A stretch of 64,000 bases of DNA from Weissella viridescens (GTDB lineage: Bacteria > Bacillota > Bacilli > Lactobacillales > Lactobacillaceae), in assembly GCF_001437355.1 (NCBI RefSeq), contig NZ_JQBM01000001.1, forward strand, positions 288,294 through 352,293, given 5' to 3'. Of the stretch, positions 1 to 64,000 are shown piece after piece; positions within the stretch are counted from its first letter, which is position 1; each line of letters opens with the position of its first letter. Both the position numbers and the translations under genes were made by a program. The notes below the pieces were generated by a model. The model had not been told where the DNA came from. It did no database searches and was given only the letters and a program-made list of their open reading frames with translations.

Positions 1-1671
1 GTTCTTATATTGAACACGCGTCTTTGGATCAAAGTATTGTAAGGCACGGTAACCCGTCTTTGCATTTGCAGCTCCGGTACGGAAACCATCTTCTGCCCAG
101 CCCTTGCCATCAAAGAAATAAGTATTACCATTCGTCGTCAACCACTTATTTTTGAATTGGATGTGTGACTTTGTATCATAATATTGCAAAGCACGGTAAC
201 CCGTCTTTGGATTGGCTGCTCCCCAACGGAATCCAGAAATGGCGGCACCATTTGATCCGAAGAAGTACGTGTTTCCATTGGTCGTTACATAACCATTTTG
301 AAGACGTACCTTAGTCGTTGGGTTGTAGTATTCAATGTTATTACCGAACTTACGGAATCCACTAATCTTGTTTCCGTTGTTGTCGTAATAGTAAACCTTA
401 CCGTTTTCAGTTTGGTAACCAGTCTTCTTTTCTTGGCTTGCCAAGAAGTTATACCAGTAGTTAGCAATATTTCCACGATTTGGTTGGTAAGTATCGTATG
501 GACGCTCATAGTTGTTCATGAAGACCATTGCTAAGTCAAAGGCTGACATCTTGCTCTTCATGTATTGACTTGCTGTCATTCTTGACCAACCTGGATAGTA
601 TTGAATACCGTGTGTGAATTCATATTGAATTCGCATACATTGTCCGTACATCGTCCGGTAGTCCAATCCATTTGCACGACACCAGTTAATCAACTTACTT
701 GCAGGTGTCCATTGCACAAGACCATATCCACCACCACCACCGATTTCGGTGATATCTGGCAAAATATAACTTTCAACAGCCATATTTCCTAGCATTCCAG
801 CAATGGCATTACGTGACCAACCACGCGCTGAGAAGAACTTATAGATATAGATTGCATTCGACTTTTGCGTAGCGGAATAATTATATGTTTGTGCAGCTAA
901 GACTGGCTTAGCTTTAGCCGTCGTTGCTTTTGCTGGTGTAGCAGCCTTTGGCTTTGCCACGGTCGTTTTCTTGACGACTGGTGCCGGGGTTACTGCTTTG
1001 GGTTCAGTCGTCGTTGCATCTTTTTTAGTCGTTTGTTCAGCATCCTTAGATGCATTCGCATCTGACTTAACATCAGTTGATGGTTCTTGAACTTCAGACT
1101 TATCCGCTTGATTGTTTGTGTTAGTATCAGTTGTCGCATCTGAACTATCAGTTGATGACTTCTGATCATCGGTCTTTTCGTCAGTGGCAACATCTTCTGA
1201 ATCACCCTTGGCTGATTGATCATCTGGCTTTACATCTTGCGATTCAGTTGCACCACTTTGAGCGTCAGCTTTTACATCGGCCGCTTCAGCTGGAGTCTCT
1301 GTTACAGTGTTTTGCGCATCTGACTTCACATCATCAGCCGTTGAAGCTGATGACTCGTTTGAGGCGCTTTCCGTATCGGCACTAGCATCAGTCGTTGCGT
1401 CTTGTGCTTCGGGGGTAGCAGTTTGCACATCAACATTGGTTGGGTTTTGTGCCATAGCAGCACTAATTTGTACTTGCACATGACCGGCTTCGTCAGTTTC
1501 TGGTGCCTTAACATCTGCAGACCCATCCACTGCCTTTTGTGCATTTGCATCGGTTGCATCAGCTTGAGCGCTTGTACCAGCTCCACCGACAAGGGCAGCA
1601 GCTGCACCAAGCGTGGCTACGGCAGAACTAACCCAAAATTTACCACTCTTATACATTTTAATGTGACTCAT
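1..1671 (-). CDS. Secreted wall hydrolase, phage-tail-lysozyme-type domain plus glucan/choline-binding-type repeats (C-terminus cut)
   Basis: 557 codons are visible; the 3' end lies beyond base 1. The start at 1671 has AAGGGAG seven bases upstream. Residues 5-13 read KMYKSGKFW, the KxYKxGKxW signal motif of accessory-Sec-like adhesins and glucansucrases, followed by a hydrophobic stretch and Ala-rich cleavage region. Residues about 40-260 are an acidic Ser/Thr/Asp/Ala linker. Residues about 265-405 (GMLGNMAVES, GLVQWTP, FMNNYERP) match the phage tail lysozyme type. From about 412 onward, aromatic repeats (GNTYFFGSNG, NGNTYFFDGKG, TGYRALQYYD) resemble cell-wall or glucan-binding repeats with a unit of about 49 residues. 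Inferred role: surface-bound muralytic or glucan-binding protein. Anchor and repeat number cannot be judged from this window. Confidence 0.85.
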   Translation of the reverse strand, partial: MSHIKMYKSGKFWVSSAVATLGAAAALVGGAGTSAQADATDANAQKAVDGSADVKAPETDEAGHVQVQISAAMAQNPTNVDVQTATPEAQDATTDASADTESASNESSASTADDVKSDAQNTVTETPAEAADVKADAQSGATESQDVKPDDQSAKGDSEDVATDEKTDDQKSSTDSSDATTDTNTNNQADKSEVQEPSTDVKSDANASKDAEQTTKKDATTTEPKAVTPAPVVKKTTVAKPKAATPAKATTAKAKPVLAAQTYNYSATQKSNAIYIYKFFSARGWSRNAIAGMLGNMAVESYILPDITEIGGGGGYGLVQWTPASKLINWCRANGLDYRTMYGQCMRIQYEFTHGIQYYPGWSRMTASQYMKSKMSAFDLAMVFMNNYERPYDTYQPNRGNIANYWYNFLASQEKKTGYQTENGKVYYYDNNGNKISGFRKFGNNIEYYNPTTKVRLQNGYVTTNGNTYFFGSNGAAISGFRWGAANPKTGYRALQYYDTKSHIQFKNKWLTTNGNTYFFDGKGWAEDGFRTGAANAKTGYRALQYFDPKTRVQYKN

Positions 1672-1781
1672 TTAATTACTCCCTTAAGACAATGACGATG
1701 CATCATCTAAAATACTTAAATTCTACTTATTAAGCGTTTGTTTAGTTTTTTAAGTTTCTTTATATTTTCTTAATTTATTAC

Positions 1782-1810
1782 ATGTTACCGCAGACGAAAA
1801 CATTGGTCAA
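1782..1810 (-). promoter_or_regulatory. Probable promoter of the wall hydrolase gene
   Basis: On the minus strand TTGACC (1810-1805) is followed after 17 bases by TAACAT (1787-1782), placing transcription about 105 bases before the start codon at 1671. Match is good at -35 and fair at -10. No other stronger pair was seen nearby. Confidence 0.5.
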
Positions 1811-2064
1811 TAATACTAGTTTTCAATACCGTTACAATTACCTACGTCAGCATGTCTATACTACCAACCAAAAATCACAGGCATGTGCCATAAAGGTTTC
1901 AAAATCTGAACATTATGTTAGCCCATTGTCTTTTAAAATTTTATTTTTACTATTATTAATGCTAACTCTAAATCTATCGTAATTTTAACTCTATGTCCGT
2001 TTTCCATTGGTTACTTTATATAAATTTAGAGTTCATTCCTTGATTTTATAACTTATAAATACGA
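1811..2064. other. Intergenic stretch with no recognised gene
   Basis: AT-rich sequence between the wall hydrolase promoter and the citrate operon terminator. Short open frames exist, but none has a ribosome binding site or recognisable product. I see no conserved RNA here. Confidence 0.5.
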
Positions 2065-2100
2065 AAAAAGCACTTAATCCAATTTGATTAAGTGCTTTTT
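2065..2100 (-). terminator. Terminator of the citrate operon
   Basis: AAAGCACTTAATC and its complement flank a six-base loop; a T-run follows on the minus strand. It lies directly after the citF stop at 2103, so the operon ends at citF. A-run symmetry means it may act on both strands. Confidence 0.85.
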
Positions 2101-2102
2101 TA

Positions 2103-3641
2103 TTAATCTTTAATTTCTTTAATTGTATCGATAATTGTACCATCACGATATTCAACCATCGCAACCGTACGATCGGTATACTCAAGTGGTTCTGGCTTTC
2201 CAACCTTAGCTTCAGCCATTTGTTGCAATTCTTCAATAGTGTACACAGGTACACCAGGCATATCCTGCAATGCATCAATCAAATCTTGACGCTTAGGATT
2301 AATGGCAATTCCAACTTCAGTCACAAGAACATCAACAGAGTCACCTGGTGTAACGTTTGTCGTCACTTCAGGAACAACAGTCGCAATGCGTCCACGAACT
2401 AGCGGAACTGAAATAATCGTCAACTTCGCTGTTGCCGCATCTTGGTGACCACCAACGGCACCACGGATGACACCATCGGATCCTGACATGACATTAACGT
2501 TATAGTCAGTATCGATTTCAAGCGCCGATAAGATAACAACATCCAACTTATCAACCATCGCACCCTTATTAGCAGGGTCGGCATACCAAGTTGCACTGAT
2601 TTCTTGTTGGTCACGGTTTGACTTCATTGATTGGGCAGCACCCTTATCGAAGTCTTGCACATCCATAACCTTCTTGACCAAACCTTCTTCCAATAAATCA
2701 ATGGTTGGTTTGGTAATCCCACCTAACGCAAAAGAAGCAGTGATACCATTATCAATCATTGATTGACGCAAGAAACGAGTGACGGCTAATGCAGCACCAC
2801 CAGAACCGGTTTGGAATGAGAAGCCATCCTTGAAATATGGTGAGTGTACAATCACGTTGTTAACTGTTTGCGCAATCTTAAGTTCCTTAGGATCCTTAGT
2901 GAAACGTGTTGCACCAGAACCAATTTTATCAGGATCACCTACCTTATCAACCTTCACAACGTAATCAACCTGCGTTTGTTCAATCGAAGCAGGTGTGTTC
3001 GGGTAGTCAACAATGTTATCAGTAATCAAGACAACCTTATCGGCATACTTGGCATCCATTAAGGCATAACCAAGTGAACCAAATGCGGTCTCACCATCCA
3101 TGCCGTTTGCGTTTCCCATTTCATCTGAGTTAGGAACACCTAGGAAGGCAACATCAATCTTGATATTCCCTTCTTCAATGGCACGGGCACGACCACCGTG
3201 TGAACGGAAGATCACTGGGTTTTCAAGCGCACCGTGAGATACGGCGTCACCCAAAGTTCCACGCATACCTGATGATGTGATGTTGGTAACAACACCCTTT
3301 TCAATGGCTTCAATGGTGATATCGTTCATCGTATTCGTCAATGATGATGGAGCCAAAGTCAAATCCTTATAACCATGATCAATGATAATACGCATAACCA
3401 TATTAAAGACATAGTCACCCTCACGGAAGTGGTGGTGGAATGAAATTGTCATACCATCTTTAACATTATCAGTAACCGCTTTTTCCAATGAATCAACTAA
3501 CTTATTCTTACCAGTAGTGGCACGAACCTTTGGTGCAACACGTTGGATTTCAGGGTTTCCAAAATCAACAGTTTCAAATGGCTTGTAGTCCAACTTATTC
3601 ATAAGTTCATCCGGTAATTCACGCTTTACACTATTTTCCAA
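2103..3641 (-). CDS. citF: Citrate lyase alpha chain (citrate:acetyl-ACP transferase)
   Basis: 512 residues, full length for CitF. It exchanges the acetyl group on the CitD acyl carrier for citrate, forming citryl-ACP for CitE to cleave. The frame is open upstream to 3662, but the only well-spaced ribosome site (AGGAGG at about 3655-3650) points to a TTG start at 3641, giving an N-terminus [10 protein letters not shown] typical of the family. This start overlaps the citE stop by 11 bases, so translation is probably coupled. It is the last gene of the citM-citC-citD-citE-citF operon; a terminator follows. The motif-rich N-terminal region ([20 protein letters not shown]) is family-like. Cytoplasmic. 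Confidence 0.93.
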
Positions 3642-4542
3642 TGTAATTTCCCTCCTCATCAACTAAGTGTGATGCCTTTGCAAGACGCATCACACGTTCA
3701 GCACGCAATACGACTGGACGGTCAACCATTTGACCATTCATTGAAATAACACCTGAACCCTTAGCGCGGGCTTCTTCAATCGCAGCAATCACGTTTTGGG
3801 CATTTACAATTTCTTTTTCAGTAGGTTCAAAGACTGAGTTAACCATTTCGATTTGACGTGGGTTAACCAATGACTTACCGTCAAATCCAAGTTGGTGGAT
3901 GTACTCAGTTTCACGATAGAATCCATCTGGATCATCCATATTTGTAAACACAGTATCGAAGGCTGAAACACCTGCAGCACGAGCGGCATGCAAAATAGCA
4001 TTACGTGCATATTGTAGTTCAGCTCCATCTGGGTAACGGTGTGTCTTCATATCGGTCGTATAATCCTCGGCAGACAAGGCAATTCCCATCATACGGTCTG
4101 TTGATGAAGCGATTCCATAGGCATTCACAACACCCAAAGCAGACTCAATGGCAGCCATGACACGTGTTGAACCAACTTCACGACCAAATTCCTTCTCAGC
4201 TTCTTCAACCAAGTTTACCAATTCAGTCATCATTTCAGCCGTTTCAACCTTAGGCAAACGGATAACATCGATTCCAGCCTTAACCATTGCACGAATGTCG
4301 TTTTGATAGAATGGTGTATCCAAACCATTGATACGTACCACTAATTCAGCATCCCCGTAATCAACTGTTTGCAAGGCTTCATAGACCAAATAGCGTGCGG
4401 CATCTTTTTCTGGAAGTGAAACAGCATCTTCCAAATCAAACATAATTGAGTCAGCTCCGAAAATACCAGCATCCTTAACCATGGCTGGGTTATTTCCAGG
4501 TACGAACATCATTGTTCGACGTAAACGTTCTTCTGTAGCCAT
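3631..4542 (-). CDS. citE: Citrate lyase beta chain (citryl-ACP lyase)
   Basis: 303 residues, HpcH/HpaI aldolase family. It cleaves (3S)-citryl-ACP to oxaloacetate and acetyl-ACP. Visible family signatures include [14 protein letters not shown] near the N-terminus, [16 protein letters not shown] (acidic metal site) and the VVRING segment. The start at 4542 (MATEERL) is preferred over the upstream ATG at 4560 because GGGAGGTG sits before it; the citD stop lies only two bases upstream. It overlaps citF by 11 bases. The tight packing fits a stoichiometric CitDEF complex in the cytoplasm. Confidence 0.94.
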
Positions 4543-4544
4543 TA

Positions 4545-4838
4545 TTAGAGCACCTCCCACATTGGTTCATCAACGATGTCTAAAGCACGTTGCGTTGCTG
4601 CAATTGCGCGTGCCTTAATCACCATGTCTAATGCCCCTTTATCAACAATCTTGACATTGGCATTCTCAACACCATAAGCTTTCAAAACATCTGCAACAGT
4701 TGCCTTAATTGCCTTTCCATATTGTTTTTCAACATCTGATTCCAAATCAAATTGGATCCCATCTGTTCCTTGACTAAGCATAATTTGTACATCAGATGAT
4801 TCTAATGTTCCGGCAATCGCCGTTTTCTTAATCTCCAT
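4545..4838 (-). CDS. citD: Citrate lyase gamma chain (acyl carrier protein)
   Basis: 97 residues, the usual size for CitD. It carries the 2'-(5''-triphosphoribosyl)-3'-dephospho-CoA group. The attachment serine should be in the N-terminal TLESSDVQI motif (Ser14 in Klebsiella numbering). The start at 4838 has GGAAAG upstream; a longer open frame to 4889 runs inside citC and is rejected. It overlaps the citC end by 11 bases and precedes citE by two bases. Making the prosthetic group needs CitG and CitX, which are not encoded in this window. Confidence 0.93.
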   Translation of the reverse strand: MEIKKTAIAGTLESSDVQIMLSQGTDGIQFDLESDVEKQYGKAIKATVADVLKAYGVENANVKIVDKGALDMVIKARAIAATQRALDIVDEPMWEVL

Positions 4839-5880
4839 CTTTCTTTCCTTTCTTAATCCGGTCTTGTAATTCAAACTTGTGGCTAACAATAAATTGGTAG
4901 GTGGTTTCGGGAACCCGATTTTCTATTTCGGAAATCCGGTCCTCCTCAATCGCCTTACGAACTGACGTTGCCGAGATGGCATCGCCTGAACCAAGTTCTT
5001 TACGTGGGATAATTTTCACCTGAACCTCAGGTGGCAACTCACGTTGTAGCGCTTGATTATACAAATCAGTGGTGTGCGAATATGGTTCACTACCTAGGTA
5101 ACGGGTCTGTATGTGCAGATCCTTGGCAATCCAATTCTTGAACAATCGTGCATCAAGCGTGGTTTGGTAATCAATAACAGCATCAGGACTTGAAATAAAG
5201 TACGCTGGAAAAGTTGCATAACTGACCATGTAACTGCCACCATTGACAACAATGACATTTTCTAAGTCTTGCGTGCCCGCCTTAACAAGTTCAACCCGTT
5301 CGCTAGTTTTAAAAAGTGAGGCATCTTGATTGACAACAAAGACGTAAACAAAATCATTTTCTCGAGCCGCTGTCTCAACAAGGTAACGATGACCTAATGT
5401 AAACGGATTTGCATTCATGACAATGCCGGCAATTTCCTTACCGGCTGGAACCTTTGGAATATCAGCTAAATATGTTTGAATATTAGGCTCACCCTTTTCA
5501 AGCAAGACACCTTGATCAGAGTCTGCTAACTTCGTAAATCCAACATGTTCAAAACTATCTGTATATTTTGGCTTCGTAAAGACTAAAATGTGGAACACGC
5601 CCCGTTGTGCTAAGCGGCTCACAAGTTCAGAAACAACCATATTGAAGCGCGATCCAGAAGCACCTTCCTCATTCTGAACGGCAATGTACTTAATCACATC
5701 ACCCGCAATTGAACCTGTTCCGACTAACTGGTCATGATCATCAAGGAGGCCAATGGTCTCATCAATGACATCAATCTCTGTATCATTAAAAACATCAATG
5801 CCGCGTTCAGTTAAAAAGTTTTGCCACATTCTACGTTGCGGCTTACTTCTCAAATGCAGATCTTGTATGTGATCACTCAT
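4828..5880 (-). CDS. citC: [Citrate (pro-3S)-lyase] ligase
   Basis: 350 residues. It acetylates the thiol of the CitD prosthetic group using acetate and ATP, switching the lyase on. The N-terminal part looks like a GNAT-type fold (residues about 20-130); the C-terminal part is a nucleotidyltransferase with NANPFTLGHRYLVE, the HxGH-like nucleotide site, and GDAISATSVRKA near the end. The start at 5880 has GGAGG eight bases upstream. Lies between citM and citD in the operon. Confidence 0.92.
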   Translation of the reverse strand: MSDHIQDLHLRSKPQRRMWQNFLTERGIDVFNDTEIDVIDETIGLLDDHDQLVGTGSIAGDVIKYIAVQNEEGASGSRFNMVVSELVSRLAQRGVFHILVFTKPKYTDSFEHVGFTKLADSDQGVLLEKGEPNIQTYLADIPKVPAGKEIAGIVMNANPFTLGHRYLVETAARENDFVYVFVVNQDASLFKTSERVELVKAGTQDLENVIVVNGGSYMVSYATFPAYFISSPDAVIDYQTTLDARLFKNWIAKDLHIQTRYLGSEPYSHTTDLYNQALQRELPPEVQVKIIPRKELGSGDAISATSVRKAIEEDRISEIENRVPETTYQFIVSHKFELQDRIKKGKKDGD

Positions 5881-5905
5881 TTTACAGACCTCCGTGTGTC
5901 ATAAC

Positions 5906-7051
5906 TTATTTCTTAGCAAATGTTGCAACTGCTCCTGAAACAGCATCAACGACACCATCATCAAAAACCCCTGGAACAATATTTGTCGGATTAGGATTTT
6001 GAATCATATCCGCCAAAGCATGCGCAACCTCTGACTGAAGTTGTGAATCAACACTCTTAACACCTGTTTCTAGCAATCCTTTGAATAGACCAGGGAATGC
6101 CAAAATATTATTAACCTGGTTGGGCCATTGTGAAGATCCCGTTGCGACAACCTTTGCTCCGGCAGCATTTGCTTCATCAGGGTCAATTTCTGGAACAGGA
6201 TTTGCCAACGCGAAAATAATTGGGGCATCATTCATGCGCTTGACTTGATCGGCTGAAAGCACCTTTTCATCTGACAAACCAATGAAGACATCCTGATGAG
6301 CAATAACATCATCTAATGTTTGACCATCAGCTTGGTTCACCATGCCGGCAAGTTTGCGTTGATAGGCGTTGTAGCGTGTATCGTCTTCGCGAATCACACC
6401 GTGACGGTCTAACAAAGTAATATGCTTAATTCCTGCTTCAGCCAACAACTTACCAGTTGCATATCCTGAAGCACCAACACCGTTCAAAACAATCTTCAAA
6501 TCCTTCAATGGCTTATTAACCACCTTGGCTGCATTAATTAATCCAGCTAAGACAACAATTGCTGTTCCCTCTTGGTCATCATGATAAACCGGAATATCTA
6601 ATTTCTCTTTTAATTTTTCTTCGATTTCGAAGCAACGTGGTGCGGCAATATCTTCCAAATGAATACCGGAAAATGATGTAGACATGTTCACAACGGTTTG
6701 CACAAATTCATCAACTGAAGTTTGTTCTAATGCCATCGGTACGGCATTGACGCCTGAAAAATCTTTATATAGAAGTGCTTTTCCTTCAATAATAGGTAGA
6801 CTTGCAGCTGGACCAACATTTCCTAATCCCAATACTGCAGTCCCATCACTAACGATGCTAACTAACTTTCCACTCATCGTGTACTTTGCCTTAGCCGATG
6901 GATCAGATTCAATCAACTTTGCTAGGCCAGCGACACCTGGTGTATAGGCTTCACTTAAATCATTACGGGTTGTGACATCAAAGTCTCCTTTAATATCGAG
7001 CACACCAGTATGCGCTTCGTGAAGTGCTAACACTTTATCCATGTCAACCAT
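5906..7051 (-). CDS. citM: Malic enzyme family oxaloacetate decarboxylase (CitM)
   Basis: 381 residues, malic enzyme family (NAD-binding ILNGVGASGYATGK, metal-site region EAYTPGVAGL and YHDDQEGTA). In Lactococcus and Weissella paramesenteroides the homologue linked to citrate genes is a soluble oxaloacetate decarboxylase, making pyruvate from the product of citrate lyase; that is the likely role here. A malate-oxidising role cannot be excluded. The start at 7051 (MVDMDK) has GAGAGGTG eight bases upstream; a TTG-started extension to 7087 lacks a site. First gene of the operon, divergent from citI. Confidence 0.88.
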   Translation of the reverse strand: MVDMDKVLALHEAHTGVLDIKGDFDVTTRNDLSEAYTPGVAGLAKLIESDPSAKAKYTMSGKLVSIVSDGTAVLGLGNVGPAASLPIIEGKALLYKDFSGVNAVPMALEQTSVDEFVQTVVNMSTSFSGIHLEDIAAPRCFEIEEKLKEKLDIPVYHDDQEGTAIVVLAGLINAAKVVNKPLKDLKIVLNGVGASGYATGKLLAEAGIKHITLLDRHGVIREDDTRYNAYQRKLAGMVNQADGQTLDDVIAHQDVFIGLSDEKVLSADQVKRMNDAPIIFALANPVPEIDPDEANAAGAKVVATGSSQWPNQVNNILAFPGLFKGLLETGVKSVDSQLQSEVAHALADMIQNPNPTNIVPGVFDDGVVDAVSGAVATFAKK

Positions 7052-7115
7052 GTTTGTTACACCTCTCACATAATTTTTAACACTCAAAGGTTACTTACCT
7101 TTGCTAACATGTCTC

Positions 7116-7144
7116 ATTTTAGTTTACATTTTTAAAAATGTAAA
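7116..7144 (-). promoter_or_regulatory. Citrate operon promoter
   Basis: Minus strand TTTACA (7144-7139), 17-base spacer, TAAAAT (7121-7116), each five of six matches to sigma-A consensus. It lies 65-93 bases upstream of the citM start. The -35 box and spacer are covered by the palindrome at 7123-7144, so the promoter looks directly regulated. Confidence 0.7.
7123..7144. promoter_or_regulatory. 22-bp perfect palindrome, probable operator in the citM-citI intergenic region
   Basis: TTTACATTTTT is followed immediately by its exact reverse complement. It overlaps the -35 box and spacer of the citM promoter. CitI of W. paramesenteroides is known to bind sites in this intergenic region, so CitI binding is a reasonable inference; the palindrome could also be another factor's site. 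Related AT-rich half-sites (ACATTTTTAAAA at about 7156-7168, TTAAAAATTTAAAAA at about 7183-7198) follow. Confidence 0.55.
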
Positions 7145-7316
7145 GAAAAAATTCGACATTTTTAAAATAAGTTCGTTGGTATTTTAAAAATTTAAAAAGT
7201 GTTCGCAAACACAAAATGCCTCCTTGATAAAATTAAAAAATATGAAAACCATTCAAAATATTTAAAATATATGGTAAGCTAAACAAAATGAAAGCTTTTT
7301 TTAAGGAGGCCTACTG

Positions 7317-8261
7317 ATGTCAGAAGAAATGGATCAGCATGAATTACTCGCAAATTTAGCACAAGACTATTACCTTTCACAATTGTCTTTAGCTGAATTA
7401 GCAGAAAAATATCACTTAAGTCGATATCTAGTTAATAAGTATCTCGATGATGCACGACGCGAAGGAATCGTCACAATTAATATTGCGGCTCCTAACCCAC
7501 GTAACCTTGAACTTGAAAAAGTTTTCCAAAAGACTTTTGACATTCCCCACATCTATATTCTAAAGGACAATATCAGTCCCACAGAAACGACCGAAAACAT
7601 CCTAAACTATTCTGCTCATCAGTTAGCCCCCATGATTGCTCAAAGTAAAGTGGTCGGTCTAACTTGGGGTGGTACAATCTTTAACATCATTAATTACTTC
7701 CCCGTTTCAGTACTAGAACATGTGACGTTTACGCAGTTCATTGGCGAAAACATGAAGTACAAATCTGCAGCCGGATCAATGCGCATGGTTGAGTTAGCTG
7801 CGGCACGTTTCTCAGCTGAGTATCTAACCATGACGGGGCCACTTTACATCATTGATGATGCAACACGTGAAAAAATGGCTCAAGAAATTGCTGTACAACC
7901 AGCGTTTGCTGCATCAAAACAGATGGACCTATTATTTACAACCCTAGGAACAATGGCTTCTCTTGAAAGCATTCCAACTTGGAATGAGAATCTAGACATG
8001 ATTTTGGGTGATATCAATCATGGTGATGTGGCTGGGATGCTTTATGGCCGACCATTTGATGTGAATGGTAACTTTTTGAATCCAGATCACGACAAAGTCT
8101 TCGGATTATCAATTGATGAAATCATGGAAACACCCCGCCGTTTTGGTATCGTTAAAAGTAAGTTTAAAACAAGCGCTGCCCTAGGGGCACTACGTGGAAA
8201 ATTCCTAACAGACATGGTGACGACAGAATCAATCGCTCGCCGCATTCTTAGCGAAATGTAA
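7317..8261 (+). CDS. citI: SorC/DeoR-type transcriptional regulator of citrate genes
   Basis: 314 residues. An N-terminal helix-turn-helix (residues about 15-50, LSLAELAEKYHLSRYLVNKYL) is followed by a C-terminal sugar-binding-like effector domain (GLTWGGTIFNI, KSAAGSMRMVELA). The start at 7317 has AAGGAGG seven bases upstream. It diverges from the citrate operon. In W. paramesenteroides CitI is a citrate-responsive activator of both promoters; I infer the same here from context and family. Followed by a strong terminator. Confidence 0.85.
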   Translation: MSEEMDQHELLANLAQDYYLSQLSLAELAEKYHLSRYLVNKYLDDARREGIVTINIAAPNPRNLELEKVFQKTFDIPHIYILKDNISPTETTENILNYSAHQLAPMIAQSKVVGLTWGGTIFNIINYFPVSVLEHVTFTQFIGENMKYKSAAGSMRMVELAAARFSAEYLTMTGPLYIIDDATREKMAQEIAVQPAFAASKQMDLLFTTLGTMASLESIPTWNENLDMILGDINHGDVAGMLYGRPFDVNGNFLNPDHDKVFGLSIDEIMETPRRFGIVKSKFKTSAALGALRGKFLTDMVTTESIARRILSEM

Positions 8262-8268
8262 ACAAATA

Positions 8269-8304
8269 AAACCGCACTAGCTTTGGCTAGTGCGGTTTAT
8301 TTTT
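8269..8304. terminator. Bidirectional terminator between citI and the glycosyltransferase gene
   Basis: AAACCGCACTAGC pairs perfectly with 8286-8298 around a four-base loop, with a T-run after it on the plus strand and A/T-rich sequence on the other side. The two flanking genes converge here. Confidence 0.9.
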
Positions 8305-9234
8305 TTATTTAACATCACGGGCAATATAAATTGGACGTCGCTTACTTTCAAGATAAATTGCCGCAATATAGCGACCAACAATCCCTAAGCTGAGCAATTG
8401 AATACCACCCATAAAGAGCATAATGACCACTAATGAAGGCCACCCACCAATAGCAGAAGCAGGAACCACAAGGGCACGAACAAAGATAGCAATCGCACCT
8501 AGAATTGAAGCCAAGAATGACACAACACCCAAAATCGCAATGGCCGTAAGTGGTGCTTGTGAAAAGGCAACAATGCCTTCAATTGAGTAGCGGAACAATG
8601 ACCAGAATGACCAAGAAGTTGATCCAGCAACACGTTCCACATTTTCATAAGGTAAATACTTTTGCTTAAACCCAACCCAAGAAAAGATTCCTTTTGAGAA
8701 ACGATTATATTCCGTCATACTCAAAATTGCATCCACTACTTGTCGGCTCATGACACGATAATCGCGAGCACCATTAACCAGGTATGTATCAGAAATCTTA
8801 TTAATCACCTTATAAAACATGTCAGAAAAGAATGTACGGATTGGTGGTTCACCAGCACGGGTCGTACGACGAGCACCAACCATATCCCATTCGCCCGAAG
8901 CAACACCAGACAACATTTCTGGTAGCATCTCTGGTGGATCCTGTAAATCGACATCCATTACAGCCACATACTCACCTGTCGCATGCTGTAACCCTGCGTA
9001 TAATCCAGCCTCTTTTCCAAAATTACGTGAAAATTCAACGTAATGCACTGAATCAGTTTTAGTTTGTAACGCTTTGATGGATGCGATGGTTTTATCTGTT
9101 GATCCGTCGTCAATGAACCAGTACTCAAAGTCATACTCGGGTACTTGGGTGTGTACTTTTTCCAAAGCATCATAAAAAATTGGAACAGTCTCTTCTTCAT
9201 TGAAGACAGGAACAATGATTGATAGTTTAGACAT
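8305..9234 (-). CDS. GT2 glycosyltransferase, polyprenyl-phosphate sugar synthase type (GtrB/CsbB-like)
   Basis: 309 residues. Residues 1-220 form a GT-A glycosyltransferase with IIVPVFNEEE, DDGSTD and the metal-site stretch VMDVDLQDPPE. Two membrane segments follow at about 230-255 and 265-295, then a short basic tail. This architecture transfers glucose or GlcNAc from a nucleotide sugar to undecaprenyl phosphate at the inner face of the membrane, supplying sugars for wall polymer decoration. Start has AGGAG upstream. It stands alone, with no flippase or GtrC-type gene beside it, so the acceptor polymer is unknown. Confidence 0.88.
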   Translation of the reverse strand: MSKLSIIVPVFNEEETVPIFYDALEKVHTQVPEYDFEYWFIDDGSTDKTIASIKALQTKTDSVHYVEFSRNFGKEAGLYAGLQHATGEYVAVMDVDLQDPPEMLPEMLSGVASGEWDMVGARRTTRAGEPPIRTFFSDMFYKVINKISDTYLVNGARDYRVMSRQVVDAILSMTEYNRFSKGIFSWVGFKQKYLPYENVERVAGSTSWSFWSLFRYSIEGIVAFSQAPLTAIAILGVVSFLASILGAIAIFVRALVVPASAIGGWPSLVVIMLFMGGIQLLSLGIVGRYIAAIYLESKRRPIYIARDVK

Positions 9235-9399
9235 AACTTACTCCTAGCAACTTTTAAACGTGTCGACGAATGGCTAACATTAGTCCGTTTAATTTTTACA
9301 TTTCTTTTGAATATTACAATTAAGTTTAATTTCTACAATATTCCATAGTATACCACATTCTAATAGTTCCAATGGTTAAGTATCAATTAAAATCACAAG

Positions 9400-11208
9400 T
9401 CATGTCCACGCCTTGACTGTCTTTATTTTTTTTAACACGAGACGTTGATAGATAAAGACCGTAATGACAAAATAAAGTAAGTAAACACCACCAACAATCA
9501 TCAATCCATTCCCCAAACCAATATAAGGATCAACCATGATTGGTTTAAAGCTCTGTAAACCAAATACAGTATCTAAGACCCCGATTACCATTGGAATGAA
9601 AAATAGAATGCCCACGTCTTTTATGGTTGACACACGCGCCGCTGATGGCGTTGTCCCAATCATCTTTAGAATCTGATAACGTTGTCGATCTTGACTAACA
9701 TTCGACAGCACCTTAAACATTAACGTTGAGGCCAACATGACTAAGAATGCAATTCCCAAGAAGACGCTCATAAATTCTAATCCGCCAAAAATTGACTTGA
9801 GCATCACAAAGTTACCATATGCACCCGGCACCATTAAATTACCATGGTCTGTATAACGTAATTCACCAGCATATAGCTTCTCCAATGGCTTTTGGTTTGC
9901 TTGCATGTCACGTACTGAAACAGCCTTAAATGTCTTAACATCATTCTTCGGCAATTGTTCCACCAAATTCACCTTAGCACCAAATGGTACACCAGCAAGA
10001 TAAGCAGCCCACGTCGTCAGCGTATAGTCTTCATCAGCATGGGCCGCATTAACATTTAATTGTTCCTTTTTTGGCTTAGCATTTGCATCGTCTGGTTGCG
10101 TATACTTCAAAGTAGGCACTTTAGCATCCGCTAGATTTTGCTTTTCAAAGTCTACCTGACCATCATGCAAACGATACTTAATTTCAGCCTGGTAAGTCAC
10201 ATCCTTTAAGGTACTCGTCTCTGCATTCGGATTACGCATCATTAGCGTCACTGCATTTGTTTCTTGAGCCTGCTTTGGCAAAGACACATAATATCCTTGG
10301 CCAACACTAATTGCCCCCAGCGCTAGACCAAATAGCACAGAAATCATCGTTAAAATCCGCTTATACTCGCTCAAACGAAAACGTAACTGTCCGTTCAAGA
10401 ATAAACGTAGCCCTCGCTGACCAAAATCAGCATGGCGCATCCAATTTGTGATCAATCCCAATGTTTGACCAACAAATAGGTAAGTTCCGATCCCATTTAA
10501 AATCAGGGCAATGACCATTCCAGTCATTTGTAACTTAGGAATTTGAGGCATCAGCGCATAGCTGCCACCTAGAATCAGTAATCCGAGCAACCCTAGCACA
10601 ACTTGTCGTCCGGTTTTTTCTGTCTTGGCTTTTACTGTCTCGTCAGCATGTAATAGCGTCAAAGTATCAACACGCTTTAGTCGCCAACGGTTATACATCC
10701 CATTTAGGAAGAAAACAATAAGAAAGAAAACAATCGTAATCAAAATCGCTTTGGGCGTCAATACAGCCCGATGCTTGACTTTAATACCAATCAAATCCAT
10801 CAAAGTTTGACCACTCAACTTAGTCAGACCAGCTCCAACTAGAATCCCCAATGTGGTTGCAATGGAACCAATAAACAACGTCTCTCGCATCAGTAAGCCA
10901 CCAACTTGGCGCTTAGAAGCCCCCAACATCGCTAGGAGTCCATAGTCCTTTTGACGTAGGCGTAACAAGAAATTATTAGCGAAATTAAGATAGACAAACG
11001 TAATGATCCCTAGGAAAATTTCACCAAACACAAACACAATCACAATCACCTGTTTGGTCATCGTTGACATACTTTTCAAGAGTGGTTCATTCGTCGCAAT
11101 GGCACTAAACATATAAAAGATGGCCACCGCAATCAACGATCCAATCACCAAGACACTATAATCACGCCATTTTTGACGTAGTGATTTTAATGCAATTTTA
11201 TTTAACAT
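9400..11208 (-). CDS. ABC transporter permease, FtsX/BceB type
   Basis: 602 residues with a first FtsX-like block of four membrane spans, further spans around residues 200-310, a large extracytoplasmic domain at about 310-460, and a C-terminal three-span block. This is the layout of BceB/VraE-type permeases, which protect against lipid II-binding peptide antibiotics. Slightly shorter than BceB (about 650). The start at 11208 has AAGGAG upstream, 15 bases after the ATPase gene stop. The two-component system usually beside bceAB is missing here. Confidence 0.82.
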   Translation of the reverse strand: MLNKIALKSLRQKWRDYSVLVIGSLIAVAIFYMFSAIATNEPLLKSMSTMTKQVIVIVFVFGEIFLGIITFVYLNFANNFLLRLRQKDYGLLAMLGASKRQVGGLLMRETLFIGSIATTLGILVGAGLTKLSGQTLMDLIGIKVKHRAVLTPKAILITIVFFLIVFFLNGMYNRWRLKRVDTLTLLHADETVKAKTEKTGRQVVLGLLGLLILGGSYALMPQIPKLQMTGMVIALILNGIGTYLFVGQTLGLITNWMRHADFGQRGLRLFLNGQLRFRLSEYKRILTMISVLFGLALGAISVGQGYYVSLPKQAQETNAVTLMMRNPNAETSTLKDVTYQAEIKYRLHDGQVDFEKQNLADAKVPTLKYTQPDDANAKPKKEQLNVNAAHADEDYTLTTWAAYLAGVPFGAKVNLVEQLPKNDVKTFKAVSVRDMQANQKPLEKLYAGELRYTDHGNLMVPGAYGNFVMLKSIFGGLEFMSVFLGIAFLVMLASTLMFKVLSNVSQDRQRYQILKMIGTTPSAARVSTIKDVGILFFIPMVIGVLDTVFGLQSFKPIMVDPYIGLGNGLMIVGGVYLLYFVITVFIYQRLVLKKIKTVKAWT

Positions 11209-11223
11209 GGTTTCTCCTTTCGT

Positions 11224-11979
11224 CTATTCTTCGAAAATTCCGAGTTGGTGTAAGATTTGTTGGTAGAAGGCTTCCCGACTTTGTGTACCACGCTTTAATT
11301 CGGCAACAAATTGTCCATCACTCAAGAAAAGAATCCGTGAAGCAAAGCTAGCTGAAAAGGCATCGTGAGTCACCATTAAAATTGAAATCGCCTCAGCTTG
11401 ATTAATCTTAGAGAGGTACGTCATCATTTCGCGGGCATTTTCTGAATCCAACGCTCCGGTCGGCTCATCTCCAAAAATTAAAGCTGGCTCGTGCACTAAG
11501 GCGCGCGCAGCACCAACACGTTGTTGTTGCCCCCCTGATAGTTCTGCCGGATATTTTTCAAGATATTCAGCGATGTTTAATAATTCAGCAACGCCACGCA
11601 CGCGCTCTTTTACAAGTTTCGGTGCAACTTTTTGTAGGTTTAGCGGTAAGCCAATGTTTTCAGCCACTGATAAACTTTCAATCAAGTTATAGTTTTGAAA
11701 AATAAATCCCATATCATGGCCACGGAACTTCGCCATTTCGTTATCGCGCATATGGAGAATATCTTTACCGTTAATTTCAACTTCCCCAATGGTTGGTGCC
11801 ATTAACGTCGCCAAAATATTTAATAACGTTGATTTTCCTGATCCTGATGGTCCCATGATTGCCAAAAATTCGCCATTATCAACCGTCAGAGACAGATTCT
11901 TTAAAACCGTTTGTTCCGCCTCGGTACCTTTTTGATAGGTCTTTTCTAGATTTTTTGCTACTAATGCTGGTTGTGTCAT
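11224..11979 (-). CDS. ABC transporter ATP-binding protein, BceA/MacB type
   Basis: 251 residues. Walker A GPSGSGKST (about 41-49), Q-loop FQNYNLIESLS, signature LSGGQQQRVGAAR, Walker B ALIFGDEPTGALD and the switch His in MVTHDAF are all intact. Couples ATP hydrolysis to the downstream FtsX-type permease. It is the first gene of a two-gene operon. Likely role is antimicrobial peptide resistance or sensing, inferred from the permease architecture; other MacB-like exporters remain possible. Confidence 0.86.
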   Translation of the reverse strand: MTQPALVAKNLEKTYQKGTEAEQTVLKNLSLTVDNGEFLAIMGPSGSGKSTLLNILATLMAPTIGEVEINGKDILHMRDNEMAKFRGHDMGFIFQNYNLIESLSVAENIGLPLNLQKVAPKLVKERVRGVAELLNIAEYLEKYPAELSGGQQQRVGAARALVHEPALIFGDEPTGALDSENAREMMTYLSKINQAEAISILMVTHDAFSASFASRILFLSDGQFVAELKRGTQSREAFYQQILHQLGIFEE

Positions 11980-12083
11980 TATAATGCCTCGCTTTTTAAT
12001 TTTGTATAATACTATTCGCGTAAATCTATTGCATAAAAGATATTACCATACGACGTATAATACTACAAGCGGAAAAGTGTGAA

Positions 12084-12116
12084 AAAAAACAACTACGACT
12101 TTTGTAGTTGTTTTTT
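12084..12116 (-). terminator. Terminator after the acetyltransferase gene
   Basis: AAAAAACAACTAC pairs with GTAGTTGTTTTTT around a seven-base loop, just after the stop codon at 12120 on the minus strand. Confidence 0.85.
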
Positions 12117-12119
12117 GTT

Positions 12120-12665
12120 TTAATTAAATGCTCGTAAAGCTTGTGATGCTGGGGCAACCATGGTTGGGTAGTCACTCAAAATTTGAACACCTTTTAAGTA
12201 ATCCTCAACAGTTACATTTACGTTTGAACGCATCAAATGGTAAATACCACCAAAAGCTTTTGACGCAAAGGTTGAATCAACCACACCATTTTTTTCATAA
12301 AAACGATGACGACGTTCGCGTTGTTCTAAATTGTCAGCGTCAGGTTCTTGGAATTCAGCTTCCAAGATAATCCCGTTCGTAAAGCGTTCCTTCAAGGCCG
12401 TTAGTACTTTTCCACCATAACCACCACCACGTAGTGATTGGTCAATGGCAAAGTATAAGATAAAGGCTTTATCATCCCCTAATTCAACCCACACAACTAA
12501 GCCGATTGCCTTGCCATCTTCAGCAATCGTATGTAACGCAACAACGGGCTTCATTTCAGAAAGTTCCACGAGCATTTCATAGGGGCTACGCTCACGCCCT
12601 GGAAATGCTTCTAAATAAATTTTTTGCCAGTACGCTTCATCAGTAATCGGTTCAAATGTAATCAT
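12120..12665 (-). CDS. GNAT family N-acetyltransferase
   Basis: 181 residues. A GNAT core is visible: VVWVELGDDKAFILYFAID (beta4), then the acetyl-CoA loop SLRGGGYGGKVL (R/Q-x-x-G-x-G/A-like) at about residues 80-92. Substrate unknown. Start at 12665 with GAGGG upstream. Monocistronic with its own terminator, divergent from lepA-type gene. Confidence 0.75.
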   Translation of the reverse strand: MITFEPITDEAYWQKIYLEAFPGRERSPYEMLVELSEMKPVVALHTIAEDGKAIGLVVWVELGDDKAFILYFAIDQSLRGGGYGGKVLTALKERFTNGIILEAEFQEPDADNLEQRERRHRFYEKNGVVDSTFASKAFGGIYHLMRSNVNVTVEDYLKGVQILSDYPTMVAPASQALRAFN

Positions 12666-12730
12666 ATGATCCCTCTTTTTCTGTTTCCATTTTGATTTAT
12701 AAGACTATCCTTAAATTATACATGATTCTC

Positions 12731-12759
12731 TTCACCTTTGCCGATGAGTACGGTAAAAT
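12731..12759 (+). promoter_or_regulatory. Probable promoter of the LepA-like gene
   Basis: TTCACC (12731-12736), 17-base spacer, TAAAAT (12754-12759), about 60 bases upstream of the start codon. Confidence 0.5.
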
Positions 12760-12819
12760 TTGAACAGATTAACATACTCTTCGGTTTAACACCGATTAAA
12801 TGAAAAGAAGAAGGACCTC

Positions 12820-14598
12820 ATGCCTAAAGACCAAAAGTTTATCCGAAATTTTGCTATTATTGCCCACATTGATCATGGAAAGTCGACACTTGCTGACCGA
12901 ATCATGGAAACAACCAACACCGTCAGTAACCGCGAAGCCAGTGATCAATTACTAGATGATCTGGCTGTTGAACAAATGCATGGTGTGACCGTGAAGTCGC
13001 GTACCGTTCGTAATTACTATGTTGACCCAGAAGGTCAAGAATTTGAATATAACTTAATTGATACGCCTGGTCACGTCGACTTCAATTATGAAGTGTCACG
13101 TAGTTTGTCAGCCACTGATGGTGTGCTCCTCTTGGTCGATGCTACCAAGGGTGTGCAAGCCCAAACAGTTGCCAACTATCGCCTTTCACAAGATGCTGGC
13201 CTAACTGTCATTCCAATTATCAATAAAATTGATAACAAAATGGCTGATGTTGATAGTACCCAAGCCGGATTGATGGATCTTGATGAACGTTTCACGCCTG
13301 AAAACACCCTGCGTATTTCCGCTAAGACTGGAATTGGCATTGACGATGTTTTGTTAGCCATCCGTGACCGCCTACCAGCGCCAAGCGGCGAACCTGAAGC
13401 ACCGCTTAAGGGCCTCATTTTCGATACAAAATTCGATCCATACCAAGGTGTCATGGTCCAAGCCCGTATTTTCGATGGGATTTTAACAAAAAATATGGCG
13501 TTGAATTTCATGGCCAATGACGTTAGTGCCCAACCAAAGGAAATTGGCTTCTATACCCCACTTGCTACTGAAACTCCTGAATTATCAGCTGGGGATGTTG
13601 GTTACATTCTTACTGGAATTAAGGATCCACGTGCCATCCAAGTTGGTGACACCGTGACTTCTAAACAAAACCCAACTGATGCACCGTTCCCAGGGTATCA
13701 ACAAATTGAGCCAATGGTGTATGCTGGAATTTATCCGCATGAAGGTGAATATAAGGAATTAAAGATTGCAATTGAAAAACTTGCCTTAAATGACGCAGCC
13801 TTCCAATATGAGCCTGAACAATCAGAAGCCTTGGGAATGGGCTTCCGTGGTGGCTTCTTGGGAATCTTCCATTTGCAAATCATTCGTGAACGTTTACAAG
13901 CTGAATTCGGTCTTGATGTTTTGACGACCATGCCAAATTCAACCTACCGTGTCACAGTTAAAAACCAAGATAAGCCCCTTTATATTGAAAACCCAACGCA
14001 ATTCCCAGATTACAATATGATCACAAAGGTTGAAGAACCTTACGTTCGTGCTAAAATCACTGCGCCAGATTCTCAATTGAACGACATTATGCGTCTTGCT
14101 GAAGGTCGTCGCGGGGTACTGCAAGATTTGGAAACAATCGGTGATATGCTGTTAATCACGTATAAAATGCCAATTTCCGAAATCGCGTATGATTTCTTTA
14201 ACGAACTCAAGTCCGTGTCTCATGGATTCGCCACGCTTTCAACAGAGCGTGATGATTATGACGAATCTGATTTGGTTCGTTTAGACATTCAAATTGATTA
14301 CACACCAGTTGATGCGCTAACTTTTGTGATGCACCGTTTGCGCGTTGACCAATTCGCCCAAGAAATCGTCCAAAAATTGACTGAACTGGTGCCACGTAAG
14401 TTGCAACAAATGCCGGTCCAGGCGATTGTTGAAGGCCGTGTCATTAGCCGTGGTAATATTCCACCCCTTCGTAAAGCGGCTGCTTCATCTGGTAAAACAT
14501 CTAAGAAGCAACAACAAATGCGTCGTCAAGGTCAAAAGAATCAAATCGAATTGCCACAGTCTGTTTTTGATGCCATTTTGGATATGAGCCGTCATTAA
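12820..14598 (+). CDS. lepA: LepA/EF4-type translational GTPase, divergent paralogue
   Basis: 592 residues with the full EF4 layout: G domain (G1 AHIDHGKST, G3 DTPGHVDF, G4 NKID), domain II, EF-G-like domains III and V (QYEPEQSEALGMGFRGGFLG) and the LepA-specific C-terminal domain ending in QIELPQSVFDAILDMSRH. EF4 acts on stalled or mistranslocated ribosomes. The switch region reads EQMHGVTVKSRTV rather than the usual EREQGITIK, and residues downstream also differ, suggesting this is the second LepA found in several lactobacilli rather than the standard copy. Start has AAGGA upstream. Followed after 21 bases by an HTH gene in the same direction. Confidence 0.85.
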   Translation: MPKDQKFIRNFAIIAHIDHGKSTLADRIMETTNTVSNREASDQLLDDLAVEQMHGVTVKSRTVRNYYVDPEGQEFEYNLIDTPGHVDFNYEVSRSLSATDGVLLLVDATKGVQAQTVANYRLSQDAGLTVIPIINKIDNKMADVDSTQAGLMDLDERFTPENTLRISAKTGIGIDDVLLAIRDRLPAPSGEPEAPLKGLIFDTKFDPYQGVMVQARIFDGILTKNMALNFMANDVSAQPKEIGFYTPLATETPELSAGDVGYILTGIKDPRAIQVGDTVTSKQNPTDAPFPGYQQIEPMVYAGIYPHEGEYKELKIAIEKLALNDAAFQYEPEQSEALGMGFRGGFLGIFHLQIIRERLQAEFGLDVLTTMPNSTYRVTVKNQDKPLYIENPTQFPDYNMITKVEEPYVRAKITAPDSQLNDIMRLAEGRRGVLQDLETIGDMLLITYKMPISEIAYDFFNELKSVSHGFATLSTERDDYDESDLVRLDIQIDYTPVDALTFVMHRLRVDQFAQEIVQKLTELVPRKLQQMPVQAIVEGRVISRGNIPPLRKAAASSGKTSKKQQQMRRQGQKNQIELPQSVFDAILDMSRH

Positions 14599-14619
14599 TC
14601 TGCGAAAGGAATTTTTGTT

Positions 14620-15186
14620 ATGAATAATCTACTAACGCTACGTTCACTTTTTCAATTAAGTCGTGATTCAGTTGCCGCACAAGTGCAACTTGATCCCGCA
14701 ACTTTGGATGCCTTTGAACAAGGTACGCAAGAACCCACCATTACGCAATGGCAAGCATTGGCTGAATTCTACTCAGACCAATATCATGTCTCACAAACAC
14801 AAGCTGATTTGGTGGAACCAATCCATTTTCGTTTGAGTGTTGATTATTTAATGAATATCGGAATAACGATGACTGATCTCATGGCCATGAAATGGTATTT
14901 CGCCAACACCCGCCCAGAACTTGGGACTTTCGGCGTAGCACTCTTCAACCGCGAAGATTCACATGATATGGAACGTCTCACCACAGCGCTTCCTGATGTT
15001 TTGGAAGATTTCGCCGGTTACCTCCTGCTCAACCATGATGGTACTTTGAACCAATTCATCGATGAGCGCAACAATAATCACGTCAGCGATTGGCGCTTGC
15101 TCCTTTATAAGGACGCCAATAAGTATGTCGACGTCACCGATATTGTCAGTTATTTCGTTGACTTGCCGGATTTTACCCAATTTTAA
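14620..15186 (+). CDS. XRE-type helix-turn-helix protein of unknown target
   Basis: 188 residues. Residues about 5-50 (LRSLFQLSRDSVAAQVQLDPATLDAFEQG) look like a degenerate XRE DNA-binding domain; the remaining 135 residues match no family I recognise. It probably shares a transcript with the LepA-like gene (21-base gap) and ends at a terminator. Start at 14620 has AAAGGA nine bases upstream. Confidence 0.6.
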   Translation: MNNLLTLRSLFQLSRDSVAAQVQLDPATLDAFEQGTQEPTITQWQALAEFYSDQYHVSQTQADLVEPIHFRLSVDYLMNIGITMTDLMAMKWYFANTRPELGTFGVALFNREDSHDMERLTTALPDVLEDFAGYLLLNHDGTLNQFIDERNNNHVSDWRLLLYKDANKYVDVTDIVSYFVDLPDFTQF

Positions 15187-15191
15187 ATAAA

Positions 15192-15228
15192 TAAACGCCA
15201 GCTACGATTTCACGTAACTGGCGTTTTT
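15192..15228. terminator. Convergent terminator
   Basis: AAACGCCAG...CTGGCGTTT with an inner TACG/CGTA stem and T-run on the plus strand; lies between the converging HTH and SDR genes. Confidence 0.8.
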
Positions 15229-15236
15229 ATTTGGTT

Positions 15237-15974
15237 CTATTTAATTGTCCAACCACCGTCGATTGGCACTACTTGGCCTTGAATGTACCCTGCTTGCGGG
15301 CTTGTTAGGTAAAGGCTCAGGTCGGCGACCTCTTCTGGCTGGGCCCAACGCTTTGTTGGCGTTTCCGCCGCAACAGATTTCGCCATAGCGGCATCCCCAG
15401 CAAAATCGGCTGCATTCATGGGTGTTTCAATCGCCCCAGGTGCAATCGCGTTCACCCGCAATCCCTGGTCGGCATAATCTAAGGCGAGCTGGCGCATCCA
15501 TCCGACCAAAGCATGCTTGGACGTTGTATAAGCTGCGCCACCACCACCAGCAATTAAGCCAGCAATTGATGCCATATATAAAATTTGTCCATGCTCTTTT
15601 TCAAGTAACGTTGGTAACAAAGCCATCGTGATTTGAATTGGCGCATAGGTATTGATTTGCATCACGCGCATAAACAATGCTTCGTCCTCTGCCAAAGCTG
15701 GTTGGAAAGCATCCAAGACCCCAGCCGTGCTCAAGAAAATATCCACTTGCGCGAGTAATGCCGTATTTTGTGACAACCATGCCTTCAAGCCAGTTGCGTC
15801 CGCTAAATCAAGTTCGACCTTGGTTAAGTTAGCGTGTTCCAGTTGAATGGGTTGTCGATCCAATGCAATCACAGTCGCACCGGCAGCTAGATAAGCTTGC
15901 GTTTGGGCTTGCCCAATCCCCGAAGCTGCACCGGTGATTAAGAGCGTTTGGCCCGTATAATTTTGATCAATCAT
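15237..15974 (-). CDS. Short-chain dehydrogenase/reductase
   Basis: 245 residues, classical SDR. Cofactor motif LITGAASGIGQAQ near the N-terminus, LDRQP after beta2 (Asp suggests NAD(H) preference), active site Ser in LYMASIAGLI and AAYTTSKHALVGW with the YxxxK pair, then PGAIETPM. Substrate unknown. Its ATG overlaps the queT stop as TAATG, so it is translationally coupled to queT and probably under the same preQ1 riboswitch. Confidence 0.85.
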   Translation of the reverse strand: MIDQNYTGQTLLITGAASGIGQAQTQAYLAAGATVIALDRQPIQLEHANLTKVELDLADATGLKAWLSQNTALLAQVDIFLSTAGVLDAFQPALAEDEALFMRVMQINTYAPIQITMALLPTLLEKEHGQILYMASIAGLIAGGGGAAYTTSKHALVGWMRQLALDYADQGLRVNAIAPGAIETPMNAADFAGDAAMAKSVAAETPTKRWAQPEEVADLSLYLTSPQAGYIQGQVVPIDGGWTIK

Positions 15975-16468
15975 TAGGCGGCCAAGTTAATGCGCTTACT
16001 GATGAAGTAAATGACAATCGCACCGATAACCAATGAAGCGAATTCACCGATGGCGACTGAACCGTAAGTAATCCAGAATGGTGCCTTCAAGAAGACATGC
16101 AATTCAAGTGCTACGGCCCACATCATGAAGGTATCAATCACCGTACTGATAATAAGACGCTTCACGATTGACTTCACATGACGTGTGGCATAATAACTCA
16201 TCGTCAACATCACCACTGTGCCAAGTGTTCCGAAAATCATATCAACGGCACCAAGGGATGATTGCGTATTGGCAATGAACACCCCAAGTGAAATCGCTAC
16301 GATATAGCGCTTGTTAAAGACAGCTAAATGGTTAAGTCCTTCTGACAAACGCAATTGGACCGGTCCAAAAGCGAAAGGCGCTACCAACAACGTCAATACC
16401 ACATAAAGTGCGGCCACAACGGCCATCATCGTGAGATCATAGACGCGTTTATTTTTCTTTGTTTCCAT
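15974..16468 (-). CDS. queT: Queuosine precursor transporter, QueT family (ECF-type substrate-binding subunit)
   Basis: 164 residues with five or six membrane segments. The stretch APFAFGPVQLRLSEGLNHLAVFNKRYI is diagnostic for QueT. It is thought to take up a 7-deazaguanine precursor such as preQ1 or queuine with a shared ECF energy module, which is not in this window. A preQ1-I riboswitch directly upstream supports the substrate. The start at 16468 is ten bases after AGGAG, which forms the end of the aptamer. Confidence 0.92.
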   Translation of the reverse strand: METKKNKRVYDLTMMAVVAALYVVLTLLVAPFAFGPVQLRLSEGLNHLAVFNKRYIVAISLGVFIANTQSSLGAVDMIFGTLGTVVMLTMSYYATRHVKSIVKRLIISTVIDTFMMWAVALELHVFLKAPFWITYGSVAIGEFASLVIGAIVIYFISKRINLAA

Positions 16469-16478
16469 ATTTAAAAGA

Positions 16479-16516
16479 CTCCTAGTTTTTTTGCGTGGGA
16501 TGGTTACGAACCACGT
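16479..16516 (-). ncRNA. preQ1-I riboswitch (translational type)
   Basis: The minus strand carries CGTGGTTCG, then ACCATCCCACG, then an A-run ending in AAAACTAGGAG, the consensus core and A-rich tail of class I preQ1 aptamers. The terminal AGGAG (16483-16479) is the queT ribosome binding site, so ligand-bound pseudoknot formation should hide it. No terminator lies between aptamer and gene, consistent with translational control. Confidence 0.9.
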
Positions 16517-16522
16517 GATTTC

Positions 16523-16546
16523 AATATACCATATTGTATTCGTCCA
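16523..16546 (-). promoter_or_regulatory. Possible promoter of the queT operon
   Basis: TATATT (16528-16523) lies just upstream of the aptamer; a weak TTTCCA-like -35 box is about 18 bases further up. Transcription would then start at the aptamer edge. Confidence 0.4.
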
Positions 16547-16599
16547 TGGAAATGACCTATGTTTAATTTTTTGCTATCAGAACGTATTTAACCTGATTT

Positions 16600-16948
16600 T
16601 TATTCCATATAAGGACTAATATAATTTGCCAAGGCTTCGACATTACGCGTTTAAAATAACACGGTTCCAGTTTCATGAAACTCATTCGCCAAACCCTCAC
16701 CCGTTTTAAATCCGACGACACCCGCCGCAACTTCAATGGTATATTCGAGCTCTGACGTCCATGCGACCACGTACTGGTTGTCGACAATTAATGGTTTTGT
16801 ACCATCCAACTTCATTTTTACAATATCACCGTAGTTATTATCTAATATCGCTTCTGCTCCGTCAGTTTCCAAAACAAATAACCCACCGGTACCGCCAAAA
16901 ATACACCAGTATTTAACCGCCAGTGTTCCTTGCCAACCGTTAATTATT
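16600..16948 (-). pseudogene. AIM24/TIGR00266 family protein, decayed C-terminal remnant
   Basis: The minus frame reads FGGTGGLFVLETDG, then DIVKMKLDGTKPLIVDNQYVVAW and VVGFKTGEGLANEFHETGTVLF, clearly the C-terminal half of the AIM24 (YnfA-like, TIGR00266) family. An in-frame TAA replaces the Gln expected after TVLF; beyond it TRNVEALANYISPYME, the usual C-terminus, is still readable to 16600. Upstream of about 16945 the frame meets another stop and the N-terminal half is absent. Nonfunctional remnant. Confidence 0.75.
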
Positions 16949-17010
16949 TAATCGCACCATGTTTTATACGTTACGTTAACATCATTTCACCTTGAAAGAA
17001 ATTCGATAAC

Positions 17011-17041
17011 AAAAAAGCCCGCGCTCGCAAGCACAGGCTTT
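17011..17041 (-). terminator. Terminator of the exporter gene
   Basis: Twelve-base stem (AAAGCCTGTGCT on the minus strand, with two G-U pairs) around TGCG, followed by a T-run; directly follows the stop at 17046. Confidence 0.85.
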
Positions 17042-17045
17042 CCCA

Positions 17046-18218
17046 CTATCTTTTTCTTAAACACGTAACCGTCAGTATAAGCATTAATACAATTAATGCT
17101 CCAACATAAAGTGGCAAGGCGAAGGCCGTGCCGTTATGCATTAAACTCATGCCATAAGTCATCAAGCTAATCATCACGTAATAGGCAAACCCAAACACAC
17201 CACTGGCAGTCCCAATAATATTTTCATATCCAACCAAAGCATCATTCAGCACCAATGGCAAAATGGTGTTCAGTCCGGTAAAAACGATAAAGAAAGCCAC
17301 TAGGAACAGTAGACTGCTGTGCATCGTCGCACTTAGGCAACCAACGCCAACACCCAGCCCACTCACAAGCAGACTCAACATGATAATTCGGTATGAAGTC
17401 AAATACTTCACCACATAATTCGCGCACATCGCCCCAACAATACTAGATAACGCAATCACCATCCCCGCGATACCGTAATGCATAGCGTCCATGCCATACA
17501 TTTGCATCAAGACAAATGGTGCCTCCGCATAAAAGCTAAACAGAATCCCGTTAATGCCCGCAATCAAAACGGCATAAGCCCAAACTCGCTTATCTTGCGC
17601 AAGAATTTTCGCAGCTTGCCAAATTGAAACCGACTGCTCAGTCGCCTTTGGTTCCATTGTTTCCGGCAACTTACCATAACTATATATCAAAATCATAATC
17701 GCCATGCCAATAAGCACGGAACAGACACTTTTGAATCCGAAATATTGTTGGATGATTCCCCCAATAAATGGCCCCAGTGCTGGTGCTAAGGCCATGGCAC
17801 CGCCGACTTTGGCGAATACTTGGGCGCCTTTCACTCCGGAAAAGCTTTCCCGCATAATTGTTTGCGTGACAACTGATCCGACACTGGCGCCAAAGGCCTG
17901 CACGAGTCGGGCAAGTAGTACCCAACCAAATTCCGGTGCTGCAAATAAGCCGATGTTACCGATAAGATAGACCAAGATACCTAGGAGCATCGTTGGTCGT
18001 CGACCCCATCGGTCTGACAACTGTCCCCAAACTAAAACCCCAACGGCAAATGCCATGAAGTAACTTCCCATCAAAAGTTGGGCGGTTTGTGCGGTGACAT
18101 GAAAATCTCGACTGATTTCCGGTAATGCTGATGTGAAGATCGTTTCACTAATTTGTGGAAACCCCACAAGTACAATCAATAGAATGATTGCTGGACTATT
18201 TTTCTGGACGTTTTTCAT
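17046..18218 (-). CDS. MFS drug exporter, Bcr/CflA-like (DHA1)
   Basis: 390 residues, 12 predicted membrane segments. The loop 2-3 motif WGQLSDRWGRRPTML and motif C-like GGAMALAPALGPFIGG (antiporter signature) are intact. Proton-driven export of drugs such as chloramphenicol, bicyclomycin or others is typical; the substrate is not set by sequence. The start at 18218 has TAGGAG eight bases upstream. Its start codon lies inside a 13-bp inverted repeat whose other arm follows a 14-codon leader ORF, so expression is probably controlled by translation attenuation. Confidence 0.86.
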   Translation of the reverse strand: MKNVQKNSPAIILLIVLVGFPQISETIFTSALPEISRDFHVTAQTAQLLMGSYFMAFAVGVLVWGQLSDRWGRRPTMLLGILVYLIGNIGLFAAPEFGWVLLARLVQAFGASVGSVVTQTIMRESFSGVKGAQVFAKVGGAMALAPALGPFIGGIIQQYFGFKSVCSVLIGMAIMILIYSYGKLPETMEPKATEQSVSIWQAAKILAQDKRVWAYAVLIAGINGILFSFYAEAPFVLMQMYGMDAMHYGIAGMVIALSSIVGAMCANYVVKYLTSYRIIMLSLLVSGLGVGVGCLSATMHSSLLFLVAFFIVFTGLNTILPLVLNDALVGYENIIGTASGVFGFAYYVMISLMTYGMSLMHNGTAFALPLYVGALIVLMLILTVTCLRKR

Positions 18219-18258
18219 TTTTTTCTCCTAATATTTTTTAATCTGATGAAAAACGTCC
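18206..18258 (-). promoter_or_regulatory. Inverted repeat sequestering the exporter start (translation attenuator)
   Basis: On the minus strand GGACGTTTTTCAT (18258-18246) pairs perfectly with ATGAAAAACGTCC (18218-18206). The second arm begins with the exporter start codon and the 27-base loop holds its TAGGAG site. The first arm begins immediately after the leader ORF stop. A ribosome stalled near the end of the leader would cover the first arm and open the exporter start. Confidence 0.75.
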
Positions 18259-18303
18259 TTAGTCACTTACTGTTGCAGACATAATAAATTCTGAATAATT
18301 CAT
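18259..18303 (-). CDS. 14-residue leader peptide upstream of the exporter
   Basis: ATG at 18303, TAA at 18261-18259, encoding MNYSEFIMSATVSD. A strong site (GAGGAG, 18315-18310) lies six bases upstream. Its stop codon abuts the first arm of the inverted repeat, the geometry of ermC and cat leader peptides. The segment FIMSATV is loosely like the FVISTV of the ErmC leader, which may be chance. No other role is evident. Confidence 0.7.
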   Translation of the reverse strand: MNYSEFIMSATVSD

Positions 18304-18330
18304 ATTTTTCTCCTCTTTTAAACCATATAA

Positions 18331-18365
18331 AAAGCCCACCAGTTAACTAACGCTAACTAATGGGC
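18331..18365 (-). terminator. Terminator or attenuator between the small membrane gene and the exporter leader
   Basis: On the minus strand GCCCATTAGTTA pairs (with G-U pairs) with TAACTGGTGGGC, followed by TTTTTATA. It ends the 18978-18381 unit, but lies only about 16 bases before the leader's ribosome site, so it may also regulate read-through into the exporter. Confidence 0.75.
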
Positions 18366-18380
18366 CCCATTTGAAATCAA

Positions 18381-18527
18381 TTACTTGAGAAGCAAGACGA
18401 AAGCATAAATAATCACAGCAACAACTGTCCATCCAATTAATGCTTGAATCTTTTCCTTCTTAGTCGTTCGTTCCATTGTCACAGTTAAGTGCCCATTTTT
18501 ACTTGTATAAGTTTTTGGTAACTTCAT
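18381..18527 (-). CDS. 48-residue single-span membrane peptide
   Basis: ATG at 18527, TAA at 18383-18381. The N-terminal half is basic and polar (MKLPKTYTSKNGHLTVTMER, then TTKKEKIQ); the C-terminal half is one hydrophobic segment (WTVVAVIIYAFVLLLK). It starts one base after the stop of the upstream HTH gene, whose end supplies AGGAG, so the two are coupled. I recognise no family. Could be a small regulator, a toxin-like peptide or a membrane partner of the HTH protein. Confidence 0.65.
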   Translation of the reverse strand: MKLPKTYTSKNGHLTVTMERTTKKEKIQALIGWTVVAVIIYAFVLLLK

Positions 18528-18528
18528 G

Positions 18529-18978
18529 TCATTGCTCCTTTTGTTTATCTTCTAATATTTCTTCATATGTTTTGCCCACATACTTTTCCAAAGCACTTGG
18601 CATCAAAATAAAATTACGACCAAATTTTCTCATTTCTTGCTCTGTAAAAAAGCTAGGGTGATCTTTATAGAATTTATAAAATGCTGATGGTACTCGATCA
18701 ACCATAGCCATCGCATCTTTATCGCTTAGTAAAGTTGGTTCATTTAAGTCGATTTCTCTAATCGGTTCATGATTAAAAAATTCATCTTGATTATCACCCG
18801 TAAGTTTTGACATCCCAAACCGAGTCACAATCCAGCAATTCCCAACTTTTCTAATTGAGCCTTCAGGAAATCGATTAGGATATTTTTTTAGAGTTTGACT
18901 AATGTAATTACGCGCTTTACCCCAAATTTGGCAGGCTTGTGTTCCCTCCATAATTTGGTTATCTGCTAAATTAAACAT
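18529..18978 (-). CDS. Helix-turn-helix protein with two related DNA-binding-like modules
   Basis: 149 residues. Residues about 10-55 (QACQIWGKARNYISQTLKKYP, FPEGSIRKVGNCWIVTRFGMSKL) match the small HTH type seen in LAB phage and plasmid proteins. Residues about 95-140 (FYKFYKDHPSFFTEQEMRKF, GRNFILMPSALEKYVGKTYEEI) look like a diverged second copy with the same spacing. Start chosen at the ATG at 18978 (GGTAGG upstream); a GTG one codon earlier is possible. Coupled to the 48-residue membrane peptide gene. Function unknown; regulation of its own unit is likely. Confidence 0.65.
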   Translation of the reverse strand: MFNLADNQIMEGTQACQIWGKARNYISQTLKKYPNRFPEGSIRKVGNCWIVTRFGMSKLTGDNQDEFFNHEPIREIDLNEPTLLSDKDAMAMVDRVPSAFYKFYKDHPSFFTEQEMRKFGRNFILMPSALEKYVGKTYEEILEDKQKEQ

Positions 18979-19087
18979 CACTATACCTACCCTAGACTTT
19001 ATTATCTTTAATATATACTATCGCAATTAATTAAGCAAGATATTCAATTACTTTTTAGAGTTCTAACATTCTGAATTTATACACACT

Positions 19088-19122
19088 AAAAAAGTCCCGC
19101 CAGAAATCTGGCGAGGCTTTAT
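19088..19122 (-). terminator. Terminator of the oxidoreductase operon
   Basis: Thirteen-base stem (CGCCAG/CTGGCG core, one mismatch) and T-run on the minus strand, just past the stop at 19129. Confidence 0.8.
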
Positions 19123-19128
19123 TTTATA

Positions 19129-20460
19129 TTACAATTTGCTAATTGAATCAAACGCGATGGCTGGGAAAATGTAAACCAAGCGTTCAAGTTGTGCAGGCGT
19201 GTAGCCAAATTCGATAGCTGGCAACAAGGCGTTGATTGAATCTTCGGCGCGTTCTGAAATTTCAGTTGCTCCGACGAGTTGCTTGTCCTTATTGAAGATG
19301 AGGGTCAACTTAGCATTCTTTTCATAATCAACGGCACGGTACCAGTCGCCAGAAAGGTCGTTCTCTTGAACGATGTACTTATCTGGATCAGCTTGAGCCT
19401 CTGCAACTGTTACACCAGCTTGGGCGATACGTGGCGTCGTAAAGACGTTTGTCGCGATGGCTGGGTAATCAATGGCTGCATCTGATTCACCTGCAAAGCG
19501 GTGCATCAAGTATTGTGATTCAAATTGTGCTGTTGGTGTCAACTTTGGTTGTTCCTTGTCGATAACGTCACCAGAAACATAGATGCTTGGTACTGTAGTT
19601 TGAAGATATTCATTAACCACAATTCCCTTAGGGCTGTGTTCAATTTCCAAATCTTCAAGACCAAGGTTCTCAACGTTAGCAACACGGCCAGTTGCATCCA
19701 AAACCCAATCAGTTGTGATGGTTTCATCTGACAACGCTACTTCGACTTGATGTCCTTGTTGTTCAAATGACTTGACTTCTTGGTTGCGAACGATGGTAAC
19801 ACCACGTGATTCAAGGTCTGCTAGTACTTCCTTCACATATGGTTGGTGGAAGCCACGCAAGGCTTCGCCATCGTGCAAAACAAGTGAAACATCTGAACCA
19901 GCTGCGTTGGCCATTGTGGCAAATTCAACCCCGATGTAACCACCACCAATGATAACCATGTGCTTTGGCATTTCATCTAAGGCCATGAATTCCTTTGAAT
20001 CGTGCCCCAATTCAGTTCCAGGAACATCCAACTGGTGTGGGCGCAATCCCGTAGCAATCACAATGTTTTCAGCAGTGATGGGTTCTCCATCAACGGCAAC
20101 GGTGTGTTCACCAATAATGGTTCCGTGACCAAAGTACATTTTGATCCCTGAAGCTTCCATACCACCCTTAAGCGCATCTGGAATAACATCAATCGCCGCT
20201 TGCTTATGGGCCTTGTTCTTTGCCCAATCAATCTTACCGTCTCCACTAACAATTCCGTCAGAGGCACGCAATGTGTGTTGTAATGCAACAGGTCCATCTA
20301 ACAAGATTTTTGCATTACATCCCCAGTTTGGACAAGTTCCCCCAACTTTATCCGCTTCAATGACGGCAACACGCTTTCCTTTAGCGGCTAATGGCATTGC
20401 ACCATCAAACGTTCCGTGTCCGCTTCCAATATATACAACATCATAATCAAATTCTGGCAT
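19129..20460 (-). CDS. Pyridine nucleotide-disulfide oxidoreductase (glutathione reductase-like)
   Basis: 443 residues. FAD site (YIGSGHGTFDGA), redox-active pair in GGTCPNWGCNAK (C-x4-C), NAD(P) site VIIGGGYIGVEFA and second FAD motif IYVSGDVID. The usual C-terminal active-site motif HPTxSE is absent; the end reads VYIFPAIAFDSISKL. It therefore belongs to the lactobacillar group of disulfide reductase-like enzymes whose substrate is uncertain. Second gene after the TetR regulator (23-base gap), so probably stress- or ligand-regulated by it. Confidence 0.85.
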   Translation of the reverse strand: MPEFDYDVVYIGSGHGTFDGAMPLAAKGKRVAVIEADKVGGTCPNWGCNAKILLDGPVALQHTLRASDGIVSGDGKIDWAKNKAHKQAAIDVIPDALKGGMEASGIKMYFGHGTIIGEHTVAVDGEPITAENIVIATGLRPHQLDVPGTELGHDSKEFMALDEMPKHMVIIGGGYIGVEFATMANAAGSDVSLVLHDGEALRGFHQPYVKEVLADLESRGVTIVRNQEVKSFEQQGHQVEVALSDETITTDWVLDATGRVANVENLGLEDLEIEHSPKGIVVNEYLQTTVPSIYVSGDVIDKEQPKLTPTAQFESQYLMHRFAGESDAAIDYPAIATNVFTTPRIAQAGVTVAEAQADPDKYIVQENDLSGDWYRAVDYEKNAKLTLIFNKDKQLVGATEISERAEDSINALLPAIEFGYTPAQLERLVYIFPAIAFDSISKL

Positions 20461-20483
20461 AATTAATCCCCCTATAGTGTGTG

Positions 20484-21059
20484 CTATGATTTAAAAATCG
20501 CCCGAGTTGCCATCGCAATGAGTTCATCAAGTTCGATTGTCTGCACCTTAACTTGGTGTTGCGCTCGTGCTTGATATAACCATTGTAATGGTTCCAATGC
20601 TTGTGCCACAATCAAATCGACATTATCAGTCATCAATTGCTTTTGCAAGTAGGCTCGTTTGATAACGGTTAACATTGCTGGCCCCAGAAGCGTTGTGTCT
20701 GTTTGCATCGCTTCTGGAAGATATTCAGGATTAGCTGCTAAAGCAGCCATGAAATTAAGTTCCTTAGGTGCTTGTGCAAAGTTTTGCGCATAACCACGCA
20801 TGACTTGCGCAAACTGTTCAGTCACTACCACATTTTCTGCTGGCATTGGTACACCATCAATTAATTGCTCACGCACAGATTGATACAAATGCCCCAGTAA
20901 ATCTGATTTATTTTCAAAATAAATATAGGCCGTCGCAACAGACACACCAGCGCGTTTGGCAAGTTTACTAATGCTTAATTGACTAATACCATTTTCTTGT
21001 ACTAAATCAAAAGCAGCTTGCTCAAGTGCTATTAACTTTTTTTCATCCCTTTTTCGCAT
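20484..21059 (-). CDS. TetR family regulator
   Basis: 191 residues. The HTH lies at about residues 10-55 (LSISKLAKRAGVSVATAYIYFENKSDLLGHLY), followed by an unassigned ligand domain. It precedes the oxidoreductase gene in an operon and probably represses it and itself. No ribosome site precedes ATG at 21059; instead a TATACT -10 box ends six bases before it, suggesting a leaderless message. No alternative in-frame start keeps the domain intact. Confidence 0.84.
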   Translation of the reverse strand: MRKRDEKKLIALEQAAFDLVQENGISQLSISKLAKRAGVSVATAYIYFENKSDLLGHLYQSVREQLIDGVPMPAENVVVTEQFAQVMRGYAQNFAQAPKELNFMAALAANPEYLPEAMQTDTTLLGPAMLTVIKRAYLQKQLMTDNVDLIVAQALEPLQWLYQARAQHQVKVQTIELDELIAMATRAIFKS

Positions 21060-21064
21060 CTTTT

Positions 21065-21092
21065 AGTATAGCCAACCTGCCTTTATTTTCAC
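21065..21092 (-). promoter_or_regulatory. Promoter of the TetR operon, leaderless geometry
   Basis: GTGAAA (21092-21087), 16-base spacer, TATACT (21070-21065); the start codon begins at 21059, so transcription should begin at or next to the A of ATG. Confidence 0.55.
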
Positions 21093-21180
21093 TTAACTCC
21101 GGCAGCGGGTTCTCCTTCATCTTTTTATCCGAATCCCTTTTTCCATTTTAACACACCGCTTACGCTTATTCTTGTTAATA

Positions 21181-21209
21181 AAAAAGACATTCGTCTTCAC
21201 GAATGTCTT
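21181..21209 (-). terminator. Terminator of the SMR exporter pair
   Basis: AAGACATTCGT pairs perfectly with ACGAATGTCTT around a four-base loop, then a T-run; overlaps the stop codon of the second SMR gene. Confidence 0.85.
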
Positions 21210-21525
21210 AAGCACCAGTTGTGAATTTCAAACCAACGGCACCAATAATAATTAAACTGATAAATAAAATACGTTTCCAATCATGCGACTCGTGATAAAA
21301 CAACATGCCCACAATTGTGCCCCCAGCTGCACCGATTCCAGTCCAAATAGCGTAACCAGTCCCCATTGGGATGGTCCGCAAAGCAAATCCTAAAAGACTC
21401 ACACTTAGAATCATAAAAGTCGCCATGAAAAAAATGAGGTATGAACGACGACGATTATATTCGTTCAAAGTGACCACACCGGCAACTTCCATGAAACCGG
21501 CTAAACATAAAATGATCCATGCCAT
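21208..21525 (-). CDS. SMR family transporter subunit, YkkD-like
   Basis: 105 residues, four membrane segments. The SMR glutamate is in AGFMEVAGVVTLNEY; PMGTGYAIWTGIGAAGG is the central signature. Closest in pattern to YkkD of Bacillus, which works as a heteromer with YkkC. Its start overlaps the stop of the upstream SMR gene (TAATG), so the two are coupled. Exports small cations, drugs or guanidinium-like compounds; no guanidine riboswitch is seen upstream. Confidence 0.85.
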   Translation of the reverse strand: MAWIILCLAGFMEVAGVVTLNEYNRRRSYLIFFMATFMILSVSLLGFALRTIPMGTGYAIWTGIGAAGGTIVGMLFYHESHDWKRILFISLIIIGAVGLKFTTGA

Positions 21526-21860
21526 TATTCCGTCTCCTCCTCAACTAGTTTCAACCCGATAACCCCAACCAGTAGGATGACCAAGAACAATAATTGACTC
21601 GCTGAAAGTGCATCACCAAAGACCAGCCAACCAATCAAAACAGTCGCCGCTGATCCCAATCCCACAAAGACCGCATACGTCGTTCCAACAGGCAGCCTAC
21701 GACTTGCCACCAAGTACAACCCGAAAGACGTTAGTAGCGAAATAATCGTTAAGAGCCACTCTACGGGCGTGTGAGCGTATTTAATCCCAACAACCCAGCC
21801 ACTTTCGAAAATAATGGCAACTAAAATTGTCATCCACGGATTTTTAAGTAATAATTTCAT
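21525..21860 (-). CDS. SMR family transporter subunit, YkkC-like
   Basis: 111 residues, four membrane segments. Glu in IIFESGWVVGIKYA, then PVGTTYAVFVGLGSAATV and an acidic tail EEETE as in YkkC. First gene of the pair; GGAGG lies eight bases before ATG. Expected to form an asymmetric heterodimer with the downstream subunit in the cytoplasmic membrane. Confidence 0.85.
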   Translation of the reverse strand: MKLLLKNPWMTILVAIIFESGWVVGIKYAHTPVEWLLTIISLLTSFGLYLVASRRLPVGTTYAVFVGLGSAATVLIGWLVFGDALSASQLLFLVILLVGVIGLKLVEEETE

Positions 21861-21904
21861 CCATCAACCCTCCTTTAAAACGTTTTATAACTACGACTAT
21901 GTAT

Positions 21905-21938
21905 AAAAAGAGCACCCACAAAAGTGGATGCTCTTTTT
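21905..21938 (-). terminator. Terminator after rpsN
   Basis: AAAAAGAGCA...TGCTCTTTTT with an inner CCAC/GTGG stem; lies just past the rpsN stop at 21962 and before the SMR gene start. Confidence 0.85.
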
Positions 21939-21961
21939 AAAGACTTAAAGTAATCTGCCGA

Positions 21962-22231
21962 TTACCAAGAAGCCTTCTTAACACCAGGGATTTGACCCTT
22001 GTGTGCCAACTGACGGAAGTTCAAACGTGACATTCCAAATTCACGCATGTAAGCGTGTGGACGTCCGTCGATACGATCACGGTTGTGGGCACGAACTGGT
22101 GAAGCGTTACGAGGCAACTTTGACAAACCTTCGTAATCACCCGCAGCCTTCAAAGCAGCGCGCTTTTCAGCGTACTTTTCGATGGTTGCTTCAATCTTCT
22201 TTTCTTTAGCGATCTTTGACTTTTTAGCCAT
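21962..22231 (-). CDS. rpsN: 30S ribosomal protein S14, zinc-independent form
   Basis: 89 residues, the longer S14 type. No CxxC pairs are present, so this is the C-minus form that does not bind zinc. [36 protein letters not shown] is the conserved rRNA-binding end. Preceded by AGGAGG and rpmG two bases upstream. In Bacillus the C-minus paralogue replaces the zinc form under zinc starvation; here it may be either the sole or the alternative copy. Confidence 0.95.
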
Positions 22232-22233
22232 GA

Positions 22234-22383
22234 TTACTTGACCTCCTTGAACACTGTAACACGACGCAACTTTGGAGAATACTTCTTAAGCTCCAAACGA
22301 TCCGGTGTGTTACGACGGTTCTTAGAAGTTAAATAGATACGTTCGCCAGTCTCTGCTGACTCTAATAAAATGTTAATGCGCAT
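22234..22383 (-). CDS. rpmG: 50S ribosomal protein L33, zinc-independent form
   Basis: 49 residues ([20 protein letters not shown], then [20 protein letters not shown]). The zinc-binding cysteines of the C-plus form are missing. The start at 22383 is chosen because GAAGGAG lies eight bases upstream; the frame is open further but unlike L33. Cotranscribed with rpsN from a strong promoter at 22509-22537 with a 120-base leader. Confidence 0.95.
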
Positions 22384-22502
22384 TAACATAACTCCTTCGA
22401 ATGTATTTTGTGAGATGCCTCTCACCTACCGATTGAACGACAGGTATGGCTGCATGGGCCAAACCCCAAGCTTGCGCCGTTACAATAGCTAGTAAATTAC
22501 AA
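22384..22502 (-). other. Structured-looking 5' leader of rpmG-rpsN
   Basis: About 120 untranslated bases between the promoter and rpmG. It contains a perfect six-base stem (GTGAGA/TCTCAC around GGCA, 22410-22425) and a TGGG/CCCA hairpin near 22455. It may be an autogenous ribosomal protein leader. I do not recognise a named RNA class. Confidence 0.35.
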
Positions 22503-22508
22503 AAGATA

Positions 22509-22537
22509 ACTATACAGAATATTTAAGAATTTATCAA
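22509..22537 (-). promoter_or_regulatory. Promoter of rpmG-rpsN
   Basis: TTGATA (22537-22532), 17-base spacer, TATAGT (22514-22509): near-consensus sigma-A promoter. Confidence 0.75.
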
Positions 22538-22557
22538 GTCTTTTGCAACAAAAATAA

Positions 22558-23484
22558 TTATTTATCGAAATATCCATGACGCCAGAACCAAATCGTTGCA
22601 ATCAACATAAGGACCAGCGTGATAATAATCGTAATCAGCCAACTATTCTGATGTAAGGCGAAAGGCAAGTATTTCACATTTTGACCATAAAAACCAGTAA
22701 TAATCGTTGGAATTGTCAAAACAACTGAATAAACGGTCAAAATTTGCATAATCCAATTCAAATTTCGATCATTCCGTGATGAGTACGAATCGGCAATATT
22801 GCCAACCACTGAACTAAGCAAGTCAGCCATTTTATGTGCTTGTTGCGCTTCAATATCAATTCGATTTTTTAGAAATTCGGTTTGAGAATCTGGTTTATAG
22901 GCTTTAAATTGACTTGTCAAATTATCAATCACATCTTCATTATCTTCAATTGATGAATCGATATATAGCAAGGCATTCGTCACCGTCCAGATACTATCTA
23001 GGTCACCGCCAAAACCACTGGTTTTACGATAAAATTGATTTTGGAACTTACGTCGCAACACATCTAACTTGTTCAAAGCCGCTTCATAGTCACCATAGAT
23101 AACCAAAATGGCGGTAAACAAAAGTTCGATTGGGGTTGTTGCTTTCGCACTGCTAGTTAACTTAGTTGCAATGTGATCAGCCAAAAAATTCATTGATGAG
23201 CGTGTAAACATCAACACGCGATGCTCTTTCATTTGAACCAAAAAAGCCACTGATTCAGTGTGATATGCACCTTGAGATGGGACATCATTATCTGCCACAA
23301 CGGCGTCAATAAAGAGCGTTAAAATTTCATCGTTCTTCGAGTAGTGCCAACGGGCAGCCTCATTTTCGTCATTCACGTCATTAATAAATGATTTGGGAAT
23401 ATCCAATTGCTTAACTTCATCATCTTCTAAATCATCAGCATGATAAAAGGTGGCTTGGCTACCCGCAAATAATTGCTTTAACAT
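22558..23484 (-). CDS. CorA-family divalent cation transporter
   Basis: 308 residues: cytoplasmic N-terminal two-thirds with a long helix (IDIEAQQAHKMADLLSSVVGN) and two C-terminal membrane segments ending in a short basic tail (FWRHGYFDK), the CorA layout. The selectivity motif at the first membrane segment reads TGFYGQNVKYLPF, so GMN is GQN here. Likely magnesium or related cation transport; the altered motif makes the ion less certain. Monocistronic. Confidence 0.82.
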   Translation of the reverse strand: MLKQLFAGSQATFYHADDLEDDEVKQLDIPKSFINDVNDENEAARWHYSKNDEILTLFIDAVVADNDVPSQGAYHTESVAFLVQMKEHRVLMFTRSSMNFLADHIATKLTSSAKATTPIELLFTAILVIYGDYEAALNKLDVLRRKFQNQFYRKTSGFGGDLDSIWTVTNALLYIDSSIEDNEDVIDNLTSQFKAYKPDSQTEFLKNRIDIEAQQAHKMADLLSSVVGNIADSYSSRNDRNLNWIMQILTVYSVVLTIPTIITGFYGQNVKYLPFALHQNSWLITIIITLVLMLIATIWFWRHGYFDK

Positions 23485-23594
23485 AGTTTAATTCGTTCCT
23501 TTTATTCACTGTGATGCGCAATAAAATACCACATCCAGACCATTTTAAGTTTAACTATTAGTATACCACGTCCATACTATTTAATTTAGTCTAT

Positions 23595-23622
23595 AAAAAA
23601 ACTACCTCGATTTGAGGTAGTT
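23595..23622 (-). terminator. Terminator after the DUF998 gene
   Basis: AACTACCTC/GAGGTAGTT stem with a five-base loop and T-run on the minus strand. Confidence 0.8.
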
Positions 23623-23626
23623 AGTG

Positions 23627-24265
23627 TTAAATAGCTTGGCGCATAAAGTACCAGCTACTGAAACCTAATCCTAACGCAAGTGAATCGGTAGCTAAGATAT
23701 CAAAAAAACCACGGAGTGGCCAATTCAATAGTTGCATGCCAAATTCCAGTACGCTAAAGATCACGAAAAGTAAGGCCAAAACGGTTAAGACGTTGCTCAA
23801 ACTCCACCAATTTAACTTTTGGATTTGCTTGGCATAATAAAGCATTGCCGCAGCTAACCCGACAATAATGACTGCCATTACAATGTTTTTAGCTGGGAAA
23901 TTTTCTGGTACAACGTAGTTGACCATGGTGAAATTAGGCCAAACATTATTCACAAGCACCCACATGATAAAACTGAATAACATTGCCAAACTACCTTGAG
24001 CCATCCTACGTTCATGCTGAAATTGGTGATACGACCAAATCGCTGCTAAAGCAATTGCAATCATGATTCCTGCCACCACCTGGGCGATTAAGAAACCCAC
24101 CCGGTGTGGCGCGTCTTGAGCCGCTAATATTGCAATTGGGTGAGCTAAAGGTTGGTATGCAGGCCAAACGAGTACGCCGACAATACTTTCCAAGAAGTAC
24201 GTCAACGCGCCAACTACCCCAAGTCCGAAATATATTTTATGTTGCCACCATTGTTGCTGTTGCAT
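23627..24265 (-). CDS. DUF998-type integral membrane protein
   Basis: 212 residues, six predicted membrane segments with the pattern of DUF998 proteins (N-terminal span, HPIAILAAQDAPHRVGF after the first, paired later spans). Function of the family is not established. Single gene with own terminator. Confidence 0.6.
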   Translation of the reverse strand: MQQQQWWQHKIYFGLGVVGALTYFLESIVGVLVWPAYQPLAHPIAILAAQDAPHRVGFLIAQVVAGIMIAIALAAIWSYHQFQHERRMAQGSLAMLFSFIMWVLVNNVWPNFTMVNYVVPENFPAKNIVMAVIIVGLAAAMLYYAKQIQKLNWWSLSNVLTVLALLFVIFSVLEFGMQLLNWPLRGFFDILATDSLALGLGFSSWYFMRQAI

Positions 24266-24323
24266 GATGCACCTCGTCTCATCTATTTATTCTTAACCAA
24301 TTCTATCATATTTCAACCAAATC

Positions 24324-24353
24324 AAAAAAAGACGGTCAGTAACCGTCTTTTTT
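24324..24353 (-). terminator. Terminator of pycA
   Basis: GACGGT/ACCGTC core extended by A/T pairs; directly after the pycA stop at 24356. Confidence 0.85.
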
Positions 24354-24355
24354 GA

Positions 24356-27300
24356 TTATTCACTAATTGTAAGCAACAAGTCACCAGCAGCGATTTGATC
24401 ACCTGCTTGGACTAAGATATCTGAAACAGTTCCAGCCACGGGTGCTTGAATGGTTGTTTCCATCTTCATTGCTTCAGTAATCACCAAAGTGTCACCAACC
24501 GCAACTTCATCCCCGACGGCAACTGAAACTTTGACAACATTTCCGGCCATCGTGGCCCCAATTTCTCCAGGTACACTAGCTTTAGCTTGACGATGTTGCA
24601 CCGATTGCACATCCACAGTTTGATCATGCACAGTGACTTCAACAGGTCGACCATCCAAAGCCATGTACAGTGTACGGACACCATCAGCGTCTGGTGCGCT
24701 CATTTCGTTCAATGTTACGACCATTGTGATACCTGGCGCAAATTGCACCACGGTCTCCTCATGCGCTTTTAAGCCATAGAAGAAAGTTGGCGTGTCCAAA
24801 ACCGTTGTTGGTCCAAACATCGCTTGCTTTTGTTCGTAATCACTAAAGACTTCTGGGTAAAGGGCCTTAGAAATCACTTCTTCTGGCGTTGGTTCGCGCT
24901 CAAGTTCAATCGTCAAGTCCGCCTTAATTTGTGACAAATCATATGGCTCGGCCAAAGCACCTGGACGTTCCGTCAACGGTGCTTGTCCCTTCAGGATAAT
25001 TGCTTGCAAATCAGTTGGGAAACCACCAACCGGTTGTCCGATGTCACCCTTGAAGAAATCAACTACTGATTGTGGGAAGTCAAGTTGTGCCCCTTGTGCA
25101 TAAATATCATCAGGTGTGAGATCATTTTGCACCATAAAGAGTGCCATATCCCCAACCACCTTAGAAGATGGGGTCACCTTGATAATATCACCAAACAATT
25201 GGTTCACTTCCGCATACATCTGCTTGATTTCGTTCCAACGATCACCCAAGTGCAAGGCATTCGCTTGTTGTTGCAAGTTAGAGTACTGTCCACCAGGCAT
25301 TTCAACTTCAAAAATATCAGTTTGTGGACTGCGCATACCATTTTCAAAATCTTGGTAGTACGGCACAACACCTTGCCAATATTGATTTAGACGCTCTACA
25401 GCTGGCATATCCAACGTTGGTTGACGGTCGTTACCACTCAACGCATAGTACGTCGATGATAATGACGGTTGAGATGTTGTACTTGCCATAGCTGATTGCG
25501 CAACATCGATAATATCCACACCAGCTTCAACAGCGCGTGCATAAGTTGATACACCGATACCCGTTGTATCATGCGTATGCAAATGAATTGGTAAATCAAT
25601 TTCATTCTTCAAAGTTGAAACCAATTGATAGGCAGCTTCTGGTTTGAGTAATCCAGACATATCCTTAATCGCAAGGATGTGCGCACCAGCAGCTTCAATT
25701 TGCTTTGCAAAATCAACATAGTACTGCAAAGTATACTTCGTACGACTTGGGTCCAGAATATCACCTGTATACGCCATCGTGACTTCCGCCAACTTATTTT
25801 CATCGCGCACCGCTTGAATTGATGTTTCCATTTGAGGTAACCAGTTCAAACTATCAAAGATACGGAAAACATCCATCCCATTCTTCGCCGCTAAATGAAT
25901 AAATTCTTGAATCACGTTATCAGGGTAATTTTGATATCCCACCGCATTTGAACCACGGAATAACATTTGAGTAAGCGTACGTGGCATCTTTTCACGTAAT
26001 TGCTTTAAGCGATCCCATGGATCTTCGTCCAAAAAGCGGTAGGCCGTATCAAACGTGGCACCACCCCACATCTCATTTGAGAAAAGGTTTGGTAATGTTG
26101 TTTGCGTTTGTTCTGCAATATCAGCCATATCTTTGGTACGGAAACGTGTGGCGAAGCGTGATTGGTGCGCATCGCGCATGGTCGTATCTGTAAGCAAGAC
26201 TTCAGACTGCCCCTTAATCCAATCAACAACTTGGTCTGGTCCCTGCGCATCCAAAACATCCTTAGCTGTAACTAAGTCTTCAGGCAACACTAATTTTTGT
26301 GGGGTGTATTCAATTAATGTTGGCTTGGCGTCAGGATTTTTAACACCAGGAAAACCATTGACTGTGATTTCAGCCATATAATCCAACAATTGTTGTTGCG
26401 TATCAACTGATGACTTACGAATAAATTCTTGACCATGGTCATCCACAAAAGTTGTCGCAGCTTGTCCACTCGTGAAAGTTGGATGCGCAAACATCTGTAC
26501 TAGGAAGTCGGTGTTGGTCTTCACACCTTCTAATTGCAATTCATGTAAAGCACGTTCCATCCGAGTGTTTGCTTCATCAAAATCACGCCCTTGGGCAATA
26601 ATTTTCAATAGAAGTGAATCAAAGTATGGTGTCACCTTAGCACCGGCATAAACCGTCCCAGCGTCAACACGAATACCAGGCCCAGCAGGTTGTTGATACC
26701 AACGAATTGTCCCTGAGTCAGGCATAAAGTCGTTAGCTGGGTCTTCCGTTGTAATTCGAGCTTGGACCGCAACACCGTGTTCTTTTAATTGATCCTGCTC
26801 AGGTAAGTTTAGGGGTTCTTCATGTAACCCATAACCCATGGCAATCAAAAGTTGGCTACGGACAATATCAATATCGGTCACGACTTCAGTAACAGTATGT
26901 TCAACCTGGACACGTGGGTTCACTTCGATGAAATAGAAATCATCCCCCTCGACCAAAAATTCAACTGTTGCAGCACTTTGATAACCAACACTAGCCATCA
27001 AACGTACAGCTGCTGCTTGAATTTGTTCACGAAGTTCATTTTTAATTGAAACCGCTGGTGCAAATTCAATAATCTTTTGGTGACGACGTTGAACCGATGA
27101 ATCACGCTCAAAGAGATGCATCACTTGCTCATGTTCGTCGGCAAGAATTTGAATTTCAATATGCTTAGGATCTTGTAAATACTTCTCCAAATAGACATCA
27201 CTCTTACCAAATGATGCTTTAGCTTCAGAAGCAGCCCGTTGGAAAGCTTCTTTTAGTTCTTCAGCATGTTCAACGACACGCATTCCTCGGCCACCCCCAC

Positions 27301-27784
27301 CGGCAGCTGACTTAACAAACAAGGGGTAACCATATTCTTCACCAATGGCCAAGGCTTCATCCAATGTTTCAACTGGATGATCTGTACCGGGCACACTGGC
27401 AACATTTGCAGCAGAAGCTGCTTGCTTGGCTTTAATCTTATCTCCAAACATTTCTAGGTGGGCTACCTTTGGTCCAACGAACTTCATGCCCGCATCACTG
27501 ATTGCTTGTGCAAATTCAGCATTTTCAGACAAGAAACCATAACCTGGATGAATTGCATCAACGTGATGCGCCTTGGCAACCTCAATAATTGCAGGAATAT
27601 CAAGGTAGGCTTCAACCGTCATATCATCCGTGCCGACTTGATAAGCTTCGTCGGCGGCAAAACGATGCACAGCGTACTGATCTGCCTTAGCATAAATAGC
27701 AACTGTTTGAAGACCTAGCTCTTTAGCTGCTCTAATAATCCGAAGGGCAATTTCGCCCCGGTTGGCGATTAGTAACTTGTTCAT
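24356..27784 (-). CDS. pycA: Pyruvate carboxylase
   Basis: 1142 residues, full length. Biotin carboxylase domain 1-450 (GYGFLSENAEFA, GGGGRGMRV ATP loop, EVNPRVQVEHTVTE), carboxyltransferase about 530-800 (DTTMRDAHQSRFATR, metal-binding HLHTHDTTG), and a C-terminal biotinyl domain with EAMKMETT (biotin on Lys about 1107). Makes oxaloacetate from pyruvate, bicarbonate and ATP, feeding aspartate synthesis. Start has AGAGGTG upstream. Confidence 0.97.
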   Translation of the reverse strand: MNKLLIANRGEIALRIIRAAKELGLQTVAIYAKADQYAVHRFAADEAYQVGTDDMTVEAYLDIPAIIEVAKAHHVDAIHPGYGFLSENAEFAQAISDAGMKFVGPKVAHLEMFGDKIKAKQAASAANVASVPGTDHPVETLDEALAIGEEYGYPLFVKSAAGGGGRGMRVVEHAEELKEAFQRAASEAKASFGKSDVYLEKYLQDPKHIEIQILADEHEQVMHLFERDSSVQRRHQKIIEFAPAVSIKNELREQIQAAAVRLMASVGYQSAATVEFLVEGDDFYFIEVNPRVQVEHTVTEVVTDIDIVRSQLLIAMGYGLHEEPLNLPEQDQLKEHGVAVQARITTEDPANDFMPDSGTIRWYQQPAGPGIRVDAGTVYAGAKVTPYFDSLLLKIIAQGRDFDEANTRMERALHELQLEGVKTNTDFLVQMFAHPTFTSGQAATTFVDDHGQEFIRKSSVDTQQQLLDYMAEITVNGFPGVKNPDAKPTLIEYTPQKLVLPEDLVTAKDVLDAQGPDQVVDWIKGQSEVLLTDTTMRDAHQSRFATRFRTKDMADIAEQTQTTLPNLFSNEMWGGATFDTAYRFLDEDPWDRLKQLREKMPRTLTQMLFRGSNAVGYQNYPDNVIQEFIHLAAKNGMDVFRIFDSLNWLPQMETSIQAVRDENKLAEVTMAYTGDILDPSRTKYTLQYYVDFAKQIEAAGAHILAIKDMSGLLKPEAAYQLVSTLKNEIDLPIHLHTHDTTGIGVSTYARAVEAGVDIIDVAQSAMASTTSQPSLSSTYYALSGNDRQPTLDMPAVERLNQYWQGVVPYYQDFENGMRSPQTDIFEVEMPGGQYSNLQQQANALHLGDRWNEIKQMYAEVNQLFGDIIKVTPSSKVVGDMALFMVQNDLTPDDIYAQGAQLDFPQSVVDFFKGDIGQPVGGFPTDLQAIILKGQAPLTERPGALAEPYDLSQIKADLTIELEREPTPEEVISKALYPEVFSDYEQKQAMFGPTTVLDTPTFFYGLKAHEETVVQFAPGITMVVTLNEMSAPDADGVRTLYMALDGRPVEVTVHDQTVDVQSVQHRQAKASVPGEIGATMAGNVVKVSVAVGDEVAVGDTLVITEAMKMETTIQAPVAGTVSDILVQAGDQIAAGDLLLTISE

Positions 27785-27944
27785 CTCACACCTCTTTTTT
27801 TAAAAATTTTAAAAAGTATTTAATTTTTCAAACCTTATCTCTAATATACATGAGATTTACGTAAAAAACCATCATTTTTGCTATCTTAATTAAAATCATT
27901 CGGATATTGCGAATGTTTCGTTCGGTTTTAAACCGTTTTACTGC

Positions 27945-27984
27945 AAAAAAATAAACGCCAGCATGCAATGCATACTGAGCGTTT
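27945..27984 (-). terminator. Terminator after the 68-residue membrane protein gene
   Basis: AAACGC/GCGTTT outer stem with an inner CAG/CTG stem, followed by a T-run on the minus strand. Confidence 0.7.
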
Positions 27985-27996
27985 AAGGAATTTAAA

Positions 27997-28203
27997 TTAA
28001 TTTTCTTTTGTTGTTCGTACTTCTTCGAACTGCCCATCAAAGACTTGTTTACCATCAACTTTAGTTTTCTTGGTTGCCTTATCAAAAGTTTCTCGATAAG
28101 GATCCATTTGTTCGTTAATATTTGCAAACATGCGGCGGGCCTTACGGCGTACATAAAATACACCAACAACCATCATTAAAATGATGAAAAATAATAGACT
28201 CAT
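27997..28203 (-). CDS. Small single-span membrane protein
   Basis: 68 residues. One N-terminal membrane span (LLFFIILMMVVGVFYV) followed by a basic then charged cytoplasmic tail (RRKARRMFANINEQ). Conserved-looking but of no function I recognise. AAGGAGG six bases before ATG makes it a firm gene. Own terminator. Confidence 0.7.
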   Translation of the reverse strand: MSLLFFIILMMVVGVFYVRRKARRMFANINEQMDPYRETFDKATKKTKVDGKQVFDGQFEEVRTTKEN

Positions 28204-28391
28204 CTAGATCCTCCTTTATGATTAAAACCAGTTTAATATGCTGACCATACAATTAGCTTAAAATCCGTGCGGTTATCTCTCATTTAATGCCGATAAACCT
28301 AACATGATTTATCTACCACTATTTTACACCAAATGCCGTAAAACCGTCACATGTTTTTAAGACCAGTCATGGACTGTTCATTTTTCAAAAC

Positions 28392-28424
28392 AAAAAAGCC
28401 AAGTTCCTCTCATAGGAACTTGAC
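28392..28424 (-). terminator. Terminator of ackA
   Basis: CAAGTTCCT/AGGAACTTG stem with a five-base loop and T-run; follows the ackA stop at 28438. Confidence 0.88.
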
Positions 28425-28437
28425 CTTATCTTTTATC

Positions 28438-29634
28438 TTAACGACCTTGCTTGTTCTTCAACATTTCAACGTCACGAGCAATTTCTAATTCTTCGTTAGT
28501 TGGGACAACCAAAACCTTTGCGGCTGAGTCGTCAGTTGAAACAACCCTTTCTTCACCACGAACCTTGTTCGCTTCAGTATCACTCTTGATACCCATGAAT
28601 CCAAGACGATCAATAATCTTTTCACGCACTTCAGCGGCATTCTCACCGATTCCTGCTGTAAAGGTCAAGGCATCAACCCCACCCATTTCAACATAGTATT
28701 GTCCAATGTAGCGGACAACACGGTCGATAAACATGTCCATTGCCAACTTAGCGTGCTCGTTGGTATCTTCAACTTCTTCCAAATCACGCATGTCAGAAGA
28801 CAAAGTTGAAATGCCAAGCAAACCAGACTTGTTGTTCAAGATGTATAACATTTGTTCATTTGTAAGTCCTTCATGTTCTTGGATATAGTAAACCAATGAA
28901 GGATCAACATCACCTGAACGTGTTGCCATTGTAATTCCAGCCAATGGTGTGAAGCCCATTGATGTATCTAATGACTTTCCATCCTTAACGGCTGTAATTG
29001 AAGCACCAGCCCCCAAGTGCAAGGTAATCAAGTTCATTCCCTCTAATGGTTGTCCCAAGATTTCTGAAGTACGTTCTGAAACATAACGGTGTGATGTTCC
29101 GTGGGCACCATACTTACGAGCACCATACTTTGTGTAGTATTCATATGGCAATGAGTATAGGTAGTTTTCACGTGGCATCGTTTGGTGGAAAGCTGTATCA
29201 AATACGGCAACTGAAACAGCATCTGGCAACAATTCACGGAAGATTTCGATACCGGCAGCATTGGCTGGATTATGCAAAGGTGCATAAGCAGACAAACGGT
29301 TAATCTTTTCCAAAACTTCGTCATCAACAATGACAGACTTGTTAAACCATTCTCCACCGGCAACAACACGGTGTCCAACACCAGTGATTTCAGATAGGTC
29401 AGATACAACTTGCTTTTCGTTAAATTGTTCGAGCATTTCTTCGATGGCAGCACGATGGTCTGGGAAGGCCTTCAAAACTTCAGTCTTCTCACCATTATAC
29501 TTTAGGGTAAAGACCCCTTCATCCATACCAATGCGTTCAACTTGTCCCTTGGCAATGACCTTTTCAGCTGGCATTTCCAATAATTGGAATTTCAATGAAG
29601 ATGAACCAGCATTAATCGCTAATGTTTTAGACAT
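28438..29634 (-). CDS. ackA: Acetate kinase
   Basis: 398 residues, full length ASKHA-fold acetate kinase: NAGSSSLKFQL (N-terminal phosphate loop), VAVFDTAFHQTMP, GAHGTSHRYVS, LHLGAGASITAV and FTAGIGENAA. Converts acetyl phosphate and ADP to acetate and ATP, the ATP-yielding step when electrons go elsewhere (for example during citrate use). A single gene; promoter and a probable CcpA site lie upstream. Confidence 0.97.
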   Translation of the reverse strand: MSKTLAINAGSSSLKFQLLEMPAEKVIAKGQVERIGMDEGVFTLKYNGEKTEVLKAFPDHRAAIEEMLEQFNEKQVVSDLSEITGVGHRVVAGGEWFNKSVIVDDEVLEKINRLSAYAPLHNPANAAGIEIFRELLPDAVSVAVFDTAFHQTMPRENYLYSLPYEYYTKYGARKYGAHGTSHRYVSERTSEILGQPLEGMNLITLHLGAGASITAVKDGKSLDTSMGFTPLAGITMATRSGDVDPSLVYYIQEHEGLTNEQMLYILNNKSGLLGISTLSSDMRDLEEVEDTNEHAKLAMDMFIDRVVRYIGQYYVEMGGVDALTFTAGIGENAAEVREKIIDRLGFMGIKSDTEANKVRGEERVVSTDDSAAKVLVVPTNEELEIARDVEMLKNKQGR

Positions 29635-29744
29635 GCTTAAACTCCCTCGTTTTCAAATAATATATTTTACATTTCAAATAAATTCACTTGCCAACCACTC
29701 TGTTGGAGCTGGCTTTAGTTGCTGGCACCAAGTGCCTCTAACTA

Positions 29745-29773
29745 ATTATATAGTTATCTGCGGTCAGTTACAA
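29745..29773 (-). promoter_or_regulatory. Promoter of ackA
   Basis: TTGTAA (29773-29768), 17-base spacer, perfect TATAAT (29750-29745). A leader of about 100 bases follows, with a GGCAC/GTGCC hairpin. Confidence 0.75.
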
Positions 29774-29785
29774 TTCAAAATGGCA

Positions 29786-29799
29786 AGAAAGCGTTAAAA
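29786..29799. promoter_or_regulatory. Probable cre (CcpA site) upstream of ackA
   Basis: AGAAAGCGTTAAAA matches the cre consensus at 12 of 14 positions with the central CG intact. Its centre lies about 55 bases upstream of the expected start of transcription, the position from which CcpA activates ackA in Bacillus. Confidence 0.6.
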
Positions 29800-29925
29800 C
29801 CGGCTATTTTTTTCATAAAAATTAAAAATGAGCCCACAATCACGCTGAATTACTATTAAACCTGTTTAATGTTGTGCCATCCCTATATTTACGTATACGG
29901 ATTTCCAAAAAAAGTTCCGCCAAAC
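29800..29925. other. Intergenic stretch between ackA upstream region and the pepT terminator
   Basis: AT-rich; no open frame with a ribosome site and no recognisable RNA seen. Confidence 0.4.
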
Positions 29926-29968
29926 AAAAAAAGCTAAGGCCCAGTTTATTACTGAGTGATAGCTTTTC
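29926..29968 (-). terminator. Terminator of the trmK-nif3-pepT operon
   Basis: AAAAGCTA/TAGCTTTT outer stem and CTCAGT/ACTGGG inner stem, T-run on the minus strand. Confidence 0.75.
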
Positions 29969-29993
29969 TGAACAATCTTTTCAGGATAATTTA

Positions 29994-31256
29994 TTAATCC
30001 AAAATTGAATCATTTACGTTTAATTCGTTAATCTTCAACATAGTGTCAACGGCTTGCTTCATCACACGCGTTGAAACGTATTCAAAGCGGCCATGCATGT
30101 TTTCGGCACCGGCAAAGATATTTGGTGTAGGCAAGCCCAAGAATGTAATCTTTGAACCGTCGGTTCCACCACGAACGGGTTCGATGATTGGTTCAATGTT
30201 CAAGTCAATCAACGCTTGTTCGGCCAAATGAACAGGTTGCATGTTGTCCTTTAGGACTTCACCCATGTTGTAGTATTGGTCATTCATCTCTAACTTAACA
30301 CGATCTTCACCAAAGTTCTTGTTCATCTCGTCAGCAATGCTTTTTAACAATGCCTTCTTAGCATTGAACTTCTCACGATCGTGATCACGAATGATGTATG
30401 ACATACTTGCTTCATCGGGGGTTCCATTCAACTTCAACAAATGGAAGAACCCTTCGCGACCCTCAGTATGCTCTGGACGATCATGTTCTGGTAACTTATT
30501 GTGAATATCAATTGCCACTTGAAGTGCATTAATCATCTTGTCCTTGGCATCACCAGGGTGCACATTCAATCCTTGAATCTTAATGTCAGCAGAAGCAGCT
30601 GAGAATGTCTCCCATTCCAATTCACCAAGTGGTCCACCATCCATGGTGTAGGCAAAATCAGCCCCAAATTCTTTTACATGGAAGTGATCGGCACCGATTC
30701 CAATTTCTTCATCGGGACCAAAGGCAAAGTGCAAATCACCATGCTTAACTTCTGGGTGAGCAATCAAATATTCAGCAGCACTAACCAATTCTGCCACACC
30801 TGACTTATCATCAGCACCAAGTAACGTTGTCCCATCTGTTGTGATCAACGTTTGTCCAGCATACTTTTTCAAGCTTGGGAATGCTTCAGGTGAAAGAGAA
30901 AATTCATCGTTTAACTTAATGGTTGACTTACCATCATAGTCTTCAACAAATTGAGGATTAACGTTTTCTGAATTAAAATCAGCGGTATCCACGTGTGAGA
31001 TAAATCCAATTGACGGAATATCATCATCAACATTGGCAGGCAAGTCTGCAAATAGGTACCCATCATCCATGGTACGCACATTTTGCAAACCAATTGTCTT
31101 CAACTCTTCAGCCAAATCCTTCAAGAAAGCAACTTCCTTAGGGTCTGAAGGTACTGTCGTTGAGTCTTCATTTGAACGCGTATTTACCTTGGCATAACGT
31201 ACAAAACGGTCAACCAAATTTGGGTATGTTGCTGCAATTTCTGTTAATTCACTCAT
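29994..31256 (-). CDS. pepT: Peptidase T (tripeptide aminopeptidase)
   Basis: 420 residues, M20B metallopeptidase. Metal ligands in [17 protein letters not shown] and FGPDEEIG; substrate motifs PVRGGTDGS and [15 protein letters not shown] are present. Releases N-terminal residues from tripeptides in the cytoplasm, supplying amino acids. Third gene of a trmK-nif3-pepT run (14-base gap from the Nif3-like gene). Confidence 0.95.
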
Positions 31257-31270
31257 GAATCTACCTCTTT

Positions 31271-32071
31271 CTAAATATAAGTATAAGGATCAGTATTGGT
31301 TTCTGATGGAAAAACATCAGTTAACTGCCATCCATTACTATTTTGCCACTTTTTAACTAAAGTCGCCATCCTTGGTTTTGCATTTGCTTCCATATGGTGA
31401 TCTGGATCGATGGCTACCAAATGATGCGCTAACATATCGTGACCAGTATGATAATAAACATCTGCCGTCACAAAGGCATCTGCACCCTGAGCTTGAGCTT
31501 GCAAATATTCATCACCACCATCACCACCAAGCACCGCAATCCGTTGAATCTTTTGCGTCATATCGTTGGCAATGACACGCACATGCGCTACTTGGAATGT
31601 TTCTTTAACCAATTGGGCATATTCCGTTACCGTAATTGGTTCAGCTAATTCACCAATTCGACCAATGCCAGTTTTGCCATCAGCATTTGGTAGCAACGGT
31701 CTCAAATTGTTCGTAATCATCAAATCTTCAGCAAGCCAATCATTCATCCCTGGATAAGTTGCATCCAAATTCGTATGAGCGGCATAAACAACGATATGAT
31801 GTTCAATTAATTTCGCGTACATCGCATTTTGCGGATCACTCAAATCAAGATTCTTTGGCGCATGAAACATCATTGGATGGTGTGCAAAAATAAAATCAAC
31901 ACCACGAACAATGGCTTCATCTACAACCTCGGGACGAACATCTAAGGCTGTCATCACCGTATGAATTTCCTGATTTGGATCACCTAACTGCAATCCAATT
32001 GGGTCACGCTCCCAGGCCAATGCCTTGGGTGCATAAGCTTCAATTTGATCCATTAACTCACGCGCCTGCAT
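31271..32071 (-). CDS. Nif3-like dinuclear metal centre protein (YqfO type, short form)
   Basis: 266 residues. Metal-site motifs [26 protein letters not shown] and the C-terminal HXxxE-like DVYYHTGHD are visible. Lacks the inserted PII-like domain of longer YqfO proteins. Often called a GTP cyclohydrolase I type 2 homologue, though function is not settled. Overlaps the trmK end by 14 bases, as in many Firmicutes. Confidence 0.9.
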
Positions 32072-32753
32072 GTGCTAAGACCTCCTTAATTTGTGCCACT
32101 TGTTCTTGATAGTTGCGGTAGGCCTCCGCTTGCGTCTGGTTGGCGGCTTCAAGTTGTTGCATGATTTTTTCCATGCGCCCCTGCTCGCGTTCCCACTTTT
32201 GACGCCAAATACTATCATTCTTCACCATATTTACAGGACCAAACGCGAGTTGCATTGCATTATATTCAACAGTTCCTGGTTCAGCTACCACGACTTCATA
32301 GTAATGACCATCATCCAAGAGTACACGTTCATCCGTAATTTGATACTGATTTGCTTGTAGCCATGTTCGAACCGCGTCAACATCTATATTTGGTTGCAAA
32401 ATCAAGCGTTTGTAAGTGGCGTTTGATCCTGCTTCAAGAATTTGTTGAATTAACCGACCGCCCATTCCGGCGATAACAACCGTATCAATTCGATCTTCAG
32501 GTTGAATAGCTGCTAACCCATCTGCTAACCGTGGGATTAATTGATCATTTAAATGATGCTTATTAATTTCTTGCTCCGCATTTTCAAGCGGACCTTGGGC
32601 AACTTCACCGGCAACCGCAAATTTAATGCGCTTATTTAAAATTAAGTTTGCTGGTAAGTAAGCGTGGTCTGAGCCAATATCGGCAAGACGTGCGCCATCT
32701 GGCACATACGCTGCTACGGTCGCTAAGCGATCTGATAAGTGCATTGCATCCAT
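32058..32753 (-). CDS. trmK: tRNA (adenine(22)-N1)-methyltransferase
   Basis: 231 residues. SAM-binding ADIGSDHAYLP, VIAGMGGRLI catalytic region and a C-terminal coiled-coil (about 185-225, Gln/Glu-rich). Methylates A22 of tRNAs. First gene of the trmK-nif3-pepT run; start at 32753 has GAGAG upstream, and an ATG three codons later is also possible. Confidence 0.93.
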   Translation of the reverse strand: MDAMHLSDRLATVAAYVPDGARLADIGSDHAYLPANLILNKRIKFAVAGEVAQGPLENAEQEINKHHLNDQLIPRLADGLAAIQPEDRIDTVVIAGMGGRLIQQILEAGSNATYKRLILQPNIDVDAVRTWLQANQYQITDERVLLDDGHYYEVVVAEPGTVEYNAMQLAFGPVNMVKNDSIWRQKWEREQGRMEKIMQQLEAANQTQAEAYRNYQEQVAQIKEVLAHAGA

Positions 32754-32835
32754 TTCATTACTCTCGTTTCATCAATTTAATTGTTACTATTCTATCATAT
32801 ATCTGTCCTAGATGGCGCTGGGTTCAATCCGAAAA

Positions 32836-32862
32836 AAAAAGCTAGCCGCAGCTAGCTTTTTT
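32836..32862 (-). terminator. Terminator of the TPR gene
   Basis: AAAGCTAGC/GCTAGCTTT around CGCA, with T-run; follows the stop at 32865. Confidence 0.85.
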
Positions 32863-32864
32863 GT

Positions 32865-34160
32865 TTAATATAAGTCACTCACATCATCTTGTAAATCTTG
32901 AATGTCTTTTTCTTCTAACATTTCCAAATCATCAGGAACAACGTTCAAATACAAACGCAACGTTTCTTTAGCAAAGGTCTTTTCGCCACTTTCTCTAAAG
33001 AAGTAGTAGGCATCTTTCAAGAAACTAGCATCTGTATCAAAGTATGGTAAGGCCGCTTGATAGTACTTATCAGCCATATCAAAGTCTTCAAGACCTTCAT
33101 AACTCTTTGCCAAATTTCGATACATTGCCGGGTCAATATCAGCCTCATCATCTGCTAAATAATCATTTAACAAATTGATGTTTTCTTCATACTTCTCATG
33201 TAAAGTTAGCCAATCAGAATAATCCAAAGTCAACGTAACATCCTCTGGATTATGTTCCAATCCTTCCTTGAAGAAACTTTGGGCTTCGTTTGTATTTCCA
33301 AGACGTTCACTCACAATGGCCGCACGCTCGAACATCTTAGGATTGAATTGATCAACGGCTAAGCCGTTTTGATAAGTTTGCAATGCTTCTTCATCACGAT
33401 GTTGATGCTCATACAATTCACCCAATGGTTCATATAATGTGCTGTAATCTGGATCAATTTTTTGCAAAGCTTCAAATGTATCAATCGCCTTGTCGTGTGT
33501 CTCTTCATCTGTCGCATAAATCATTGCCAACTGGAAACGCACATCAGGTGTCATACTTGTTTCCTCAATTTGCTCAAGGTAACCCAAGGCGCGCTTAACA
33601 TCGCCAACTAACGCATACGCAACTCCAATACGTGACGCAATGTCAACACCTGAGAAGTAACGTTCGTCTGACTCAAGGAGTGTTCGATAATATGGAATTG
33701 CCTGCTTATAATCAGCAGATGCAAAATAATATTCCGCCAAAGCAAATTGAATGACTGGTTCATCTGGAGCAAGCGCATAGGCCTCTTTCAACTTCGCTTC
33801 AGCTGATTCATAAATTCCCTCAGACTGGTACAAATCTGCCAATACCAATAACGCTTGCAGATAAGCATCTGAATCGGGTTGAATTTCTGCTAAATAATTC
33901 ATCGCCGTTTCAGTTTCACCTTCATCGATGGCAATGTCCGCTAAAGCAGCACGTAGTTCATCGGCGTCAGGATACTTATCTAATAATTTTTGATAGGCCC
34001 GCTTGGCTTGATTTGAAAAGCCTAATCCATACAATTCTTCTGCTAATGAATAAATGGTGTCATCATCATCATGACGTAATGCTAACGCATATGATTTTTT
34101 GGCATCTTCTGTTTGACCTAGTTCTAACTCATTTAACATGCGTTCTGCATAACTTGCCAT
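32865..34160 (-). CDS. Tetratricopeptide repeat protein
   Basis: 431 residues made of about ten degenerate TPR units (for example DTIYSLAEELYGLGFSNQAK, YKQAIPYYRTLLE, DEEALQTYQNGLAVDQFNP). No signal peptide or other domain; probably a cytoplasmic scaffold. A protein of this size and composition is common in lactobacilli, without known function. Highly acidic C-terminus. Confidence 0.8.
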   Translation of the reverse strand: MASYAERMLNELELGQTEDAKKSYALALRHDDDDTIYSLAEELYGLGFSNQAKRAYQKLLDKYPDADELRAALADIAIDEGETETAMNYLAEIQPDSDAYLQALLVLADLYQSEGIYESAEAKLKEAYALAPDEPVIQFALAEYYFASADYKQAIPYYRTLLESDERYFSGVDIASRIGVAYALVGDVKRALGYLEQIEETSMTPDVRFQLAMIYATDEETHDKAIDTFEALQKIDPDYSTLYEPLGELYEHQHRDEEALQTYQNGLAVDQFNPKMFERAAIVSERLGNTNEAQSFFKEGLEHNPEDVTLTLDYSDWLTLHEKYEENINLLNDYLADDEADIDPAMYRNLAKSYEGLEDFDMADKYYQAALPYFDTDASFLKDAYYFFRESGEKTFAKETLRLYLNVVPDDLEMLEEKDIQDLQDDVSDLY

Positions 34161-34188
34161 TCACTTGCCCCCTTAAGTAAGTAATCGT

Positions 34189-34338
34189 TCACTTATCTGT
34201 TTGTGTTTGTGCTGCTTTTTGGCGCGCTTTTGCTAGCAAAGCCTCACGTTGCGCTTGCTTATCTGCTTGTGAAACTTGCCCTTTACTAGCAGCTCCGCGG
34301 GCAAAATCGTTTGATTTAATACTACCTTTTGTTGACAT
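34189..34338 (-). CDS. 49-residue charged protein of unknown function
   Basis: ATG at 34338, TGA at 34191-34189; AAGGTGAG five bases upstream. Sequence begins MSTKGSIKSNDFARGAASKG and continues as a Lys/Gln/Ala-rich helix (QADKQAQREALLAKARQK). No membrane segment or cysteine. A TATACT box at 34376-34371 could serve as its -10. I recognise no family. Confidence 0.6.
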   Translation of the reverse strand: MSTKGSIKSNDFARGAASKGQVSQADKQAQREALLAKARQKAAQTQTDK

Positions 34339-34406
34339 ATTAACTCACCTTCATTAATTCTTGTCCGTCTAGTATACGCTACTTTAGGGAAAAATACCAC
34401 AATGAC

Positions 34407-37400
34407 CTAAGCTAACTGATAATGAATGGCACTCTGCCCATTTCCCATCTTTTTCACCTGCAATTGTTGCGGGATTTGTTGTTTCATACTTTCCACGTGC
34501 GAAATCACACCAACTAACCGACCCATTTGTTCGACGTTCCCAAGCGCTTCCATGGCTTGTTCGAGCGTCTGACCATCTAGGGAACCGAATCCTTCATCAA
34601 TAAAGAGCGCTTCAATTTGCGCCCCACCGGCTCGCATTTGTACAACTTCGGCCATTGATAAGGCAATTGACAATGCCGCGATAAACGACTCGCCACCCGA
34701 TAAAGTACTTGTACTACGGCGTTGATCCGTTTCTTGATCCATAACGTCGATTTCTAGACCATTCTGATTAGAACGACCACTGACGGCATCCCCCAACTGG
34801 AAGTAATATCGATTCCCTGAGAACTGTTGAATAAAGTTCTCGTTCGCATAATCTAAAACGGCTGCTAAGAAGCTCTGCAAGACATACGGCTCTAAGCGTA
34901 ACTTGGCTTCATTCGAACCATCAACTGCATCAGTTAAAGCGATTAAGTCCACGCTTTCTGCCTGCAGTTCTTCAATCTGCACATTTAAGTCTAACACCTG
35001 TTGTTGTTGCTGCTTTAATTGCGCGACAATCAACGTTTGACTCTGAACGTGTGTTTGCTGTTCAGCTAATCCATGTTCAGCTTGCGTTAAGAGTTCGTTT
35101 AATCCCATTAAATCTGGTGCAGTATGTGTACCCAACTTGGTTGTTAGTTCTGCCAACTCTTGTCCAACATAACGCCGTTCATTTTCATAGTCTTGCACTG
35201 CTGCACGGAGTTCTTCACGACCATCATGTTCTTGGAATGCTTGCATCGCCGTCGCGAATGTTTGACTGGTGTAGTCTGTTTGCTCAGCCATTAAGCTAAG
35301 CAGATCCTGATGTAAGTCAGTTTGTACGTGCAGCTGCTCTGTAAGGTCAGCATGTTGACTTTTTTCCTGATCTTGACTGGTTGCCAAGCGTCCAGCAACA
35401 TCGGCTTGCTCCGCAGCAAGCTCAGTTTGCTTTTGCTGATACGCCTTAATCAGGGGTTCTAACTGAGCCAACTCTTCTGTGTATTCTGCCACCGTTGCTA
35501 AATCTGTATCAAATTTGGCCAGCCGTGCTTCGACATCGACACGCTGTTCTGTCAAATTTTGCTGACGCGCTTCGGCTTTTGCCACATTTTGATTGGCATC
35601 ACTCACTTCAACGGCAATCGTTTCAGCCGCTTTTTGCAAATTTTTTGCAGCTTGTTGCTGATCAGCTAATGTTGCTTGCAACGCATCATATGCTTTTTGT
35701 AAGTCATCTGCCGTAGCGAAGACATCAAAGCCACTCGCAGCCGCTTGCTCCTTCACAGTCGTTAGCTGGGCAGCTTGTTGTTGCTTAAGTTCGGATAACT
35801 CAGTTGTCTCCTTTGTCACTTGATTCGTTGCTTGCTCTAACTTGACGGTTACCGTATTTTCAAGTTGTTGCGCTGCAATCAGCTCATTTTCAGCAGTATC
35901 GACGGCATCCATCGCTTCACGTAAAGTTTGATTTGTATCGCTCCCCACTGTATCTGAATGTGCAACTTGATGTTCATAAACAACCCCACAAACGGGACAT
36001 GGTTCACCTTCAACCAAATCAGCTTGCAATTGTGCTACCAAAGCTTGCGTGCGTAAATGCTCTTGGGCTTGTTTAACTGTTTGTGCCTGTCGGACTTGAG
36101 TTTGCGCTTCACTCAGTGCCGTTTTTAACGCAGCCTGTTCTTGCTCAGCATCTGTTAAAGTGGCACTTGCCTTACGTTGTTGTTGCGCTAAGGTCGCCAA
36201 GGCCTGTAGTGGGGCCGTTAACTTGTGGAGTTGTGCTAACTGGTCATCTACCGTTGCTAATGCCGCTTGATCTTGTTTTATTTTGTTTTGTCGTGCTACT
36301 ATCTCTGCTTGCGCCTGCTTTTGGTCCGCGAGCTTAGTTTCATTTTCACGAATTTGTTGCTGTAAATCACTTAAATTTGTTTCTGCTTCATGTTTTTGCT
36401 GTGCAGCCGGAAGCAAATCCGTTTGGATTTTACGTACACGAGACTGTTTTTTTTCAATGTCGTCAGCTCGCGCGGCTTGTTCAGCGACCATTGCGTCGAT
36501 TTTCACTTGTTGCTGTTCTAACTTTGCAAGTTGTTGCTTCGTTTGGGTCAATTGCTGGTAAATTCGCTCCAATAATTGTTCATTTTGCGTAACCGCCTGT
36601 TGCCATGGCTGCCGCTCAGCTAACCAATTTAAACGCATTAAGTCAGCTTGTTTTTGAGCAATCACCTCTTTTTGCTCTTCAAGTGTTGTTAATTGTTTTT
36701 CCAATGTCGCTTTACGCTCAAATTGCGCCTGAACTAATTTGGCATCATTTAAAGCAGCCTGCATTTGGTCGCGCTTTTTCTGTGCATCTGCTAAGGCGAT
36801 TTGTAAAGAATCCGACTTTTGGCTTTGTTCCGCTAATATCTCAGTTAACATAGCCAACTTATCTGAAAAACCACCTTCATAATCAGGCTGTTTATCCAAA
36901 ACCTTTTGATCAAAAACATGATCACGTTGCGCTACTAATTGTTTCGTTGCATCACGTGCTTGGCGACTTTGGTCTTTCAAATCACTCGTAAATGCTTCAA
37001 AAATCTCACTTCCATACAAACTTCTCAAAATCGTTAATTTTTCATCACTCCCAGCCGCCAAAAAATCGCGAAATTGATTTTGGGGCAATAAAATAATTTT
37101 ACGGAATTGGTCATCAGTTAAATGAAGCAATTGTTGAACTGCACTATTCACATCACGTTGTTTTGCACCAATCGTTTTAATTGGTGTTTGCAACGTCTCA
37201 TCCACTTCAGCAAAGCTAGCCGTTGGTTTATGCTCAATTAAGTCGGCCCCATTGGCAGTTTTACGTTTAGGCGTCACCAACTGTTTTGGGGTCCGTGTCG
37301 CTTCATAATAATGCCCATTATGTTCAAAATAAAATTGGACTTCCGTCAATTGATCGCCTGTCGCAAATTCGCTGCGCATTTCTTCAGGCTGACGTTCTCC

Positions 37401-37568
37401 TGACGTTGTGCCATACAATGCATATGTCATAGCATCAAACATCGTCGTTTTTCCCGCACCCGTATCGCCACTGATCAAGAACAGACTAGACTCATTGAAA
37501 TTACGAAAGTCAATTTCTGTTTCGGCATATGGGCCAAAATAGTTCATCTTAAGTTTAATTGGACGCAT
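34407..37568 (-). CDS. sbcC: SbcC, ATPase subunit of SbcCD nuclease
   Basis: 1053 residues, Rad50-like. Walker A SGDTGAGKTT (about 33-42), long coiled coils (about 190-520 and 540-870), zinc hook CPVCG (about 526), signature STLSGGESF (about 956) and Walker B ALFIDEGFGSLD (about 988). With SbcD it opens hairpins and protein-blocked DNA ends. Starts one base after the sbcD stop, with AGGAGG in the sbcD end. Confidence 0.95.
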   Translation of the reverse strand: MRPIKLKMNYFGPYAETEIDFRNFNESSLFLISGDTGAGKTTMFDAMTYALYGTTSGERQPEEMRSEFATGDQLTEVQFYFEHNGHYYEATRTPKQLVTPKRKTANGADLIEHKPTASFAEVDETLQTPIKTIGAKQRDVNSAVQQLLHLTDDQFRKIILLPQNQFRDFLAAGSDEKLTILRSLYGSEIFEAFTSDLKDQSRQARDATKQLVAQRDHVFDQKVLDKQPDYEGGFSDKLAMLTEILAEQSQKSDSLQIALADAQKKRDQMQAALNDAKLVQAQFERKATLEKQLTTLEEQKEVIAQKQADLMRLNWLAERQPWQQAVTQNEQLLERIYQQLTQTKQQLAKLEQQQVKIDAMVAEQAARADDIEKKQSRVRKIQTDLLPAAQQKHEAETNLSDLQQQIRENETKLADQKQAQAEIVARQNKIKQDQAALATVDDQLAQLHKLTAPLQALATLAQQQRKASATLTDAEQEQAALKTALSEAQTQVRQAQTVKQAQEHLRTQALVAQLQADLVEGEPCPVCGVVYEHQVAHSDTVGSDTNQTLREAMDAVDTAENELIAAQQLENTVTVKLEQATNQVTKETTELSELKQQQAAQLTTVKEQAAASGFDVFATADDLQKAYDALQATLADQQQAAKNLQKAAETIAVEVSDANQNVAKAEARQQNLTEQRVDVEARLAKFDTDLATVAEYTEELAQLEPLIKAYQQKQTELAAEQADVAGRLATSQDQEKSQHADLTEQLHVQTDLHQDLLSLMAEQTDYTSQTFATAMQAFQEHDGREELRAAVQDYENERRYVGQELAELTTKLGTHTAPDLMGLNELLTQAEHGLAEQQTHVQSQTLIVAQLKQQQQQVLDLNVQIEELQAESVDLIALTDAVDGSNEAKLRLEPYVLQSFLAAVLDYANENFIQQFSGNRYYFQLGDAVSGRSNQNGLEIDVMDQETDQRRSTSTLSGGESFIAALSIALSMAEVVQMRAGGAQIEALFIDEGFGSLDGQTLEQAMEALGNVEQMGRLVGVISHVESMKQQIPQQLQVKKMGNGQSAIHYQLA

Positions 37569-37569
37569 T

Positions 37570-38733
37570 TTAATCCTCCTTTCTCTCTAGACGGGTTAAG
37601 GTCTGGTCAATAATTTCAGCTTGATGCTTGGTTAATGTCGCATCAGTGACTGTTTCATAAAATTCGCGAATCAAATCTTGATTTGACTGTTCTGCCCGTT
37701 CTGTCATCTTCTTTGTATGACTGATACTCTGTGCCTGACTTTGTTTAAATTGAATCTCTACAATTTCACCATAAATATCGTTCAATTGGTTCCGTAAATC
37801 CGTCACTGCTGGCCGATCTGTCATTTTTATACTAAAGAGATTGTCCCCTTGGCGTGAATATTGTTGATAAAATGCCGGATCCGTCAATGTTTTAAAATCC
37901 GCTTCCAACAAAATTAAATCTTTTTCGGGTTGCAAAGGCACCCATTCCGAGGAAACACCGTCCGCGTTAACATCGACAATAAAAACCCCTTTCTCACTCT
38001 GGGCTTCTTTGGTATTGAATTTGATTGGTGAACCTGAATATTGCACTGTTTCGCTCGGGCTGGCTTGCTTTAAATGTAAGTGGCCCAAGGCAACATAATC
38101 AAACGCATTAAATTGGTTAACATCAATACTCTTTAGCCCACCTGCTTTTGAATTGGTTTCACTGGTTAAGTCATACGTTTCATTTTGCTTGCCAGCAACG
38201 TAATAGTGACTTACCAAGACATGTTGCTTAGTAGGGTCAAAATTAGCTTGCATCTCTGTAATCACACGTGCCATAACCTCATTAATCGTCCGCAGTTCAT
38301 TTGTCTCATTACTAATGCCATAATAAACACGAGCTTCTAACGGGTCGATAAATGGCAACATAAAAATTTGCGTATCACCAAAAATAATCGGCTCAAACGC
38401 TTCAGCTAAAGTTGTTCGCAAATAAAATTGATTATTTTCACGCCATTCCTTACCGGCACCCAGTCGCGTGGGCCCATCATGGTTCCCAGAAACGGCAAAA
38501 ATAGGTAAGCCAGCTTCAATATTCATTCTTTTCAACATTGGTTCTAAAGCATTCACGGCATCCACTGGTGGAATACTACGATCATACAAATCGCCTGCCA
38601 ATAACACAGCATCAACCTGATGTGCTTGTGCTATCGCTAATATTTGTTCAAAAGCAGTTTGTTGCTGTTCTAACAGGGAGTAGTCCCCCAACTCTTTGCC
38701 GATATGCCAATCAGCTGTGTGTAAGAATTTCAT
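37570..38733 (-). CDS. sbcD: SbcD, nuclease subunit of SbcCD
   Basis: 387 residues, Mre11-like calcineurin-type phosphoesterase: TADWHIGKE, LLAGDLYDRS, AVSGNHDGPT, SHYYVAG and ALGHLHLKQ carry the Mn ligands. C-terminal part is the SbcC-binding region. First gene of the sbcDC operon. Confidence 0.95.
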   Translation of the reverse strand: MKFLHTADWHIGKELGDYSLLEQQQTAFEQILAIAQAHQVDAVLLAGDLYDRSIPPVDAVNALEPMLKRMNIEAGLPIFAVSGNHDGPTRLGAGKEWRENNQFYLRTTLAEAFEPIIFGDTQIFMLPFIDPLEARVYYGISNETNELRTINEVMARVITEMQANFDPTKQHVLVSHYYVAGKQNETYDLTSETNSKAGGLKSIDVNQFNAFDYVALGHLHLKQASPSETVQYSGSPIKFNTKEAQSEKGVFIVDVNADGVSSEWVPLQPEKDLILLEADFKTLTDPAFYQQYSRQGDNLFSIKMTDRPAVTDLRNQLNDIYGEIVEIQFKQSQAQSISHTKKMTERAEQSNQDLIREFYETVTDATLTKHQAEIIDQTLTRLERKED

Positions 38734-38752
38734 ATGACTCCTCTTTTAACAA

Positions 38753-38794
38753 AAAAACGCTGTCAATCACCAAAATGATTACAACGTTTTAACT
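38753..38794 (-). terminator. Terminator of the hicD gene
   Basis: AACGTTGT AATCA pairs with TGATT ACAGCGTT (one bulge) and is followed by a T-run on the minus strand, just past the stop at 38796. Confidence 0.8.
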
Positions 38795-38795
38795 A

Positions 38796-39728
38796 TTATA
38801 GCGTTGCCCGCACTTCGCGGTATTGCTCTGCAATGAAAGCATGTGACGCATTTAGTTTCTCTAATTCAGCGTCAGTTAAATCTAACGGACATTGTTCAAC
38901 CACACCCTCACGTCCGATGATGGCTGGGTATGATAGATACGCTTCATATTCAGGTCGCAAGTTTGATAGAACAAGCTCTTCACGCGCATCCGACATGACA
39001 GCCTTGGCAATGCGAATCGCTGAAGTGGCGACACCGTAACTCGTAAATCCTTTACCGTTGACGATATCAAAGCCTCCTTTACGTGCTTGATCATTAATTT
39101 CTGCAAGATCAAGATCACGAACAGCCGCAAGTTTCTCCATTGGTTGTCCTAAAGCACGAACCGTAGACCACGCGACAAATTGTGTATTCCCATGCTCACC
39201 CAAGTTATACCCTGAGACCGAGCGTGGATCAATATTCAATTTTGCTCCCACGATACGTTGCATCCGAGCAGTGTCCAACAACGTTCCAGTCCCCACAACG
39301 TGGCTAGCTGGCAAACCAGTAACATCCTTAAATAGCGTGGTAATCACATCGACTGGGTTTGAAATGACAATCAACACCCCTGTAAAACCAGAATTTTTAA
39401 GATCAGTTCCAACCGAAGTCACCATTGAACTCGTAAACTTAAGTTCAGCAAAGCGATCTCCCGTTGGGTTATTTTGTTGCATGGCCATGTTTCCTAATGT
39501 TGAAATAACAACATCAGCATCAGCCAAAGCTGACCAATCATTGATGGTAATGTTAGCGTGTGTCTCTAAGTTAGCCATTGCATCTTCAAAATCCAATTGG
39601 TTGGCAACTGCCTTGGCTTCACCACGATTAATAAAGACGTAGTCATCAGCAACACCTTGCGCAATTAATCCGTGCGCAATAGCACTTCCAACACTACCCA
39701 TTCCAATAATTCCAATTTTACGTGACAT
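38796..39728 (-). CDS. hicD: L-2-hydroxyisocaproate dehydrogenase (LDH/MDH family)
   Basis: 310 residues. NAD site [13 protein letters not shown], substrate Arg in [11 protein letters not shown] and catalytic His in [16 protein letters not shown]. The whole pattern ([36 protein letters not shown]) closely resembles the Weissella confusa L-HicDH, which reduces branched 2-keto acids such as 2-ketoisocaproate. It has the enlarged active-site loop typical of HicDH, where LDH has QQ/GE signatures. Single gene. Confidence 0.9.
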
Positions 39729-39818
39729 GATATATCCTCCATTAATAAAACAAGTATACTAAATCACAAATACAAAATATATAATATAAAATCAACTCTA
39801 ACCGTACACTCATAAAGT

Positions 39819-41039
39819 TCATGATTTTGTAAAAATTTCATCCGACTTAATCACAAAGAGTGTGATGGCAACCAATAAAATCACAATAATCGTGTACATT
39901 ATATTTTGAGCATTACCAGTAGGATTTGCTTGAAACGCTTGTCCGTACAGGGTTGGACCAAATGCAGAAATCAAATAACCGCCCGATTGTGCCATGCCCG
40001 AAACAGTAGCAGTCTGAAATGGTGTTGTTGTCTTTGCCGCAAACATCGTCATGGCGATTAAGAAGAAAAATGCCGTTAAACTGCCAATCATCAGCGCCAC
40101 CGCTAACCAGAAGCCAACTGAACTCGTGTTTTGATTAAATAACATATAGGCCGTTAACAGTCCAATCATCCCCATGAAAACAACACAACCTGCTAAACCA
40201 CGCTTAGATAAGCGGACAATTAAATTAGGCACTAACAGTGAGACAAACATTCCCATCACGGAATACAATGCCATAATCCAGCCAATATTTGCCGCACTAA
40301 CGTGGTGATATGCCATTAGCGATGGCATCCATGCAACAAATGTATAGTTTAAAATTGCTTGAAACCCAAAGACTAGCAACAACGCCCATGCCCGTGAATT
40401 ACGCCAAACATATAGTTTTGGTTCTTTAGTGGTACTTTGATCGATGTCATCAACTGGCTCTTGAACAGCTGGCTCAGCAAATCGACTTGCCACAATCCAC
40501 ACTACCAAAGCCACGGCAGGCAATAACACTAAAATCCACATCATCGCATGCCAACCAAAATTAATCATGACCGGAGCCGTTAAAATATTAAATACAGCGG
40601 TTCCCAACATATTCGACATGGTATAGATGGACGTATATAGTCCGATTTGCGTTGGAAAGAACGCCATCACGAATGACGGCATAAACACATTCAAATGAGC
40701 GATACCTAAACCGATCAAGACCGTTCCAATTAACATCATTGGCATATTAGTAACAACACGACATAGTGAACCCAAAAGAATCATTGCAACAGCAAAAGCC
40801 ATTGCGCGCTTAAGTCCCATCAATTGCATTGTTTTAGCTGCGAAATTCGACACTAATACAAACATAACCAACGGAATTGTTGTTAAAATACCCAACTGGC
40901 TGGTTGCAACATGTAGACTTGCCGCAATCTGGTTCAACATTAGTGGTAGTGTTGTAACCGGTGCCCGCATATTCGTGCCGATAAGTACAACACTCAAACT
41001 CAATAAAAGATAAACGCTTAACTTATATTTTTTTTGCAC
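39819..41039 (-). CDS. MFS transporter, CynX/NimT-like
   Basis: 406 residues, 12 membrane segments; GTNMRAPVTTLPLML near the N-terminus and the central loop (about 190-215) are typical of the CynX/NimT branch (cyanate, nitroimidazole or other small-molecule carriers). Starts with GTG at 41039, GGGAG six bases upstream. Third gene after the B6/HMP kinase and its ECF subunit (18-base gap); a link to vitamin transport is possible but not shown. Confidence 0.8.
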   Translation of the reverse strand: MQKKYKLSVYLLLSLSVVLIGTNMRAPVTTLPLMLNQIAASLHVATSQLGILTTIPLVMFVLVSNFAAKTMQLMGLKRAMAFAVAMILLGSLCRVVTNMPMMLIGTVLIGLGIAHLNVFMPSFVMAFFPTQIGLYTSIYTMSNMLGTAVFNILTAPVMINFGWHAMMWILVLLPAVALVVWIVASRFAEPAVQEPVDDIDQSTTKEPKLYVWRNSRAWALLLVFGFQAILNYTFVAWMPSLMAYHHVSAANIGWIMALYSVMGMFVSLLVPNLIVRLSKRGLAGCVVFMGMIGLLTAYMLFNQNTSSVGFWLAVALMIGSLTAFFFLIAMTMFAAKTTTPFQTATVSGMAQSGGYLISAFGPTLYGQAFQANPTGNAQNIMYTIIVILLVAITLFVIKSDEIFTKS

Positions 41040-41057
41040 AACTAACTCCCATTCTGA

Positions 41058-41579
41058 CTAGTTAAGATCTGCTTTTGCCAACAAACGTTGGATGGGCTTA
41101 TTAACAATCAGCGCTACCACAAAGCCTACTAAGACCTGCATGATATTGCCTGGAATGTCACTTGCCGTTGCCAAAAAGGCGGCGGACCATGGCATCGACA
41201 TGCCAGCCATTAACCACATCAGCATGGTACCAGCAAGCCAATACCCTAGTACCATGATTGTACCACCAATTAGAGTCATCATTAGCTTGTCTTGCAGACG
41301 CTTCGAATTCAACCCAAACACATACCCTTCAGCACCATGAATCATCAATGACATAATCATCCATTGTGGATACCCTGCAATCAAATCTAGTAATAGACCA
41401 GTGACGCCACCAACAGCGGCCCCACCCCGTGGTCCAAAATTCCAAGCCGCAATAAAAATTCCCGCTTCAACGAGTGAAACAAACCCAGCACCGGTGGGAC
41501 TTGGTAGTTTAATGACATAACTTAATGCCAAATTTACAGCAATAATGACGCTTAAAACCGTTAACTTTTTAGTTTTCAT
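41058..41579 (-). CDS. ECF transporter substrate-binding (S) subunit, PdxU/HmpT-like
   Basis: 173 residues, six membrane segments. TKKLTVLSVIIAVNLALSYV and SLVEAGIFIAAWNFGPRGGA, with SLMIHGAEGYVFG, are typical S-component features. The start at 41579 lies inside the kinase gene end (11-base overlap) with GGAAGG upstream; the longer frame to 41636 is rejected. Coupling to the kinase suggests uptake of pyridoxine or hydroxymethylpyrimidine. Needs the general EcfAA'T module, not present here. Confidence 0.85.
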   Translation of the reverse strand: MKTKKLTVLSVIIAVNLALSYVIKLPSPTGAGFVSLVEAGIFIAAWNFGPRGGAAVGGVTGLLLDLIAGYPQWMIMSLMIHGAEGYVFGLNSKRLQDKLMMTLIGGTIMVLGYWLAGTMLMWLMAGMSMPWSAAFLATASDIPGNIMQVLVGFVVALIVNKPIQRLLAKADLN

Positions 41580-42399
41580 CAATTTTTCCTTCCCGAATGG
41601 CGCGTTGTGCGCCTTGCCAAACGTTTCCAATTTCAAATGATTGATTTAACAGTACCCCATGCTCAATACCAGCATGCACAAAAGCTTGCGCCGCCTTCGC
41701 TGCATCTGTTAGCGACTTTGCTTGACCGAGATTACTAGCAATTGCAGCCGACAAGGTGCACCCAGCCCCATTATTCGTGTGCGTCGTTAATTTGGGTTGC
41801 TCAAAGATGCTTACAACTCCTGTTTTTTCAACGAGTACATCTTTAACTTGGGCACCATCCAACCGCGTCCCACCTTTCGCATAAACAGCCTGACAACCAT
41901 CCTGTAGGAGTTGTTCAGCTGCCCTGGTTAAATCAGAGACGGTCGTAATTTTTTGACTTGACAATAGTTCCGTCTCGGGCAGGTTCGGGGTAACAACAGT
42001 TGCAATCGGTAACAAGTATGTTTTCATGGCCTGAACCATCTTGGTCGTGTTCGCTTGATCTGATTCTTTGAATACCATCACCGGATCAACAATAATAGGA
42101 ATCCCCTTAACATGGGATTTCAAAAAATCAGCAACCATTACCACATGTGTTTGCGTGGGAAGCAGACCAATTTTAACGGCTGCAATATCATCTAATGCAA
42201 AAATTGATTGCATCTGTTCAAGCACAAGCTCTGGAGCAATTTCATGAATCAAAAAATCTGACTGTGTCACCGTCACAATGCTCGTTATCACACTCAATCC
42301 TTGGAAATTATATTCATCGAAGGTTGCTAAATCGGCTTGAATCCCACCACCAGCCAAGCTATCTGACCCTGCAATCGTTACAATTTTTTTAACTGCCAT
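41569..42399 (-). CDS. Pyridoxine/hydroxymethylpyrimidine kinase (ThiD/PdxK type)
   Basis: 276 residues, ribokinase fold. VTIAGSDSLAGGGIQADLATF, the anion-hole TNNGAGCTLSAAIASNL with the Cys/Gly motif, and VDPVMVFK. Family members phosphorylate pyridoxal/pyridoxine and HMP; in LAB this form (called PdxK or ThiD) usually serves B6. Start at 42399 chosen for GGAG spacing over an ATG at 42414. No thiamine riboswitch is seen upstream, favouring a B6 role. Confidence 0.85.
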   Translation of the reverse strand: MAVKKIVTIAGSDSLAGGGIQADLATFDEYNFQGLSVITSIVTVTQSDFLIHEIAPELVLEQMQSIFALDDIAAVKIGLLPTQTHVVMVADFLKSHVKGIPIIVDPVMVFKESDQANTTKMVQAMKTYLLPIATVVTPNLPETELLSSQKITTVSDLTRAAEQLLQDGCQAVYAKGGTRLDGAQVKDVLVEKTGVVSIFEQPKLTTHTNNGAGCTLSAAIASNLGQAKSLTDAAKAAQAFVHAGIEHGVLLNQSFEIGNVWQGAQRAIREGKIDEN

Positions 42400-42519
42400 C
42401 CTATCCGACTCCATTTTTTAGTTTAACTTCATCTTACCTTAATTGTGAGGTGGCTAACAAGCTGTGTTTTTAACAAACTCCTGAAATTTGTGATGCCTTC
42501 CTCAGTTTTTCCTTGAATT

Positions 42520-42549
42520 TTGATTCCATTAAAAGAAAAAAGGTATAAT
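42520..42549 (+). promoter_or_regulatory. Promoter of the 63-residue membrane protein gene
   Basis: TTGATT (42520-42525), 18-base spacer, perfect TATAAT (42544-42549). Confidence 0.6.
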
Positions 42550-42606
42550 ACTTTTATCGACTAACTAAGGTCCTACGTTAATTTATAAATGAAAGAAGTC
42601 TCAAAA

Positions 42607-42798
42607 ATGACCTTAAATACAACAGATGCTTTGAATTTTATCATAGCGGTCAATCTCATTTGTTTAATATTATTATGCCTCCCACGCATGATGGCCAGTC
42701 TCCACGATCATAATCGGTATGAAACCCTGTTAATGATTGTTCTCGTGCTACTATTGACCACAATGACCATTTACTTTTATCACTGGAATTATGCGTGA
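42607..42798 (+). CDS. Small two-span membrane protein
   Basis: 63 residues from ATG at 42607 (an upstream ATG at 42589 adds six). Two hydrophobic segments (FIIAVNLICLILLCLP and LLMIVLVLLLTTMTIYFY) separated by a short His/Asp/Arg loop. No family recognised. Promoter upstream is good; ribosome site is weak (AAAGAAG). Followed by a bidirectional terminator. Confidence 0.55.
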   Translation: MTLNTTDALNFIIAVNLICLILLCLPRMMASLHDHNRYETLLMIVLVLLLTTMTIYFYHWNYA

Positions 42799-42831
42799 CC
42801 ACCTTTCAGACATTGACTTTCTTCATAACAC

Positions 42832-42866
42832 AAAAAAAGCATCAGTTTATAAACTGATGCTTTTTT
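42832..42866. terminator. Bidirectional terminator
   Basis: AAAAAAGCATCAGTTTA and its perfect complement, between converging genes. Confidence 0.9.
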
Positions 42867-42877
42867 GAATGTAAATC

Positions 42878-43483
42878 TTACCACCAACCGTTTGATTGAC
42901 GGAATGAAATAGCGTTTTCTACAGAACCGTAACGTGAAGTTGCATAGTTAACCATACCACGAGTTTGTTGCGCAACTGAACCAGTCCCCCAACCTTCCTT
43001 AGTTTGACCTAATCCACGGTAACCATTTGGTGAAATGGCGTTAGGGTTTCCACCTGATTCTGGGCGAACAATGGTGTGCCACATTGCAGCAGTTCCACCG
43101 TTGGCAATAAATTCGTCATACGTTGAACCAGAACCAGCAGGTGCTGAAGCTGGAGCTGGTGTCGCAGTAGCTTGCACAGGTGCTGCTGGGGCGGCGACTT
43201 GTGCGGCTGGTTGTGCTACAGGAGCAGCTGCTTGTACTGGGGCTTGTTGAACAGGAGCAACTTCGCCTTCAGTTTCAATAGTTTCACCAGCAAAAATCAA
43301 GTTAGGATCAGTGATTGCATTAATCGCTGCAAGATTTTCAGTAGTTGTTCCATGTTCTTGAGCAATTCCGGCTAGAGTATCACCACTCTTAATTGTAATT
43401 TGATCAGCTGAAGCAGCAGTTGAAGCACCAACTAGACCGGCAGCAGTTGCCCCAGTTAAAATCATCGCTTTTTTGATATTCAT
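42878..43483 (-). CDS. Secreted LysM protein with Apf/transglycosylase-like C-terminal domain
   Basis: 201 residues. Signal peptide 1-27 (MNIKKAMILTGATAAGLVGA, cleavage near ASA-D), LysM about 28-72 (ITIKSGDTLAGIAQEHGTT), Ala/Pro/Gln-rich linker, and a C-terminal domain about 135-201 (WHTIVRPESGGNPNAISPNG, GLGQTKEGW, ending NGWW) like aggregation-promoting or resuscitation-type factors. ESGGNPNA contains the probable catalytic Glu. Peptidoglycan-bound muramidase is the likely role. AAGGAG lies ten bases upstream of 43483. A broken paralogue lies at 44506-45134. Confidence 0.88.
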   Translation of the reverse strand: MNIKKAMILTGATAAGLVGASTAASADQITIKSGDTLAGIAQEHGTTTENLAAINAITDPNLIFAGETIETEGEVAPVQQAPVQAAAPVAQPAAQVAAPAAPVQATATPAPASAPAGSGSTYDEFIANGGTAAMWHTIVRPESGGNPNAISPNGYRGLGQTKEGWGTGSVAQQTRGMVNYATSRYGSVENAISFRQSNGWW

Positions 43484-43865
43484 AATCGAAATTCTCCTTT
43501 GAAACATTCTTTTTTAATTTTTAAATTTAATTTATATATGTTGTTCATCAACAATGACTACTATAACGCTAACCCAGTCACAATGTGTATCAATAAACTT
43601 AAGGTTATATTACAACTATTGCAATAGTTGAACACACTCTCATACGCTTATCCGCATTAACACGTTCAGACAGCGCTTTTAGACTGTAATATATTATGAA
43701 AAATTTTCCCATTATTTTAATTAAATTTATGTTGCATGTGACAGGATGACACACATTTACTCACTTTTCTGTTCATTATGCCTGGTTACGCTATTTAATT
43801 TTGAGCTTGCCTGTGACACCGCTACAAATTGTCATCAAATTTTTCAGGTTTTACGTCTTACCCCA
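43484..43865. other. Upstream region of the LysM gene, with an 18-bp palindrome
   Basis: No coding sequence seen. The perfect palindrome CAACTATTGCAATAGTTG lies at 43613-43630, about 130 bases upstream of the LysM gene start, and may be an operator. TATAGT at about 43558-43563 on the minus strand could be a -10 box. Confidence 0.4.
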
Positions 43866-43893
43866 TTGACTATACAAGGAAACACGCTACACT
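43866..43893 (+). promoter_or_regulatory. Possible promoter of the four-span membrane protein gene
   Basis: TTGACT (43866-43871), 16-base spacer, TACACT (43888-43893). Confidence 0.45.
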
Positions 43894-43975
43894 CAATATA
43901 GCTATATTTTAGATATAATTTTTATAAAAATACGTGCAAGCCTGAATCACGTAAAAAGCTGCCAGGAGTATGGAT

Positions 43976-44419
43976 ATGTTAGATAAAGTTATGCAAAATA
44001 AGACTCTATCAATTTCAGCAGTACTTGAATTGATTATGATTGTGCTACTTTTCCGTCCAATGCAATCTACATTAGACTTAAAGAACAGTGTACGTGACAA
44101 TCTTTCATTCACGACTAAGGACATGTTTCGCCTTTCTGATTTTGTTGGTTGGTTACTATTAGCGTTACTTGTAATTTCAGTCGTGGCGATTATCGTCACG
44201 CTCTTTACCAACTATACCCTAATGCAAACGGTCGCTACCGTTACTGGTGTTTTGACATTCTTTGTACTTATGTTCCAAGGTATTGTCATGTGGTTAGGTA
44301 ATCTTTTTAAGGATACACGACTAATTTCAATGACCGGTGCATACTGGATTTTGTTGATTTTAGCTCTAATTGTGGCAACTTTGTTGATCATTAAATATCG
44401 TTCAAACGAAAATGCCTAA
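43976..44419 (+). CDS. Four-span membrane protein of unknown function
   Basis: 147 residues. Four hydrophobic segments (about 12-30, 58-82, 88-112, 118-140) with a short soluble loop after the first. No family recognised. AGGAG lies seven bases before ATG at 43976; the ATG at 43970 is too close to it. Sits between two LysM paralogues in opposite orientation; a strong terminator follows. Confidence 0.6.
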   Translation: MLDKVMQNKTLSISAVLELIMIVLLFRPMQSTLDLKNSVRDNLSFTTKDMFRLSDFVGWLLLALLVISVVAIIVTLFTNYTLMQTVATVTGVLTFFVLMFQGIVMWLGNLFKDTRLISMTGAYWILLILALIVATLLIIKYRSNENA

Positions 44420-44450
44420 TTAAAAAATGGCTCACTTGAGCTTTTGTACC

Positions 44451-44492
44451 AAAAAAGCGGCGCCTCTCAATTACTGAGAGGCGCCGCTTTTC
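44451..44492. terminator. Strong bidirectional terminator
   Basis: AAAAGCGGCGCCTCTCA pairs perfectly with the other arm around ATTAC, between converging genes. Confidence 0.92.
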
Positions 44493-44505
44493 ATTAATCT
44501 AGCTT

Positions 44506-45134
44506 TTACCACCAACCGTTAGCTTGACGGAATGAAATGGCATTTGAAACTGAACCATAACGTGAGGTTGCGTAATTAACCATACCTTGTGTTTGTTGTG
44601 CAACTGAACCAGTTCCCCAACCTTCCTTAGTTTGACCTAATCCACGGTAACCATTTGGTGAAACAGCATTAGGGTTTCCACCTGATTCTGGGCGAACGAT
44701 TGTGTGCCACATTGCATCAGTTCCACCATTAGCAATGAATTGTGCATAAGTTGAACCTGAGGCAGCTGGAGCAGCGGCTTGTTGTGCTGGAGCTGCTTGT
44801 ACAGCAGGTGCAGCTTGCTTAGGTGCGGCCTGTTGGACTGGTGCTTGTTGAACTGGTGTTGCTTGAGCAACAGGAGCAGCAGCTTGTTGGACTGGAGCAG
44901 CTACAGTCGTCGCTTGACCTTCAGTTTCAAGTGTTTCACCAGCAAAAATCATGTCAACATTAGTAATGTTATTCAAAGCAGCCAAGTGATCAACTGTTGT
45001 GTTGTTAGCTTGTGCGATTGAAGCAAGTGTATCACCTGACTTAATCGTAATCTGATCAGCAGAAGCGATTCCGGTTGCTCCTAAAAGTCAAGCAGCGGCA
45101 GCAGTTGTCATAAGAATTGTTTGTTTGATATTCA
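44506..45134 (-). pseudogene. LysM/Apf-like secreted protein paralogue with two lesions in its signal peptide
   Basis: ATG at 45134 with AGGAG nine bases upstream starts MNIKQ but then runs out of frame and stops after eight codons. The frame of the rest reads MTTAAAA, a TGA at 45090-45088, then LLGATGIASADQITIKSGDT and on without interruption to the same NGWW end as the paralogue at 42878. Thus one base is missing near codon 6 and one sense codon has become TGA. The LysM and C-terminal domains (ESGGNPNAVSPNGYRGLG) are intact. Without a signal peptide the product cannot be secreted. A sequencing error could explain one lesion, less easily both. Confidence 0.75.
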
Positions 45135-45512
45135 TTAAATTAATCTCCTCGATAATAGTAGCATTTAATTTTTAATTTGTTTTTTGTAGGTCGCCTTAAC
45201 GACAAGGAATACTATACCGTGGAATATCACCATGTTTATATCAGAAATATAACGATTTATGACAATCCTTGTCATGAAACACCTTTTTACACACGTAAAG
45301 TTAGTCAAATCCCTTTCAGTCCAGCTTTATCATCTGTCATGAGAAAGACGTAGTTTAGCAAAAAAAATACAAAACTTTATTTTATTTGCTGTTATTGCTC
45401 TAAATATCAGTGAAATCATGACCAAGATTGCAAAATATCGACAACATTAAGTTGGTATTCAGTTCCTTTTATAACTTATTTGGCCTTATTTCAATAAAAT
45501 TCAACCACGCCT
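45135..45512. other. Intergenic region upstream of the broken LysM gene
   Basis: No gene seen. An interrupted palindrome ATGACAA-TCC-TTGTCAT lies at 45259-45275. A TATAGT box on the minus strand near 45208-45215 could be the old promoter. Confidence 0.35.
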
Positions 45513-45640
45513 AATATCATTCCGTATGAAACGGTCCTGTATCTTTGACATATAACAGCATTTTTCTGACTGCTACCTGTCGAATAACCAGATTTTTCAC
45601 CACCATTAATTCAACACCCTTTTTGGTTCCAAAACGAGCA
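45513..45640. repeat. Diverged direct repeat, copy A
   Basis: About 128 bp homologous to copy B at 47273-47409. Shared blocks: TTCCGTATGAAACGG near the left end and TTTTTCA..AC..ATTAATT.AACACCC.TTTT..CAAAACG.GCA at the right; the middle holds a weak hairpin (AGCA/TGCT). No gene start follows it on the minus strand, so it may be the orphaned leader of a lost gene. Confidence 0.65.
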
Positions 45641-45669
45641 ATTGTAATTTCAATCGCAGCGAATTCAGA

Positions 45670-45675
45670 TATAAT
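45670..45675 (+). promoter_or_regulatory. Possible -10 box for the endonuclease V-like gene
   Basis: Perfect TATAAT, 100 bases upstream of ATG at 45777; a weak TTTCAA lies 16 bases before it. Confidence 0.4.
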
Positions 45676-45776
45676 GAACTAGTCAAATAACTTTTAGATG
45701 AATTCCCAAGAAGGTTACATGACGTAATTCCCCTCTATGATTGCTACTGTCCATAACTTATGAAAGGAGACACGCT

Positions 45777-46139
45777 ATGCGGCTATGGCATGAAGAACTG
45801 ATTTCAAAATTACCTCGTCAACAACTCCTCGGCCAACATCGTGAATGCTGTGCGCTTCGTGGCGGTGGTTGGGGTAAAAAACATCGCACGGTCGATTATG
45901 CATTTAATCACTCACCTTATAAATTAGTACAATACCATGAAAAGGTCATGTTAGAAATGCAACGTCGTCATTTTAAACCCGATATAAAATGGTTTGACCC
46001 CTTATACCGTGGTACCCGCACACCGCCATATGTTGATCTTCCAGCAGTACCACTCACCCACCCCATTTATCCTGAACATGATGCTGCCTATTATCAAGAA
46101 TGTCTCGACAACTTAGCTACAAAACACATTTATTTATAA
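45777..46139 (+). CDS. Pyrimidine dimer DNA glycosylase/endonuclease V-like protein (TIGR02328 type)
   Basis: 120 residues from ATG at 45777, chosen for AAAGGAG seven bases upstream. MRLWHEELISKLPRQQLLGQ, HRECCALRGGGWGKKH and SPYKLVQYHEKVMLEM match the short bacterial relatives of T4 endonuclease V. Glu23, the catalytic Glu of T4 enzyme, aligns (HRE). Residue 2 is Arg rather than Thr, so the N-terminal amine nucleophile mechanism would need Met removal before Arg, which is unfavourable. DNA repair role is plausible but unproven. Confidence 0.75.
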   Translation: MRLWHEELISKLPRQQLLGQHRECCALRGGGWGKKHRTVDYAFNHSPYKLVQYHEKVMLEMQRRHFKPDIKWFDPLYRGTRTPPYVDLPAVPLTHPIYPEHDAAYYQECLDNLATKHIYL

Positions 46140-46142
46140 AGA

Positions 46143-46177
46143 AAAAAAGAGCTAACTCAAATTGAGTTAGCTCTTTT
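46143..46177. terminator. Bidirectional terminator
   Basis: AAAGAGCTAACTCAA and its perfect complement, between converging genes. Stem sequence is nearly the same as the hairpin at 47439-47475. Confidence 0.9.
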
Positions 46178-46191
46178 CATTAGTTCCCATT

Positions 46192-47259
46192 CTATACTTT
46201 TCGATCAAGGGCCGCTTCGTACATTGTGAACTCTTCGTCATTATACTTGAACCGTACGACGCGCTGTCCCGACATATTCGTTGGGTAGACTTCTAAAATT
46301 TGCACTGTTTTCGCAATTAAATAGCGATCAGGCTGACCCGTGTACCCTACTTGCGGAGCGGTATATAGCGTTACACCATCGATTTGCTTATCATCAAAAC
46401 GATATAAGTTATAATTTTTATCAATTTTTCGATATGTGACCACAGGCGTTCTAATCATCGCTTGGTCAAACTTAACTCCCCAAGCAGGCAACACTGTAAC
46501 TGGCAAATTAGAAACTAATTGTCGATTATTGTAACGCACGTATTTTTTGGACGCATCAGTTTGTAAAATCCATGCCGCAATTTTGCGTGGTTTACGCCAT
46601 GTTAAAGCGGCTACCGCCAGAGCAGCTGCGTCAACCATCGTACTGGTGGGTCCCTCTGGATGATCTGTGACATCCCACGGTCCCATTAGTTCGGAACCAA
46701 AGCGTCCTGCATTACCAGCATTGGCACCATCAACGCCACCACCTAGGTGTGACAACCCAAGACCATGACCAATTTCATGAATCAAAGCAGTCATATGCCA
46801 ATTTTCTTGTTGTTCTGCTGTTAACTTATCGATATGCCATGAATCTGGGTAAAAAATTAAGCCGTCACCATTATAGGATTGCGCAGCGAGAACACCCGTA
46901 TCACCCGCCACATCATGAATAACTTCATCGCTTTCTTCAACGGTGTCAACGAAACGAACAATTTCAACACCCGCAACATGATTCCAGAATCCAGACACTG
47001 CTGCCTGTGCTGCTTTTGGTAAGTATTTTGAATCATTATATAATTTCAAAACGCCATCAGCACCTACTACGTTCATATAATTGGTATTGCCATTCTTATA
47101 CACATGCTCGGTCACAACGCGATCAAAATTTGAATTTCCAGTGTACTGATCACCGTGTGCGATTTTTGTGAGTTGTTTTAATTCTGCTTCAGTATAGATA
47201 CCAGTTGTGATTGCGCCATTTTCATTTGCGTAAGATGTTGTATTTGCATATAATGTCAT
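46192..47259 (-). CDS. Matrixin-like zinc metalloprotease without a signal peptide
   Basis: 355 residues. The zinc site ALIHEIGHGLGLSHLGGG (HExxHxxGxxH) lies at about 160-177, followed by a Met-turn-like SELMGPWDV. Residues about 210-355 form a second region with motifs (WILQTDASKKYVRYNNRQLV, RYLIAKTVQILEVYP) of unclear family. The N-terminus MTLYANTTSYANENGAITTG has no hydrophobic segment, which is odd because matrixins are usually exported. GGAGAG lies five bases before ATG. A terminator-like hairpin sits 54-84 bases upstream in a repeated leader. Confidence 0.78.
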   Translation of the reverse strand: MTLYANTTSYANENGAITTGIYTEAELKQLTKIAHGDQYTGNSNFDRVVTEHVYKNGNTNYMNVVGADGVLKLYNDSKYLPKAAQAAVSGFWNHVAGVEIVRFVDTVEESDEVIHDVAGDTGVLAAQSYNGDGLIFYPDSWHIDKLTAEQQENWHMTALIHEIGHGLGLSHLGGGVDGANAGNAGRFGSELMGPWDVTDHPEGPTSTMVDAAALAVAALTWRKPRKIAAWILQTDASKKYVRYNNRQLVSNLPVTVLPAWGVKFDQAMIRTPVVTYRKIDKNYNLYRFDDKQIDGVTLYTAPQVGYTGQPDRYLIAKTVQILEVYPTNMSGQRVVRFKYNDEEFTMYEAALDRKV

Positions 47260-47272
47260 TTTTTCTCTCCAA

Positions 47273-47409
47273 ATATCCTTCCGTATGAAACGGGGCCCCG
47301 AATTTTTGGAATAAAAAAGGCATTCAGAGAATTTCTGAATGCCTCCTGTTGAATGATTAATTTTTCAACACTATTAATTTAACACCCCTTTTGAGCCAAA
47401 AACGGGCAT
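47273..47409. repeat. Diverged direct repeat, copy B
   Basis: About 137 bp, homologous to copy A at 45513-45640. Read on the minus strand it forms the leader of the metalloprotease gene. Its middle has become a strong terminator hairpin (47313-47343). A possible promoter (TTGGCT, 17 bases, TAATAG) lies at its upstream end, with an equivalent in copy A. Confidence 0.65.
47313..47343 (-). terminator. Attenuator-like terminator in the metalloprotease leader
   Basis: GGCATTCAG/CTGAATGCC stem with a seven-base loop and a six-T run on the minus strand. It lies downstream of a separate HU terminator, so it is not needed to end the HU message and may control read-through into the metalloprotease gene. 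Confidence 0.7.
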
Positions 47410-47438
47410 GTTAGTTTTTAAGAGAAAATTTCCTGTGC

Positions 47439-47475
47439 AAAAAAAAGCGCTAACTCAAAATGAGTTAGCACTTTT
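47439..47475 (-). terminator. Terminator after the HU gene
   Basis: AAGTGCTAACTCA pairs with TGAGTTAGCGCTT (one G-U) and is followed by an eight-T run on the minus strand. A further hairpin GGAACACC/GGTGTTCC lies at 47492-47509. Confidence 0.8.
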
Positions 47476-47556
47476 CATTTATAAAAGGACCGGAACACCG
47501 AGGTGTTCCCAAAAGCCCCAAATTAAGCGTTAAACCGCAGTATGCGTGCGATTTAA

Positions 47557-47832
47557 TTACTTAACGGCATCCTTCAAAGCCTTACCAGGCTTGAATGCAG
47601 GGATCTTTGATGCTGGAATTTCAATTTCTTCCTTAGTTTGTGGGTTGCGACCCTTACGAGCTGCACGTGAACGAACTTCGAAGTTACCAAATCCAATCAA
47701 TTGAACCTTTTCACCCTTTGCCAAAGTATCTTGGATTGATGAGAAAACGGCGTCAACTGCAGCAGTTGCGTCCTTCTTTGTCAAACCAGTTGCTGTTGCA
47801 ACATCGTTTACCAATTCTTGCTTGTTAGCCAT
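47557..47832 (-). CDS. hup: HU family DNA-binding protein
   Basis: 91 residues, full [42 protein letters not shown] and the proline arm [21 protein letters not shown]. Nucleoid-associated homodimer. AGGAGG nine bases before ATG. Conserved position next to der. Confidence 0.96.
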
Positions 47833-48041
47833 GCGAAATATCCTCCTGCATAATCATTTACAATATAGTTAAAATTAGTTATATGTTATCCATATCACCA
47901 TTTCGCTATTTAGAATATCATAACTCCATGTGATAAACAACATTTTTTCACTGAAAACGCTGATATATCAGCCTTTTTAAACATTTATAAACAATTCACG
48001 ACCTATTTTGCTAGCCGTTTGTCAAGTTTTTACCGACAAAA

Positions 48042-49352
48042 TTACTTTCGAGCCCGCTTAATCAAATGAATTGGCGTTCCAGTAAAGTCAAACGCCTTAC
48101 GGATCTGGTTCTCTAGGAACCGTTCATATGAGAAATGCATCAACTCAGGGTCATTGACAAACACAACAAATGTTGGTGGTTGAATTGCAACTTGTGTTGC
48201 GTAGTAAACACGCAAACGCTTACCATTAACCGTTGGTGTAGGATTAGTTGCCAAGGCATCCATAATCACTTCATTCAACGTTGCTGACTGAATACGACGC
48301 TTGTGATTTGCATCAACTTGCTTAATCATTTCAGGCAACTTGTTCAAGCGTTGTTTCGTCTTAGCTGAAACAAACACAATTGGTGCATATGATAGATATT
48401 GGAACTCATCACGAATGGTTTGTTCGAAATCCTTCATGGTATACGTATCTTTTTCAATCGTATCCCACTTGTTCACAACAATAATGATAGCTCGTCCAGC
48501 TTCATGCGCATACCCGGCAACGTGCTTATCTTGATCTCGAATACCTTCTTCAGCATTCAAGACCATCAAAACAACGTTAGAATCATCAATCGCTCGCATA
48601 GCACGCATGACAGAATACTTTTCAGTATTTTCATAGACTTTACCACGCTTACGGATTCCGGCCGTATCAACCATGACAAATTCGTCACCTTCAGCATCAG
48701 TGAACTTTGTATCAACAGCATCACGAGTTGTTCCAGCAATGTCAGAAACAATTACGCGGTCTTCACCCAATAATGCATTTACGATGGAAGACTTTCCGAC
48801 ATTCGGACGTCCAATCAATGAGAAACGGATTGAATCATCTTCTTCCTCTGCATCAACTTCTGGGAATTCGCTCACGACTTTATCAAGTAGATCACCAACA
48901 CCTGTACGGTGTGTCCCTGAAATTGGGTATGGATCGCCAAAGCCAAGGGCATAAAAATCATAAATTTCAGAACGCTTTTCAGGGTTATCAACCTTGTTCA
49001 CGGCTAAAATAACTGGCTTATCTGTCCGATATAAAATCTTTGCTACACGCTCATCGGCTTCGGTCAGTCCCTCTTTAGCTGATACCATGAAAACAATGAC
49101 ATCAGCTTCATCGATGGCAATTTCTGCTTGTTGCACAATTTGCGTCATGAACGGTTCATCGCCCATTTCAATTCCACCAGTATCAATCAAGCGGAATTCT
49201 CGGGTTAACCATTCTGCGCGTGTATAAATACGATCACGCGTTACACCTGGGGTATCTTCAACAATTGAGATTCGATCCCCGGCCATTTCGTTAAAGATTG
49301 TCGACTTCCCAACATTGGGACGTCCCACAATCGCTACTACTGGTAGTGCCAT
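48042..49352 (-). CDS. der: Ribosome assembly GTPase Der (EngA)
   Basis: 436 residues with two tandem GTPase domains ([13 protein letters not shown] at about 9 and [13 protein letters not shown] at about 182; [15 protein letters not shown]; two NKxD motifs) and a C-terminal KH-like domain ending in the basic HLIKRARK. Acts in 50S subunit maturation. GGAGG upstream of ATG. Confidence 0.97.
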
Positions 49353-49418
49353 TTCTGCTACCTCCTTGAAACTTAGCTATTACTTGTAATGTTACTATAC
49401 TTTAGGCATTTTGTCGCT

Positions 49419-49471
49419 AACTAAAATTAAGCGTGCGTCAGGATTAACCCAACACACGCTTAATTTTAGTT
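49419..49471 (-). terminator. Long hairpin after rpsA
   Basis: A perfect 17-base stem (AACTAAAATTAAGCGTG) around a 19-base loop, just after the rpsA stop. The T-run is weak (TTTT within the stem), so termination may be incomplete and allow some der transcription. Confidence 0.6.
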
Positions 49472-49483
49472 ATTCATCAAAAA

Positions 49484-50761
49484 TTAGTTAAAATCCTTGA
49501 AGATATCACCGAATGCATCACCCAAAGTTGCATTACCTTCTTCTTCTGAAGTTGAGTAATTCTTTGGTGCACGATCTTGACGTGGACGACGTGCTTGACG
49601 ACGAGGACGATCAGAGTTACCACCACCATTGTTGCTGTTGTTAGCAGATGATGAGGCATTGTTTGATTCTTCTTCACCTTCAGGCGCTTCTTCCAAAGCC
49701 TTGATTGACAATGACAAGCGTTGCTTTTCTGGATTTACATCCAAAACCTTAACTTGTACCTTGTCTCCAGCCTTCAAAACATCAGCTGGGTTGTTAACGT
49801 GCTTGTGTGAAATTTGTGAAACGTGAACAAGTCCTTCAACGCCTGGGAATACTTCCACAAAGGCACCAAAGTCAACAACACGCTTAACAGTTCCTTCAAG
49901 AACTGAACCAACTGGAGCCTTTTCTTCAATATCATCCCAAGGACCAGCTTCAGTGGCCTTGATTGACAATGAGATACGCTCACGTTCTGGATCCAAGCCC
50001 AAAACCTTTACCTTCACAGGTTCACCAACTGACAATACGTCTGATGGTTGTGAAACGCGATCGTGTGAGATTTCAGATACGTGAACTAATCCATCTACAC
50101 CACCAAGGTCGATGAAGGCACCAAAGTTAGTCATACGAGCAACCTTACCTTCAACAACATCACCAACTGACAATTCATCAAAGACATGCTTCAATGCTTC
50201 TTCACGTTCGGCGTTCAAAACGTCACGACGTGACAAAATCAAGCGGCTTTCTGCTGGGTCGATTTCGATAATCTTTGCGCGAATAGTTTGTCCCTTGTAT
50301 TGGTTCAAATCTTGCACAAAGCGGTTTTCGATCATTGAAGCAGGTACGAATCCACGTACACCGTCAACATCAACAACCAATCCACCCTTAACAACTTGTG
50401 TTACAGGTGCTTCAACAATATCACCCTCGTTATACTTGCTTGCGACTTCCTCCCAAGCACGACGAGCTTCAAGGCGACGCTTTGACAATAGGTATGATCC
50501 ACCTTCTTTGTCAGAACCGATAGTTGATACAACTACCAAATCCAATACATCTCCAACCTTAACAAGATCGTTAACGTCAGCATCACGGTCTGAAGAAAGT
50601 TCGCGCATTGGGATAACACCCTCAACACCGGCACCTTCAATACCTACAATCACTTGACGGTTATCATCAATTGCTAAGACTTCACCCTTGACTACATCGC
50701 CAACTTTAACTTCGGCTACACTATCAAGAGCTGCCAATAGCTCATTGTTCTCTTCGTTCAT
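49484..50761 (-). CDS. rpsA: 30S ribosomal protein S1
   Basis: 425 residues with four S1 RNA-binding domains (for example GDVVEGKVARMTNFGAFIDL, GSVLEGTVKRVVDFGAFVEV), the Gram-positive form. The C-terminal tail is rich in Asn/Ser and Arg (RRQARRPRQDRAPKN) and is not part of the S1 folds. Helps mRNA binding. AGGAGG upstream of ATG; between cmk and der as in many Firmicutes. Confidence 0.95.
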   Translation of the reverse strand: MNEENNELLAALDSVAEVKVGDVVKGEVLAIDDNRQVIVGIEGAGVEGVIPMRELSSDRDADVNDLVKVGDVLDLVVVSTIGSDKEGGSYLLSKRRLEARRAWEEVASKYNEGDIVEAPVTQVVKGGLVVDVDGVRGFVPASMIENRFVQDLNQYKGQTIRAKIIEIDPAESRLILSRRDVLNAEREEALKHVFDELSVGDVVEGKVARMTNFGAFIDLGGVDGLVHVSEISHDRVSQPSDVLSVGEPVKVKVLGLDPERERISLSIKATEAGPWDDIEEKAPVGSVLEGTVKRVVDFGAFVEVFPGVEGLVHVSQISHKHVNNPADVLKAGDKVQVKVLDVNPEKQRLSLSIKALEEAPEGEEESNNASSSANNSNNGGGNSDRPRRQARRPRQDRAPKNYSTSEEEGNATLGDAFGDIFKDFN

Positions 50762-50861
50762 TACAATATATCCTCCTGGTCACACGACTCTAGCGATTAT
50801 TATACAGTATCCTTGTCTGTATTGCTAGCATTAATCGTGGTTTTTTTATGATTCAAATAAA

Positions 50862-51539
50862 TTATGCCTTATCAGCGATGATGGCCTTCGCCCGATCAAC
50901 AACTTCATCAATCGAAAGTCCAGTTGTATCTAACTCCACTGCGTCATCAGCCTTTTTTAATGGCGAAATTTCACGATGTGAATCTAAATAGTCACGTTGC
51001 TCAATTGCTTGTGTTAATTCAGCTAAGGTCGTGTCTGTATCAATTCCCTTAGCCTGATTTTCCTTATAGCGACGTTCAGCTCGTTCTTGAACTGACGCAA
51101 TTAAGAAAATTTTGACATCTGCATGTGGCAACACCGTTGTTCCAATGTCACGTCCGTCCATGACAACTCCAGCGTTACTTGCAATTTCGCGTTGCAGTTC
51201 TGTCATAGTTGATCGAACAGCGGCATAAGATGCAACAGCAGAAACGTTGCGTGCGACCTCGTCTGATCGAATTGCTTCTGTCACTTCTTGCCCATTTAAG
51301 TACACGTGTTGTGTTGGCGTCCCTGGCTTAAATGTGATTTTTACATTTGGCAATAGGTCGGTAACAGCTTGTTCATCGTTCGGATCGATGCCAGCTTGCA
51401 ATGCGGCCAATGTGACAACACGGTACATGGCACCAGTGTCAACATACACATAATCTAAATCATTCGCTAAAATTTTAGCAATCGTTGACTTCCCAGCTGA
51501 AGCTGGTCCATCAATCGCAATCTGCATTGACTTCATCAT
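50862..51539 (-). CDS. cmk: Cytidylate kinase
   Basis: 225 residues. P-loop [25 protein letters not shown], and [17 protein letters not shown]. Phosphorylates CMP and dCMP. Start may be 51539 or the next ATG at 51536; AAGGA lies four or seven bases upstream, respectively. Confidence 0.95.
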
Positions 51540-51609
51540 TACATCCTTTATTAATTTATTTACCTTACTATTTTACGCTATTCTGTAAGGAAAGTGAATT
51601 GTTCAAACA

Positions 51610-51638
51610 AAAAAAGATTACCGAAGCGGTAATCTTTC
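51610..51638 (-). terminator. Terminator of the ribU-ypbB-recS-ypbE operon
   Basis: AAAGATTACCG/CGGTAATCTTT with a three-base loop and T-run on the minus strand, overlapping the end of the LysM gene. Confidence 0.82.
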
Positions 51639-51639
51639 T

Positions 51640-52263
51640 TTACTTAACTCTTAATTGTTGTCCAGCTGATACATTGGCTAGGTTCACGCCTGGATTTAAT
51701 TCTTGTAATTTAGCTTGCGAAATACCGGCATTCGTTGCAACACGGTATGCCCCTTGTCCAGCTGCCACGGTAGCATATTGTTTGTTACCATCATCAGGTT
51801 TCTTAGAGCTCTGTTCCGCTGCAGTCTTTTCACGGGCTGCCTTCTCACTAGCTGCCTTTTCAGCTTGCGCTTGCGCTGCCTTGCTTGAACTTTCAGCCGC
51901 CTTAGATTCCGCTACGGCTGCCTTACTTGAAGCTTCAGCTGCCTTAACACTTGATTCTGACTTGGCACGACTCTCTGATGAGCGTTTCTTTGCCAATGAT
52001 TCTGACTTAGCATTGTCAGTTACTTTTGTCTTAGATGTTGACGCAGATGACCACGTCTGTTCTGCATTGGTTGGCTTATTTAATGTTTGCAAATATTCAT
52101 ATATTGGCACAAATGATAAGACCACCACAATCACCACTAAAACCCCAATTGTCCAATTCACACGTTGTGACTTACGACGATGTTCAGTTCTTGAATACTG
52201 GTCGGGTTGGTCTTCTTTAAAAGTTTCCTCCCATGGCTCCGGTTTTTTATCTTGATCGGTCAT
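51640..52263 (-). CDS. Membrane-anchored LysM protein (YpbE-like)
   Basis: 207 residues. Short cytoplasmic N-terminus, one membrane span at about 39-58 (WTIGVLVVIVVVLSFVPIYEY), a long Ser/Ala/Lys/Glu low-complexity helix (about 75-155), and a C-terminal LysM domain (AGQGAYRVATNAGISQAKLQ). Start at 52263 has TAGGAGG six bases upstream. It follows recS as ypbE does in Bacillus. Probably wall-associated. Confidence 0.82.
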   Translation of the reverse strand: MTDQDKKPEPWEETFKEDQPDQYSRTEHRRKSQRVNWTIGVLVVIVVVLSFVPIYEYLQTLNKPTNAEQTWSSASTSKTKVTDNAKSESLAKKRSSESRAKSESSVKAAEASSKAAVAESKAAESSSKAAQAQAEKAASEKAAREKTAAEQSSKKPDDGNKQYATVAAGQGAYRVATNAGISQAKLQELNPGVNLANVSAGQQLRVK

Positions 52264-52342
52264 GATAGGCCTCCTAATCTCGAATTTACTATGCCACAGC
52301 ATACACCAAAAAAATAGGTAGTGCTATCAGCATTGAACTTTC

Positions 52343-53782
52343 TTAACTTAATTTAAAGAGTTTTGTTAAAATTGTCGACCAATCTGTTTGATTTACATGG
52401 GGTTGTTCTTTTGGTGCTGCTGGTAATCCGACTGCGGTCAACGCCCAGTTAGCCATGCCAATGGACTCGAAATCACTCGATGCTTTTTCGCCAAAATACC
52501 CCAGCAACTTCGGTCTGAGTGCTGAGCGAGACTGAGCATACTTAACCATCTGATTTAAATCAGCCTCGCGGACGATGCGTCGCTCTGCAAACAGCTGTTG
52601 AATTGCTGGTACAGATAATTTTTGTTGTCCATAGTAATCTAGTAAGCGCGCGCGCTCCTCACCAATATCACGTTGCGTTAACACTTTTGCATAGTAGCCC
52701 TCAATCATGGCATCTGTTGGTAATGACGCATCGATCAAATGTTGTTGAATACGTTCATCACCCTTAATATACAGTAAGATAGCCACCGCATTTTGACCGT
52801 CGCGACCGGCACGACCAATTTCTTGCATATAATTAGCCAAGTCTTGACTCAAATGATAGTGAATAACAAATCGAATATCGTCTTTATCAATTCCCATACC
52901 AAAAGCCGAAGTTGCAACAATCACATCTAACTGATTCTCCATAAATTGTTGTTGTAGACGATAACGCGCCACGTTATCTAAGCCGCCATGATAGGCAGCT
53001 ACACGCTTGCCGGTTTCTTGACGTAAAAATTCAGCCAAACTATTCGCCATTTTGCGACTAGAGACATAGACAATTCCAGCTCCTGGAATTTGATGCACCA
53101 AAAATTGGAGCCGTTGTCGCTTATCGTCCTGGTTGGTTAATTCTTCGGTATGTAAATAAATGTTTGGGCGATTGCTAGATTCCGTGTAAGTGAACCACTG
53201 CGCCGACCCAAGGTCAAACCGCCCCTTTAAGTCTTCCTGCATAGCTGGTGTCGCCGTTGCTGTCAACAGTAGTAAACTCGGCGCACCTAGCAAATGATGC
53301 AGGCGTGGTAAATCAAGGTAATCAGGTCGGAAATCTGGTCCCCAACTTAACAACGTATGCGCTTCATCAATTACAAATGTATTGATTTGAATACGTTGAA
53401 ACGCTTGTAGGACATTGGCTTGGTTTAGCATCTCAGGTGAAATAAAGACAAACCGATATCGATTCAAATGGCCTAAAATTGTGAATTTCTCTTGTGCATC
53501 CATCGTCGAATTGAGCGCAACGACCGATTTTTCACCTAAATAATTAAAACGGGCTACCTGATCTTGCATCAACGATAATAGCGGCGTCACGATTACCACT
53601 GTACCGGGGCGTAGATACCCCATCATTTGATAAATTAAACTCTTCCCACCACCAGTCGGTAACATTCCCAAAGCGGCATCTCCTCTAAGTAACGCCTCAA
53701 TAATCTCTAACTGACCTGGTCGAAATGTCTCAAACCCAAAATGTTGTTTTAATGTTGCTTGAATATCTGTTTGATTAAGCAT
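52343..53782 (-). CDS. recS: RecQ-family DNA helicase RecS
   Basis: 479 residues. Helicase motifs: FRPGQLEIIEALLRG (0), LPTGGGKSLIYQ (I), TPLLSLMQDQ (Ia), VIDEAHTLLSWG (II, DEAH), LLTATATPAM (III) and IGRAGRDGQ (VI). Lacks the HRDC domain and zinc site of long RecQ, as RecS does. Start at 53782, overlapping ypbB by eight bases; the longer frame to 53911 lies inside ypbB. Unwinds DNA in repair. Confidence 0.9.
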   Translation of the reverse strand: MLNQTDIQATLKQHFGFETFRPGQLEIIEALLRGDAALGMLPTGGGKSLIYQMMGYLRPGTVVIVTPLLSLMQDQVARFNYLGEKSVVALNSTMDAQEKFTILGHLNRYRFVFISPEMLNQANVLQAFQRIQINTFVIDEAHTLLSWGPDFRPDYLDLPRLHHLLGAPSLLLLTATATPAMQEDLKGRFDLGSAQWFTYTESSNRPNIYLHTEELTNQDDKRQRLQFLVHQIPGAGIVYVSSRKMANSLAEFLRQETGKRVAAYHGGLDNVARYRLQQQFMENQLDVIVATSAFGMGIDKDDIRFVIHYHLSQDLANYMQEIGRAGRDGQNAVAILLYIKGDERIQQHLIDASLPTDAMIEGYYAKVLTQRDIGEERARLLDYYGQQKLSVPAIQQLFAERRIVREADLNQMVKYAQSRSALRPKLLGYFGEKASSDFESIGMANWALTAVGLPAAPKEQPHVNQTDWSTILTKLFKLS

Positions 53783-54833
53783 GCCCCTGCTCCCGCTTTG
53801 TTTGCCAAATCGCGTATAACCTAAAGTTAAAGAATTCTTGGATATCTGCCGTTTCTCGAACTGTTTTAAAACGCCAAGCATCAATATCTGGATCCGTGAG
53901 TTTTTGCGCAAATGTTCCTTTTAAGTCTTTAGTCAGATATTGCTCATAAGGAAATTGATCCAGGGGTAGCCAAATCGCTGCCGTCAACAAATGTTCCTGC
54001 ACTGTCCCTAATTTTAACTGACGCGTATGAGCAATATCTACCAATGTCTGACCATTTTTTGCTGCATCAAAGCTCGTTTGTAAACTAGTTGGAAACTGCA
54101 TGCGTTTACCAACTATTGCGTATAATTGAACAATTGGGTCTTCAATAGTTGTATGTTGTTCCAGATAGATTAACAGCGCTGTGTATTGCTCTAATTGCCA
54201 AAGATAGAAATCAAATTCAGTCCAAGTCTTCGGTAAATCCATCTGATCATAATTTAAGCCCGCAGTTTCATGCCCAACCCAGCTCGCCGCTAAACTATTC
54301 GCTGTCGCTTCTGGCAATGTCGTCAAAAAAGCTTTCAACGTGTTAAACCAGTGTGGTACAAGTTGTGTTTTATCTTGATTTTTAAACCATTGTTTAAGGC
54401 TTTGTCTTTGCTTTAAACTTGCTTGCATGGGATAGTATTGGCGGTTATGGTATGACCATTCTGAAACAACTTGATTAGCTTGTAAGAATAATGGCATAAA
54501 CGCTCCGGTTTGATATTGAATCCGCGCTGCATTCTGTTGTGGGAGATAATGTTGCTGGGCATATTGCATCCGCACTTTATCACCCTTTTCGGTCAATAAA
54601 TAAAGACCTGGTTCAATTTGTTCCAGATCTTTGTTTTGTTGCAACTGCTGCAAAGCTTGTTTATATTCATTTTTTCGTAATTGTGGCAGTAAACCAAACC
54701 AATCCAATAATTGATAACGTAACCCCCAATATTCAGCAGATCCCGTTGTTTGTTGTTTTATTAAGGCAAATATGACATGGCTCCGCCGAGGTTGTTGTTT
54801 TGAAAATAAAGTTAAATAAAATTCTGGGTTCAC
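53775..54833 (-). CDS. ypbB: YpbB-like helix-turn-helix protein, RecS neighbour
   Basis: 352 residues. C-terminal region about 255-300 (TLVDIAHTRQLKLGTVQEHLLTA) is an HTH_40-type module; the N-terminal region about 20-75 (LRYQLLDWFGLLPQLRKNEYKQALQQL) looks like another small winged-helix fold. Start is GTG at 54833, GGAGG five bases upstream. Gene order ypbB-recS-ypbE equals that of Bacillus. Probably assists RecS on DNA. Confidence 0.82.
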   Translation of the reverse strand: MNPEFYLTLFSKQQPRRSHVIFALIKQQTTGSAEYWGLRYQLLDWFGLLPQLRKNEYKQALQQLQQNKDLEQIEPGLYLLTEKGDKVRMQYAQQHYLPQQNAARIQYQTGAFMPLFLQANQVVSEWSYHNRQYYPMQASLKQRQSLKQWFKNQDKTQLVPHWFNTLKAFLTTLPEATANSLAASWVGHETAGLNYDQMDLPKTWTEFDFYLWQLEQYTALLIYLEQHTTIEDPIVQLYAIVGKRMQFPTSLQTSFDAAKNGQTLVDIAHTRQLKLGTVQEHLLTAAIWLPLDQFPYEQYLTKDLKGTFAQKLTDPDIDAWRFKTVRETADIQEFFNFRLYAIWQTKREQGHA

Positions 54834-54854
54834 AACAGCCTCCTTTCCATCTAC

Positions 54855-55433
54855 CTACATTTGGCGCTTCAACCGAATAAAGACATTCTTGAAGCCCATC
54901 AAAATAAAGCCAGATAACAGTGTGAGTATGCTTCCTTCAATTAAATTAAAGGGCAAGACCATATATGTTAAATATACCTTGGTTCCAATTGTTTTGGCAA
55001 TATCAAAGTTGGCAAAACGCGCATACAGTGGCATGGCATAAACAACGTTTAACAGCATCATCGTAATCGTTAAGCCTAATGTTCCAGCAATACCACCCTT
55101 TAGAAGCGCACGCCATTGCCAGTTTTTACCAGCTTGCATGCCCCAATACAATCCTAACAAAAGCACACCTAAACCAATAACATTCATGGGTAATCCAATG
55201 TAATCATTGACGCCTGCACCGTCGAGTAGAACTTTTAAAATTGACCGTAACAGTAGGACCAAATAACCCGCACGTAAATCTAATAGAATGGCACCAAAGA
55301 AAATTGGAATAAATGAAAAATCCATTTTTAAAAAGGTCGCCCCTGGAATAATTGGAAATTGGCTAATTAACATTAAAATAAATGATAAAGCTGCTAGTAA
55401 CGCAATCACGCTTAATCGTTGTGTTCGATGCAT
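54855..55433 (-). CDS. ribU: Riboflavin ECF transporter S subunit
   Basis: 192 residues, six membrane segments, RLSVIALLAALSFILMLI and LKMDFSFIPIFFGAILLDLRAG are typical RibU. Binds riboflavin for uptake via the shared ECF module. An FMN riboswitch with terminator lies upstream, confirming the substrate. Only 21 bases separate it from ypbB, with no terminator. Confidence 0.93.
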   Translation of the reverse strand: MHRTQRLSVIALLAALSFILMLISQFPIIPGATFLKMDFSFIPIFFGAILLDLRAGYLVLLLRSILKVLLDGAGVNDYIGLPMNVIGLGVLLLGLYWGMQAGKNWQWRALLKGGIAGTLGLTITMMLLNVVYAMPLYARFANFDIAKTIGTKVYLTYMVLPFNLIEGSILTLLSGFILMGFKNVFIRLKRQM

Positions 55434-55453
55434 TGTTTTCTCCTCGTGATACG

Positions 55454-55495
55454 AAAAAAGTCTTCTCTAGGTTTCAGGGCAACCTAAAGAAGACT
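55454..55495 (-). terminator. Riboswitch-controlled terminator upstream of ribU
   Basis: AGTCTTCTTTAGGTT pairs with ACCTAGAGAAGACT around GCCCTGAA, then six Ts on the minus strand; it is the expression platform of the FMN riboswitch. Confidence 0.88.
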
Positions 55496-55515
55496 CTTAC
55501 TGTCTTGACTTTAAA

Positions 55516-55653
55516 ATCTTCTATATACCAGACTGTACTGTCGGTTATGGAATTTCACCATATCAATCAAATGCACCATGCAGTTTGAGTCGCGGACTTA
55601 CATTGAGAAGCAATGCTCACCACCGATCGGGAATTTCACCCTGCCCTGAAGAT
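55516..55653 (-). ncRNA. FMN riboswitch (RFN element)
   Basis: The minus strand carries the RFN landmarks in order: ATCTTCAGGGCAGGGTGAAA, TTCCCGATCGGTGG, AGTCCGCGA, ATATGGTGAAATTCCATAAC, CGACAGT and closing GAAGAT. Followed by a terminator, so FMN binding should stop transcription of ribU and any genes behind it. Confidence 0.95.
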
Positions 55654-55671
55654 ATTATTCATATTAACTCT

Positions 55672-55700
55672 AGAATAGAGTTTTCCTTATTATTTGTCAA
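55672..55700 (-). promoter_or_regulatory. Promoter of the ribU operon
   Basis: Perfect TTGACA (55700-55695), 17-base spacer, TATTCT (55677-55672), directly upstream of the RFN element. Confidence 0.75.
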
Positions 55701-55715
55701 TAAGCAAGCTTGAAC

Positions 55716-56393
55716 TTACTTTGCTTGCGCTTGCTTATTTTCTTTTTCTGATCCGGCCTCTGGGAACAAATAAAGATTAACCTCACCATGAATCAATTCA
55801 CCTAGGTAAACATCATCAACAGTCTTATCTGGGTATTGGGCTTCAACTTGCTTTTCAACCCATTCTTCGTCAACATCTACGACATCCAATAGGCCGACAT
55901 TGATTTGTCCATCTTGGATGATTGGATACTTTGTATCTTCTTCGCCATATTTGTTGATTGTCAACTGACCATTCTGTTCCAAAGTTGCCAACTTAACTTG
56001 TTGAATTTCATCAAAGCCACTTGATCGCAACTTAAACATTAATTCATTTGCTGAAAGTCCAATGCGCATCACTGTATCCATTTGAATTTCACCGCGACGA
56101 ATCACAACGATTGGGCGTCCATCAATGATGGTACGGATTGTATAGCTATATTCTTTAGCAACCTTTAAAAGCAAAACTAAGAAAGTCCAAATAATCAAAA
56201 CCATAATAAATTGGAGGGTTGAAATATCTTTATTATAAATCACACCTCCAATAATGCCACCCAAGGCATAGTTTTGCACTTGGTCCATTGCAGAGATTGG
56301 GGCCAAATTTCCCTTACCCAAGATGTTAATTTGAATAATTAAGGCCACAATTCCAACGGCTAATTTAACAATAATATCTGAATAATCACCCAT
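55716..56393 (-). CDS. DUF421 (YetF-like) membrane protein
   Basis: 225 residues: three N-terminal membrane segments (about 8-28, 38-58, 62-80) then a cytoplasmic domain with GRPIVVIRRGEIQMDTV and FDEIQQVKLATLEQNGQL typical of DUF421. Function unknown; some relatives are sporulation or stress proteins. Its start overlaps the DUF3290 stop as TAATG, so the two were coupled. Confidence 0.82.
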   Translation of the reverse strand: MGDYSDIIVKLAVGIVALIIQINILGKGNLAPISAMDQVQNYALGGIIGGVIYNKDISTLQFIMVLIIWTFLVLLLKVAKEYSYTIRTIIDGRPIVVIRRGEIQMDTVMRIGLSANELMFKLRSSGFDEIQQVKLATLEQNGQLTINKYGEEDTKYPIIQDGQINVGLLDVVDVDEEWVEKQVEAQYPDKTVDDVYLGELIHGEVNLYLFPEAGSEKENKQAQAK

Positions 56394-56856
56394 TATTTAT
56401 CACCTGTCTTTACTGTAATTTGATCCTTTGGTACCGCAATCTCAGTTGGGGCTACCGTATATGACGTCATATCTGGATTAAAAGTCAAATCTAAATATTG
56501 ATCTTTTTCCCAGCCTTAATCAACATTTGTGACTGACTTGTCTTACCATCAACCGCAATTTGATCAACTGGAACATTTTCCTTCTTGGCAACATCATTTA
56601 AAATATCGACCAATTGAGATTTTTTAGCATCAACTTGCTTGATACCATTCATATTTTGCAATTGCAAACCAATCGTAAATAGTCCAACTAACAAAACCAA
56701 AATTGCTAAATCACGGTAACGTCCTTTGTGTTGATGTTTGAAATACATAAAGGCTAGTACAATCCCAGCAAAAACTAAAATACCTAAAACAGTCCAATGG
56801 ATAATATTAGTCATATTATCCTGACTTTTAATGTAATCAATCGTATAAAATGTCAT
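56393..56856 (-). pseudogene. DUF3290 family membrane protein, frameshifted near its C-terminus
   Basis: From ATG at 56856 (GGAG upstream) a two-span membrane protein reads to SQSQMLIKAGKKINI and stops at 56491. One base earlier in frame at the A-run (plus-strand T-run 56504-56508) the sequence continues KDQYLDLTFNPDMTSYTVAP to TAA at 56395-56393, which overlaps the DUF421 start. The continued frame is DUF3290-like, so a base was lost in the homopolymer. The truncated 121-residue product might still fold. Confidence 0.75.
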
Positions 56857-56883
56857 GATTCTCCGCTCTTCCTCTTATTTTAT

Positions 56884-56951
56884 TAAAAAACACCTTATTT
56901 AGGTCCGTGAAATATAATAATATATATTTCATTTCAAATAAAGTGTTTTTT
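56884..56951 (-). terminator. Terminator of the cvfB-to-rluB gene run
   Basis: AACACTTTATTT pairs with AAATAAGGTGTT (two G-U), with an inner GAAATATA/TATATTTC stem; T-run on the minus strand. Confidence 0.8.
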
Positions 56952-56958
56952 TTAACTT

Positions 56959-57729
56959 TTATAGTCGTCCTGATGAACGACGGTATTGTTTTCCGTTTTT
57001 CAAGTTTTGTACTTCATCGTAAGATAGCTCACGGTATTCGCCAGGAGCCATATTATCCACATCAAGCATCCCATATCGTTCACGGGTCAATTTCAAGACA
57101 GGGTGTCCCACCGCCTTCATCATTTCTTTAACTTGGTGATAGCGTCCTTCATGGATGGTCAATTGGACCATAGCTGTGTTCTTAGCCTTATCAACACCAA
57201 TAATTTCAGCCTTTGCTGGTGCCGCATGGAAAGTACGATGACGTTTGTTTTCAATCGTGTGTACAGTTACACCTAAACGCAAGGCCTTCAATTCGTCGTT
57301 GGTTGGAATCCCTTTTACCTTGGCGACATATACCTTATCGATTTTGTATGAGGGATGCATCAATTGATTGGCCAAATCGCCATCGTTTGTAAGCAATAAA
57401 ACACCAGTCGTGTCGTAGTCTAAGCGTCCCACTGGGTAAATCCGTTGTGGTACATCTTTTAAGATATCTAAGACCGTTGCACGGTCTTTGTCATCAGATG
57501 CGGTGGTCACGACTTCGCGTGGCTTGTTCAATAGGAAATAAACCTTTTTTTCATTTCCCTCAACAGGTGTCCCATTCACTTCAATTTTATCGTTTGGTTC
57601 AACCTTGGTACCTAACTCAGTAACGCGTTTACCGTTTACTGTCACTTGACCTTCTGTAATTAATTTTTCAGAGGCACGACGTGATGCTACCCCAGCTTGG
57701 GCCATTACCTTTTGTAAGCGTTCTGCCAT
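56959..57729 (-). CDS. rluB: 23S rRNA pseudouridine synthase, RluB type
   Basis: 256 residues. S4 RNA-binding domain (1-60, RLQKVMAQAGVASRRASEKL) followed by the catalytic domain with PVGRLDYDTTGVLLLTNDG carrying the catalytic Asp. Modifies helix 89 region U in 23S rRNA, per family. Follows scpB by two bases. Confidence 0.93.
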   Translation of the reverse strand: MAERLQKVMAQAGVASRRASEKLITEGQVTVNGKRVTELGTKVEPNDKIEVNGTPVEGNEKKVYFLLNKPREVVTTASDDKDRATVLDILKDVPQRIYPVGRLDYDTTGVLLLTNDGDLANQLMHPSYKIDKVYVAKVKGIPTNDELKALRLGVTVHTIENKRHRTFHAAPAKAEIIGVDKAKNTAMVQLTIHEGRYHQVKEMMKAVGHPVLKLTRERYGMLDVDNMAPGEYRELSYDEVQNLKNGKQYRRSSGRL

Positions 57730-57731
57730 AT

Positions 57732-58355
57732 TTAGTTTGTCTCACTTTCATCTAATAAGTCACTTGTAAAGGCTGACTCGGTTTCTTTAAATAACGGTAC
57801 TTCCGCATCATTTTGATCACTTGCTTGTAGATGCTCAAGCGTTTGGGCCGTCCCCAGTTCAGGTAAATCTGTTAGCGCATCAAGTCCAAAATAATCTAGG
57901 AAGTATTCAGTGGTGCCATATAAGTTAGGTCGTCCCGCTTCATCAGCCCGACCTTGGACACTAATTAAATTACGCAATACTAATTTTTGTAGCATCGCAC
58001 TCGACTTTACCCCACGAATTTCATCAACATCAATCCGTGTGACTGGTTGTTGATAAGCAACAATTGCCAATACTTCGAGTGCCGATTGCGATAGATTAGA
58101 CGTAATTGGCGCTGTGAAATACTGATGGATAACTGGAGCCAATTCAGTTTTCGTAACAAGTTGATACTGCTGCCCATGTTTGACCAACATTAAACCTGAT
58201 CCCGCGTCTGTCGCATATTTCGTTTGCAATCGTTGGAGTGTCTCCATAACCTGATCTGCTTCAGCCTCTGTTGCTGCCGTGAGTTCAGCCAGTTTAACGC
58301 CTTCATCCCCCGATACAAATAATAAGGCTTCAATTTGTGCATCCAAATCATTCAT
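57732..58355 (-). CDS. scpB: Segregation and condensation protein B
   Basis: 207 residues, two winged-helix domains (IEALLFVSGDEGVKLAEL; ALEVLAIVAYQQPVTRIDVD, EIRGVKSSAMLQKLVLRNLI). Acidic tail. Part of the SMC-ScpAB condensin. ATG at 58355 overlaps the scpA stop by eight bases; a GTG at 58367 is less likely. Confidence 0.95.
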   Translation of the reverse strand: MNDLDAQIEALLFVSGDEGVKLAELTAATEAEADQVMETLQRLQTKYATDAGSGLMLVKHGQQYQLVTKTELAPVIHQYFTAPITSNLSQSALEVLAIVAYQQPVTRIDVDEIRGVKSSAMLQKLVLRNLISVQGRADEAGRPNLYGTTEYFLDYFGLDALTDLPELGTAQTLEHLQASDQNDAEVPLFKETESAFTSDLLDESETN

Positions 58356-59124
58356 CGTTCTGTTCACCTGTTAGTTGATTTTTTAGGATAATCTGATCAA
58401 AATTATCCTGCTGTGTCACATAAAGTTGCTGGTGTCGCACCAATTCTAAGACACCCAAAAATGTTACAATCACATCCGACTTGGATGTCTGCCCCTCAAA
58501 AAGATCATCAAAACGCAAGACGGATTGATGTGCAAATCGAGCTTTAATGGCTTCAATTTTAACTTCAATTGATGGTCGAGCCGGTGCTAATGAACGTGTT
58601 TTAGCACGATCAACTTGAATTTGACGACGTGCTAATAATTTATTAAAAGCTTGTTGCAATGCGTCTACCTGCACACCCACTGGTGTTGGAATAAAAGCAT
58701 CGGCATCTGCCAGTGGATCAGTTGTTTCAGGGGCGCGTGAAAATTGTTGTTGCCGATCTTCTTCCAAAACGCGCAGTTGTGTCGCTGCATTTTGGTATTG
58801 CTGGTAATCAAGCAGTTGTTGCATCAACTCAGCTTTAGGATCTGGCTCATCAACATATTCAGCCAAACTATCATCTTGTTCGTCAACCATAACTGGAATC
58901 AAATCTTTAGATTTAATCGCCATCAGATTAGCCGCCATGACTAAAAAATCACCAGCAACATCTAAGTTGCGATCTTCAGCTTGGTGAATAAAATCTAGAT
59001 ATTGTTGTGTAATTTCGGTAATTTGAATATCAAAAATATCCATCTCATTAACGTGAATTAAATGCAGCAACAAATCCAAAGGCCCATCAAAGTCTTCTAA
59101 ATGATAGGTAATTTGATCAGTCAT
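58348..59124 (-). CDS. scpA: Segregation and condensation protein A (kleisin)
   Basis: 258 residues. YHLEDFDGPLDLLLHLI at the N-terminus is the SMC-binding kleisin helix; C-terminal winged helix (VIVTFLGVLELVRHQQLYV). Bridges the SMC heads. Start at 59124, inside the ribT end (eight-base overlap); the frame to 59157 is rejected. Confidence 0.95.
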   Translation of the reverse strand: MTDQITYHLEDFDGPLDLLLHLIHVNEMDIFDIQITEITQQYLDFIHQAEDRNLDVAGDFLVMAANLMAIKSKDLIPVMVDEQDDSLAEYVDEPDPKAELMQQLLDYQQYQNAATQLRVLEEDRQQQFSRAPETTDPLADADAFIPTPVGVQVDALQQAFNKLLARRQIQVDRAKTRSLAPARPSIEVKIEAIKARFAHQSVLRFDDLFEGQTSKSDVIVTFLGVLELVRHQQLYVTQQDNFDQIILKNQLTGEQNDE

Positions 59125-59491
59125 CTTGCTTAGCCTCTCGCCAATCATTAACAACATGTTGAATCCGTACCGTCCCCATCAAGACTAAATCTTGATTTTG
59201 TCGATCAAGGGCATCTAGCATTTCTTGACGCACCTTTAAACGATCTGTAGGTGGTACTTCAACACCATAAACTAATTGTCGAATAACGACCGCATGATAC
59301 ATGTATTCAATCCCAACCATGGCGACAAAATGTCTTGATTCAGGATCTTGCCACAACAATAAGCTGCGATTTGGATTATTTTGATACCAATCAATTTCTC
59401 GTTGGGTTGTCGCAATGTTTTTATACTCAGGTAAATAAGAGAGTAACCCCATCGCAATTTTTAATTGATCTTCACGAACAGTTATTAACAT
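59117..59491 (-). CDS. ribT: RibT-like acetyltransferase-fold protein
   Basis: 124 residues. Full length for RibT, with a GNAT-like pattern (HFVAMVGIEYMYHAVVIRQL, SRSLLLWQDPES). The name comes from the Bacillus rib operon; biochemical role is not settled. It sits between xerD and scpA as in other lactobacilli. Confidence 0.85.
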   Translation of the reverse strand: MLITVREDQLKIAMGLLSYLPEYKNIATTQREIDWYQNNPNRSLLLWQDPESRHFVAMVGIEYMYHAVVIRQLVYGVEVPPTDRLKVRQEMLDALDRQNQDLVLMGTVRIQHVVNDWREAKQDD

Positions 59492-59517
59492 GTTTACCTC
59501 CTTTTAAAACATTGCTA

Positions 59518-60435
59518 TTACGCCCGCGGATGACTTTTATCATATACCTCTGTCAGACGTTTATCAGAAATGTGGGTATAAATTTGCGTGGTTGAGATAT
59601 CAGCATGTCCCAACAATTCTTGCACAATACGCAAATCAGCGCCATTTTCCAGAATATGTGTTGCAAATGAATGTCTCAGCGTATGGGGTGAGACATCTTT
59701 AGTAATCCCAGCCTGTTGCACCATCTGTTTAATCAGTTTCCAAACCCCTTGCCGGGTTAACTGACGACCATGATCGTTTAAGAAGATGACATCAGCGGTC
59801 TGTTGTTTGCCCAAAAAAGGACGGCCCTCTGTTAGATAGCGTTGCAACCAGTGTGCAGCAACATCCCCAATCGGAATAATGCGCTCTTTGTCTCCTTTTC
59901 CAATCGTTTGAATCAATCCGATTTCTAAATGTAGATCGTCTAATTTTAAATTGACTAATTCACTGACGCGCAACCCTGTGGCATACATCACTTCCAACAT
60001 GGTGCGATTCCGCAATCCTAGTGGTGTGTTTGTATCCGGAACAGCCAGCAGTGCATCAACTTCAGCGACTGACAACACGGCAGGTAAATGCTGCGCCTTC
60101 TTGGGTGGATCAACTTGATCCATTGGATTTTTGGTCACCCATTGATTATTATAGGCATACTGGAAGAACTTACGTAGCGACGACACCATATGAATCACTG
60201 AATTTCGCGATTTTCCTGACGTTTCAAGTGATTTCAAAAAATCTAAGATGGTGAACCGATCGACATCTTGCAATGGCATACTGTTGCGTTCATGCATTAG
60301 AAAATGAAAGAACTGTACCAAATCTTGGCGGTATGACGTCCGCGTATTTGTCGATAGGCCCCGTTCCACAGTCACGTAGTGTAAATAATCTGCTAGCTGA
60401 TCTGTGTAAACGCCCACCTCATTTTGTGTTGCCAT
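59518..60435 (-). CDS. xerD: Site-specific tyrosine recombinase XerD
   Basis: 305 residues. SAM-like N-terminal domain, catalytic Arg in ATGLRVSELVNL, HTLRHSFATHIL (His/Arg), GHADISTTQIYTH (His and Tyr). Resolves chromosome dimers with a partner Xer protein. Starts immediately after the cvfB stop, AGAGG eight bases upstream. Confidence 0.92.
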   Translation of the reverse strand: MATQNEVGVYTDQLADYLHYVTVERGLSTNTRTSYRQDLVQFFHFLMHERNSMPLQDVDRFTILDFLKSLETSGKSRNSVIHMVSSLRKFFQYAYNNQWVTKNPMDQVDPPKKAQHLPAVLSVAEVDALLAVPDTNTPLGLRNRTMLEVMYATGLRVSELVNLKLDDLHLEIGLIQTIGKGDKERIIPIGDVAAHWLQRYLTEGRPFLGKQQTADVIFLNDHGRQLTRQGVWKLIKQMVQQAGITKDVSPHTLRHSFATHILENGADLRIVQELLGHADISTTQIYTHISDKRLTEVYDKSHPRA

Positions 60436-61308
60436 TTATTTTTCCTCTTGTTCAACCAAATAAACACCTTGATCATCTTGCGTAATCAATCGTTGCTTGT
60501 AAAGATTTCCCAAAGCACGCTTGAATTGACCCTTTGACATATTAAAATATTTTTTAATTGCTTTTGGATCTGACTTATCGTTGTAAGGCAAAGAATTCGT
60601 GGCTGACGCTTGTAATAATTTCAAAATCATTTCAGCATCATTCCCAATTGATTCATATGCTCGTGGACGCAATGATAAATTCAAAACGCCATCATCCCGA
60701 ACACCAATGACGCGAGCATCAAGATGTTCGCCCAAGCGTGGTTCGCGATAACGTTCATCTGGATGGATAAATCCGATATGATAATCGTCCGTCAAAACAT
60801 ACGTCCCAACCATCTTTAGGCGGTAAACAGTTGCCTTAACGTTTTTGTTTTGCATTGTCTTTTTAGCAGGAACTTGCAAAGCTTGATAAACTTCAGCTGG
60901 CGCAAGTTCTCCCCATAGTCGTTCTTTTTTATCAACACGGAGCGTCAATAAAAGACGATCCCCACGTTGTGGCCAAAGTTCCTTAATCGTTGGCAATTCA
61001 TCCAACGACACCACAACGTCTTTATCAGGTAATCCAATATCAACAAAGACACCTAGGTCGCGTCGAATATCAGTAACCGTGCCAAAGGCAAAGTGACCCA
61101 GACGCACCTCTGGGATTTTTTCAGTAATTGCTAATTCATGTTGATTGTTTTCATATGCAAACCCAGTGACTGTATCACCAAATGCAAATGGAACGTTAAA
61201 TTCTGCTTTATTCAATTCATAGGTTACCCCATCAATTTGGGCAAAGTAGTGTGTGCTATTTTCGTCAGTAATCTTTGCCTGAACAATTTCGCCAACTTTA
61301 TGTGCCAT
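60436..61308 (-). CDS. cvfB: CvfB family S1 RNA-binding protein
   Basis: 290 residues: S1-like domains (about 1-65, 70-140, 148-215) and a C-terminal winged helix (KAIKKYFNMSKGQFKRALGNLY). CvfB is an RNA-binding virulence regulator in Staphylococcus. First gene of cvfB-xerD-ribT-scpA-scpB-rluB. Confidence 0.93.
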   Translation of the reverse strand: MAHKVGEIVQAKITDENSTHYFAQIDGVTYELNKAEFNVPFAFGDTVTGFAYENNQHELAITEKIPEVRLGHFAFGTVTDIRRDLGVFVDIGLPDKDVVVSLDELPTIKELWPQRGDRLLLTLRVDKKERLWGELAPAEVYQALQVPAKKTMQNKNVKATVYRLKMVGTYVLTDDYHIGFIHPDERYREPRLGEHLDARVIGVRDDGVLNLSLRPRAYESIGNDAEMILKLLQASATNSLPYNDKSDPKAIKKYFNMSKGQFKRALGNLYKQRLITQDDQGVYLVEQEEK

Positions 61309-61482
61309 TGTTTCTCCTATTTCAAATTACGTTTTATACATGTTATTTTCATCTAATACTCTAGTTTAACAGATGTCTCGCATAATTGCGCCTGATATGC
61401 TTGAGATTATTATTTTTATAGGCAATTTGGCCTGTTTTTGCTAGAATGGAATTAAATAACTAATGAAAGTTGGAAAATAAAC

Positions 61483-62034
61483 ATGCAAGCAGTTGGAATG
61501 GACCCACAAGTTTTAATCGATATTCTCGTCGGTGCTAAAACTGGTGTTATCTATGATTTTGATACAGATTTACGTGGTGATTTATTAATTACATCATACG
61601 CTTTAAAGGAAGCTGGTCTACCTTCAAATATGGCTGGTGCGGTTGTTCAATTAGAAGATGTTGAACCAACCGAAGATGGACACTATATTTGGAAATTCAA
61701 TCCTGATGTTAAATTGATTCGTCCATTCAAGGTCCACGGTACTATGGAACTCTTTGAAATCCCTGATGAAAAGATTCAATACGAACCAACAAACTGGTTC
61801 AATGTTGAAGCTGAGAATGCAGGTCATGAAAAGATTAACGATTGGATGGAAAGCTACGTCGCCACCCACCCTGATATTGATCGCATTCCACGTGCCGATA
61901 TTCCTGATGATATTGCCGAATTAGCCGCTTCATTCGACGACTGGCGTGCAGCCTACTTCACATTCTTATATGCGCCTACCAAGGCCCAACGTAAGGAATT
62001 GCGTGAGGCCTGTTACGAAGTTGAACCTAAATAA
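61483..62034 (+). CDS. Hypothetical acidic protein
   Basis: 183 residues, very acidic (many Asp/Glu), no membrane segment or recognisable motif. Two starts possible, 61483 or 61498 (MDPQVL); neither has a strong ribosome site. Promoter TAGGCA-17-TAGAAT lies at about 61421-61449. Divergent from cvfB. Function unknown. Confidence 0.6.
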   Translation: MQAVGMDPQVLIDILVGAKTGVIYDFDTDLRGDLLITSYALKEAGLPSNMAGAVVQLEDVEPTEDGHYIWKFNPDVKLIRPFKVHGTMELFEIPDEKIQYEPTNWFNVEAENAGHEKINDWMESYVATHPDIDRIPRADIPDDIAELAASFDDWRAAYFTFLYAPTKAQRKELREACYEVEPK

Positions 62035-62035
62035 A

Positions 62036-62071
62036 CAAAAAAACGCAAATGTCGATGACATCTGCGTTTTT
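62036..62071. terminator. Convergent terminator
   Basis: AAAACGCA/TGCGTTTT with ATGTC/GACAT inner stem, T-run on plus strand; between converging hypotheticals. Confidence 0.85.
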
Positions 62072-62718
62072 TATTTGGTTTGTTTAAAAATTGGGCTGAA
62101 ATTTTCCATGATAAATTGACCTTCATCACTATCTTCAGTGACAACGCGCAAATTAGGCGCTTCAGAATGTTTCTTGCGATAGTCAGTCCAATATTGATTG
62201 ATTGTTGCAACATTTTCAGCATTGAAAGCATCAATGACCATAAGCAACTCGGTGCCATCGTTTTGAATAAGCTTACCCAAGTACGCCTGATTAGCCACCT
62301 GGCTCAACCATGGAATCAAATCGGCTTCAATTTCAGCATCATCTTCCGTTAGAGACGCTAACATTGTACGACCTTCCGAAAAGAAAAACTCGCGCGGTAA
62401 AACAACACTTTGGTTAATTAGAATACCTTGAATGTCAGTTGTCGTGCGAATACTATTAATTAAATCTTGAAAATGCATCGTAAACACCGATTCATCACCA
62501 GTTAGCTGAGCCCAATTTGTATACGTATCAACCAAGTAACGGTCAGGGTCTATGTCTGGCTGTGCCACAAGTTCGAATTGGTATTGTTCCTCATCTTCTT
62601 GTCCGCGCACCAGCAGTGTTGCATCAGCTAAAATATTTCGAAATTTATCTGAATTTAGGTTCAAATCATTTGCTTGCAAGGCATGAATTAATGCATCGTT
62701 CATTATTGGCTGATTCAT
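62071..62718 (-). CDS. Hypothetical protein, possibly SseB-like fold
   Basis: 215 residues, no membrane segment. Pattern DATLLVRGQEDEEQYQFELV and RTMLASLTEDDAEIEADLI is mildly reminiscent of SseB-type domains but weak. GAGG lies 12 bases before ATG at 62718, a long spacing; ATG at 62703 is an alternative start. Confidence 0.5.
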   Translation of the reverse strand: MNQPIMNDALIHALQANDLNLNSDKFRNILADATLLVRGQEDEEQYQFELVAQPDIDPDRYLVDTYTNWAQLTGDESVFTMHFQDLINSIRTTTDIQGILINQSVVLPREFFFSEGRTMLASLTEDDAEIEADLIPWLSQVANQAYLGKLIQNDGTELLMVIDAFNAENVATINQYWTDYRKKHSEAPNLRVVTEDSDEGQFIMENFSPIFKQTK

Positions 62719-62795
62719 CTATCATTATTTCCTCATTTTTGTTTTCTTTTAGTATACCCATTTTATAGAAATCTGCCAAGTCATGTTCTTTTTGA

Positions 62796-63764
62796 CTAGT
62801 CCGTCACCTGCTCCAATAATGGACGAAGTATGATTGGTGCAATGATTGTTGATAAAATAATGACGATAACAAAGCTCGAAAACTCCATGTGATTAATAAT
62901 TTTAGTTGATAGACCAATTTGTGCAATTACTAAGGCCATCTCTCCTCGAGATATCATTCCCGCACCTATGGCGCGACTATCGGTCTTACCAATCCCAGCC
63001 AATTGGGCTCCCCATCCGGCACCATAATACTTGGTTGCTACCGCAACAATGGTTAAGATTACGAGTAGCACAGCTTCATTCCAGAAATTGTCGAAGCTTA
63101 CCATTAATCCAATTGAGCCAAAGAAAATAGGGAACAAGGTCCACTTACCAATGCTATTACTCAACTCCAAAAAGTGGCTTGATCCTGACCAGCGACGCAC
63201 CAATAATCCTAATCCAAAAGCAACAAGTGGCATTACTGAATCAGGCCCCAACCCTGATCCCCCAATGAACATGGCGTATCCAGCAACTAACAACAATGCC
63301 ATGACATCATCTAACACGGCTGCTCCTAGGATGACTGAACCAGCCGTTGAGGCCAACTTCCCTTGCTCATTTAACACCGCAATGGTGATTGATACAGAAG
63401 TTGCAGCAAATACGATTCCCCAAAAAATCGCTGTTTGCAGTTGGATACCAAACATTAACGCCAGAATGGGGAAAGTTACCAAAGGTAGGACGACACCTAG
63501 CACAGCCGCATACGTTGCCGCTTTCATGTTTTGCTTCAGTTGTTTAACATCGGTTTCAAGTCCCGCATTAAGCATTAATAGCAATACCCCATATTCACCA
63601 ATCACATGAATAATGTGTAAGCTCGGTACCCAATTCAACATTGCTGGACCCACGATGATACCTGCTAAGAGTTGTCCCACAACATTTGATAGCCCCATCT
63701 TCTCAGCTAATTTACCACCAGCCAAAGCTGCAAAAATTAAAACACCAAAATATAAAATTTCCAT
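62796..63764 (-). CDS. CPA2 family cation:proton antiporter (NapA/KefB-like)
   Basis: 322 residues, about 11 membrane segments, no C-terminal TrkA domain. The ion site reads GAAVLDDVMALLL (DD pair) and the crossover-helix region ATSVSITIAVLNEQG is typical of NapA-type sodium/proton antiporters. Somewhat shorter than NapA (about 385). Start at 63764 with GGAG five bases upstream; a GTG at 63770 is less likely. Confidence 0.82.
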   Translation of the reverse strand: MEILYFGVLIFAALAGGKLAEKMGLSNVVGQLLAGIIVGPAMLNWVPSLHIIHVIGEYGVLLLMLNAGLETDVKQLKQNMKAATYAAVLGVVLPLVTFPILALMFGIQLQTAIFWGIVFAATSVSITIAVLNEQGKLASTAGSVILGAAVLDDVMALLLVAGYAMFIGGSGLGPDSVMPLVAFGLGLLVRRWSGSSHFLELSNSIGKWTLFPIFFGSIGLMVSFDNFWNEAVLLVILTIVAVATKYYGAGWGAQLAGIGKTDSRAIGAGMISRGEMALVIAQIGLSTKIINHMEFSSFVIVIILSTIIAPIILRPLLEQVTD

Positions 63765-63785
63765 AAACACTCCATTTCCTAATTA

Positions 63786-63836
63786 AAAAAACACTTCAAG
63801 ACAGACTATTCCCCCAAATAGTCGATCTTGAAGCGT
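63786..63836 (-). terminator. Terminator upstream of the antiporter gene, for the RelB-like gene
   Basis: AACGCTTCAAGA pairs with TCTTGAAGTGTT, inner GACTATT/AATAGTC, then seven Ts on the minus strand. Confidence 0.88.
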
Positions 63837-63860
63837 TAGCTCAACCGAATAAATATTCAA

Positions 63861-64000
63861 TTACTTACCTGAAAACAAGTTATCAAATGGTGACTCACCA
63901 GTGTTGGCAACTTGAGTCAAGAAAATCTTGATTGCGGTTTGGGTGGTTAACCCTTGCGCCTTAAAAATTTCATCTGCTTTATCTTTCACGTTATCTTCAA
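63861..64000 (-). CDS. RelB/DinJ family antitoxin (N-terminus beyond the window)
   Basis: About 45 codons visible, ending in TAA at 63863-63861. EDNVKDKADEIFKAQGLTTQ, TAIKIFLTQVANTGESPFDN is the ribbon-helix-helix-like helix pair of RelB/DinJ antitoxins (K..AE.I...GLT...AI..FL.Q....G..PF). No toxin gene follows; a terminator does, so any partner toxin would have to lie upstream. Confidence 0.7.
   Translation of the reverse strand, partial: EDNVKDKADEIFKAQGLTTQTAIKIFLTQVANTGESPFDNLFSGK

Follow-up and report, generated by a model that had tools for sequence, protein, structure and literature searches.

Among the described systems that resemble the arrangement reported here are cat/cmlA and ErmC. 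In the chloramphenicol-inducible cat and cmlA a short leader ORF precedes a single hairpin that closes the downstream start, and the 5' arm of the hairpin lies in reach of a ribosome stalled on the leader. In ErmC a leader ORF and a sequestered start are likewise switched by a stalled ribosome, at codon 7-8 of the leader ErmCL. The locus analysed here lies in a 64,000-nucleotide stretch of Weissella viridescens DNA (the whole stretch is called the window). It shares with cat and cmlA the leader ORF, the single hairpin and an arm within the reach of a stalled ribosome (Table 1), and with ErmC the leader ORF, the sequestered start and, as modelled, the stalled ribosome as switch. It differs from ErmC in the peptide, in the place of the stall, which must fall at the end of the leader, and in having a single strong hairpin. 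On the evidence of comparison and fold modelling the locus is probably a cis-acting single-hairpin translational attenuator of the cat/cmlA kind, in which a stall on the leader would open the start of an exporter gene. The likeness to cmlA extends to its product, an exporter related to that of the window, which gives a weak match to the CmlA/FloR model. The CmlA stall motif KNAD (from an excerpt of PMC10192921) loosely resembles PAD/PAN at leader codons -5 to -3 here (leader codon numbers count back from the 5' arm, whose first codon is 0). Unlike the leaders of cmlA and cat, to which no sequence homology was shown, leaders of the window type go with a single exporter in many genera of the class; the score of this exporter in the window lies far below the CmlA/FloR cut-off.

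The uORFs of the ARE-ABCF genes cplR, vmlR, lsaA and lmo0919 are similar in being genome-encoded and conserved ahead of intrinsic resistance genes in Gram-positives (excerpt of PMC10201436). Those uORFs have 3-4 residues and go with drugs of little context specificity (same excerpt, PMC10201436), whereas the leaders described here have at least 14 residues and a conserved interior, and the window hairpin is no terminator. Listeria rli80/hflXr also has a 14-aa leader ORF before a resistance gene, but the transcriptional attenuation and the RLR macrolide motif reported for it are absent from the window (both as given in an excerpt of PMC6310831).

The exporter locus of the window

The exporter passes the Bcr/CflA model TIGR00710 (232.6 bits, cut-off 200.9), fails the CmlA/FloR model NF033134 (126.8 bits, cut-off 450) and lies below the cut-offs of the EmrD and TcaB protein family models. 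The leader TAA directly abuts the 5' arm of the stem. Since GGACGTTTTTCAT is the exact reverse complement of ATGAAAAACGTCC, the two form a perfect 13-bp stem, with a 27-nt loop, and the 3' arm reads ATG AAA AAC GTC C, which is the start of the exporter. The sequence-only reading of this DNA had described a 14-codon ORF with a strong ribosome site ending exactly at a 13-bp perfect repeat, the exporter start in the distal arm and its ribosome site in the loop, and all of these elements were found in place at the positions listed in Table 1.

Table 1. Features of the leader, hairpin and exporter locus, in positions of the window.
Feature	Position	Strand	Basis or remark
Strong hairpin with U-run, probably the terminator of the upstream gene	18368-18331	minus	fold -24.4 kcal/mol, z -5.5
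Leader ribosome-binding site AGAGGAG	18316-18310	minus	sequence, SD scan
Leader ORF MNYSEFIMSATVSD, 14 codons, ATG at 18303, TAA ending 18259	18259..18303	minus	predicted ribosome-stalling peptide
Hairpin 5' arm GGACGTTTTTCAT	18258-18246	minus	sequence, fold, covariation
In-frame vestige GRFSSD and stop, after the leader TAA	18238..18258	minus	sequence
Exporter ribosome-binding site AGGAG, in the hairpin loop	18229-18225	minus	sequence
Hairpin 3' arm ATGAAAAACGTCC, exporter start codon and codons 2-4	18218-18206	minus	sequence, fold
Bcr/CflA-family MFS exporter, 390 aa	17046..18218	minus	TIGR00710, Pfam MFS_1

RNA folding, a check proposed together with that reading, gave a strong hairpin: alone, it folds at -15.9 kcal/mol (z -5.8, 0/200 shuffles equally good). 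The whole 141-nt stretch folds at -23.2 kcal/mol (z -2.5, 3/200 shuffles equally good), with one strong hairpin and a weak 7-bp hairpin within the leader. A mechanical listing gives the window 71 ORFs of 100 aa or longer; of the perfect stems over their starts, the 13-bp one is the longest and the next has 7 bp. The same genome has four other exporter-protein matches, and the stems over their candidate starts are of 6 bp or less.

The hairpin was also considered as an intrinsic terminator, and this was rejected because the sequence has no U-run behind the 3' arm; a simple terminator scan covers loops of 3-8 nt only and is uninformative on a hairpin with a 27-nt loop. That scan did not call the upstream hairpin with a U-run (Table 1), which ends 14 bases ahead of the leader ribosome site and leaves scant room for a promoter between them. 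The exporter promoter may perhaps lie upstream of this terminator-like hairpin, which would then be part of the 5' UTR and a second control.

Past its TAA the leader frame of the window goes on as GRFSSD, and GRFS lies within the leader in most relatives, so that the window leader is probably an older, longer leader cut by a stop. Weissella viridescens UCO-SMC3, the only close-relative locus in the contig scan, has an exporter with 97% protein identity to that of the window and an identical leader peptide. Exporter codon 2 is AGA in this strain instead of AAA, by which an A-U of the stem becomes G-U and the pairing is kept.

Leaders and stems in related bacteria

A similar leader frame precedes the exporter in 148 of the 150 homologue genomes that were read (86 Lactobacillaceae, 45 from the rest of the order and 19 from the rest of the class). 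In Lactobacillaceae the exporter was present at E <= 1e-60 in 86 of 397 genomes, and the upstream region was read in all 86; in 85 of them a leader frame is followed by a stem. The exception (L022, genome G343) has no leader, and its upstream sequence differs. Stems were short in six loci of the family, with 7 contiguous pairs in L046, L070, L077, L082 and L087 and 8 in L017.

The Lactobacillaceae leader peptides vary (MNYSQFIQSATVSG, MELSNIMACMPANDEGRFSAK, MKYEQILVCVAVDGKGRFSAN, MSTYVSFITCATVNGKGRFSAN and others). Parsing by the arm pattern succeeded in 78 of 85 upstream regions, the region of genome G169 being read apart from the 85; the unparsed regions (L022, L046, L070, L077, L082, L089 and L090) all show a leader except L022. 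In the 78 parsed leaders, codon -7 is Cys in 66 and Ser in 10 (Ser in the window), codon -5 is P, T, A or S, codon -4 is V in 48 and A in 30 with no other residue, codon -3 is mostly N, D or S, and codon -2 is mostly G (49/78) or D (21/78). Codon -1 is unconstrained and is a stop in 9/78, from five genera, with the window among the nine. The ORF passes through the 5' arm in 69/78, and in most relatives the arm encodes the leader residues GRFS. From leader start to arm there are 15-16 codons in 76/78 as parsed, and 15 codons in L018 and L083 with an earlier GTG start. The constraint at codon -4 reaches the codon itself, which is GTA or GCA in 78/78, compared to an A-ending background of 24% among the Val/Ala codons 8-50 of the exporter. 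At L044 and L059 the conserved leader start position, behind a ribosome site, is ATC, and among all loci read L165 has ATA there; it is possible that leaders with ATC, ATT or ATA at this position have non-standard start codons or are decaying.

Outside the family the leaders take another form. The order sample had the exporter at E <= 1e-40 in 56 of 295 genomes, 45 of them outside Lactobacillaceae, and a leader frame was present in 44 of these 45. The peptide contains PP[FLI]P in 42 (for example MNFYERIKIMVPPFPCEGCFFPR) and PAFP in one (L161), while the leader of L101 (MMLKRITRTTVNDLGCLAS) is nearer the Lactobacillaceae form. L148, L153 and L158 lack a standard leader start codon (ATT/ATA). 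At L096, the one exception, the stem GGGUGUUUUU/AAAAACACCC is present and a clear leader start is absent (ATT, uncertain). Most order loci have the stem GAUGUUUUUU/AAAAAACAUC; judged by eye and not by a formal count, U-A here takes the position of a C-G in GACGUUUUUC/GAAAAACGUC. In the class sample the exporter was present in 20 of 299 genomes, 19 of which are others of the class; PPFP or PPIP leaders were found in 19/19, with a stop directly behind in 18. The stem is of the order type in L117 and consists of 9-10 bp of other sequence around the exporter start in L118-L126 (TTGAGATTT/AAATCTCAA); no comparable stem was found in L127-L135 (9/19 class loci). The last Pro codon is CCC in 51 of 61 PPxP-type leaders, and the first two Pro codons vary. 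Judged by position, exporter and stem, homology of the Lactobacillaceae and PPxP leaders is plausible.

Some loci outside the family have further peculiarities. In genus g57 (L109, L110 and L136), repeat-like insertions of about 100 nt, made up of GCTAGCTCTTCGGAAAAAAGATAAAA and a mirror stretch, lie between the leader and the exporter ribosome site, and L112-L116 also have longer loops. In several of L118-L135 the leader is preceded by C-rich stretches, and pairing of these with the exporter ribosome site, which is G-rich, could occur (for example CCCCCTAT and ATAGGGGG), possibly a second layer of RNA structure. L168 (G494) and L159 (G580) have PPFP leaders ahead of decayed or split exporter frames.

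The best-scoring plasmid relative of the exporter (43% identical) is encoded on an 89.8-kb Mammaliicoccus sciuri plasmid and has its own PP-like leader, so chromosomes are not the only place where the arrangement occurs. A plasmid-cassette origin of the leader itself was rejected, as the leader DNA had no credible match in the plasmid collection (best E 0.4).

Leader and exporter are closely linked. A covariance model of leader and hairpin, searched under strict filters that weak copies may escape, found 84 copies among the 397 family genomes, one per genome. Of these, 83 belong to the 86 exporter genomes, where by coordinates each sits at the start of the exporter and on its strand (in G169 the protein match used for this check starts at residue 44). 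The 84th copy, assigned by reading, is in G016, whose exporter is below the protein cut-off. The exporter genomes without a covariance match are G343 (the locus L022), G035 and G050, of which the last two carry the other leader form, and no other genes were found behind the modelled leader in the 397 genomes. Of the 295 order genomes, 36 have one match each to the pattern I-M-x-P-P-[FLI]-P: 34 at exporters, one before the decayed exporter frame of G494 and one read as chance. In the class there were 16 matches in 16 of 299 genomes (9 at exporters and 7 read as chance). The reversed pattern gave none among the matches listed, and this pattern search of the order (295 genomes) and the class (299 genomes) found no other genes behind a PPxP leader.

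Over codons -14 to -2 the leader frame is free of stops in 78/78, about seven of the nearest codons having been required open by the parse itself, compared to stops in 68 and 47 in the other two frames. In close pairs these codons have a pN/pS of 0.34 (0.15 for codons -10 to -2 of the leader frame), where the other two frames give 1.3 and 1.8; with distant pairs let in it is 0.66, compared to 1.2 and 1.1, all of these being descriptive figures since the pairs are not independent. Going by these numbers, the Lactobacillaceae leader peptide looks selected.

Covariation was analysed in 77 of the 78 parsed leaders (one identical row was dropped). Both sides change in 8 of the 13 stem pairs (15 cells), with 0/500 shuffles as high; these shuffles ignore relatedness, and four A-U cells at the foot of the stem all come from one genus (g25). 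When the 3' arm was slid, paired cells dropped from 87.6% to 39.5-57.8% and double-changed pairs from 8 to 2-4, but with slides of -1 and -2 the number of double-changed cells rose from the 15 of the true register to 23 and 20. Exporter codon 3 is AAC in 76/77 and codon 4 is GTC in 77/77 relatives, counted in those 77 of 85 regions where codon 3 encodes N or S and codon 4 encodes V (excluding L017, L022, L036, L079, L084, L088, L089 and L090). The synonymous entropy of codons 3-4 is 0.0, compared to 0.36-0.99 in codons 8-45. In L036, codon 4 is GCC and the 5' arm has the matching change. The stem covers the exporter initiation region as in a leader-peptide translational attenuator, and has covariation support. 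The sequence-only reading had proposed such an attenuator on a Bcr/CflA-family exporter and had asked for a comparison of relatives: the leader is conserved and the pairing is kept with compensating changes, both computational outcomes being opposite to what would speak against the proposal, and together with the TIGR00710 match they support it.

Stall geometry and alternative explanations

Computation shows the leader and the hairpin, their conservation, the covariation, the linkage to the exporter and the geometry, while the stalling itself, the inducer and the substrate are inferences. Without inducer, ribosomes would clear the leader and the hairpin of 11-13 bp would re-form, leaving the exporter start closed, its start codon and the next three codons (2-4) lying in the 3' arm and its SD in the loop. 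A ribosome stalled on the last conserved codons of the leader, about codons 12-14 in the window, would have its 3' edge over the foot of the 5' arm; this would open the stem and allow translation of the exporter. As nascent-chain arrest signal we read the conserved residues directly before the stem.

The cost of opening the region -14 to +13 was calculated with the mRNA blocked up to the 3' edge of the stalled ribosome (P-site first base +16) and the rest folded, and was averaged over 72 of the 78 leaders. The mean unpaired probability of the start codon serves poorly for this purpose, since in most relatives only the G of the start is paired. The mean cost was 13.5 kcal/mol without ribosome and, in the model, 12.1, 7.3, 5.3 and 4.3 kcal/mol with the P-site at codons -5, -4, -3 and -2 respectively; it was 5.9 kcal/mol when the 5' arm was permuted. 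In the window the modelled cost dropped from 8.3 to 2.6 kcal/mol at P-site -3. The effect of the stall sets in at codons -4 to -2 (window codons 12-14), where the conservation of the peptide ends. At P-site -3 the modelled exposure of the exporter SD drops to 0.40, from 0.76. In some relatives the part of the arm that the ribosome leaves free can pair with the exporter SD, which may make the opening less clean than the mean cost implies.

Against an attenuator count the short stems of six family loci, the nine class loci in which no comparable stem was found, the missing leader of L022, the two slides with more double-changed cells and the poor match to the phenicol rule described below. A further point against it is that 69 of the 78 ORFs cross the 5' arm, so ordinary leader translation would also open the stem briefly. 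This crossing favours plain translational coupling, in which leader translation melts the hairpin and passes ribosomes to the exporter, with the exporter level tied just to leader initiation and no inducer-specific stall. Some leaders lack a standard start codon, as if the rate of initiation counted, which agrees with coupling as well. However, the stop directly before the arm in nine leaders from five genera would break the melting, and coupling does not need conserved leader residues (pN/pS 0.34, compared to 1.3 and 1.8). We consider coupling alone unlikely.

The bias at codon -4 (GTA/GCA in 78/78, compared to 24% A-ending codons in the exporter background) and the CCC of the last proline in 51/61 PPxP leaders, where the first two vary, would suit sensing of an amino acid or tRNA, that is, slow decoding of Pro CCC in PPxP leaders and of GTA/GCA in Lactobacillaceae that opens the exporter without any drug. 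This is quite unlikely, as the leaders have no run of a single residue as in amino-acid attenuators, codon -5 varies (P, T, A or S), the Cys found at -7 in 66/78 is Ser in the window, and control of an exporter by starvation would be odd. The leaders, mostly of 14-27 aa, do not have the length to emerge from the exit tunnel, which makes a membrane-insertion sensor of the MifM/SecM kind unlikely.

The sequence-only reading had spoken of an ermC/cat geometry, of which the cat half agrees with our results and the ErmC half does not. An ErmC-type macrolide sensor would be a four-segment attenuator, with 1:2/3:4 and 2:3 as mutually exclusive pairings and an IFVI-like arrest near leader codon 8, and the window offers it a loose likeness of FIMSATV to the FVISTV of ErmCL and, in the fold, a weak second hairpin within the leader. 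The likeness did not survive the comparison with relatives: most lack it and have FIQSATV, FIPCATV, IMACMPAN or ILVCVAVD instead. An IFVI-type arrest motif is not conserved in them and is geometrically ineffective in the model, where a stall at the corresponding codon 7-8 (P-site -8 or -7) keeps the opening cost at 13.6-14.3 kcal/mol, as without ribosome, and leaves the exporter start closed. An ErmC-type sensor is therefore very improbable. An RNA thermometer or other self-acting hairpin with an incidental small ORF could draw on the A+U-rich upper stem and the U5 tract closing the start codon, but is hardly credible with leader frame, SD, spacing and peptide all kept across the family.

Candidate inducer and meaning of the leader family

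The preferred reading, attenuation by a stall on the leader, calls for an inducer. Drugs that halt translation just after initiation are tied to uORFs of 3-4 residues, while macrolides, phenicols and oxazolidinones stall by context (excerpt of PMC10201436). To judge from the sequences, conservation that reaches to about codon 14 suits the context-specific stallers, and the inducer is likely a context-specific ribosome drug. A ribosome-targeting drug as inducer or exporter substrate, which the sequence-only reading had implied, is a conjecture. It would be a sequence-dependent elongation staller (a phenicol, an oxazolidinone, a macrolide or an unknown natural product) that the pump would export in turn. 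Among these, chloramphenicol and linezolid favour a penultimate alanine, less so serine or threonine, and the preference of linezolid holds regardless of the alanine codon (excerpt of PMC8987054); glycine on the incoming aminoacyl-tRNA counteracts chloramphenicol (excerpt of PMC10192921). A P-site at -3 would put Val or Ala (codon -4) in the penultimate position and, in many leaders, Gly in the A-site. The residues of the modelled stall site (V/A at -4, mostly G/D at -2) would match the phenicol rule, in the form these excerpts give it, poorly. For these reasons, and because the -4 codon is always GTA/GCA, a phenicol is a possible inducer but not the obvious answer.

A wider reading, which we offer tentatively, is that the leaders may be one old arrest-peptide family kept with the exporter across much of the class. 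It would have two main forms, C-x-[PTA]-[VA]-[ND]-[GD] in Lactobacillaceae and PP-[FLI]-P elsewhere, an arrest dependent on particular tRNAs (GTA/GCA at -4 and CCC at the last proline) in addition to amino acids, and a ribosome ligand outside the known drug-context rules.

In Rfam 15 nothing at E <= 5 overlapped the leader or the hairpin, and no match reached the gathering threshold in the loci of 10 relatives; NCBIfam had no match for six leader peptides. In the openly licensed literature the leader family is not described, among the matches listed, and it is not named in the excerpts seen of PMC6310831, PMC8079631, PMC10219788, PMC10192921, PMC10201436 and PMC8987054; subscription literature lies mostly outside this search, which makes 'undescribed' provisional. 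Leader-peptide translational attenuation is a known kind of control, and within it this family, provisionally and apparently undescribed, stands out by how widely it occurs, by its tie to a single exporter and by constraint at the level of codons.

If the attenuator reading is true, a widely kept leader-peptide switch is tied to one exporter in the class, and in the conserved peptide nature has left a mutational record of an arrest sequence. The rules of drug-dependent stalling, now stated in amino acids, could be extended by the constraint on codons near the stall site. The inducer would show what the exporter defends against, and the leader would be a sign of cryptic, inducible efflux in lactobacilli, which are used in food.
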